Source: Deltaproteobacteria bacterium
GTDB lineage: Bacteria > UBA10199 > JADGCS01
Reading direction: 5' to 3'
Length of the DNA stretch: 35,764 nt
NCBI GenBank assembly: GCA_015228875.1
Contig: JADGCS010000011.1
Coordinates: 1-35,764 of the forward strand
Part shown: positions 1 through 35,764 of the stretch, piece by piece
Numbering within the stretch: position 1 is the stretch's first letter
How the letters are laid out: each line of letters opens with the position of its first letter
The notes under the pieces: generated by a model
What the model saw: only the letters and a program-made list of their open reading frames with translations
Told to the model about the DNA's origin: nothing
Databases searched by the model: none
Translations under genes and position numbers: made by a program

Positions 1-603
1 CAACTGACCATAGATACGCATGTCGATCGGCTGCACGCGGGAAATACCATCTGCAGAGGGGTAACTCGGTCCCAGATGGATCCTTTTAACCTTGACAAAA
101 AGCTGCAGCGGTTTTGAATAGGAGGGGGAGTTTGCAGCATACAGGGTGACAGGAACGCCCTGCCCCAGTATCTGCTTATCAAGTGCCTTATAAAAATAGG
201 CGGGGAGATTGGCGAGCTCCGCCAGTGTGTCGTCAAGCGCTGTGAGTGGCTCCGGCGGTGGCTGGGGGACAGAATTTTCTGCCTTGATTTTATCTTTTGC
301 TGCTGTCTTTGCCTTGGCGCCCTCCTTTGATTGTGCCTTTTCTTTGGTTTTATTTTTTTCTTTGTCTTGGCCCTCTGTTTCTTCATCAGGGGTCAGGTCA
401 ATTTCCTTTGAACCGTTGAGGAGCTTGAGTTCGGAGAGATCAAAGAGTGCAAATTCAATACTGTCATTGAGAACATAATCCCTCTCCAAAATTATTTTTT
501 GTGCCTCAAAAAATTCTACCGGCTTCTTTTTGGCGTAAACCCCGCCATGCAGGGCAAGACTTATAAACAAAACAGAAAGAGTAAAAAAAAGTAATCTGTG
601 CAT
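1..603 (-). CDS. Exported protein with Lys/Glu-rich linker, C-terminus outside the window
   Basis: The reading frame starts at 603 and runs off the left edge (about 201 residues seen). It opens with a signal peptide: a short basic start, a hydrophobic core (LLFFTLSVLFISLAL) and a probable cleavage site at VYA before KKK. There is no lipobox Cys, so the product is probably periplasmic. Residues about 70-110 are a low-complexity Lys/Glu/Ala stretch, followed by a Pro-rich patch and then a folded-looking segment (LPAYFYKAL, VPVTLYA). I do not recognise the family. No Shine-Dalgarno is present: the start codon directly follows the T-tract of an intrinsic terminator, so expression probably depends on read-through or SD-independent initiation. 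It is the fourth gene of a minus-strand cluster after UbiD, NfeD and SPFH genes. The start is supported by the signal peptide only. Confidence 0.7.
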   Translation of the reverse strand, partial: MHRLLFFTLSVLFISLALHGGVYAKKKPVEFFEAQKIILERDYVLNDSIEFALFDLSELKLLNGSKEIDLTPDEETEGQDKEKNKTKEKAQSKEGAKAKTAAKDKIKAENSVPQPPPEPLTALDDTLAELANLPAYFYKALDKQILGQGVPVTLYAANSPSYSKPLQLFVKVKRIHLGPSYPSADGISRVQPIDMRIYGQL

Positions 604-644
604 AAAAAAAGAAGGTCAAAAGAATCAGATCCTTTTGACCTTCT
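604..644 (-). terminator. Intrinsic terminator after the SPFH gene
   Basis: Read on the minus strand, a perfect 13-bp stem (AGAAGGTCAAAAG at 644-632 pairing with 622-610) with a 9-nt loop is followed by seven T (610-604). It lies between the SPFH stop codon (670) and the start of the next gene (603), and the T-tract touches that ATG. Confidence 0.85.
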
Positions 645-669
645 GCTCTTAAGAGTTGCATGAAACAAA

Positions 670-1602
670 TCAACCCGCTGTCGCCGTTCTATCTGGTTTG
701 ACCGTGTCAAACACCGACATCGCTGTGGCGATCATGCCGCTTAAGTTGCTGGTGCTCGCGGGAATAATCATTGTGTTGCTTGACCTGGCCATGCTGCCAA
801 ACTCCTTTATATATTCTTCGGCAACCCTGAGCTTGACCGCCTCCTGCCCACCGGGGAGACTGATGGATACGGCAATCTGCTTGATCCCGTTGGCAGTGGC
901 TGTCGCGACTGCAAGGATAGCCTCGGCCTGACCCTCGGCCTCGTTGATCTTTTTTTGTTTTTCTGCCTCGGAGTTTTTGATGACCTCTTGTTTTTGTCCA
1001 TCTGCGCGATTGATCTTGGCATCGCGGTCACCCTCGGAGACCAGAATCTGCGCGCGTTTTTCGCGCTCTGCCCTCATCTGTTTTTCCATGGCCTCGGTCA
1101 CATCCTTGGGAGGCGTAATGGATTTGATCTCGTACCTCAACACCTTGACGCCCCAGGCCTCGGTCGCCTGATCAATGGCCTCAACCACGGCGTTGTTAAT
1201 CTGCGAACGCTCCAGAAAAGTGCGGTCAAGTTCGATCTTGCCAATCTCGGAACGCATGGTTGTCTGCGCCAGTTGGATAATGGCAGTGTAATAATTGTTG
1301 ACCCCATATGACGCATCCTTGGGATCCATCACCCTGTAAAAAACAACGCCGTCAACCCCCACCTGAACGTTGTCTTTTGTAATGCAGATCTGTTCGGCAA
1401 TATCCATGACAATTTCCTTAAGGCTGTGCCTGTATTGAATTTTGTCCAAAAACGGGATCACGATGTGCAGACCGGCATGCAGCGTCGTGTGATACTTTCC
1501 GAGGCGTTCGACAACAAACGCGTGTTGCTGGGGGACAATCCTGATGGTTTTAAAGACCACAATGATACAGAAAATCACTATAAACGGGGCAAGATACAAC
1601 AT
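670..1602 (-). CDS. SPFH/stomatin-family membrane protein (QmcA/paraslipin type)
   Basis: This 310-residue SPFH (band 7) protein is anchored by an N-terminal membrane segment (residues about 2-20, APFIVIFCIIVVF). The SPFH domain follows (about 20-180), with the paraslipin-type stretches VVERLGKY, PFLDKIQYRHSLKE and LGITPP-like KSITPPKDV. A charged helical or coiled-coil region (about 180-260: MRAEREKRAQIL, AEGQAEAIL) then leads to a short C-terminal tail. Such proteins oligomerise at the inner membrane and organise microdomains or modulate membrane proteases. The start is supported by GAGGAG six bases upstream (1609-1614). It lies downstream of an NfeD gene, the partnership seen for this family in many bacteria, and is followed by an intrinsic terminator. 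The family call is firm; the exact cellular role is not known. Confidence 0.93.
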   Translation of the reverse strand: MLYLAPFIVIFCIIVVFKTIRIVPQQHAFVVERLGKYHTTLHAGLHIVIPFLDKIQYRHSLKEIVMDIAEQICITKDNVQVGVDGVVFYRVMDPKDASYGVNNYYTAIIQLAQTTMRSEIGKIELDRTFLERSQINNAVVEAIDQATEAWGVKVLRYEIKSITPPKDVTEAMEKQMRAEREKRAQILVSEGDRDAKINRADGQKQEVIKNSEAEKQKKINEAEGQAEAILAVATATANGIKQIAVSISLPGGQEAVKLRVAEEYIKEFGSMARSSNTMIIPASTSNLSGMIATAMSVFDTVKPDRTATAG

Positions 1603-1701
1603 AAGACACTCCTCTGTTGATGTTCTGGTTTTAAGGGAGACATGCAGTCAGCCCCATTTAAACCAGTGGTTGTTAAAAATCACACGCAGAAACCTGCTGT
1701 G

Positions 1702-2130
1702 TTATTTTGGGACCAGAATTAATCGAATACCTTCCACCTTTTTTATCACCGCATCATCACCTTTTTTAAGGTCTACAGGGGAATCGTTAAACGCCTTCCA
1801 GGGGCTTCCCCTGTACATGACAGAGCCGGTTTCTCCTGCAGGGATGTCTGCGGTCACAGTAATCACCTGGTCCTTGTCGATTTCGAGCTCTGTCTTTGAG
1901 GCAAGACTCCTCACTATTTTTTTTCTAAAGATAAGCGTACCGGCAAGGCCTGCGATCGCAAAAATAATCAGCTCTGTTGGTAGGTCTGCAAGTCCAAATA
2001 CTTTTATGACCGACACAATGAGAGCGGCTACACCAAAGAACAACAGAAAAAAAGTTGTGGTAAAAACTTCGATGACAATAAGGGCGATCCCCACGCAGGC
2101 CCAAATGATGGTTGGTGATATTTCTGGCAT
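1702..2130 (-). CDS. Short-form NfeD-like membrane protein
   Basis: This 142-residue protein has about three closely spaced hydrophobic segments in its first 70 residues (IIWACVGIALIVIEV, FFLLFFGVAALIV, LIIFAIAGLAGTLIF). A soluble C-terminal domain with the NfeD OB-fold signature follows (GETGSVMYRGSPWKA, DDAVIKKVEGIRLIL). It lacks the N-terminal ClpP-like protease domain of long NfeD proteins, so it is the short class (NfeD1b/YbbK-partner type). Short NfeD proteins act with an SPFH partner, and the SPFH gene begins 99 bases downstream on the same strand. The ribosome-binding site is weak. The family assignment is confident; the process it serves is an inference. Confidence 0.9.
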   Translation of the reverse strand: MPEISPTIIWACVGIALIVIEVFTTTFFLLFFGVAALIVSVIKVFGLADLPTELIIFAIAGLAGTLIFRKKIVRSLASKTELEIDKDQVITVTADIPAGETGSVMYRGSPWKAFNDSPVDLKKGDDAVIKKVEGIRLILVPK

Positions 2131-2207
2131 CGTCGTTAAAGCAGGCAGTTTTCAAAAGACAGGGGCTCTGTGTGTCAAGTCCCTGCCCTTCAATGACTGA
2201 CAGCCTT

Positions 2208-3980
2208 TTAAAGTCCGTATTTACCAAGCACCGACCCCAATTTTTTTATGATCGTGGGATCAGGTTCGAGGGGGGCCGGATACCATGGTTTCATGCGACA
2301 ATCAATGACGATCGGTGTTTTAAGACCGATATGAAAACGGTGCACAATCGTTTTTTTTGCGTAGATATCTGCCGCGGGCTCAAACCTTGTAAAAATATGC
2401 CATAAAAAATCCTGTGTGGACAGAGCGGCTGCCTTTGCAGAATCGACAAGAAAAACAATGGGCCAGTCGCTCAAGGCCTTTTCTTTGGCAAGCATTTCGG
2501 GAATACCGTCGTTTTTTTCAAATTTTTTTCCCGAGACCACAAGGGCCCCTGCGCAAAAAACATGGATGTCTGTAATGTGGGGTGTCTCCAGGGCACCTTG
2601 AAACTCACGGGGGAGTGTGCGTGCCGGTGCGCCGAGTCCCAGAAAAATGGCCTTTGACCCCTCGTTTACTTTTGGGCCCGTGTAATCCAGGGAATCCTGC
2701 GATATGTTTGATAACACAAATAAGTCTGTTGAAAAATCGATGCGCTCTAAAATGATTTGAAAGAAAGATTTAAAATCCCTGACATCACAGGGCTGATCTG
2801 TGACCATCAGCACCTTGGACAGGCCAAGCTGCCCTTCGCCCAGTATCCTTAAAGCGGTGGAAAGGGCCTCCCTGGGATAACGATCATTAACAACGGCAAC
2901 TGCCAGTGAGTGTACCCCTGATTCTTCGAAGGCCCAGAGGTCCTTGACCTGCGGCATCACCATGTGAATGAGCGGTTTTAAAAGATCCTGAAGATAACAA
3001 GTGATGTAGTGATCTTCCTGCGGGGGCCTGCCAACAACAGTTGCAGGGTAAATAGCATTTTTTCTGTGAAAAATTTGTTTCACCCTGACAAACGGGTAAT
3101 CGTGCCTTTGCGAGTAATACCCGTAATGATCCCCAAAGGGCCCCTCTGCCCTCCGGTCGTATGGCGGTATCTCGCCCGTGATCATAAAATCGGCATCTGC
3201 GAGGATGGGGAGCGGGCTTAAGTTGTTGTCCCTGCACTGCCTGATGCGACTACCCGAAATAAAGGAGGCCAGGAGCAATTCGCTCACCCCCTCCGGCAAA
3301 GGGGCTATGGCCGCAAGGATCAGCGATGGCGGTCCTCCAATATATATGTGAACAGGGAGGGGCTGACTTTTTTGTTCGGCCTCGTAGTAATGAAAGCCCC
3401 CGCCGCGATGGATTTGAATGTGCATGCCGCATTCGTGGCTGTTAAAGATCTGGATGCGGTACATGCCAAGGTTGGCCCTGCCTGTAACCGGGCTTTGTGT
3501 GTAAACAAGCGGCAGTGTGATAAAGGCGCCGCCATCATTTGGCCAGCAATGTATTTGAGGCAGTTTTGTTAAGTCGGCATTTGTGATCTCGCTGGACAGG
3601 ACATCTGCGCTGCGCACATTTTTACAGCCAACCTTAAGGGCCTCTACAGCGAGGTTTCTGGCACGCCACATTTTTCCGATCGACATCGGGAAGAGTGTGT
3701 CTATCGTCTGTTTAAGGGTGTTAAGTAAATCAACAGGCCTCGTTGAAAAGGCAAGCTCAATCCTTTTGCGCGAACCAAACAAATTGGTAGCGACTTTAAA
3801 ATTGGTCCCCTTGACGCGATTAAAGAGCAATGCCTTGCCATTTTGGGCAACAACGCGTCTCTGAATCTCGGCAAGTTCGAGGTAGGGGTCTATCTCTTCA
3901 TCGATCTCGAGGAGTTCGTCTTCTTTTTTGAGGAGCGCAACAAGTGCGGCGGTACTCTTAATATGTGTGGAGGTCCCCAT
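2208..3980 (-). CDS. ubiD: UbiD-family prenylated-FMN decarboxylase
   Basis: This 590-residue member of the UbiD family performs non-oxidative decarboxylation of aromatic or polyprenyl-aromatic acids using prenylated FMN and a divalent metal. Family landmarks are NLGMYRIQIF followed by HIQIHRGGGFHY (about residues 170-200), and AEGPFGDHYGYY with HRKNAIYPATVVGRPP (about 280-315), which carry the conserved acidic and arginine positions. At 590 residues it is longer than E. coli UbiD (about 500). It is nearer the long homologues annotated in futalosine-pathway menaquinone synthesis, so quinone biosynthesis is likely, but ubiquinone versus menaquinone cannot be decided here. No UbiX (the prenyltransferase that makes the cofactor) is in the window. 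It is the first gene of the minus-strand cluster, 77 bases upstream of the NfeD gene, and divergent from the gene at 4116. There is no strong Shine-Dalgarno, so the start is the longest plausible one. Confidence 0.9.
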   Translation of the reverse strand: MGTSTHIKSTAALVALLKKEDELLEIDEEIDPYLELAEIQRRVVAQNGKALLFNRVKGTNFKVATNLFGSRKRIELAFSTRPVDLLNTLKQTIDTLFPMSIGKMWRARNLAVEALKVGCKNVRSADVLSSEITNADLTKLPQIHCWPNDGGAFITLPLVYTQSPVTGRANLGMYRIQIFNSHECGMHIQIHRGGGFHYYEAEQKSQPLPVHIYIGGPPSLILAAIAPLPEGVSELLLASFISGSRIRQCRDNNLSPLPILADADFMITGEIPPYDRRAEGPFGDHYGYYSQRHDYPFVRVKQIFHRKNAIYPATVVGRPPQEDHYITCYLQDLLKPLIHMVMPQVKDLWAFEESGVHSLAVAVVNDRYPREALSTALRILGEGQLGLSKVLMVTDQPCDVRDFKSFFQIILERIDFSTDLFVLSNISQDSLDYTGPKVNEGSKAIFLGLGAPARTLPREFQGALETPHITDIHVFCAGALVVSGKKFEKNDGIPEMLAKEKALSDWPIVFLVDSAKAAALSTQDFLWHIFTRFEPAADIYAKKTIVHRFHIGLKTPIVIDCRMKPWYPAPLEPDPTIIKKLGSVLGKYGL

Positions 3981-4021
3981 ATCGAGCGGTTTGAATATCT
4001 CACGGTCACATCTTCGTCAAA

Positions 4022-4035
4022 CGACAAGATTGTCG
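4022..4035. promoter_or_regulatory. Dyad in the divergent ubiD/4116 intergenic region
   Basis: A perfect inverted repeat, CGACAA-GA-TTGTCG, lies between the two divergent start codons (3980 and 4116). Its size and position suit a repressor or activator half-site pair, but no regulator is known for it. Confidence 0.35.
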
Positions 4036-4066
4036 CATTCCCCCAACAAGGAAATTCAAGTCCGGA

Positions 4067-4095
4067 TTGACCATCTCCCTTTAAAAGATTAGTGT
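4067..4095 (+). promoter_or_regulatory. Candidate sigma-70 promoter for the gene at 4116
   Basis: TTGACC (5 of 6 to the -35 consensus) and TAGTGT (3 of 6 to the -10) are separated by 17 bases. The predicted transcription start is near 4102, just before the CGGAG Shine-Dalgarno at 4105-4109. The weak -10 keeps confidence low. Confidence 0.35.
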
Positions 4096-4115
4096 AGGAA
4101 AAAACGGAGCCCACA

Positions 4116-4802
4116 ATGATTACCAGTCCCATGGATTACATGAACGAGGTCAAGGCAAAGAAACAGGTTGTCGGGACCTGGGGCTTTAACTCCAACATGG
4201 ATTTTTCAAGGACAAGTTCGGAAGAAACCAACGTGTGGTTTTTCGAACAGGTCTTTAATTTTCTGAGGGCTTTTTTTGGACTGGTGATGCCTGACAATAT
4301 GGAAGTCATCACCTACAACGCAAACAAACACATCAAAAAACAGGGGCTGGATCAACAGACCTTTCTGGATGAACTCATGCTTGTCATGAAGGGCTTAAAA
4401 GAACCCATCTGGACGTTCCGACTCAACTTAAACATTGTTGGATTTATCCGCAGTCACTACGACCCCGACAACCCAATCCGTGTACAGATACAGGAGCCCA
4501 GTGCCTTTATCGCCTGGGGCGGTCCCGATGAGACCGGGTTTCAGAACTTTTCAATCAGTTACAACCTGTTCAGTTCAAGCACCTTAAAGGGTTCTGACGA
4601 AATGCTCTGGACAGTCAATCAACCCCTGCTCGAAAAAGGGCTCAAAAAGTGGGAGATGCAAACTGGCAGAAGGATTGCTGCGGTTCAATCTAATGCCGAG
4701 GCACGAGGTGGCAGGGCCACGCAGTATGGATTTAGAAAGCCCCTGGTTAAAAGGCGCAGGACCCCCGATACAGCCACAAGACCCCCCCCCGGCCCGCGCT
4801 AG
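4116..4802 (+). CDS. Unrecognised cytoplasmic protein with basic, Pro-rich tail
   Basis: This 228-residue protein belongs to no family I recognise. There is no signal peptide or membrane segment. Residues 1-180 look like a folded aromatic-rich domain (TWGFNSNMDFS, FFEQVFNFLRAFFGLV, WTFRLNLNIVGFI, AFIAWGGPDETGF). The last 35 residues are basic and Pro-rich (RKPLVKRRR, TRPPPGPR) and look disordered. The start has a good CGGAG six bases upstream. It stands alone: divergent from ubiD and separated by 245 bases from the next sigma-54 promoter. A run of nine C (4782-4790) encodes the PPP of the tail, and a slip there would change the C-terminus. Coding is supported by length, codon pattern and ribosome-binding site; the function is unknown. 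Confidence 0.75.
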   Translation: MITSPMDYMNEVKAKKQVVGTWGFNSNMDFSRTSSEETNVWFFEQVFNFLRAFFGLVMPDNMEVITYNANKHIKKQGLDQQTFLDELMLVMKGLKEPIWTFRLNLNIVGFIRSHYDPDNPIRVQIQEPSAFIAWGGPDETGFQNFSISYNLFSSSTLKGSDEMLWTVNQPLLEKGLKKWEMQTGRRIAAVQSNAEARGGRATQYGFRKPLVKRRRTPDTATRPPPGPR

Positions 4803-5047
4803 TTTTCATAAATTCATAACATCCCATCAATCGTCGCTTTCACAACACACAACAGGATGAAAAATCTATTAACACGGCAATCTGTTTTATCTGTTTGATA
4901 TTACAGATGATTTTCAAAATGGTAAAAACGAACTTATCATTTAGATAAAAAGTTACGAAATGAGAAAAAACTGCCGGCGGGTCGCAATTCTCATAATTAA
5001 CAAAACGAATAATATCATGACGTTAGAAAAATATTGTTTTTTCTGAT

Positions 5048-5064
5048 TTGGCACGAATTCTGCT
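5048..5064 (+). promoter_or_regulatory. Sigma-54 promoter (-24/-12) of the flhF-fliA unit
   Basis: TTGGCACGAATTCTGCT matches the sigma-54 consensus YTGGCACGRNNNTTGCW at all but one constrained position. The invariant GG (5050-5051) and GC (5062-5063) are exactly 10 bases apart. The predicted transcription start is near 5075, about 70 bases before the first gene. Sigma-54 control of mid-class flagellar genes is common in polar-flagellated Gram-negatives. Transcription would need an enhancer-binding activator, which is not in the window. Confidence 0.82.
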
Positions 5065-5066
5065 AC

Positions 5067-5094
5067 AGTAGAAATATGTAAGTAGAAATATGTA
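5067..5094 (+). repeat. Tandem 14-bp duplication at the predicted transcription start
   Basis: AGTAGAAATATGTA occurs twice back to back (5067-5080 and 5081-5094), starting three bases after the sigma-54 -12 element. It covers the expected transcription start site and early leader. Confidence 0.9.
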
Positions 5095-5144
5095 TGAGAT
5101 GATGTGGATGGTCAGCTGGTTTTAAATAATAATGAGCGCAAACC

Positions 5145-5555
5145 ATGCAGGGGGGTCAGAGACACTTTCTTTCATGGTGCGATAACACAATCGTGGATAA
5201 ACAGGAATACATATTCAAATCGTTTCGTAAACGCGGTCGAAGACCAAAGATGATCAAGCCCGTCGACCTCGATTACATCCATCAAAAAGACGGGTATTAC
5301 GATGGCAAGATATTTTTCTCGTTTGACAAGGTCACCTACACCTTTGTTGATAATGAAGAGGTCGTTGTCCTGCACTACGACAGTGTCAAGAACAGCCTTT
5401 TCTTAAAGGGCCACAAGATTGTTTCGCTAAACCAGCACCCTGACCTCGAACTCTACTTGTCAAAATTTAAAAAATGTCTGATAGAAAATTCCAAGACAGA
5501 AAAATTTGTCAAACCATTTGATGCCGTTATTTCAAGTCTCTGTCGTGCCAATTAA
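5145..5555 (+). CDS. Unrecognised small protein, first gene of the flagellar unit
   Basis: The protein is up to 136 residues, soluble and not recognised. The core (about residue 36 on) shows alternating beta-like segments (GYYDGKIFFSFDKVTYTFV, EEVVVLHYDSVKNSLFL), then a helical C-terminus (DLELYLSKFKKCL). The N-terminal 35 residues are basic (FRKRGRRPK). The start is uncertain: the ATG at 5145 has no Shine-Dalgarno, and GTG 5193 or ATG 5250 are alternatives. It is the first gene after the sigma-54 promoter and ends 11 bases before the next gene, so it probably belongs with the flhF/fliA transcript. A flagellar role is inferred from position only. Confidence 0.65.
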   Translation: MQGGQRHFLSWCDNTIVDKQEYIFKSFRKRGRRPKMIKPVDLDYIHQKDGYYDGKIFFSFDKVTYTFVDNEEVVVLHYDSVKNSLFLKGHKIVSLNQHPDLELYLSKFKKCLIENSKTEKFVKPFDAVISSLCRAN

Positions 5556-5566
5556 TTCTGCCCCGC

Positions 5567-6226
5567 ATGGAAATCAAACCCATCAAAAAAATAAAATCAG
5601 TCGGGCAGGAGCGGATTTCTCCGGACAACTATCTCAAACGCATCCCCTTTAATACGCCACTGACCAGCTCAAACAGACAGACTGTCGCCTTTGTCAATCA
5701 CAGGCTTTACTTTGAGGGAAAAGAGATGGGAGAGGCCATCAACGCATGCATGCAAAATACCCCTCATCACCTGTCGCAAATGGCGGCAGAGCTGGAAGCC
5801 TTTAAAGAGGCGTGCCTTAAAAAAAGAAAAAATAAAAAAAACAAGCGGGGTCTTTTGGGTATTTTAAGCACCAACCCTGAAGGCTACGACGAAGACGAAC
5901 TCGCGGTCATCTTTGCGCTCAGTGATGCCTACATAAAAAAAATCAGCGATCTTATCAAAAAAAGGTACGATGAGACCAAAGACGGGATCAACCTTGTCTT
6001 TGACGAGAATGCACAGCTCATCATCAACTCGATGAACATCCATGCGTTTGTAGATCAGTGCCGGGCGAGCCCCAATCCTAAATCCCTGCTTTTTTTAAAA
6101 GGTGTCCGCTCCCGCCTCGCCCATGTGTTGGAAAACAAGGTCAGCAGCAGAAACTACGAGCGCATCAGGGATGTGATTTTGGAACTCTTTAAAGAGATTG
6201 ACGAGATCCTTGGAAAAGGGGGGTAA
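5567..6226 (+). CDS. Unrecognised charged helical protein in the flagellar unit
   Basis: This 219-residue soluble protein has no recognised domain. It is rich in charge and mostly helical in appearance, with a Lys-rich patch (KKRKNKKNKRG, residues about 85-95) in the middle and a helical C-terminal half (ALSDAYIKKISDLIKKRYDE, YERIRDVILELFKEIDEIL). It starts 11 bases after the preceding gene with no purine-rich Shine-Dalgarno, which suggests translational coupling. The order unknown-unknown-flhF-fliA is unusual, since flhB/flhA or motility genes often sit here. A flagellar assembly or localisation role is possible but rests on context alone. Confidence 0.75.
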   Translation: MEIKPIKKIKSVGQERISPDNYLKRIPFNTPLTSSNRQTVAFVNHRLYFEGKEMGEAINACMQNTPHHLSQMAAELEAFKEACLKKRKNKKNKRGLLGILSTNPEGYDEDELAVIFALSDAYIKKISDLIKKRYDETKDGINLVFDENAQLIINSMNIHAFVDQCRASPNPKSLLFLKGVRSRLAHVLENKVSSRNYERIRDVILELFKEIDEILGKGG

Positions 6227-6272
6227 TTTCTCCCCCGTCACCCTCAACCATAAGATCACCCCCCCAACGAAT

Positions 6273-6289
6273 CCGGCACAGCAATGGCC
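6273..6289 (+). promoter_or_regulatory. Weak sigma-54-like element upstream of flhF
   Basis: CCGGCACAGCAATGGCC has the GG-N10-GC spacing and the GGCAC core but lacks the TTGC of the -12 element. It could be an internal promoter 78 bases before flhF, or chance. Confidence 0.25.
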
Positions 6290-6342
6290 TGTGTTAAGGT
6301 AGCATCTGACCGGCAATAAAAAATCTTAGAATTTTTAAGCGG

Positions 6343-6363
6343 TTGGTGGTATAGCCCCACCAG
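6343..6363 (+). promoter_or_regulatory. flhF: Hairpin directly before the flhF start codon
   Basis: TTGGTGG (6343-6349) pairs with CCACCAG (6357-6363) around a 7-nt loop, ending three bases before the flhF ATG (6367). No Shine-Dalgarno is present. The hairpin occupies the ribosome-binding region and may restrain flhF translation. Confidence 0.45.
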
Positions 6364-6366
6364 AAT

Positions 6367-7584
6367 ATGATTACCAAAAAATACCTGTCCGAATCCCTTT
6401 CCGAGGCGATTGAAACCATCAAGAAAGAAATGGGACAAAAGGCATCGATTACGGCTACGCGAACCCTAAAAGTCAAAAAGGGGTTTTTGCGTTCCGCAAA
6501 AAAATGCATCGAAGTCACTGCAAAGGTCGATGAATCATACCTTACCCGGGAACAACTGGTGATGCTTGGGGCAGAGGTGGATCTGGTGGGAGAGAAAAAA
6601 ATGCCAGACCCTTCAGACGGCGTCCGGGTGAGTTTGTCCAAAGAAGCCCGTGAACAGGCCCACAAAGCGCAACAGCAGGAACAAATAGAAAGGGCAGATC
6701 ATTTTAAAAAGGAGATAGAAAAAGAAGCAGCAGAAATTGCAAACAACACGCCAGAACCACAAGCGGAAACAACAGCACAACCCCCGCCTGTCAAGGACAA
6801 ACCCGTGCAGGAAGAAACACAAGAGATCCTTGCCGGTATCGATGCCCTGCTTAAGGAGCAGGGGATTGCAGATGATCTGATAGCCCTCTGGCATCATCAT
6901 TTTAAAAAAATGTCTCAGGGTTTGTCTCAGGATGATCTGCTTAACGAATGTGTTGGTTTTTTTCTGGATCGTTTTATTCCGTTTGAAACAAACCTCCCCA
7001 AAATAGCGAGTTTTGGAGGTCCGGCGGGCTCCGGCAAGACATCACTGGTCTTAAAACTGGCCTTTCTCATAAAAAAACAAAAGAAAAAAGTAGCCATATT
7101 TACCCTGGACGGCAATCTTGGTGTCATCGAGCAAATGAAACAGGCTGCGTCAAAAATGGATTGCCCCCTCTGTGTGATCTATCAAATCAGGTCTTTCCAA
7201 AATGCCCTTAAAGAGTATGGCGATTACGATCACATACTTATCGACACGGCCTCTGTCTCGGCCAAAGAGACACAAGAGATAGAGGCCCTGCAAAAGCGGC
7301 TTGTCCAGATGGAGGCACCGTCGTTTGTTGTTCTTTCCGCCCGCGATATCGACAACGAAAGAACCGTAAAACTTTTTAAAAACTTTGAGGTGCTGGGTCT
7401 TAATTTTACGAGGATTGACGAGCTTTACACGGCGGGTATAGTGTACAACCTACTGCATAAAGCAAGACTCCCCGTGGCTTATTTTGGGATCGGCACAAAA
7501 ATAGACGAAGACATAGAAACGGCGAGCGGTGAGCGTCTGGTGTCCGTTCTCTTTGGTTTGCAGGACGATGGACAGATGGGATGA
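6367..7584 (+). CDS. flhF: FlhF, SRP-type GTPase for flagellar placement, with divergent G motifs
   Basis: This 405-residue FlhF has the standard three parts. There is an N-terminal B-type region (MITKKYLSESLSEAIETIKKE matches the FlhF start pattern), a Gln/Glu/Pro-rich variable linker (about 95-150), and an NG domain with a P-loop GPAGSGKTS at about 218-226. FlhF is an SRP-family GTPase that sets flagellum site and number at the pole. The G1 P-loop is intact, but G2 is LDGNLGVIEQM where DTYRxxAxEQL is usual, G3 is IDTAS where DTAGR is usual, and G4 is TRIDE instead of TKLDE. GTP hydrolysis may therefore be weakened. The tail (YFGIGTKIDEDIETA) fits the family. fliA overlaps its 3' end, and flhG, usually between them, is missing. 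Confidence 0.9.
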   Translation: MITKKYLSESLSEAIETIKKEMGQKASITATRTLKVKKGFLRSAKKCIEVTAKVDESYLTREQLVMLGAEVDLVGEKKMPDPSDGVRVSLSKEAREQAHKAQQQEQIERADHFKKEIEKEAAEIANNTPEPQAETTAQPPPVKDKPVQEETQEILAGIDALLKEQGIADDLIALWHHHFKKMSQGLSQDDLLNECVGFFLDRFIPFETNLPKIASFGGPAGSGKTSLVLKLAFLIKKQKKKVAIFTLDGNLGVIEQMKQAASKMDCPLCVIYQIRSFQNALKEYGDYDHILIDTASVSAKETQEIEALQKRLVQMEAPSFVVLSARDIDNERTVKLFKNFEVLGLNFTRIDELYTAGIVYNLLHKARLPVAYFGIGTKIDEDIETASGERLVSVLFGLQDDGQMG

Positions 7585-8332
7585 TGGTTGTTCTATGACC
7601 TATCAAGAATACACAAAGACCTCCCTGCGTCTGGACGAAGAACAAAAAACCATTGTGGTCGAATACATGCCCCTGGTTAAGTTTATTGCCCAGCGCATCA
7701 AGGATCGTCTGCCAGGTCATATTCAAATCGAGGACCTCGAACATGCCGGTGTGCTGGGGCTTATGGAGGCCGTCTGTCGTTACGACGAAACGCAAAGCAA
7801 CCAGTTTAAGACCTACGCCGAACACAGGATCCGCGGTTCTATTCTTGATGACCTAAGAAAAAATGACTGGATGACCCGCACCGGGCGCGAAAAATACAAA
7901 CTGCTTGAGTCCACCATCTCCAAACTCGAAAAAGAACACAATCGTGAAGTCAGTTCGGACGAAATCGCCAAGGCCCTGGGCATGAAGATGGACGATTACT
8001 TTGATTTTCTCAACGATGCCAAGACCGGGGTTTTCTTGAGTTTGGAAGATGTTGTTTCCAGACGCGACATGGGGGGGCAACAGCTTGACGACCAGATGAG
8101 CGAGCCCGAAAAAAAGGTATGGATTGATCAGGTCAAAAAGCTCATGGCCGAGGAGATAGAAAATCTCAGCAAGACCCAGAGGCTTGTCCTCTCCCTTTAC
8201 TACTACGACGAACTGACGCTCAAGGAGATCGGAGAGGTGCTCAACAAGACAGAGTCGCGAATTTGTCAGATTCACAACGAGATTATGGAAAAACTCGCAC
8301 GACGCCTCCGAAAAAGAGTCCAGTACGTTTAA
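7568..8332 (+). CDS. fliA: FliA, flagellar sigma-28 factor
   Basis: This sigma factor of the FliA/SigD/WhiG group directs RNA polymerase to late flagellar promoters. Region 2 is seen in LVKFIAQRIKDRLPGHIQIEDLEHAGVLGL and FKTYAEHRIRGSILDDLRKNDW. Region 3 is RTGREKYKLLESTISKLEKE with a SSDEIAKALGM helix, and region 4 is LSLYYYDELTLKEIGEVLNKTESRICQIH. The start at 7568 (255 residues) is chosen for AGGA about five bases upstream; it overlaps flhF by 17 bases. The ATG at 7595 is an alternative that would begin just after the flhF stop. Its likely targets lie in the same window: sigma-28-type promoters precede flagellin, fliD, fliS and a methyltransferase gene. No anti-sigma factor FlgM is present in the window. 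Confidence 0.95.
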   Translation: MDRWDDGCSMTYQEYTKTSLRLDEEQKTIVVEYMPLVKFIAQRIKDRLPGHIQIEDLEHAGVLGLMEAVCRYDETQSNQFKTYAEHRIRGSILDDLRKNDWMTRTGREKYKLLESTISKLEKEHNREVSSDEIAKALGMKMDDYFDFLNDAKTGVFLSLEDVVSRRDMGGQQLDDQMSEPEKKVWIDQVKKLMAEEIENLSKTQRLVLSLYYYDELTLKEIGEVLNKTESRICQIHNEIMEKLARRLRKRVQYV

Positions 8333-8378
8333 ACCCAGAAACGGCGGCATCAATGAACAAACAGCCTAAACAAACAAG

Positions 8379-10832
8379 ATGCTAAGTCTCTGCATGATAG
8401 TCAAAGATGAAGAGGTTCTGCTTCGCGACTGCCTTCTTCATGCCCAGAAATACTGCCCCGAAATGATTGTTGTCGATACAGGCTCAACAGACAGGACAAA
8501 GGCCATTGCAGCAGACTGTGGGGCGCTCGTCCTTGATTTTCAATGGACAGACGATTTTGCGGCCGCAAGAAATTTTGCATGCTCACAGTCGACAGGGGAC
8601 TGGATTCTCATGCTGGATGCCGATGAGAGGTTGGCCGCCAATGACTGGCAGACCCTTGTCGAAAGCATTCAAAACACCACCGAGACCTGTTTTGACCTTT
8701 GCCAGATCAATTACACAAACCAGACCAACGTCGTCGATTTTAAGGAAAATGATTTTCAGGTAGATGGTTTTAATCGGTACAGGGGTTACACGGTTTCGTG
8801 GCTCACCCGCCTGTTCAACAGGGAAGCGCCTTTCAGGTTCTCGGGTGTTGTGCACGAGCACCTGACACTCTGTGACAGGATCGTTTTTGGACGCCGTCTT
8901 CCTGTCTACATTCACCATCACGGTCAGGCCTTGGCGCAAGACAGGCTTTTGCAAAAGAAAAAGCATTATTTAAGGCTTGGTGAAAAAAAAGTGAATTTAA
9001 ACCCTCTGGATTACAAGGCCTGTCACGAGGCAGGGATCGCGTGCTGGGAACTGGGAGATCATGAGAAGGCCGGGGAATATTTTAAAAAAAGTTACAATCT
9101 TAACGGAACAAACGTGGTCAATCTGATCGCCTTGGGCACAATTAATCAAATCCTCAAAAAATATGATGCCGCCGAAACATATCTTAAAGAGGCGCTTACC
9201 ATTGATTTTTCTCATTCATCTGTTCATGCGGCGCTGGGTCGTGTTTTTTTTGAGCAGAGAACACTCAAAGAGGCACTTTCAGAATACAAACAACAAATTA
9301 AAATAAATCCGGATCTCGCCGACACCAGGATCTGGCTTGGGGATTGTTATACCGCCTTGCGCATAAAAACACCGGAGTGGGAGCCAACACTCACGGTCTG
9401 TTACATCACAAAAAATGAGGCCGACTGTCTCCCCAAAACTCTGCAAAACGTCAAGTCACACGCTCACGAAATCATTGTTGTCGATACCGGATCAACGGAC
9501 GGGACAAAAGAAATTGCAAAACAAAACGGGGCTTTTGTGTGCGAGGCCGCTTGGCGCGATGATTTTGCGTGGGCGAGAAACCAGAGTTTAAAGCACGCAA
9601 CCAGCGAATGGGTGCTTGTGCTTGATGCGGATGAGGTCTTAAGTGATGAAGACTGGGTTAAATTAAAGGCCCTGATCAATTCGACACAGGCCATCGAGAT
9701 TTACCTGCTTCAGACAACCTATTCAAACCAGTCCGCCATATTTAACTGGAAGGCCAATGAACTCAAGGTTCCGGAGGCCGCGGGCTTCAGGGGATATTTT
9801 GAATCCCCCCTTGTGCGGCTTTTTAAAAACACGGGCCGTATCCGTTTTAGAGGGGCCGTGCATGAGCACGCCTTTCATGAGGACCCCCGCATTGTGCCAT
9901 TGATGAGCGATATCCGCATTCATCACTATGGCAAGTGGCGTGATGCTGCCCGCATGAAGGATAAATCCGCACTCTATCACAAGATTGGCATAAAAAAACT
10001 GTCCGAGATGCCGCGCGAGGCCCACGCCTTTTACGAAATGGCCATTCAGCTCTGGGAGATGGAAGAAACAGAAGCGGTTGAAGCATATCTCCTCAAGGCT
10101 TTGGAACTTGACCCCAACTACGAAATGGCGGGGGCCGCTTATGCCTGCTTTCTGCATTTTAAAGGAAGACTGGCTGATTCCATTGATCAGTTTGTTAAAG
10201 TGATCAAAAAAAACCCGCATAATGCCGACGCCCATCTTTTTTTAAGCTCTGTACTCATTGAGGCAAAAAAATACGACATGGCCTTACAGATGATTGCAAA
10301 GGCACGGGAACTCGGGTTTAAAAACGAGGTGACCCTCAGGATGAACGAGGGGGTTGTGTATCTTAATCTTAAGGAACACGAAAAGGCCAGACAGTGCTAC
10401 CTGGAGGCCTGCGCTATCAATCCCGAATACGGGCCGCTGCTCATCAACCTCGGGATTGTCTCCCAAAGAATGGGTGACTTTGAAACGGCAATCAGGTATT
10501 TGAACCGGGCACTCAATCTCGATGGCTCCGATTTTCTGGCCCACAAGTATTTGGGAGAGACTTATTTTAATGCAGAAAAAAAAGAGATGGCCCTTGATGC
10601 CTTTATGGCGGCTCATCAAAGGGACGAACAAAGTTGTGCTGTGAAAGCGCAAATCATCATCACGGCCCATTGTTTGAATAAAACACAGATGGTTATTGAT
10701 TTTGAAAACAAGCTCTTTGCTTGTCCAAAAAATGCCGCTTTTAAAGAAGCCGTGACGAGAATTTGTCAGTTGTATCAACAGAGAGGGGATCAAGAAGGTC
10801 TGCAGAGGATAACACAGATGATGGCAGGTTAA
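8379..10832 (+). CDS. Tandem double GT2 glycosyltransferase with TPR repeats
   Basis: This 817-residue protein is a head-to-tail duplication of a family-2 glycosyltransferase plus TPR unit. GT2 copy 1 (residues about 1-240) starts SLCMIVKDEEVLLRDCL and has VVDTGSTDRTK and LMLDADERL. GT2 copy 2 (about 335-560) starts LTVCYITKNEADCLPKTL and has VVDTGSTDGTK and LVLDADEVL. Each is followed by TPR-like helices (about 215-330 and 560-800). Both copies keep the aspartates of the nucleotide-sugar/metal site, so both may be active. The TPRs could bind the protein acceptor or scaffold the glycosylation enzymes. It starts 46 bases after fliA and precedes the Maf cluster, so a role in flagellin glycosylation is the best inference. 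There is no Shine-Dalgarno, but the family-typical MLSLCMIVKDE supports the start. Confidence 0.92.
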   Translation: MLSLCMIVKDEEVLLRDCLLHAQKYCPEMIVVDTGSTDRTKAIAADCGALVLDFQWTDDFAAARNFACSQSTGDWILMLDADERLAANDWQTLVESIQNTTETCFDLCQINYTNQTNVVDFKENDFQVDGFNRYRGYTVSWLTRLFNREAPFRFSGVVHEHLTLCDRIVFGRRLPVYIHHHGQALAQDRLLQKKKHYLRLGEKKVNLNPLDYKACHEAGIACWELGDHEKAGEYFKKSYNLNGTNVVNLIALGTINQILKKYDAAETYLKEALTIDFSHSSVHAALGRVFFEQRTLKEALSEYKQQIKINPDLADTRIWLGDCYTALRIKTPEWEPTLTVCYITKNEADCLPKTLQNVKSHAHEIIVVDTGSTDGTKEIAKQNGAFVCEAAWRDDFAWARNQSLKHATSEWVLVLDADEVLSDEDWVKLKALINSTQAIEIYLLQTTYSNQSAIFNWKANELKVPEAAGFRGYFESPLVRLFKNTGRIRFRGAVHEHAFHEDPRIVPLMSDIRIHHYGKWRDAARMKDKSALYHKIGIKKLSEMPREAHAFYEMAIQLWEMEETEAVEAYLLKALELDPNYEMAGAAYACFLHFKGRLADSIDQFVKVIKKNPHNADAHLFLSSVLIEAKKYDMALQMIAKARELGFKNEVTLRMNEGVVYLNLKEHEKARQCYLEACAINPEYGPLLINLGIVSQRMGDFETAIRYLNRALNLDGSDFLAHKYLGETYFNAEKKEMALDAFMAAHQRDEQSCAVKAQIIITAHCLNKTQMVIDFENKLFACPKNAAFKEAVTRICQLYQQRGDQEGLQRITQMMAG

Positions 10833-10875
10833 TCATGGCCGCAAATTTGCTGTGATTCAATCACAGGGAGGTACC

Positions 10876-11820
10876 GTGCTCTATTTACTATTTAAAAAAC
10901 TTCTTGCCAATTTTGGTTTTCAGCTCGCCATGGAACTCAACCTTGCCTCTTTTATCACCCGGATTGAACCGGGAAGATCTTTTTGTGTTCTCAAGAGGGA
11001 CAGTGTTGACTGGTATCTGCCCACTGACGCGGCGGAACAATACCTCACTGCCTACAGCGCCAGTCCTTATTTTCAAAACCCGCAAAACAAGATGGAAGCA
11101 GGCACAGCGGGCTATGACCTTTACCGTTTCATGGTCCCTTTTGACGAATACGAGCAGATCCTTCACATCATGTATTTTCTGCAATCGGGATTTATCGAAA
11201 GTTTCTTTATCGAAAACAAATCTTTTATTTATCCCGAAATTCTCATACGCGAACATTCTGTCTTTGCCCCTGCGCAGGAGGCAACGCAACCGGATGTTGA
11301 GGCATTTATCGCGGAACTCGACAAATATCCCAACATGGCAATACTGCACAATTACATCGGAAAACTGTATATTGAAAAAGGCGAGATCGGCAAGGCCTCA
11401 ACATATTTTGTCAACGCCACAGAAAAAGAGCCCCAGTACGCAGAACCCTATTCCAACATGGGTGCGCTGGTGTGGAACACCGAATCAAAAAAGAAGGGCT
11501 TTAACCTTTTCTGCGAGGCCTTTATCAGAAATCCCTTTGATGCCACTCTGCAGGATAATTTTTTAAAAGCGGGTATCGAACTTGGCGAGGCACAGGTGAT
11601 GAATGATTTTATTCAAAGAACGCAGGATTTCTACCCCGAATACGCGGGAATGCTGTATGTCAGGGCGTTGCTGCTGCAAAAACTTGGTAGAATAGATGAG
11701 TGCAAAGAGGTGATTAAGGAGTATCTTAAAAAATACCCGGACGACGAGGCCGCGCTCAAAGTGATCGAAGAAATCAATGCCCATCCCGCAGAAGGAGAAG
11801 CAACAGCGGCAAAGGATTGA
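10876..11820 (+). CDS. TPR-repeat protein of the flagellin-glycosylation cluster
   Basis: This protein is about 314 residues with a GTG start at 10876, chosen because GGGAGG lies four bases upstream; an in-frame GTG at 10852 has no such site. The N-terminal half (1-150) is an unrecognised mixed domain with aromatic-rich segments (LASFITRIEPGRSF, YFLQSGFIESFFIENKSF). Residues about 160-300 are TPR-like helical repeats (NYIGKLYIEKGEIGKASTYF, YVRALLLQKLGRIDECKEV). The tail is acidic and Ala-rich. No enzyme motif is seen. It lies between the double GT2-TPR enzyme and the first Maf gene on the same strand, so it may be an adaptor for glycosylation or flagellin handling. Confidence 0.85.
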   Translation: MLYLLFKKLLANFGFQLAMELNLASFITRIEPGRSFCVLKRDSVDWYLPTDAAEQYLTAYSASPYFQNPQNKMEAGTAGYDLYRFMVPFDEYEQILHIMYFLQSGFIESFFIENKSFIYPEILIREHSVFAPAQEATQPDVEAFIAELDKYPNMAILHNYIGKLYIEKGEIGKASTYFVNATEKEPQYAEPYSNMGALVWNTESKKKGFNLFCEAFIRNPFDATLQDNFLKAGIELGEAQVMNDFIQRTQDFYPEYAGMLYVRALLLQKLGRIDECKEVIKEYLKKYPDDEAALKVIEEINAHPAEGEATAAKD

Positions 11821-11923
11821 GAATAGGGCATATGCCGCCAGACAGTCAGTCAACTGCAAATGCAAAAAGGTTGGCAGCCCCCCATGAGTGCAGGGGACCT
11901 CTGACCTCCATATCCATATATAT
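11821..11923. other. Spacer before maf1
   Basis: This 103-base spacer holds a short CCATAT repeat followed by ATATATATG (11907-11926), which contains the maf1 start codon. No Shine-Dalgarno or promoter was found. Confidence 0.4.
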
Positions 11924-13762
11924 ATGTTTCAATCCAATTTCGAATGCTTCAAAAACACAAACCCCTCACAGGCAAAAAAGGCAGCATCGGTTTCCGAAAC
12001 ACAAGTGACGCACTTGAAGGTCCAAATCAACTACGGCGCTGACAGGTCTGTCTGGTCTCTTGGGGAATCTTCCGGGGAATTTGCACGAAAGAGCGTGTCT
12101 GGTCTTGACACCATGTGCGCCAAAAAAAAACTCTATGTTTTGTATGGCGTGGGGGATGGTCATTTTCTGGATCGTGTACGGGCAAGTGAGTTTGCGTGCG
12201 ACATTCTTGTCTTTGAACCCAGCACCCTGCTTTTTAATCAACTCATGGGGCAGAGGGATCTGCGTGCGTGTTTTAATGATCCGCGTGTCAGGTTTATTAT
12301 TGGCGAAGACACCACCGACTACATCAGATCCATAGAAGCGTGGCTTAAAGAATCCATAGACCGCTTTTGTCACGCGGGGAACTTTGGCAATTTGATTGCG
12401 CCGGGTGTAGATAAAATTCCCGGTTTTCAGGATTACTGTCTCAAATTTGCCGAGGCCTTTAAGGCTGCAGTAAGTAACGTGCGTCTTGAGGCTGGATTTT
12501 CAGAGGAGGACTCCTATTACGGTCTTGGTCACTGCCTCGCCAACTATAACGAGTACAGAAAGATTCCCCCTGTATACACGCTGGCGGGCAGGTTTAAAGG
12601 GCTGCCGGCGATTGTGGTGGCGACAGGCCCATCGCTTAAAGAAAGTCTGGTCTATCTCAAAGATGCCAGCAACAAGTCCGTGATCATCTCTTGCGATTCG
12701 GCTGTGCAGGTCCTGTTAAAGCACGGGATCACGCCGCATTTTATTGTAAGTCTGGAACGTGACATCGCCACCGAGAGGTACTACACCCCCCTGGACGCAG
12801 ACCTTCCAAGCGCCCTGGTGGCGCCATCGATCATCTACCCCGGGTCATTAAAGGCACACAAGGGGCCGAAGTTTAGCATCCATCGCGACACCGGATTTGA
12901 CGGGTGGCTCTTTCCCGATATGCAGAGATTTTTTTTGGGACAAACAGTGAGCCAACTCGCCCTCAGGGTCGCCCTGATACTGGGTTGCCCCGCTGTCTAT
13001 CTCGTGGGCCTTGACTGTGCCCTCGACCCCGATACCGATGCAACACACCACGAGGACTCCGATCCATGGAATCAGGACATACACCGGCAGTTCATCAAGA
13101 GCGGCAGGCTCAATATCGTTGAGGTCACAGGGTTTGACGGTCACACAAAAAAAAGCCTGCCCCTGTGGTTTGTGGATTCGCAGATCATCGGTGCCATGAT
13201 CGCTCGGGCACAGGCCCGTGTGTTGCGCGTGTCTCCAAAAAAATATGGGATCCCCATAGCCCATACCGAAAGGATTGACCCTGATTCGTTGACGGTGCTT
13301 GGCAAGGGTGTGCCCGAGGATCTCTTTAAAATCATCAAAGAGGGGGCTGGCGGTCCAGAGCCATCTTTTTCCCAAGCCTGCGTGATGGACCAAGCCACGA
13401 GATCCCTGTCTGCCTTAAGTGCTTTTTGTCTCGAAGCGCTGTTGGGCATGACAGAATTTTTCTACCAACACAGAATAACAGACCTCGACCACCACGGCTT
13501 GTATCACGCACACCTTGAGACCTTGATGGAAAGACGCTCTCAAACGATCAGCAGAAATGATTTTATGTACGCGAACACCCTGCACAATATCCTGCAAGGT
13601 GTTTATGCAAAGACGGGGTATTTTTTTTACAAGGCCTACGCTGATTTTGATGATCCCGTTAAAAGGCTGAGCGAACAGCTTAAGCTGTGCCGTCAGTGGT
13701 TTTCCGAACTCATTGTATGGAGTGAGAGGGTAAAATATCTCTTGAGTAAACATGAATTTTAA
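11924..13762 (+). CDS. maf: Maf-1, motility-associated glycosyltransferase (DUF115/MAF_flag10)
   Basis: This 612-residue Maf protein belongs to a family that transfers pseudaminic- or legionaminic-type nonulosonic acids from CMP donors to Ser/Thr of flagellin in the cytoplasm. The central DUF115 domain (about 225-400) shows GLPAIVVATGPSLKESL, VIISCDSAVQVLLKHGI, FIVSLERD and VYLVGLDCALD. The N-terminal region and helical C-terminus match the paralogues downstream. The ATG at 11924 (MFQSNFECFKN) is preferred over an upstream GTG at 11888 because it aligns with the N-termini of the two paralogues (MNFKKNIEAI, MDFLSKNIRAI). It has no Shine-Dalgarno. The next Maf gene overlaps its end by 11 bases. 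Confidence 0.92.
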   Translation: MFQSNFECFKNTNPSQAKKAASVSETQVTHLKVQINYGADRSVWSLGESSGEFARKSVSGLDTMCAKKKLYVLYGVGDGHFLDRVRASEFACDILVFEPSTLLFNQLMGQRDLRACFNDPRVRFIIGEDTTDYIRSIEAWLKESIDRFCHAGNFGNLIAPGVDKIPGFQDYCLKFAEAFKAAVSNVRLEAGFSEEDSYYGLGHCLANYNEYRKIPPVYTLAGRFKGLPAIVVATGPSLKESLVYLKDASNKSVIISCDSAVQVLLKHGITPHFIVSLERDIATERYYTPLDADLPSALVAPSIIYPGSLKAHKGPKFSIHRDTGFDGWLFPDMQRFFLGQTVSQLALRVALILGCPAVYLVGLDCALDPDTDATHHEDSDPWNQDIHRQFIKSGRLNIVEVTGFDGHTKKSLPLWFVDSQIIGAMIARAQARVLRVSPKKYGIPIAHTERIDPDSLTVLGKGVPEDLFKIIKEGAGGPEPSFSQACVMDQATRSLSALSAFCLEALLGMTEFFYQHRITDLDHHGLYHAHLETLMERRSQTISRNDFMYANTLHNILQGVYAKTGYFFYKAYADFDDPVKRLSEQLKLCRQWFSELIVWSERVKYLLSKHEF

Positions 13763-15617
13763 AAAAAACATAGAGGCAATCGCCAAACACAACAAGGCGG
13801 CTTATCTTGAGTTAATCAAAGAGAGAGAACAAAACGGCTATCAGTTTTTTTACGAGGGCCCCGTTTTAAGTGTTGTCGACCCGGCAGGCAACAAAGTCAG
13901 GTTTGAAAAAAAAGTAGCCTTAAAGCTTGAAAGGATCCCCAAACTGTTTGTCCTCAGGGGGATAGGGGACGGCAGCCTGCTTTCAAATGTCCTCAGTCTT
14001 AAGGAGACAAAAGAGGTTTTGCTCTACGAGCCTCATGTTGATTTTTTAAAGGGCCTTCTGGACCACAATGACTTTGCGACCCTCTTTTCGGATGAGAGAC
14101 TCAGGATTATTCTGGGGACGGAGCAAACAAACATCTCCATGAGGATTGCAAATTATCTACGCGAGGATTCATCACGTCTCATGTACGCCTGTGACATGCT
14201 TGATTTTGTCACCCCCTACACGGACCACATTGCAGATAACAAAAAGTATTTTGAGATTTTTTCAAAGATTCTTGATCAAACAGTCCGCGATATACAGAGC
14301 ACGGCAACGCCCAATGTAGAAGATGCCTTTCACGGTCTTTTAAATACCGTGAGAAATTTTCCCGATTATTTTTTACAGCCGCGTCTTAATCAGGCAAAGA
14401 ATATTCATCGCGGCATGACTGGTGTTGTTGTGTCCGCGGGGCCCTCACTCAGTCAGAGTCTTGATCTTCTCAAAGAACATCAGGACCGCTGTGTGATTTT
14501 CTGTTGTGATGCCTCCCTGAAAATCCTGCTTAATAAAGGGATCACGCCTGATTACGTGGCCTGTCTGGAGAGAATTGGCGAGACCGTCATTTTTTTTAAA
14601 GACATGCCGCGGCTTGATCACACATTTCTTGTGGCCCCGGCGGTTGTGTCCCCACAGACCTTTGCAGCCTTTAAGGGGCCAAGGCTTCAATTTTCAAGAG
14701 ACAGTGATTTTGAAAATTGGGTAGTATTGCAGAAAGGGGCTCTTAATGTTGGCGCATCGTCCAGCCATCTTTGCATGGTCGGTTTGCATGAGATGGGGTG
14801 CTCCCCCATTCTTCTTTTGGGACAGGATCTTTGCTACGACCCTTATTCCGGCGCGTCTCACGATCAGGGAGCACCGGAAGAGATCAGGGAACACGGAAAG
14901 ATGTTAAGCGATGGCGGGAATGGACATGACTTAAACGTAGATGTCGAGGGGTTTGGGAAAAAACAGAGAAGTATGCGGTGGTGGCTGGGTTTTCGCGATA
15001 TGTTTCTCCGCCTCATTGATGATTATGGAATTTCGTCAGTTTACAATATGATGCCTCCAGAATACGGCATTCCGATCAGCGGAACCGAGCGCATCGATCC
15101 CGCGACCGCCTTTAATCAATTTGCAGGTACTCCTGTCGACAAGCAGGCGGCAAAATCATCCTTGCTTAAACAGAAAATTTCCCGACAACAACTGCTTGAT
15201 GAGGCGCAAACACTTCTTGTTCCCGCTGTTGAAAGTCTCAAGTTTTACTCGGCCAAAAGTCTCGCTGTAATGCGAGAGATGAGTGTGTTCTTTAATACAC
15301 ACACACCTGATGTCCGTGGTAAAGCTCATGAGGAAAAATACAGGGATTTTTTCAAGAAACTGGAACATGACCAGACGGAGATTATATCACAGGGCAACGG
15401 TTTCTTTAACCGCCAATTTTTCAGGCTCTTTATTGCCCTGCACAGGTTTGTTGGGATCAAGATGTCACAGATTCTGCACACGCATGAATTTGTCAACAAC
15501 AGGCAGGAAAAACAGATGTGCCTGCTTTTTGAATGGTACAGCGGCCTGCATTTGTGGGCGTCAAGGGCACTGGATCTCATCGAGGATCAAAATAAATCAC
15601 GCTGGAAACTGTGGTAA
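13752..15617 (+). CDS. maf: Maf-2, motility-associated glycosyltransferase (DUF115/MAF_flag10)
   Basis: This is the second Maf paralogue, 621 residues. DUF115 motifs are VVVSAGPSLSQSLDLL (about 228), IFCCDASLKILLNKGITPDYVACLER and LLLGQDLCYDP (about 355). The C-terminal part is helical (SLLKQKISRQQLLDEAQTL, LFIALHRFVGIKM). It begins with MNFKKNIEAIAKH inside the end of maf1 (11-base overlap), so translation is coupled. Paralogues with divergent N-termini may recognise different flagellins, sites or donor sugars. An inverted-repeat element begins 40 bases after its stop codon. Confidence 0.92.
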   Translation: MNFKKNIEAIAKHNKAAYLELIKEREQNGYQFFYEGPVLSVVDPAGNKVRFEKKVALKLERIPKLFVLRGIGDGSLLSNVLSLKETKEVLLYEPHVDFLKGLLDHNDFATLFSDERLRIILGTEQTNISMRIANYLREDSSRLMYACDMLDFVTPYTDHIADNKKYFEIFSKILDQTVRDIQSTATPNVEDAFHGLLNTVRNFPDYFLQPRLNQAKNIHRGMTGVVVSAGPSLSQSLDLLKEHQDRCVIFCCDASLKILLNKGITPDYVACLERIGETVIFFKDMPRLDHTFLVAPAVVSPQTFAAFKGPRLQFSRDSDFENWVVLQKGALNVGASSSHLCMVGLHEMGCSPILLLGQDLCYDPYSGASHDQGAPEEIREHGKMLSDGGNGHDLNVDVEGFGKKQRSMRWWLGFRDMFLRLIDDYGISSVYNMMPPEYGIPISGTERIDPATAFNQFAGTPVDKQAAKSSLLKQKISRQQLLDEAQTLLVPAVESLKFYSAKSLAVMREMSVFFNTHTPDVRGKAHEEKYRDFFKKLEHDQTEIISQGNGFFNRQFFRLFIALHRFVGIKMSQILHTHEFVNNRQEKQMCLLFEWYSGLHLWASRALDLIEDQNKSRWKLW

Positions 15618-15656
15618 CATCGCGAGCACAGCATGACACGTGACTATACTGAGCGA

Positions 15657-15702
15657 CATAAATCAAAGAGATTGCCGCGAAGCTTGCGCTCCTCGCAATG
15701 AC
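15657..15702 (-). repeat. 46-nt palindromic repeat element, copy 1
   Basis: This 46-nt sequence recurs in reverse orientation at 18852-18897 with only two mismatches (AA versus TC in the centre). Its ends carry ATTGC/GCAAT inverted termini around a GC-rich core (GAGCGCAAGC). It lies between maf2 and the GT4 gene. It resembles dispersed palindromic intergenic elements I recall from many bacterial genomes, but the family was not searched. Confidence 0.88.
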
Positions 15703-15717
15703 GCAGCAAAGTATCAC

Positions 15718-16992
15718 ATGCGAATTGTATTCATACATACAGGCATTGAGTTTGACGGGGCATCGCTCGAGCAGGGCCCGCTTGGCGGCACCGAGACCGC
15801 GTTGATCAGTATGGCGAAGGCGCTTGCAAAAAATCCCGAGCATGAGATTTTTGTTTTTACCAATACACCTCAAACAGCAGACTATGACGGGGTTCATTAC
15901 CTGCCTGTGCGCAATCTCTACGTGTGGAGTGCTTCTCACAGTGTTGATGTGCTGATCAGCATCAGACAGTGGATCCCCTTCTGGCTCCCCATAAAGTCAA
16001 GGCTTCGGGTGTATTTTTCACCGGATGCCTACGATCAGCCCTTTTTAAAGCGGGCGATAGAGGTCGGTCTCGATGTCCACGGCGAAAAAATAACCCTTTC
16101 ACTCTTTCCACCGCAAGATTTTTTTAACAGCATTGATTATTTCTTTTGTGTCGGAAAATGGCAGGCCGAGACCTTTGTATCAGGGCTTGGGTTTCCGCGG
16201 GCAAAAATATTTGTAACGGGAAACGCAGTCAATACAACATTTTTCAAGCCGCTTGAACTGGCGCATAGAAAAAACAGGATCATGTATACCTCGACGCCCT
16301 TTCGCGGACTTGAATACCTTGCGCGATACTATCCCAAGCTTAAGGTGCGTGCACCCGATGTGGGGCTTGATGTCTTTAGCGGGATGCAGCTCTATGGCAT
16401 GACAGACAAGGATGATCAGGAACAGTATGGCACACTCTACGAGGCGCTTAAGAACGCAGGCGCGTGCCTGCATGGTCCTGTGAGACAACAGCAGCTCGCT
16501 AAAGTGATGTGTGCCAACAGGGTTCTCACCTATCCCAATACATTTGCAGAGACTTTTTGTATCTCCGTATTAGAGGCACAGGCAGCGGGCTTGCCGGTAG
16601 TGACATCAAAAAAAGGCGCGATGCCGGAAAGAATCACAAACGGTGTTGACGGGTTTTTGATTGCGGGTGAACCGCACGAAGAATCCTATGAGCGTGAATT
16701 TATACAGATCACAGCGAAACTGCTTCAAGATGAAACCCTCTGGAAACAAATCAGCAGCGATGCGCATAAAAAAGCCGCAACACAGACGTATGAGGGACTT
16801 GCAGAAAACTGGCTTGAGTTTTTTAACGAGGCCCTGAACATTCGGCATGAGGCTGTGGCTCCGCTCATGCCTTGTTTAAAGCCGCTGGAGGTTCATCTGC
16901 CGCAGAAAAAAAACATCAGGCTCAAGATTGAAGAGACCACGCTGCGCCATTTTTTAAGACAAGGATTTCAGTTGTATGGATTTTCTTTCTAA
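15718..16992 (+). CDS. GT4-family glycosyltransferase
   Basis: This 425-residue GT-B fold enzyme of family 4 transfers sugar from a nucleotide-sugar donor. The N-terminal domain starts MRIVFIHTGIEF and has the GPLGGTETALISMAKAL acceptor-side loop. The C-terminal domain carries the E-x7-E donor signature in AETFCISVLEAQAAGLPVV (about residues 273-290), followed by GAMPERITNGVDGFL. The start at 15718 is chosen because the family pattern begins there; the frame stays open upstream only through the repeat element. It overlaps maf3 by 17 bases. Its place between two Maf genes suggests that it builds or extends the flagellin glycan. Confidence 0.9.
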   Translation: MRIVFIHTGIEFDGASLEQGPLGGTETALISMAKALAKNPEHEIFVFTNTPQTADYDGVHYLPVRNLYVWSASHSVDVLISIRQWIPFWLPIKSRLRVYFSPDAYDQPFLKRAIEVGLDVHGEKITLSLFPPQDFFNSIDYFFCVGKWQAETFVSGLGFPRAKIFVTGNAVNTTFFKPLELAHRKNRIMYTSTPFRGLEYLARYYPKLKVRAPDVGLDVFSGMQLYGMTDKDDQEQYGTLYEALKNAGACLHGPVRQQQLAKVMCANRVLTYPNTFAETFCISVLEAQAAGLPVVTSKKGAMPERITNGVDGFLIAGEPHEESYEREFIQITAKLLQDETLWKQISSDAHKKAATQTYEGLAENWLEFFNEALNIRHEAVAPLMPCLKPLEVHLPQKKNIRLKIEETTLRHFLRQGFQLYGFSF

Positions 16993-18844
16993 AAACATCA
17001 GGGCGATTCAAAAGAAACGCCCGCTCTTGTACAGGGATCTGCTGCGGTATTTTGAAAGCAGCAAAGCGAGCGAGTCCACCATTTTCAAGGCAGCAGACTG
17101 GGACGGTTTCAATTTGAATTACAGGGATGACCACGGTGAAAAGATCACGCTGTATCACTGTTCTCCTCAGCAAGAGTACGCCAAAAGCCTTAAACTGTCT
17201 CGACTCAACCACCCGCGCATCCTTGTTTTTGACGGCATAGGGCTTGGGTATCATTTTGTTGAGTACATAAAGACGCGACCCGATCACGTCCGGGATATTC
17301 TTGTTGTCGAAAAATACCCCGAAATATTCGCAAACGCCCTTAAAATTTTTGACCTGACACCGTATATCGAATCAGAAGATTACGAGTTTTTTGTGGGGCT
17401 TGATGAAAACACTGCGACTGTCAGGCTCAAACAGTTTCTCATCAACAGGGAGAGGCTCATCTACGTATCGAGGGTTGAACATTTTTATTTTGAACCGGCC
17501 CTTTTGACCGGTGGCGCGTATTATGAGGCATTCGCCTGTCAAATGCAAAAGGCAGTGGAGCACATCGGGGATGCTGTTACAACACCACCGGTTGATAATG
17601 CCTACGGGCTTTTCAATATCATAAGAAATCAGGATCGAATCGCCAGTAGCGATACTCTATACGATATCAGAGGGCTTTTCACGGGAAGGCCCGGCATCGT
17701 TATTGGGGCCGGACCCTCACTCAACAAACAGACCGCTCACTTAAAACAAAACAGCGACAGGCTGGTGATTGCCTGCACCGATGCCGCCCTCGCCACGCTG
17801 CTGAGTAACGGGATACAGCCCCACTGTGTGGTTTGTTCGGAGAGAAGCATCAATCAAAAATACATTTTTGATCATCTGCCGCCGGGTACATCAATCCCCT
17901 TAATAACTCTGCCCTCTACAAATCCCGATCTTGTCAAAAACTATCCCGGACCAGTGGTTTTTATCGGGCGACATGCGACATACGGACTCTGGTTGTGGCC
18001 CGATGAAGCTATTGGTCCTGTCGGTCTAGGCGTGAGTAGTGTGGCCTACTGTGCACTGGCGATCCTTGGCTGCTCTTCAATTTATCTTCTGGGACAGGAT
18101 TTTTCTTTCGACGCGGCAACAGGAACGGCTTATGCCGCAAAGTCCTCGGATTATCTTAATACAGTCAATGCTCAACTCATGACCTCAACTCAGATCGAAA
18201 TAGAGGGGCATAACCAGACCGTTGTAAAAACAACAGCCCTTTGGAAAAAACTGCTGGACGAACTGATCATCCAGATCACGGAGTATTCCCTGCCCACTTT
18301 TCATGTTCAAGCGGATGGCCGCGGTGCGTTGATCAGAGGGGCTCAGAGGATCACGCCCGAGGCCTTCTGGGACAAGACGGTTGCTTTGTTGCCGTCATGT
18401 AATTTTTCACAAATTCTCGAAGCGGCCTTGAGTCAACCCTGTGTCCGTGATAACACGATCGTGCAGCTGATAAAGCGGACAAGTGTATTCCTTGATGATC
18501 TCACACCAAAAATTCATCAGGCGATCACAGTGCTCATGACTGATTATTACGAGGGAGATGGGGCGATTGCCGTTAAAGACGATGACGGGTCCCTGGCACG
18601 CTCTATAGTCAACAGGTGGCGGGAGGTCCAGGAAGACTTGATTAACCTTGATCGTCCCCTGTTCTATTTTTTTATCAACTGTACCTTTGGTCCCTCCCAC
18701 ATCATGACGATGGCCAAGAGGGAGAGCCTTGTTCTGGATCTAAAAAACAGACAGCTTTTTATCGATCAATATTTTATCATGACCATGGAATGGCTGCAGG
18801 CCCTGCTCTTGTGGACGGTGAGACTTAAATATATATTACGATGA
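16976..18844 (+). CDS. maf: Maf-3, motility-associated glycosyltransferase (DUF115/MAF_flag10)
   Basis: This is the third Maf paralogue, 622 residues. The DUF115 domain has GIVIGAGPSLNKQTAHL (about 240-256), VIACTDAALATLLSNGIQPHCVVCSER and IYLLGQDFSFDAATGTAYA (about 368-386). Where maf1 has LERD and maf2 LERI, this copy has CSERS. It starts MDFLSKNIRAIQKK within the 3' end of the GT4 gene, with AAGGA about nine bases upstream. It closes the glycosylation unit: an inverted copy of the palindromic repeat starts seven bases after its stop codon, and the flagellin promoters follow. Confidence 0.92.
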   Translation: MDFLSKNIRAIQKKRPLLYRDLLRYFESSKASESTIFKAADWDGFNLNYRDDHGEKITLYHCSPQQEYAKSLKLSRLNHPRILVFDGIGLGYHFVEYIKTRPDHVRDILVVEKYPEIFANALKIFDLTPYIESEDYEFFVGLDENTATVRLKQFLINRERLIYVSRVEHFYFEPALLTGGAYYEAFACQMQKAVEHIGDAVTTPPVDNAYGLFNIIRNQDRIASSDTLYDIRGLFTGRPGIVIGAGPSLNKQTAHLKQNSDRLVIACTDAALATLLSNGIQPHCVVCSERSINQKYIFDHLPPGTSIPLITLPSTNPDLVKNYPGPVVFIGRHATYGLWLWPDEAIGPVGLGVSSVAYCALAILGCSSIYLLGQDFSFDAATGTAYAAKSSDYLNTVNAQLMTSTQIEIEGHNQTVVKTTALWKKLLDELIIQITEYSLPTFHVQADGRGALIRGAQRITPEAFWDKTVALLPSCNFSQILEAALSQPCVRDNTIVQLIKRTSVFLDDLTPKIHQAITVLMTDYYEGDGAIAVKDDDGSLARSIVNRWREVQEDLINLDRPLFYFFINCTFGPSHIMTMAKRESLVLDLKNRQLFIDQYFIMTMEWLQALLLWTVRLKYILR

Positions 18845-18851
18845 CGTTTAT

Positions 18852-18897
18852 GTCATTGCGAGGAGCGCAAGCGACGCGGCAATCTCTTTGATTTATG
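18852..18897 (+). repeat. 46-nt palindromic repeat element, copy 2
   Basis: This is the inverse of copy 1 (15657-15702) with two mismatches in 46. The two copies face each other around the GT4-maf3 pair. The folded RNA might also act as a barrier or 3'-end structure for the upstream transcript, although no T-tract follows directly. Confidence 0.88.
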
Positions 18898-18978
18898 GCA
18901 TCATATATAGAACGCTCATGGGATAGCTCTATTTTTTTTCCAATCTCCAATCTTTTCGAAAATAAAATCAAAAAAATT

Positions 18979-19005
18979 TTAAGAATTTATAAAACCCGCC
19001 GATCT
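18979..19005 (+). promoter_or_regulatory. Distal sigma-28 promoter candidate of flagellin 1
   Basis: TTAAGAAT-N11-GCCGATCT has the same spacing as the stronger sigma-28 sites at fliD and fliS and keeps the AAG and GCCGAT cores. It would give a leader of about 160 bases containing two hairpins. Confidence 0.5.
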
Positions 19006-19016
19006 AATGCTTAGAT

Positions 19017-19042
19017 GAGGTTCTTTGTTTATGAAGAACCTC
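19017..19042 (+). promoter_or_regulatory. Hairpin in the flagellin 1 leader region
   Basis: A perfect 9-bp stem, GAGGTTCTT (19017-19025) with AAGAACCTC (19034-19042), and an 8-nt loop sit close to the transcript start expected from the distal promoter. A 5'-terminal hairpin may stabilise the mRNA. A second, bulged stem (GGCAGTCCC/GGGACCTGCC) lies at 19113-19142. Confidence 0.6.
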
Positions 19043-19121
19043 TATATATGTTTTTGTTATAAACGCTGTGGTCAGGAAAAGCAGATGTCTGCCATGGAAG
19101 GCGGAATGTCTGGGCAGTCCC

Positions 19122-19147
19122 TAAAAAACACAGGGACCTGCCGATTA
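19122..19147 (+). promoter_or_regulatory. Proximal sigma-28 promoter candidate of flagellin 1
   Basis: TAAA (19122-19125) and GCCGATTA (19140-19147, 7 of 8 to the -10 consensus) are separated by 14 bases, one short of the usual 15. The predicted transcription start near 19155 gives a compact leader containing the AAGGAGG ribosome-binding site at 19164-19170. Confidence 0.5.
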
Positions 19148-19175
19148 AGCAGACCCATAGATCAAGGAGGATTGC

Positions 19176-20699
19176 ATGGGCATTGGTATTAATACAAACA
19201 TTGTGGGCCTTAGGGCGCAATTTGCTCTTTCACATACTAATAAAAATTTTAATACCGCGTTGATGAGACTCTCAACCGGATTAAGAATCAACACACCTGC
19301 GGATGATGTGGTGGGACTCGCAACCTCGACCAATCTCATGACTCAGATTCGCGGACTGCAGCAGGCGAGACTCAACATCAATTCGGCAATGGGACTGCTT
19401 AATGTGGCCGAAGGGTATCTGTCGCAATTGACGGAGGTAGCCCAGGAACTCAGGGCTGTGGCCGTGCAGGCGGCCGAGGACAGTCTGTCATCGTCTGTCA
19501 GAGGCACGCTGGAGAGCCGATTTGACTCGTTAAGAAATGAGTACGACAGACTGACTGACAACGCCGATTTTAACGGTGTGACGATTCTGGGATCAGGCGC
19601 GTACGGAACGGGGTTGTCATCGGTTATTCAAGTGGGTCCCGATGCCAATGAAACATTAACCGTCTCCATTGCTGACACGCGTATCGAGGCCATCGGCAGG
19701 GTGGCTGTCTACACAGCGCAGACAAGAACAGCAACATCTGCAAGCGCCACGGCAGAGGCAGCTTTTGCCGGACCAAACGCAGGGATCACGATTAATGATG
19801 TGGCTGTTCCAATTGCCGATTTTACAACCGATGGTGTTTCCAACGTGGGGTCAAGCGAGTCGGCTATTGCATACACCCGGGCCATAAATTCTGTAAGTCA
19901 GACAAGCGGGGTTCGGGCCACAGTGGTTGCCAATGTGTTTACCATCAATTACGACGCCGGTGCGGGACTCGAATCGAATCAGCACCTTGTGCTTAACGGG
20001 GTCACAGTCAAAGCGACAGACATGGCAGTGGCTGCCGGTGATGATGACGGGGTGTCAACGCTCGTAAGTTTGATTAATGATTATTCGTCTGACACGGGTG
20101 TGACGGCCTCGATTGATACAACGAGTAACAAGATTTTATTAACAGCCACCGACGGCAGAAATATCCATCTGCAATTGAGCGCGGCGGGTGCTGTCAGTGG
20201 TTCTTACAATGTTTTCGGCGTCACAGGAGCAGTGGGAAATACACAGGTTGCGCAGCGGGGAACTTTCAGGCTCGAGGCTGATGAGGCTTTTGATATCGTG
20301 GGTGCCCAAAATGAATTTACAAGCGCGGCAACGGAGTCTGTGGCCATGGATGAATATGGTGACAATGCTGCGGGGACAACCACACTCTCAGAGGCAAATG
20401 TGGCAACAGCATCAACGGCGGGGTACGCGATTACAATTATGGAGAATGTGATCAATCAACTACAGACACGCAGGGCCGATGTGGGATCACTGCTGAACAG
20501 GTTTGAGGTTGCAGAACAGGAGATGGGGGTCAGAATCGAAAATCTGGAGGACTCAAACTCAATGATCCGTGATTCGGATCTTGCGGAGGAGACGGCAAAT
20601 TTGACAAAGTTTCAGGTTATGCAACGCGCTGGGATGGCGGTGCTCTCGCAGGCAAACACAGCACCTGCCATGGCCCTGGAGCTGCTGAGAAAAATGTAG
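19176..20699 (+). CDS. fliC: Flagellin 1
   Basis: This 507-residue flagellin is the filament subunit exported by the flagellar type III system. The conserved D0/D1 N-terminus (1-140) has INTNIVGLRAQ, LSTGLRIN and NVAEGYLSQLTEV. The C-terminal D1/D0 (about 410-507) has NQLQTRRADVGSLLNRF and VLSQANTAPAMALELL. The central domain (about 170-405) carries two Flagellin_IN-like units (around INDVAVPIADF and LNGVTVKATDM) and is Ser/Thr-rich, which is suitable for Maf-mediated O-glycosylation. The hinge motif reads ADDVVGLATS, where DDAAGLAIS is typical. The Shine-Dalgarno AAGGAGG is strong. It follows the Maf cluster and has one or two sigma-28 promoters. Confidence 0.97.
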   Translation: MGIGINTNIVGLRAQFALSHTNKNFNTALMRLSTGLRINTPADDVVGLATSTNLMTQIRGLQQARLNINSAMGLLNVAEGYLSQLTEVAQELRAVAVQAAEDSLSSSVRGTLESRFDSLRNEYDRLTDNADFNGVTILGSGAYGTGLSSVIQVGPDANETLTVSIADTRIEAIGRVAVYTAQTRTATSASATAEAAFAGPNAGITINDVAVPIADFTTDGVSNVGSSESAIAYTRAINSVSQTSGVRATVVANVFTINYDAGAGLESNQHLVLNGVTVKATDMAVAAGDDDGVSTLVSLINDYSSDTGVTASIDTTSNKILLTATDGRNIHLQLSAAGAVSGSYNVFGVTGAVGNTQVAQRGTFRLEADEAFDIVGAQNEFTSAATESVAMDEYGDNAAGTTTLSEANVATASTAGYAITIMENVINQLQTRRADVGSLLNRFEVAEQEMGVRIENLEDSNSMIRDSDLAEETANLTKFQVMQRAGMAVLSQANTAPAMALELLRKM

Positions 20700-20708
20700 T
20701 TTTTCGAT

Positions 20709-20735
20709 GCTGATTTCAAAAAAATCGAAATCAGC
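20709..20735 (+). terminator. Hairpin after flagellin 1 (weak terminator)
   Basis: GCTGATTTC (20709-20717) pairs perfectly with GAAATCAGC (20727-20735) around a 9-nt loop, 10 bases after the stop codon. The T-tract is not adjacent (five T at 20745-20749), so it may be a weak terminator or a 3'-end stabiliser. Confidence 0.45.
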
Positions 20736-20930
20736 TCAAGGATGTTTTTGCTGCCTGCTGCTGCCCTTAGATCCCATGATCACAGGGAGCAAGCAGACGG
20801 CACTGACGGCGATCAACGTGCTGCCGTTGCGGCGGCGCACAAAGGGAGAAGGACTGTGGTGGAGGGCATAAAGCCTTTCACCGGTCAGGTCATGAAGACC
20901 GTTTTCTCCTAAAATTCATGGAGGAACCAT
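20736..20930. promoter_or_regulatory. Flagellin 2 leader region with weak sigma-28 candidate
   Basis: The best sigma-28 fit is GCAAGCAG-N11-GGCGATCA (20789-20815). The spacing matches the other sites, with CAAG kept and 6 of 8 bases at the -10. It would leave a leader of about 110 bases. Short G/C-rich stems (for example CGGTC/GACCG near 20882-20901) lie between it and the start codon. Confidence 0.35.
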
Positions 20931-22433
20931 ATGGGGTTACGTGTTAATACAAACGTTTCGAGCTTAAAGGCTCAGAACGCATTAAAAAGGACCACCGCCA
21001 GACTCGAACAGAGTTTGAACAGGTTATCCAGCGGTCTTAGAATTAATACCGGGCGTGATAACGTTGTTGGTCTTGTCAAATCAGAGGAATTAAGGTCACA
21101 GATCAGAGGTATCGATGTGGCCCTCACCAATATATCCAACTCAAACAGTTTTATGAACGTGGCCGAAGGTTATCTATCCCAGCTCACGGACATCACGCAG
21201 AACATGCGCGAGATTGCCGTGCAGGCTGCTGAGTCGACAATTTCTTCTGCAAACAGAAATACCTTGTCAACCCAGTTTTCCACGCTGCTTGAGGAGTATG
21301 ACAGGCTGTCCCAAAAAGCCAACTTTACCGGTGTCAGCCTGCTTGACGGGTCTTTTACCAACCGGACCCTGCAGATTGGGGCCTCCGAGGGTGAAACCCT
21401 GACAATCAGCATTGATGACGCACGATCGGCAAGCATTGGTCAAGTGGCCAAGTTTACCACGCTCACAAAGACCGCTGTTTCCGGTGAGGCAACGGCCACA
21501 GCCGATTTTACAGACCCGGCAGCAACCCTGTCGTTTAACGTGGACGGGACAGACTATGTGGTCAATGCTGGGGACTATGCCGATGACGGTGTGTCAAGCG
21601 TCGATGCTGACGAATCGGCCCTTGCCTATGTGAATGCTATCAACAGGGCAAGCGGCAGTTCGGGGATCACGGCGACGGTTAATGCCAACATATTCACTGT
21701 TGCGTATGGTGCCGGTGCTGGTTTGGAAAGTAACCAGAACATCATCATCAACGGTGTGACGGTCAAGGATACAAGCCTGGCCATCGCCGCTGCAGATGAC
21801 ACTGGTGCCGCGACACTCGTCAGTTTGATCAACACCAAGTCTGCATCAACCGGGGTCGAGGCCAGCATAGACACAGCAAATAACACGATCCAGCTGACAG
21901 CCTCAGATGGACGCAACATCAATATCCGGTTTAGTGATAACGGGGATGTGGGATCCACATACAACATCTTTGGGATCACCGGGGGTGCAACAAATACGCA
22001 AACGACCCAGAGGGGCACGTTTGATCTTGTCTGTGAGAATGCCTTCACGATTACCGATACAGGGAGCAACATCTCTGACAGCAGCGAGGCGGTCTCCATC
22101 GACACAACAACGGCGCTTGCCTATGCCGATTTGTCGAGTACAACCAACGCGCAGACCGCGATGAGTATCATGGACCAGGTTGTGACCCAGATACAGAGTT
22201 TAAGGGCCACAGTTGGATCGACAGCCGAGCGTCTGGATATCGCGGTCGCAGAACTCCAGTCGCGACAGGAAAACCTGTACGCGTCTGAGTCCGAAATCCG
22301 CGATGCTGACATCGCTGTCGAAACCGCGAGACTCACGCAGGACCAGATATTACAACAAGCCGGTGTAGCAGTGTTGTCACAAGCCAATGCTGCGCCACAG
22401 ATTGCAATCGCCTTATTGAGCAATCTTGGCTAA
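20931..22433 (+). CDS. fliC: Flagellin 2
   Basis: This second flagellin has 500 residues and the same domain plan. The N-terminal D0/D1 has VNTNVSSLKAQNALKRT, LSSGLRINTGRDNVVGL and MNVAEGYLSQLTDI. The central domain (about 165-395) has two Flagellin_IN-like units. The C-terminal D1/D0 has SLRATVGSTAERL, ESEIRDADIAVETARL and VAVLSQANAAPQIAIALL. The Shine-Dalgarno is GGAGG, about six bases upstream. By hand alignment its central domain is about 60 per cent identical to that of flagellin 1, whereas the N-terminal D0/D1 is about 50 per cent identical. It ends at a strong terminator. Confidence 0.97.
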   Translation: MGLRVNTNVSSLKAQNALKRTTARLEQSLNRLSSGLRINTGRDNVVGLVKSEELRSQIRGIDVALTNISNSNSFMNVAEGYLSQLTDITQNMREIAVQAAESTISSANRNTLSTQFSTLLEEYDRLSQKANFTGVSLLDGSFTNRTLQIGASEGETLTISIDDARSASIGQVAKFTTLTKTAVSGEATATADFTDPAATLSFNVDGTDYVVNAGDYADDGVSSVDADESALAYVNAINRASGSSGITATVNANIFTVAYGAGAGLESNQNIIINGVTVKDTSLAIAAADDTGAATLVSLINTKSASTGVEASIDTANNTIQLTASDGRNINIRFSDNGDVGSTYNIFGITGGATNTQTTQRGTFDLVCENAFTITDTGSNISDSSEAVSIDTTTALAYADLSSTTNAQTAMSIMDQVVTQIQSLRATVGSTAERLDIAVAELQSRQENLYASESEIRDADIAVETARLTQDQILQQAGVAVLSQANAAPQIAIALLSNLG

Positions 22434-22456
22434 GTCTGGCTTGTGATTCATGGTGT

Positions 22457-22490
22457 AAAAAAACCCCTGTCTTCGGACAGGGGTTTTTTT
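22457..22490 (+). terminator. Strong intrinsic terminator after flagellin 2
   Basis: CCCCTGTC and GACAGGGG form a perfect stem closed by a UUCG tetraloop (22472-22475), flanked by seven A and seven T (22457-22463 and 22484-22490). The A/T flanks allow function in both directions. Confidence 0.96.
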
Positions 22491-22514
22491 ATGGAGTTTT
22501 AATTGTGCCTGCCT

Positions 22515-22520
22515 TATAAT
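22515..22520 (+). promoter_or_regulatory. TATAAT -10 box at the spsF start (leaderless candidate)
   Basis: A perfect TATAAT is followed by seven bases and then the ATG of the next gene at 22528, so transcription would begin at or next to the start codon. The matching -35 (TGGAGT at 22492-22497, 17-base spacer) is only 3 of 6. Confidence 0.45.
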
Positions 22521-22527
22521 CTCAAAC

Positions 22528-23256
22528 ATGAAAACAGTAATCATTGTTCAGGCGAGGATGACCTCGACCAGGCTGCCGGGCAAGGTGTTGATGAGGGTTA
22601 TGGACAAACCACTTCTTCAGTACCAGATTGAGAGACTAAGAAAAGTTTCCCTTGCGGATGATATCGTCATTGCCACCACGATCAACCGCACCGATGATCC
22701 TGTTGTGGATCTTTGTGACAGGCTCAATGTAAAATCCTTCAGGGGACTCGAGGACGATGTTTTACTCAGGTATTACGATACGGCCGTCAGAGAGAAGGCA
22801 GATGTCATCATTCGCTCGACGGCGGACTGCCCTCTTATCGATCCTCGTGTGATAGACCAGATCATCGCTTGTTATAAAAACAACCCTGCGCAGTACGATT
22901 TTGTGAGCAACACCATCAGACGCACGTACCCGCGCGGTCTGGATGCCGAGCTTTTCTCCTTCGAGGTCCTGGAAAAAATTCACCGTCTTTCAACAGAGGC
23001 AGAACAACGCGAACATGTCACACCGTATGTTTATGATCATTTCAACGAGTTCAAATATTTCAACGTGGCCTGTGCGGAGGGGGATTATAGTCATCACCGA
23101 TGGACAGTCGATCAAAGAGAAGACCTTGAACTTGTCACACTCATCATTAAAGAACTCTACCCGCAAACGCCCTATTTCTGTATGCAAGACGTCATTGATC
23201 TGCTCGATAAAAATCCGGAATGGTTAAAAATAAACGCGGGTGTCAAACAAAAATGA
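22528..23256 (+). CDS. spsF: SpsF-like CMP-sugar cytidylyltransferase
   Basis: This 242-residue protein belongs to the SpsF/CTP_transf_3 family (COG1861). These nucleotidyltransferases activate sugars with CTP, including nonulosonic acids in polysaccharide and flagellin glycosylation. Signatures are VIIVQARMTSTRLPGKVL at the N-terminus (nucleotide-binding loop), RSTADCPLIDPRVID at about 92-106, and HHRWTVDQREDLEL at about 190-203. Its stop codon overlaps the ATG of the PseG-like gene (ATGA). The pair therefore probably supplies the CMP-activated sugar used by the Maf proteins; the exact sugar is not shown by sequence. There is no Shine-Dalgarno upstream and a TATAAT ends eight bases before the start. 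Confidence 0.88.
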   Translation: MKTVIIVQARMTSTRLPGKVLMRVMDKPLLQYQIERLRKVSLADDIVIATTINRTDDPVVDLCDRLNVKSFRGLEDDVLLRYYDTAVREKADVIIRSTADCPLIDPRVIDQIIACYKNNPAQYDFVSNTIRRTYPRGLDAELFSFEVLEKIHRLSTEAEQREHVTPYVYDHFNEFKYFNVACAEGDYSHHRWTVDQREDLELVTLIIKELYPQTPYFCMQDVIDLLDKNPEWLKINAGVKQK

Positions 23257-24347
23257 AGATTGCCATCAGAGTGGATGCCTCGCACACCGTTGGCAGGGGA
23301 CATCTCTACAGATGCCTTGCCCTTGCAGACGCCTTTAAAAGGCGCGGCGATGCCGTGTTTTTTATCTGCAGGGCGCAAAAGGGTGATGCGATCGAATGGT
23401 TAAGGGGGCGCAAGGGGCACGATGTCTTTGTTCTTCCAGAATGCAAAGAACAAAACAGCCCTGCCGTAGACACGGGTGATTATCGGGACTGGCTGAAGGG
23501 CGACCCGGGGACAGACTCCCTTGAAACCCTCGAAGCCATTAAACAAGCGGGTGGTGCAGATCTTCTGGTGATAGATCATTATGCCCTCGATAACGACTGG
23601 GAAAGAACTGTTTCGGGGTGCGTAAAAAAAATTCTGGTCATTGATGATCTTGTCAGCCGCAAACACTTCTGTGATGCGCTTGTAAACCCAACAGTCGTTG
23701 ATGACGCTCAAGCCTGTCGGGGTTTTGTCCCCTCCCGCTGCCTTGTCATGACAGGGCCAGAGTATGCCCCACTCAGGTCCGAGTTTCTTGCGGAGAGAAT
23801 AAATCAATCCACAAAAAAGCGGCAAGGACGCGTGCGTGATATCCTGATCTTTCCAGGCGGGGGTGATACAGACAGTTTTACCGCGATGCTTATTGAAGGC
23901 ATCAGGCAGACAAGGCTACCGGATGCAAGATTTCATTTTGTTGCGGGTGGTGATTCTTTAGCCATCAAAGGCATGATCAAAGCGCAATTATCGAATCATC
24001 ACTGCAGGTTTTATGCCGATGTTGACAACATGGCCTCCTTGATGGGCCAGATGGACCTGTACCTTGGCAGTGGCGGCAGCATCACATGGGAGAGATGCTG
24101 CCTGGGACTCACCGGCGCGGTGGTCTCCATGGAGGTAAACCAATTTCATTTTAACAAGTTGTTGGGAGAACAAGGATGCCATCTGTTTCTGGGCAACCGC
24201 ACAGATCTTGGCGCAAATGATATCACAACAGCACTGCAAGGACTTATAAAAAACCAGGGACAAATGGCAGAAATGTCAGCAAAATCTATTCGTCTGGTGG
24301 ACGGATATGGTGCCCAAAGGGTGGTCGAAGCGATCCATAAGCTGTAA
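23253..24347 (+). CDS. pseG: PseG-like UDP-sugar hydrolase
   Basis: This 364-residue protein is of the PseG/SpsG type. PseG hydrolyses UDP-2,4-diacetamido-2,4,6-trideoxy-altrose in the pseudaminic acid pathway. The start at 23253 is chosen because MKIAIRVDASHTVGRGHLYR is the family N-terminus. It places the GRGH histidine at position 17, the position of the catalytic His in Campylobacter PseG. The frame stays open 11 codons upstream only inside spsF. A GT-B-like C-terminal half has DILIFPGGGDTDSFTAML and GSGGSITWERCCLGLTGAVV, then NQFHFN. It is longer than Campylobacter PseG (274), mainly in the C-terminal part. It is coupled to spsF by ATGA overlap. PseB, PseC, PseH and PseI homologues are not in the window. 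Confidence 0.87.
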   Translation: MKIAIRVDASHTVGRGHLYRCLALADAFKRRGDAVFFICRAQKGDAIEWLRGRKGHDVFVLPECKEQNSPAVDTGDYRDWLKGDPGTDSLETLEAIKQAGGADLLVIDHYALDNDWERTVSGCVKKILVIDDLVSRKHFCDALVNPTVVDDAQACRGFVPSRCLVMTGPEYAPLRSEFLAERINQSTKKRQGRVRDILIFPGGGDTDSFTAMLIEGIRQTRLPDARFHFVAGGDSLAIKGMIKAQLSNHHCRFYADVDNMASLMGQMDLYLGSGGSITWERCCLGLTGAVVSMEVNQFHFNKLLGEQGCHLFLGNRTDLGANDITTALQGLIKNQGQMAEMSAKSIRLVDGYGAQRVVEAIHKL

Positions 24348-24425
24348 GTGATGTCTCATGTTGTATGCCGATGATAAAGGTTGATCGGTCCAGAAGGGGG
24401 GTTAAAAAAAACACGAAAAAAAAAT

Positions 24426-24452
24426 TCAAGATTTTCCAAATCAGGCCGATAA
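24426..24452 (+). promoter_or_regulatory. Sigma-28 promoter of fliD
   Basis: TCAAGATT-N11-GCCGATAA has a perfect sigma-28 -10 and the standard 11-base gap between 8-mers. The transcription start is expected near 24460, about 60 bases before fliD. Confidence 0.82.
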
Positions 24453-24521
24453 AAGCTCTGGGACGATTATTGTAAGCATGATTTGTTTGGGCCATGTGAG
24501 GACAAAAATTTGGAGAAACAC

Positions 24522-25928
24522 ATGGCTTCCAGTTTTTCAATCAGCGGTCTGATGTCCGGTTTGGACACCGATGCGATTATCAAGTCTCTGGTCGATGTCA
24601 AAACAGCGCAGTTGATCACCCCCCTTCAAAACCGCATCATCGAAATAAATGCAGAACAAACAGCACTGGAGACGATTGTTACTGCGGCAACAAGCATGCG
24701 TTCTGCGGCAAATTCGTTAAACGGCCTCCTCGATTTTGACGGCAGGTCAGGCACGTCGTCGGATACAGATGTCCTGACGATTGACACCTTAAGCACATCG
24801 TGTGCGCAGGGAACCTACAATATTCAGGTCAATCAACTGGCACAGTCAGACAGGGTCTATTTTAACGGTGTCGCGGATATGGGCAGCACGCAGCACGGCA
24901 CAGGGACCATCACCATCACATCAAGCGGTGAAACAATCAACGTGACCATTGATGCGACCAACAACACTCTGGAGGGAATCCGCGACGCGATCAACAATGC
25001 AAGCGGCTCAGTGACAGCGACCATTGTTAATGACGGTGGCGCCAATCCCTATCGTCTTGTTCTCATCTCCAACGAGACCGGTGCGGCCTCGAATATCACG
25101 CATAACATTGGTGCCCCTGCGGGATTTACCCTGGTTGAAGATGCGGCCCTCACCGGCGATGCCTCGAATACGGCAACAGACGCAGAGGTTGTGATCAACG
25201 CGATGACTGTGGCCAGCGCATCAAACACAATCACCGATGCTATTTCCGGTTTAAGTTTTTCGATCCTTGATGACACAGGCAATCCCACAGTCAAGGTCAT
25301 TGTCTCCTCGGATTTCACAACGGCCCACGAGACAGTAGCGACATTCATTAACGCCTACAACGAAGTCGTTGCAAAATTAAAAGACCAGTTTTCTTACGAC
25401 GAAACAACAGGCCAGTCTACGGGAACACTCGCAGGCGACCTGACCCTGCAAAGCATTCAGTACAATTTAAACACGATGATGGTCACTGAGCAGACTCAGC
25501 TCGCTGGTAACGCCTACAGGACATTGTCAGACGTGGGCATCACCATGGATGAGGACGGTTATCTGGTGATTGATCAGAATGAGTTTTACGAAAAAATGGC
25601 CGAGGATCTTGATGGCGTCGAAAGGCTGTTTCAGGGGATGTCCTCCACTGTCGGAGGGATTGCCGACACAACATACGAGTACCTGTATACAATGACCAAC
25701 ACGGCAGATGGATTACTGCAGTCAAAAAGCAACATCTGGCAGGAAGTGATTGATGATTACCTCGATGACATCGACGACCGAACCGATCGCATCGAGACTT
25801 ACGAGGCAACGTTGCGCAGCAAATTTGCTTACATGGAACAGACCCTGCTGGGCCTGCAACAGCAGTCCACGGCACTGGACTCGATGGAAAAAACACTCGA
25901 TAGTCTGACGGCAGCAAAAAATAGTTGA
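24522..25928 (+). CDS. fliD: FliD, flagellar filament cap
   Basis: This 468-residue FliD (HAP2) forms the cap that guides flagellin polymerisation at the filament tip. The start at 24522 (MASSFSISGLMSGLDTDAII) is the family N-terminus and has GGAGA upstream; codons before it in the same frame are not family-like. FliD_N spans about 8-105, followed by a domain with a Flagellin_IN-like motif (TINVTIDATNNTLEGIRDAIN, about 140-160), and FliD_C spans about 225-450 with a coiled-coil C-terminus (DRTDRIETYEATLRSKF). It has its own sigma-28 promoter and is followed by fliS. Confidence 0.96.
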   Translation: MASSFSISGLMSGLDTDAIIKSLVDVKTAQLITPLQNRIIEINAEQTALETIVTAATSMRSAANSLNGLLDFDGRSGTSSDTDVLTIDTLSTSCAQGTYNIQVNQLAQSDRVYFNGVADMGSTQHGTGTITITSSGETINVTIDATNNTLEGIRDAINNASGSVTATIVNDGGANPYRLVLISNETGAASNITHNIGAPAGFTLVEDAALTGDASNTATDAEVVINAMTVASASNTITDAISGLSFSILDDTGNPTVKVIVSSDFTTAHETVATFINAYNEVVAKLKDQFSYDETTGQSTGTLAGDLTLQSIQYNLNTMMVTEQTQLAGNAYRTLSDVGITMDEDGYLVIDQNEFYEKMAEDLDGVERLFQGMSSTVGGIADTTYEYLYTMTNTADGLLQSKSNIWQEVIDDYLDDIDDRTDRIETYEATLRSKFAYMEQTLLGLQQQSTALDSMEKTLDSLTAAKNS

Positions 25929-25943
25929 TAAGAAAAGACATGC

Positions 25944-25970
25944 TCAAGTTTTTTAAAAAACAGCCGATGA
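25944..25970 (+). promoter_or_regulatory. Sigma-28 promoter of fliS
   Basis: TCAAGTTT-N11-GCCGATGA gives 7 of 8 at each box versus the E. coli consensus TAAAGTTT/GCCGATAA, with exact spacing. It starts 16 bases after the fliD stop codon. The leader to fliS would be about 120 bases. Confidence 0.82.
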
Positions 25971-26100
25971 GTTTTAAGAGGGGACGTGGGCGTCTGAACA
26001 GGAAGTCAGAGGCCCGTGGCACCACGATGGACAAAATGTGACGGACTACGGATGCTGTCACAACATCAGAAAAACTTGTATATTTATCAAGGAGGATAAA

Positions 26101-26511
26101 ATGCAACAGGTCTATAATCCTTATGCCCAGTACCGCAATCAAAGAAATCACCTCATAGAGTCCGCTGACAGGGTAACCCTTGTTTCCATGCTTCTTGAGG
26201 GAGCCATAAATTACAACAAAAAAGCCCTGCTGGCGTTGGAGCAGGATGACAGGATTACAGTCCTTGAGAGCATTAATTATGCCACCAAAATTGTTTTGCA
26301 CCTTTACAGCTGTCTCAACTTTGAAGAAGGGGGTGAGATTGCAGACAGACTGGCCAAACTCTATCATTTTATCTGCGAACAATATGTTGTCTATCAAAAG
26401 AACATCAAGAATACAGTGCCCGTGATCACGATCAACAGGATTCTCTCCTCCATACACGAGGGGTGGAAGACCCTGCCAAACACGGCAGGCAGAGAAGAAC
26501 AACAAGTCTAA
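26101..26511 (+). CDS. fliS: FliS, flagellin export chaperone
   Basis: This 136-residue FliS binds the C-terminal D0 of flagellin in the cytoplasm and prevents early polymerisation. The start at 26101 (MQQVYNPYAQYRNQ) is chosen for AAGGAGG just upstream (26090-26096) and the typical YxxYxxxQ start. The four-helix body shows VTLVSMLLEGAINYNKKA and ESINYATKIVLHLYSCLNFEEGGEIADRLAKLYHFI. The tail WKTLPNTAGREEQQV is typical. It follows fliD and precedes a FliT-position gene. Confidence 0.95.
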   Translation: MQQVYNPYAQYRNQRNHLIESADRVTLVSMLLEGAINYNKKALLALEQDDRITVLESINYATKIVLHLYSCLNFEEGGEIADRLAKLYHFICEQYVVYQKNIKNTVPVITINRILSSIHEGWKTLPNTAGREEQQV

Positions 26512-26531
26512 TCTGATAAAAGGGGAACAAA

Positions 26532-26885
26532 ATGATAGAACAAATCTTGAAAATGTATCAAAAACTGGAAGCGATAGACATCAGGATTCTCCTCGACGTC
26601 AATGCGCATTATTACAGAAACATGAAGAGCGATCTTAAAAAACGACAATCTTGTATCGACGCAATACAGGATCTCATAAACTGCCTGGCGGGATCGCTTG
26701 CTTGTGAAGCAATTCAAACGATTCATTCAAGTCACAAAAAGGCCGCACAAAGAAACAGGGTGATCATGGCTGTGGTTCAGGGGCTCAAGGACGAATCTCA
26801 TCAGCACATGATGCACTGTGTTCTCAAAAACAATGCGGTTACTGTTTATCAGAAAAAATCACATCAGAGGAGGATTGTTGTCTAG
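26532..26885 (+). CDS. Small helical protein in the FliT position
   Basis: This 117-residue protein starts 20 bases after fliS with AGGGG upstream (26520-26524). It is largely helical and charged (MIEQILKMYQKLEAIDIRILL, HHSSHKKAAQRNR-like basic segment near 80). FliT, the FliD chaperone, commonly follows fliS and is about this size, but its sequence is too variable to call by eye. A FliT-like role is an inference from position, size and helicity. Confidence 0.6.
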   Translation: MIEQILKMYQKLEAIDIRILLDVNAHYYRNMKSDLKKRQSCIDAIQDLINCLAGSLACEAIQTIHSSHKKAAQRNRVIMAVVQGLKDESHQHMMHCVLKNNAVTVYQKKSHQRRIVV

Positions 26886-26980
26886 AAATTCCGGGGCAAG
26901 TTGAGATGCAGCATACTTTTAACAGAGACTGGAGGAATGTTTTCCGTTGCAATCTCGTGGGATTTTGCTAAAAAGGGCGT

Positions 26981-27565
26981 ATGTCCGATGATAACAATGT
27001 ATCAAGAATGCCAAGTGCGTCCGATCGCGATTATTTTAGGGTCAATGGCAGGCTCTATTTACACTGTGTCCCGCTCGAACTCGACAAGGGCAGCAAACAG
27101 GAGAGCAAAGGCTTTTTTATCCCGACATTTGTGCAGGATGACGACGATTTTGCGGGCCTTTCAATCGATGCCTTTCGCGAACAGATCCTTCTCGAAAATC
27201 CCAAAGAAAAAGACTATTTTTTAAAAATTCAGCAGCTTTTGTCCATGATGAAGCGTTTCTTTGATGCAGCCATGCTCGGACGCAAACAGATGCTCTATAA
27301 AAAGATCATGGTCAATATCAGTGGCTCAGGTATTTCTTTCCCCTCCGATGTGGCCTATCATCCAGGACAGCTTTTAAGAATCTCTCTTTTTTTCCCCAGA
27401 TTCCCTTACACCTCGCTCGCGGTCATCGGAGAGGTTGTCCGCAGCGAAAAGACCGAGATCGGCTACGAAATAAAAGTCAAACTTGCAGACATCAGCGAAA
27501 GTGCACGCGAGGAGATTCTCAAGTTTGTCAACCAGTGCCAGAGGGATAATATCCGACAGGATTAA
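26981..27565 (+). CDS. PilZ-domain protein (c-di-GMP binding)
   Basis: This 194-residue protein has the two PilZ signatures. RxxxR is RDYFR near residues 16-20, and the (D/N)xSxxG motif is NISGSG near 112-117. A long insert of about 90 residues lies between them (KQQEPK-type charged segment and helices LLSMMKRFFDAAM). C-terminal beta segments (LLRISLFFPRFPYTSLAVIGEVV, GYEIKVKLADIS) fit the barrel. c-di-GMP binding would link motility to surface lifestyle. AAAAGGG upstream supports the ATG at 26981. It lies in the flagellar cluster after the FliT-position gene. Confidence 0.85.
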   Translation: MSDDNNVSRMPSASDRDYFRVNGRLYLHCVPLELDKGSKQESKGFFIPTFVQDDDDFAGLSIDAFREQILLENPKEKDYFLKIQQLLSMMKRFFDAAMLGRKQMLYKKIMVNISGSGISFPSDVAYHPGQLLRISLFFPRFPYTSLAVIGEVVRSEKTEIGYEIKVKLADISESAREEILKFVNQCQRDNIRQD

Positions 27566-27569
27566 TAGT

Positions 27570-27596
27570 TCAAACTGCGTTTAAACATGCCGGACA
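27570..27596 (+). promoter_or_regulatory. Possible sigma-28 promoter of the methyltransferase
   Basis: TCAAACTG-N11-GCCGGACA keeps the TCAA and GCCG cores and the exact spacing of the fliD and fliS promoters, with a degenerate second half of the -10. Confidence 0.4.
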
Positions 27597-27633
27597 CCCA
27601 TCCCAATTCACAGAGATAAACGGGGAGATATGA

Positions 27634-28572
27634 ATGAGTCATTCTAAAAGCGAAATATTTTACGAACATGCATGGGCCTTGCGCCTTGAGTTCCTCAATA
27701 AGACCATCCAGGAAGGCGAAAAACACCCGCTCCGTCTTATTTCCAAACTTAATTCCCACGAAAATTATCACATTTTATCCGTTGACCCCGAGACAAATCA
27801 GGCGCGCTATCTGCCAAAGTTCGGGGATATTTCTGCGAATCGTGAGGTTGTCAATGTCATTAAAAACGGAACCAAGATAGACATTAAAAGCGTCGCGTTT
27901 CTGCCTACAAAGGTTCCCGTTTTCAGAACCAAGCCTGTTCTGGGCACATATTACGATCTCCCCTCATATTTTAACGAAAATGTCGCCGCCTTTCTGGCGG
28001 ACTATCTGCATGACAAACAATTTGATGCCGTTGTAGAACTTGGCAGCGGCTACGCAAGAAACCTGATTGAACTTTATTACCAGGGAGGGCCACAGATCCC
28101 TTATTATGCGGGGGAATACACAAACAGCGGGACCGAAATGGCAAAGATACTGGCTTCGCTTGCTTCTGAAATTCAACTCAGACCTTTTTTCTTTGATTAC
28201 AAAACCCCCTCCCTTGCCGAGGTTAAAGAAAAGGGCCGTGTCTTTTGTTTTACATGTCACTCTGTTGAACAGGTTGAACAACTACCCCAATCTTTTTTTA
28301 AATGTCTTGCGGGCCATGCCGAAAAAGTCACCTGCATTCACTTTGAACCTTTTGGTTATCAGGTGGCCATTGGGGAAAAAAGCATTGTTGACAAAGAGCA
28401 CGAGAGTTTTTTTACAAAAAAAGGGTGGAACAAAAACCTGTTTAAAGAACTTATAACAAGCTATGTCAAAGACGAGATAGAACTTACCTATATCGGAAAA
28501 AATATTATGGGCGGGGAAAGGGCAAATCCCATGTCCATTGCAGTTTGGCATAACAAAACGATCCGCCAATAG
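27634..28572 (+). CDS. SAM-dependent methyltransferase-like protein
   Basis: This 312-residue protein has a class I SAM-binding motif I near residues 130-142 (AVVELGSGYARNLIEL), an acidic end of beta-2 (GEYTNSGTEMAKI), and CFTCHSVEQVEQLPQSFF, which resembles a post-motif II segment. The N-terminal 115 residues are an accessory domain. The substrate is unknown: a glycan hydroxyl or flagellin side chain is plausible because the gene ends the flagellin/cap/chaperone cluster and has a possible sigma-28 promoter. GGGGAG precedes the start, and a terminator follows. Confidence 0.75.
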   Translation: MSHSKSEIFYEHAWALRLEFLNKTIQEGEKHPLRLISKLNSHENYHILSVDPETNQARYLPKFGDISANREVVNVIKNGTKIDIKSVAFLPTKVPVFRTKPVLGTYYDLPSYFNENVAAFLADYLHDKQFDAVVELGSGYARNLIELYYQGGPQIPYYAGEYTNSGTEMAKILASLASEIQLRPFFFDYKTPSLAEVKEKGRVFCFTCHSVEQVEQLPQSFFKCLAGHAEKVTCIHFEPFGYQVAIGEKSIVDKEHESFFTKKGWNKNLFKELITSYVKDEIELTYIGKNIMGGERANPMSIAVWHNKTIRQ

Positions 28573-28583
28573 TGGCTGTCGGT

Positions 28584-28610
28584 AAACACCATGTTGCCAG
28601 GGTGTTTTTT
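28584..28610 (+). terminator. Intrinsic terminator after the methyltransferase
   Basis: AAACACC (28584-28590) pairs with GGTGTTT (28601-28607) around a 10-nt loop, running into six T (28605-28610). It ends 23 bases before the next gene. Confidence 0.68.
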
Positions 28611-28633
28611 AAAATCACCATTTTGGAGGTTAT

Positions 28634-29671
28634 ATGTTACAGCAGTATGTAAAGGACCTTGTAGCTTTGCCGGGGATTTCATCGTATGAAAAACCTGTTG
28701 CCGATTACATTATTAATCATCTCAAGCAGACCCAAGCGGCTGTCGATGTAAATCATCTGGGCTGTGTGACGGCTGTCTTTGAGGGGAAAAAAAATCAAAT
28801 AGGCAAGGTACTCATTGATGCCCACATGGACGAGGTGGGTTTTATTGTCCAGCACATCGAGGCCGGCGGTTTTTTAAAAATTGTTAATTACGGCAGTGTA
28901 GACGCGCGCGTGATCCCTGCTCAACGGATGGAGGTTCATGCGGCAAAGGGCAAAAGGTTTGCAGGGGTCGTGGGTCTTTTGCCCCCGCATGTCACAGCGG
29001 GTAAAGATGTCAGCGTCATTCCTTTAGATCAGCTTGTTCTCGACTGCGGATTTAAATCGGCACAAGAGGTCGAGGCAAAAGGTATCAGGGTGGGAAGTGC
29101 CATTACCTTTCTGCATCAATTTACAGAGGTGGCCAATAACCGATTTGCCTCCAAGGCGCTTGACGACAGGGTGGGCTGTGCCCTTCTTCTCAGTACGGCA
29201 GACTGGCTGACAAAAAACACACCCAAGAGAACCGTTGTCCTTTCGTTTTCGGTGCAGGAGGAAATCGGGGCAAAGGGGGTCTTTTCTGTGCTGCAAAAGG
29301 TCAAACCGGAGTATGCTCTTGCGGTCGAGTGTACCACCGCTTGTGATACTTACGGTGTGCCTGCAAATAAAACAGTCTCAAAGCTGGGCAGCGGCCCTGC
29401 GCTGACTGTGGCCGATAACTGCACTGTGATTTCACCGGACATTGTTGATTTTCTTATCAAGACCGCAAAGAAGGGAAAGATCAAGCACCAGCTTAAAACC
29501 CCACGTTTTGGGGCAACCAATGCAGGAGAGTTTCACATGGTTAAAGACGGCGTCAAGTTTGCTGTCATGGCTGTGCCGTCTCGTTATATACATTCCTCGG
29601 TCAGCATGTGCGACTGGTCAGACATCAAGGCGGCAGAGGCGCTGATCAAAAAATATATCAGTGATATTTAA
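28634..29671 (+). CDS. M42-family metallo-aminopeptidase
   Basis: This 345-residue protein is of the M42 (glutamyl aminopeptidase/FrvX/TET) family. These cytoplasmic dodecameric enzymes with two metals trim N-terminal residues from peptides. Metal and catalytic positions seen are H64 and D66 in LIDAHMDEVG, the bridging Asp in KALDDRVG (about 176), the catalytic Glu pair in VQEEIGAKG (about 209), a metal-binding acidic position in AVECTTACDT (about 232) and the late His in SRYIHS (about 320). The length is typical. GGAGG lies about five bases before the ATG. It follows a terminator, so it is probably expressed separately from the flagellar genes. Confidence 0.95.
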   Translation: MLQQYVKDLVALPGISSYEKPVADYIINHLKQTQAAVDVNHLGCVTAVFEGKKNQIGKVLIDAHMDEVGFIVQHIEAGGFLKIVNYGSVDARVIPAQRMEVHAAKGKRFAGVVGLLPPHVTAGKDVSVIPLDQLVLDCGFKSAQEVEAKGIRVGSAITFLHQFTEVANNRFASKALDDRVGCALLLSTADWLTKNTPKRTVVLSFSVQEEIGAKGVFSVLQKVKPEYALAVECTTACDTYGVPANKTVSKLGSGPALTVADNCTVISPDIVDFLIKTAKKGKIKHQLKTPRFGATNAGEFHMVKDGVKFAVMAVPSRYIHSSVSMCDWSDIKAAEALIKKYISDI

Positions 29672-29808
29672 CAAGTTACTAACTTGACTTTGATGCCCGA
29701 AGGAAATGCCCTTGGGGTACGCGGTTGAATGCCGCTATTTTGCAAGGCATGCACCCGCGCTCTGTCAACTTTGAAATTCCTATACATAAATTTGGTTAAG
29801 GCACCAAC

Positions 29809-30948
29809 TTACTTTTTTCTCAAAGCCACAAGTCTGGCATCGTTGGTTAAGAGGTAAACACTCTCTCCAGCTACACGGGGCGTGTTGAGTGAACCACCAC
29901 CCAAATTTATTTTTTGTATCTGATAACCGTTTTCTGTATCAAGCAGGTATGCATTTTTTTCAAAGGTAGTTACAAATACTTTTGCGTCAAACAAAACAGG
30001 CGCAGATAAAACACCGCCTTCAAGTTCATTAAACCAGATCTGCTGGCCATCAGACTTGTCCAGTCCATGCACAGCACCATTTGTATCGGAGACCACAACG
30101 ACGTTATCGAGGACCAGCGGACTCGTCCCGGTTGCAACCTCGGATGACCAGATAACGGCCCCTGTCTGCTTGTTCACGCGGTAAACAGCCCCAAAATAGC
30201 CGCCAACGTAGAGCGAATCACCGTCCATCACGACTGGGGAATCGATATCTTTGAAGACCCTTAATGGGATCGCAAGATTTTTTTCCCAGACAATACTGCC
30301 GTCATTTAAACTCAGTCTGCACAAACGACCGTTTGCAAGCCCGACATACAGGGAGTTTTGATCGGGGATCATACTGGAGTGCCCCCTCATGGTCATCTGC
30401 TGCACATAAGCAGGGAGTGTGCTGTTCCATACGATATGACCGTCATCGGCAGAAAGTGCTATCACCTCCCTCTCGCCGTGCAAAAGGTAAACCCTGTTAT
30501 TCACAACCAGTGGGCGGCCCAACATTTCGTAGTTTAAATCCTGCTTCCAGTTAAGAAGCCCCGTAGCCTTGTCAAGAGAAATCACCCATCCGCCGAGATC
30601 TGTAAAAACAACCCTGTCCGATGACAGTGCCGCAGTCGATGAAATTGGCTCATCATTTTTATAAACCCACAAATTTTTTCCCGTTGAACTGTTTAGGGCG
30701 TAAAACAGATTGGCATGCGTCCCCACGTAGATAATTCCATTTTCTTCGACAGGATTGCTGGTCTCGGGGTAATAACGTTTACCGGGACTCCCAGCCTTAA
30801 GCCCGCGTGACCATGCTTTTTTTAACAAGGAAATATTCTGCGGTTTAAACTTTTTATTTGAGAAATAAAAATCCTTTTCCTTTTTTTTGGCCATTGCCGA
30901 AAAAGAAATGGCGAGCATAATCATGATGCAGACAATTTTTTTTATCAT
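29809..30948 (-). CDS. bamB: BamB-like PQQ/beta-propeller protein
   Basis: This 379-residue protein has a signal peptide (IVCIMIMLAISFSAMA before KKKEK) and repeated PQQ/Trp-docking beta-propeller blades. Typical blades are GIIYVGTHANLFYALNSSTG, DRVVFTDLGGWVISLDKATG, NSLYVGLANGRLCRLSLNDG and DSLYVGGYFGAVYRVNKQTG. BamB is the propeller subunit of the outer-membrane protein assembly complex. No lipobox cysteine is seen, unlike lipoprotein BamB of E. coli, so this protein may be periplasmic or a different propeller. It overlaps the upstream YfgM-like gene by four bases (ATGA), an arrangement also known for yfgM-bamB in enterobacteria. GGGAG lies upstream. Confidence 0.88.
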   Translation of the reverse strand: MIKKIVCIMIMLAISFSAMAKKKEKDFYFSNKKFKPQNISLLKKAWSRGLKAGSPGKRYYPETSNPVEENGIIYVGTHANLFYALNSSTGKNLWVYKNDEPISSTAALSSDRVVFTDLGGWVISLDKATGLLNWKQDLNYEMLGRPLVVNNRVYLLHGEREVIALSADDGHIVWNSTLPAYVQQMTMRGHSSMIPDQNSLYVGLANGRLCRLSLNDGSIVWEKNLAIPLRVFKDIDSPVVMDGDSLYVGGYFGAVYRVNKQTGAVIWSSEVATGTSPLVLDNVVVVSDTNGAVHGLDKSDGQQIWFNELEGGVLSAPVLFDAKVFVTTFEKNAYLLDTENGYQIQKINLGGGSLNTPRVAGESVYLLTNDARLVALRKK

Positions 30949-31649
30949 AAGACTCCCAGATCCAGAAACAAAAGCATGTCTTTCGCCTGATTGGCAAGCA
31001 CCGGGTCAAAGTCCTCGAGTCCTGCCTTGGCCTCGGCGCCAACACCGGCAAACTCACCCAATTCTTCAAAGACAGCCCTCGCCTTGCCTGTGTCTTTGTT
31101 AAGCAGATACAACTCCGCCGTGATCATTTTATACCTGTTTAAAAAAGTGGGCAGGATTTTATTTTCGAGTCGCACAGCCTCTGCGGCAGCCTCTGAAAAT
31201 TTGCCTTGTTGTTTTAAGAGGGCAATTTTTTTGAGTGCCATCACGGTTGTAAAAATATTCTGCCCCTTTTGTGTGAGCCCCTCATCAACCACTTTAAGGG
31301 CCTCGTCTTTTTTGTCGTGATCCAGCAGATCGTTGATCAGCCTGATTCTAACGTACTGAGAGGCCGTGAGTCCTTTGAAGTTGCCGATAATCTCGCGAAA
31401 CAGGGCTTCCTTCTTAAGACTTTTTTCAGCCTGATAAAGTTTGGTGTTAAAGGCATCAATCTGCTTTAAACGATACCACTTGAATCCGGGTATGGCGAGC
31501 ACAAGAACCAAAAAGATCCCAAGAGCTGTCAACGTAATCTGTTTGTTTTGTTTTAAAAACACATAAATCTTGTCGACAGTCGCAGCAAACTCATTTGATT
31601 TAAGAAATTTTTTATCCTGAAACATCTTGACCAGTTTTTCGTTATCCAT
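30945..31649 (-). CDS. YfgM-like membrane-anchored TPR protein
   Basis: This 234-residue protein has a cytoplasmic N-terminus, one membrane segment (about 38-58, ITLTALGIFLVLVLAIPGF) and a periplasmic TPR-like helical domain (LFREIIGNFKGLTASQYVRIRLINDLL, ALKKIALLKQQGKFSEAAAEA). YfgM in E. coli is a SecYEG-associated periplasmic chaperone factor encoded next to bamB, and the same pairing is seen here. It starts three bases after hemA with AGGGAG upstream, and its stop overlaps the bamB-like start. Confidence 0.85.
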   Translation of the reverse strand: MDNEKLVKMFQDKKFLKSNEFAATVDKIYVFLKQNKQITLTALGIFLVLVLAIPGFKWYRLKQIDAFNTKLYQAEKSLKKEALFREIIGNFKGLTASQYVRIRLINDLLDHDKKDEALKVVDEGLTQKGQNIFTTVMALKKIALLKQQGKFSEAAAEAVRLENKILPTFLNRYKMITAELYLLNKDTGKARAVFEELGEFAGVGAEAKAGLEDFDPVLANQAKDMLLFLDLGVL

Positions 31650-31652
31650 AAA

Positions 31653-32930
31653 TTATTCGCTCCCTTCGTCATCAAGCCGAAACAGTTTTCTAAAGATACC
31701 AATCACGTAAGGTTCTGACAACTCCTTTTGATTTTTTAAGGACAGCACCGGATCATGCAGAATCTTGTTGATGATTGAATGCGTCAGTTTTTCTATCCGT
31801 GCGATGTCTTCATGTGAAAGCAGGGGCATCTTTGACACGGTTCTTTTAAACTCGTGGGCCCTGATGGCTTCAAACTTTTTACCAAGACCTGCTATTGCCG
31901 GCAGCGCCAGAAAATTGATGTGCTTTTCATAGAAAAGCCTGGCCTCCTGATCAATAATATTCTTGGCTTCTTCTGCAGACAGCGACCTTGCCGCCTTGTT
32001 TTCGCCTGCGATTTCATGAAGATCATCGATATTGTAAAGATACAGATTATCAATCCCCGAAACCTCGGCGGGGATTGTTCTGGGCACACCAAGATCGATG
32101 ATAAACAGGGGCTGCTGATAGCGTTCGTTCATGACGGTGCAGATTGCATCTCTCGACAATTGGGTTAAAACACCCGAGACGGAGCTGATCAGAACATCCG
32201 CATCGCAAAGAAGGCGCCCCAACTCTTCAAACTCATACGCTGTCCCCAGCCCCTCCGCCTGCAGCTTGAGGGCCTTGTCAAAGGTCCTGTTCACAATCAT
32301 GGTTTCCTTTGGATGCAACGAATTGAGATGACGTATCACAAGCTCACCCGTCTCACCTGCACCCAGAAGCAGTACAGATTTATCCTTGAGAGAACCAAAT
32401 ATTTTCTGGGCCAGCATGGCCCCCACAGAACCAACGGAGACATTGCCCCTGCTGATGTCAGTCTCTGTTTTAACCCGCTTTGCGACAAACAGGGCCCGGC
32501 TGAAAAGATTATTAAGATAGTACCCGGTTGCCGAATTTTGATGGGCAACGAGATGTGCCTCTTTGACCTGTGCCGTAATTTGATTCTCCCCTGTGATTTG
32601 TGAATCAAGGCTCGCTGCCACCTCAAAAAGATGCAGGACAGCGCACTCATTTTCCCTGAAATAGACATGATTTTTTAGGGTGTGGTGATCCTCTGTGTTG
32701 CAGCCTGACAGCATAGTTTCGAGAAGGATTTTTTTTGCCTCGCCTATTTCTTTGGTTGACGAATAGATCTCGACCCTGTTGCAAGTTGACAGGATAACAG
32801 CCTCCTGAATCGCTGGTGTGTTGAGCAGGCGAGCCAACGCCCTCGATTGATCGCCTTTTCCAAACGCGACCTTTTCGCGCATGGCAACAGGAGCTGTTTT
32901 ATGATTCATGCCTGCAAGAACGTAATTCAT
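31653..32930 (-). CDS. hemA: HemA, glutamyl-tRNA reductase
   Basis: This 425-residue glutamyl-tRNA reductase reduces Glu-tRNA(Glu) to glutamate-1-semialdehyde, the first committed step of C5 tetrapyrrole synthesis. The start at 32930 (MNYVLAGMNHKTAPVAMREKV) is the family N-terminus; a longer start at 32984 would only add residues overlapping hemX. The catalytic Cys is in ILSTCNRVEIY (about 49). AASLDSQITGENQI follows, with the NADPH-binding loop VLLLGAGETGELV (about 190) and the C-terminal dimerisation helices. It lies eight bases after hemX and three before yfgM. Confidence 0.97.
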   Translation of the reverse strand: MNYVLAGMNHKTAPVAMREKVAFGKGDQSRALARLLNTPAIQEAVILSTCNRVEIYSSTKEIGEAKKILLETMLSGCNTEDHHTLKNHVYFRENECAVLHLFEVAASLDSQITGENQITAQVKEAHLVAHQNSATGYYLNNLFSRALFVAKRVKTETDISRGNVSVGSVGAMLAQKIFGSLKDKSVLLLGAGETGELVIRHLNSLHPKETMIVNRTFDKALKLQAEGLGTAYEFEELGRLLCDADVLISSVSGVLTQLSRDAICTVMNERYQQPLFIIDLGVPRTIPAEVSGIDNLYLYNIDDLHEIAGENKAARSLSAEEAKNIIDQEARLFYEKHINFLALPAIAGLGKKFEAIRAHEFKRTVSKMPLLSHEDIARIEKLTHSIINKILHDPVLSLKNQKELSEPYVIGIFRKLFRLDDEGSE

Positions 32931-32938
32931 ACAAGTGA

Positions 32939-33727
32939 CTATCTTGAAAAACCCAAAATAAATGAAATAATAATACTGACGCATCCAATCAGCGACAAGA
33001 CAACCCCTCTGTGCCCCGAGAGCCCCTTCCCGGCTCTCAAGTTGAGAAGGGCTGCAAAGAAGAGCCAGCTGACTATACCCAGAACCTGTTTGAGATCAGC
33101 CGAAATATAATGGCCTGTCTTTATCTTTGCAAAACCAGCACCGGTAATAATCACAAGAGTAAAAAGGACAAACCCCGTATAAAGTGAACGATAGTGAACA
33201 TGGTCCAATACCTGCAAAGGCGGAAACCGCGCGGTGATCCCCTTAAGGCGCTTTTGTTTTATCTGCCATTCCGAAAGCAGAAACATGATCGCCACAACAA
33301 ACGAAACAGAAAAAACCACGAGCGACAAGAACAAAAAAACCATGTGTAACAGCAAATAGCCGGACCCCCTTGTCAGTTGTGAGAGCATAGATGGGGTGTG
33401 TAATGAAAATGAAAGAAGGCAGAAAACCACAATCAGCGTGATAAAAAAAGGGCCGCTACCGTAAAACCTTTTTGAAAAGCACAAGACAATAAACAGGATG
33501 GCCAGAAAAAGAGAAGAAAGTTGAAAGTACTCAAGATAACCAAGACTCACGGTCCCCTGCAATCGGATCAAGTGTATGACAAGGACTGTCAACTGCACAA
33601 CTGCCCCAAGAACAACGCATCTTAAACCAATGGCCGAAAACTTTGCATAACCAAACACAAGACGTAAAATATAAAATAGTGCCGCTGTCAGATAGATAAA
33701 CAAAACGGCCAGAAATGCATATTCCAT
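32939..33727 (-). CDS. hemX: HemX-like CcsA/CycK-family membrane protein
   Basis: This 262-residue integral membrane protein has about eight hydrophobic segments (for example FLAVLFIYLTAALFYIL, FLFLSLVVFSVSFVVAIMFLL, LYTGFVLFTLVIITGAGF). It resembles the cytochrome c assembly family (CcsA/HemX). It lacks an obvious WGxxWxWD haem-handling motif, which favours the HemX group that regulates or associates with HemA over a cytochrome c synthase. It is directly upstream of hemA, as hemX is in several Gram-positive and deltaproteobacterial genomes. GGGAG lies upstream of the start (33736-33740). Confidence 0.85.
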   Translation of the reverse strand: MEYAFLAVLFIYLTAALFYILRLVFGYAKFSAIGLRCVVLGAVVQLTVLVIHLIRLQGTVSLGYLEYFQLSSLFLAILFIVLCFSKRFYGSGPFFITLIVVFCLLSFSLHTPSMLSQLTRGSGYLLLHMVFLFLSLVVFSVSFVVAIMFLLSEWQIKQKRLKGITARFPPLQVLDHVHYRSLYTGFVLFTLVIITGAGFAKIKTGHYISADLKQVLGIVSWLFFAALLNLRAGKGLSGHRGVVLSLIGCVSIIISFILGFSR

Positions 33728-33945
33728 ATTTCAAGCTCCCAATCGGGTGTCATATCCACCCAAAAAATTTTCTATGGCGCCGAGGGACTTAAAATAGATT
33801 CCTGATAAAAACAACTGCGCATATGGATGCGTTCTCTCGGACCATCACGTCAAATGAGATTTTTAAAAATGGGTATAAAACAACCCATGTCGTGGGTGGA
33901 CAGTCCCCGGTTTGTGTCGCTGTTCATATAGCCCTGAGCCGTTTT

Positions 33946-33969
33946 TTGATATTAATATAACGATATCAA
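33946..33969. promoter_or_regulatory. Inverted repeat upstream of the lipoprotein promoter
   Basis: TTGATAT and ATATCAA are separated by 10 bases. The centre is about 61-66 bases before the predicted transcription starts, where an activator could sit. The arms resemble FNR half-sites (TTGAT/ATCAA), but the spacing is too long for a standard FNR site. Confidence 0.4.
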
Positions 33970-33990
33970 TGAATTACAATCTTTTTGTTT

Positions 33991-34017
33991 TTGGCATACA
34001 CATTGCATAGTTATAAT
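33991..34017 (+). promoter_or_regulatory. Overlapping sigma-54-like and sigma-70-like promoter elements
   Basis: TTGGCATACACATTGCA (33991-34007) has perfect TGGCA and TTGCA blocks with the GG-N10-GC spacing of sigma-54. TATAAT (34012-34017) is a perfect sigma-70 -10, and TTGGCA 15 bases before it could be a short-spaced -35. Either would start transcription 30-40 bases before the gene. Confidence 0.6.
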
Positions 34018-34057
34018 GAGAGGCTTATCAAAAGCCATCGTAACTCACGGAGTTTAT

Positions 34058-35764
34058 ATGAAAAAAACAGCGTACGTCATCATACTCTTTCTTGTCATCA
34101 TGATTGCGATCTCTCTCTCTTCGTGTTCAGGTGCGGGCTTTACGTTGTCTGCCGGCCAGATCTTTGGCGGTGGCCAAATGACAGGCGGCGACTCCTCTGA
34201 AATGGGTCAATACGATGAAGATGGGGACTACGAAGACTACACTGATAACGAAGACTACAGTGAGTATCCCGATCCCTTGGAGCCAGATGGATCCGAGATA
34301 CCTGTTGATGAACTCTATGAGATGGATATCGAAGAACTGGCAGACTTGGTAAGTTTCAATAGCAGCATCAGTAACAGCATGACGGAGGAAGACATCCCTG
34401 GCTATGCTGACGACGAATCAGGCACCGACTTCGAAAACATCGCTTATTTTGACGATTTTAGTTTCAATAGCAGTAACAGCATGACGGAGGAAGACATCCC
34501 TGACTATGCTGACGACGAATCAGACACCGACTTCGAAAACATCGCTTATTTTGACAATGTTCAGGCAAACTCGTTTGCAGAAGACACGATCCCGACAGAC
34601 GAAGAAGATATCTATGATGGATACATTCTTACCGCTGCCTCGGATGAAATGCCCGCGGGTTTCGAGTTACCCTTTAACAATGCCGCCAGCGAAAGCAGCA
34701 ACAATGCTGATGCAGATGAAATTCCCGACGACTTCATGCCAGACATCCCGGCATTTGCTGACAACACCTTCATTGCACCCGAATCTGATACCCCACCCTC
34801 TGGTTTTGGCAACGCCCTCAACGAAAATCAGGACAACGATAACCTTAGTTCTGGCGCAACTGATACTGGTATAGCTGTCGAAAGCAACACATCTATTCCT
34901 TTTATCCCTTCCGACAGCCCCGTGACCACAACAACTGCGGGCGTTGGCTTTATTGATGGCGACAGCACTGAGACCATAACAGCCATGGCGGGTGATGAAA
35001 TCCCTTTCAACCCTCAAGCGGACGCAGACGGGGACCTTGATCCCGCAGGGACGCCACCCATGACTGAAACTGATACGCCTCCCCCTGGCGTGACAAACGG
35101 AGCCACCCGTGAAGGTGACATATTTGAACAACCGGGCCGCGGCGAACTTCAAAGGGATGGAGACCCACTGGCATTTATCCCGGCACCACCGCCCAAAGAA
35201 GATGATGCCCCCCAACAAGGCGAACCGCAATACTGCACAGCGCAAGAGTATCAAGATGAGGTAACCCGCGTGTATACAAAGGTGGACGGAGGCAGTGTTG
35301 TTGCTAATCTCCAATCCTGCATCGAACGCCCGGAAGAGGATATGCTCGATGGTCCTCCTGTCTATGTATGGAGTCCGTTTGCTCCCACGAAGGGTGATGC
35401 TGCGATTGTCGTGGGCTTTGCAGGTGCTGATCAGGACGACAAAGACTCCAAAAACACGATCATCTCTTTGACACCGGATGAAGATGGTCAAGTAGATGTG
35501 GGCACAAAAGAGCTTAATCCCGATAACGAGAAGGGCATTATCTTTGCAGTGATCGTTGACAAAGAAACCAATTACGCCAAAGGCTCAAGTCTTTCCATCA
35601 TTGGTGTGCAACCAACCGCAAGCCCCACAAAACCCGCAAGCAAGGACACAACAAAGCCTGCAAGCAAGGACACCACAAAGCCTGCGGCCAAGGACACCAC
35701 AAAGCCCGCGGCCAAGGACACCACAAAGCCCGCAAGCAAGGACACCACTAAGCCCGCAAGCAAG
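34058..35764 (+). CDS. Large acidic lipoprotein with KPA(S/A)KDTT tandem repeats, C-terminus outside the window
   Basis: The open frame runs 569 codons from 34058 to the edge without a stop. It starts with a lipoprotein signal peptide and lipobox (ISLSSC, Cys about 24) followed by Ser-Gly, with no Asp at +2, so outer-membrane retention is likely. The mature protein is extremely acidic and low in complexity (DEDGDYEDYTDNEDY, SMTEEDIPDYADDESD). An internal duplication lies around residues 99-166. A more ordered part (about 405-520) has two Cys (QYCTAQ and LQSCIE) and beta-like segments (PPVYVWSPF, AAIVVGFAG, GIIFAVIVDKE). From residue 525 it ends in KPASKDTT/KPAAKDTT repeats, likely an extended linker. 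The Shine-Dalgarno is CGGAG at 34048-34052. I do not recognise the family; it may be a surface or stalk-like protein. Confidence 0.85.
   Translation, partial: MKKTAYVIILFLVIMIAISLSSCSGAGFTLSAGQIFGGGQMTGGDSSEMGQYDEDGDYEDYTDNEDYSEYPDPLEPDGSEIPVDELYEMDIEELADLVSFNSSISNSMTEEDIPGYADDESGTDFENIAYFDDFSFNSSNSMTEEDIPDYADDESDTDFENIAYFDNVQANSFAEDTIPTDEEDIYDGYILTAASDEMPAGFELPFNNAASESSNNADADEIPDDFMPDIPAFADNTFIAPESDTPPSGFGNALNENQDNDNLSSGATDTGIAVESNTSIPFIPSDSPVTTTTAGVGFIDGDSTETITAMAGDEIPFNPQADADGDLDPAGTPPMTETDTPPPGVTNGATREGDIFEQPGRGELQRDGDPLAFIPAPPPKEDDAPQQGEPQYCTAQEYQDEVTRVYTKVDGGSVVANLQSCIERPEEDMLDGPPVYVWSPFAPTKGDAAIVVGFAGADQDDKDSKNTIISLTPDEDGQVDVGTKELNPDNEKGIIFAVIVDKETNYAKGSSLSIIGVQPTASPTKPASKDTTKPASKDTTKPAAKDTTKPAAKDTTKPASKDTTKPASK
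34352..34555 (+). repeat. Internal direct duplication in the acidic lipoprotein gene
   Basis: Two nearly identical copies, 34352-34459 and 34460-34555, share long identical blocks (AGTTTCAATAGCAG to TATTTTGAC). Copy 1 has six extra bases (AGCATC) and the two differ by a few Gly/Asp changes. The near-identity points to a recent duplication. Confidence 0.9.
35630..35764 (+). repeat. 24-bp tandem repeat encoding KPA(S/A)KDTT
   Basis: Five complete 24-bp units start at 35630, 35654, 35678, 35702 and 35726, and a sixth is cut by the edge. Units alternate AGC (Ser) and GCC (Ala) at the fourth codon. The period is a multiple of three, so copy-number change keeps the frame. Confidence 0.95.

Follow-up and report, generated by a model that had tools for sequence, protein, structure and literature searches.

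The flhF gene analyzed here encodes a divergent variant of FlhF rather than a standard member of the family, and the genome carrying it lacks flhG, the gene of the FlhF activator. FlhF specifies the site at which a cell assembles its flagellum, and its partner FlhG turns it off, a step that requires an arginine of FlhF. Within the protein, the catalytic arginine of the G2 motif was found to be lost, whereas the FliG-interaction domain (FID), the P-loop, and the aspartate of G4 are retained; these losses and retentions are shown, with the absence of flhG referring to a genome of 94.8% completeness. The protein is likely to represent a naturally occurring FlhF that binds GTP without hydrolysing it and serves as a static tether, both the binding and the missing hydrolysis being inferred without biochemistry.

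The flhF gene and its GTPase motifs

The window, i.e., the whole stretch of DNA analyzed, comprises bases 1–35764 of contig C22 (57,405 bases) from a genome of 4.58 Mb, assembled into 228 contigs and termed G000 below. The following features, all located on the forward strand, are relevant for the interpretation (motifs as deduced from the alignment):

6367..7584, +, flhF: intact open reading frame of 405 aa with FID, linker/N region, and SRP-type G domain; the catalytic G2 loop is degenerate
6367..6534, +, N-terminal domain (residues 1–56): aligns with the FID; beta-alpha-beta-beta predicted with high confidence
7015..7044, +, G1/P-loop GGPAGSGKTS: intact
7108..7137, +, G2/IBD loop DG-NLGVIEQM: catalytic arginine lost, one residue deleted
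7243..7257, +, G3 DTASV (DTAGR in canonical FlhF): glycine replaced by serine, arginine by valine
7408..7422, +, G4 TRIDE (canonical TKLDE): guanine-binding aspartate kept, lysine replaced by arginine
7595..8332, +, fliA (sigma-28): TIGR02479, 240.8 bits; alternative starts at 7529 and 7568

The SRP54 G-domain model PF00448 matched the protein at 85.7 bits, indicating the NG GTPase fold of the SRP family. The FlhF model TIGR03499 was the top-scoring NCBIfam family with 117.9 bits, and because this value remains under the equivalog cut-off of 174.15, the protein is termed a divergent variant. Structure modelling, proposed as a check in the preliminary description, yielded an AlphaFold model with a mean pLDDT of 83, for which the best PDB matches obtained by means of Foldseek were the FlhF entries 2px3 (B. 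subtilis), 8r9r (S. putrefaciens), and 2px0. The N-terminal domain shares 35–47% identity with relatives, compared to 26–33% for the G domain; thus, the FID (described in PMC11236974) is the best-kept region of the protein.

Compared to the canonical G2 sequence DTYRIGAVEQL, the corresponding loop is one residue shorter and lacks the arginine, but still contains the aspartate and the glutamine. The preliminary description had claimed the loss of this arginine (LDGNL for DTYR), which was confirmed by the alignment and has to be supplemented by the deletion. It had also regarded the altered G3 motif (IDTAS for DTAGR) as a part of the same decay. The substitution itself was confirmed; however, its use as a marker for the loss of FlhG was ruled out, since the G3 glycine or arginine is altered in many FlhF proteins encoded along with flhG, among them variants reading DTGGC, DTAGM, and DFAS.

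Directly downstream of flhF, fliA occupies the slot held by flhG in the relatives G003 and G028, in agreement with the earlier statement that FlhG is normally encoded between flhF and fliA. The postulated overlap of flhF and fliA was only partly supported, as it hinges on where fliA is taken to start: GTG at 7529 or ATG at 7568 results in an overlap, whereas ATG at 7595 leaves a gap of 10 bp. The order fliA-GT-TPR is common to the window and the three FlhF-bearing relatives (G003, G010, and G028). Upstream of flhF, three proteins without a Pfam match are encoded on the forward strand (4116-4802, 5145-5555, and 5567-6226) at the place taken by flhA in the FlhF-bearing relatives. Two unknown genes upstream of flhF were considered as FlhG substitutes, and no similarity was detected in the loci examined. 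The true FlhA of G000 is encoded on contig C206 (898 bits), with an unrelated ATPase gene, and not flhF or flhG, downstream of it. Furthermore, G000 harbors two additional FlhA-family export gates (C22:39792-41816 and C165:15753-17825; loci L314 and L313; 461 and 538 bits), one of them just downstream of the window, which possibly represent non-flagellar type III secretion gates.

Absence of flhG from the genome and its occurrence in relatives

The absence of flhG beside flhF, as claimed initially, was confirmed and extended to the whole assembly of G000 by profile, motif, and neighborhood searches. A profile built from true FlhG proteins of the same phylum scored 567–582 bits on these proteins themselves; in G000, no match exceeded 36.7 bits, the top one being a Soj-type ParA. 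The MinD/ParA-like matches in G000 were rejected as FlhG, those with readable context being ParA/Soj-, ArsA-, Mrp-, or cobyrinate-synthase-like. Sites encoding DQAxxLR, the FlhG motif whose glutamine is co-catalytic (PMC12826062), occur six times across the genome (control: four, i.e., chance level), none of them as an N-terminal helix in a credible gene. Both usual neighborhoods of flhG, after flhA and between flhF and fliA, are assembled in G000 and do not contain the gene. The incompleteness of the genome (94.8%; 228 contigs) remains a caveat. Two findings had been named beforehand as refuting the initial claim, namely an flhG elsewhere in the genome or an alignment in which the motifs are conserved; no flhG was found, and no alignment placed a conserved G2 arginine in this protein.

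The phylum and class samples consist of the same 46 genomes, of which only four encode FlhF (G000, G003, G010, and G028). When genome contigs were searched, the window FlhF alone as a query returned nothing, and an alignment of four rows was successful. In G028 and G003, the gene order is flhA-flhF-flhG-fliA and the G2 arginine is kept (DHFR and DYFR, respectively). G010, which is 98% complete, features flhA-flhF-fliA without flhG, and its arginine is lost (DYDI). Accordingly, flhG and the arginine are both present in two genomes and both missing in two (G010 and G000). The best MinD-like protein of G010 (C19) was rejected as FlhG: it lacks DQAxxLR and is encoded beside citrate synthase, and a related protein occurs in G029, which gave no FlhF match.

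In the FlhA tree, G000 was placed outside the group of G028, G003, and G010, and a clade uniting G000 and G010 was rejected (AU p 0.00096). Since this tree separates both genomes, the paired loss of flhG and the arginine arose twice within the phylum, with the reservation that G000 also forms a long branch in the FlhA tree. The FlhF proteins of G000 and G010 are likewise located on long branches, and the former has no close relative; for this reason, purifying selection can be demonstrated only in SAR324.

Recurrence of the paired loss in other lineages

For SAR324, 52 genomes were analyzed, with FlhG being called at an E-value of 1e-50 or better. The G2 arginine is kept in all 31 flhG-bearing genomes. 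A marine clade comprises 17 genomes without flhG, 16 of which have lost the arginine, with G2 reading DTNHSSAAxQI or similar; G070 still has it. A protein of G046 (C186) was tried as FlhG and rejected, as it lacks DQAxxLR. The sister genomes G089 and G090 (loci L293 and L292) are devoid of flhG genome-wide and keep the arginine, and this pair represents an intermediate stage as well as a control provided by nature. Because flhG-less sisters still possess the arginine, the order in SAR324 is deduced to be activator first, arginine second. G091, the FlhG-bearing sister of this pair, already encodes cysteine at the position of the G3 arginine. In its simplest reading, the history of SAR324 thus comprises the G3 change from arginine to cysteine, then the loss of flhG, and then that of the G2 arginine. 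For the lineage of the window, this order of losses is inferred.

Of 67 conserved G-domain sites, 52 show no change within the flhG-less SAR324 clade, and the site of the G2 arginine is among the most variable. G1, G4, and G5 are conserved and only the catalytic loop drifts; the median dN/dS of the G domain amounts to approximately 0.075 (simple NG86 estimate). Such a pattern does not fit a gene on its way to loss, as shown for SAR324 only.

Among 110 loci read in Bdellovibrionota, arginine or lysine occupies the G2 site in all 74 loci with flhG nearby. All 14 broken G2 sites are found in loci without flhG, where fliA starts between -4 and 87 bp from the end of flhF. In this phylum, the search for flhG was limited to a distance of 2.5 kb from flhF. 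Lysine, and not arginine, predominates at the G2 site of loci L347-L424. For many FlhG proteins of Bdellovibrionota, no DQAxxLR helix was detected by the search, so the activation of FlhF may differ in this phylum. The assumption that retention of arginine or lysine coincides precisely with the presence of a DQAxxLR helix proved to be only partly true, since FlhF keeps its lysine next to many Bdellovibrionota FlhG proteins in which the search recognized no such helix.

Altogether, 236 FlhF loci were combined, the flhG-bearing set being drawn partly from named FlhF loci of Geobacter-type, Bacillota, Nitrospirota, and other genomes. Arginine or lysine is present in 179 of 179 flhG-bearing loci and lost in 32 of 57 flhG-less ones (Fisher p 2.8e-24, kinship ignored). 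In an FlhF tree from which the motif columns had been excluded, seven out of seven inferred arginine losses fell on flhG-less branches, which account for 24.4% of the tree length (binomial approximately 5e-5). An independent-pairs sign test restricted to well-supported branches resulted in two to five concordant and no discordant pairs, which is too few for significance. The initial claim that decay of the activated site accompanies the loss of the activator therefore holds widely for the G2 arginine. As flhG and the arginine were both lost repeatedly, in lineages independent of each other, the pairing is not due to chance; for one of these lineages (SAR324), purifying selection was shown. The remaining 25 flhG-less FlhF proteins retain arginine or lysine, showing that the arginine can, but need not, disappear once FlhG is lost.

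Possible mechanism and alternative readings

In the proposed mechanism, flhG would have been lost first, and without the activator, the catalytic arginine of the G2 (IBD) loop would have been free to decay. FlhF would have been retained since its work in placement needs no turnover: the FID would hold FliG, and via FliG also FliF, and the NG domain would hold the polar site, making FlhF a static tether instead of a cycling switch. This reading rests on a protein without FlhG and without the arginine, set against published data. FlhF of V. alginolyticus hydrolyses GTP only with FlhG; its variant R334A, affected in the same arginine, shows no GTPase activity with FlhG, and polar localization, flagella, and motility are normal, whereas G380A (the G3 glycine) keeps flagella at reduced motility (PMC6092412). 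In P. aeruginosa, a polar flagellum is still assembled with FlhF R251G, but swimming is paralysed; that this variant was reported to be locked in the GDP state and to affect swimming in a dominant-negative manner is a point against the model (PMC6855561). In Shewanella, the FID binds FliG, the NG domain binds HubP independently of the nucleotide, and the hydrolysis stimulated by FlhG is proposed to enable FliG to interact with FliM/FliN (PMC11236974). Placement without GTP turnover, as suggested at the outset, is thus supported by the mutants R334A, G380A, and R251G; the absence of turnover in the present protein was inferred and not measured. Nucleotide binding, missing hydrolysis, and polar tethering in this organism likewise remain inferences, and the model assumes that FliG is released to FliM/FliN without FlhG by a route that is unknown.

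The window FlhF shares FID and NG domains, the SRP-GTPase fold, the P-loop, the G4 aspartate, and the neighboring fliA with the canonical FlhF/FlhG switch of B. subtilis, Shewanella, and Vibrio, but differs by the missing FlhG, the deleted G2 arginine, and the serine replacing the G3 glycine. The laboratory mutants R334A and R251G have lost the same residue, and without GTPase activity, their flagellum is still polar. However, they were engineered in cells still possessing FlhG, whereas the state found here is natural and fixed together with the loss of flhG; the GDP-locked and swimming-paralysing nature of R251G is a further difference. FlhF of B. cereus is on record without an FlhG homologue (PMC5069341, PMC7218170) and functions in flagellar arrangement, but was reported as a GTP-dependent homodimer. 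FtsY R333(138)A and other Class II IBD-loop mutants lack the homologous arginine; in R333(138)A, tight complexes form and activation fails (PMC517823). Being an SRP receptor, FtsY differs from FlhF and illustrates that complexes are possible without GTPase activation. Hence, FlhF without FlhG (B. cereus) and GTPase-dead FlhF (from mutants) were already known. A naturally GTPase-dead FlhF, its coupling to the loss of flhG, or the order of losses was not reported in the papers searched, a set from which most subscription papers are missing.

A decaying FlhF, with uncontrolled placement, relaxed selection, and changes devoid of mechanistic meaning, would be compatible with the long branches of the G000 and G010 proteins, the TIGR03499 score under the cut-off, and the additional alterations in G3 and G4. 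This explanation appears unlikely, as the reading frame is undisrupted, conservation is highest in the FID, and the predicted structure shows the FlhF fold; in SAR324, low dN/dS values and drift confined to the catalytic loop also speak against it. The possibility that flhG resides in the 5% of G000 missing from the assembly, with FlhF being merely divergent, draws on the completeness and the fragmentation of the assembly. It is considered very improbable, because both usual neighborhoods are assembled without the gene and the same paired loss occurs in the 98%-complete G010, and likewise in the 17 flhG-less SAR324 genomes (arginine lost in 16).

Turnover might also persist via another activator, with the FlhG helix moved or replaced and FlhF using other residues. 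In favor of this, helices detached from the FlhG ATPase exist (e.g., L103 and L168), and lysine commonly replaces arginine in Bdellovibrionota. However, FlhF of L103 and L168 keeps arginine or lysine, no DQAxxLR candidate was found in the G000 genome or near flhF of G010 or L154, and an activator presenting glutamine would still need the absent arginine, rendering this alternative improbable as well. As to the detached helices themselves, a 62-aa DQAQTLR reading frame overlaps the flhF stop in L103 (7398-7583; Bdellovibrionales RIFOXYD1_FULL_53_11; MTSDQAQTLRELMQERREDGG...) and resembles the FlhG activator helix minus the ATPase, with FlhF keeping the G2 arginine. The related loci L366, L335, L332, L336, and L316 encode an intact FlhG helix with a shortened ATPase part or a degenerate P-loop. 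In L168 (6705-7262; Caldilineaceae ACE_CHL8), the interval between flhF and the sigma-factor gene encodes a protein of 186 aa, parts of which are hydrophobic and membrane-like; the C-terminal end of this protein, DDQAASLRRMAADSH (DDQAASLRR) possibly represents an activator helix on a new carrier, and FlhF keeps its arginine.

Besides the static tether, a bolder reading may be considered, for which, taken as a whole, the arguments on either side appear balanced. GTP-locked FlhF would be a recurrent natural end-state, reached by about seven arginine decays in three phyla after the loss of flhG and turning FlhF into a turnover-free tether. The GTP switch would then serve the control of flagellar number and assembly by FlhG rather than placement, and elsewhere, FlhG would shrink to, or be replaced by, a bare activator helix, with arginine or lysine being kept.

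The need of FlhF for GTP hydrolysis is disputed between species and has been argued from point mutants. Lineages that drop the activator and then the catalytic residue, while strong selection acts on the remainder of the protein, offer evidence from nature that turnover is dispensable for placement. They provide an order of losses as well as testable proteins, and hint that the switch serves the control of flagellar number by FlhG.
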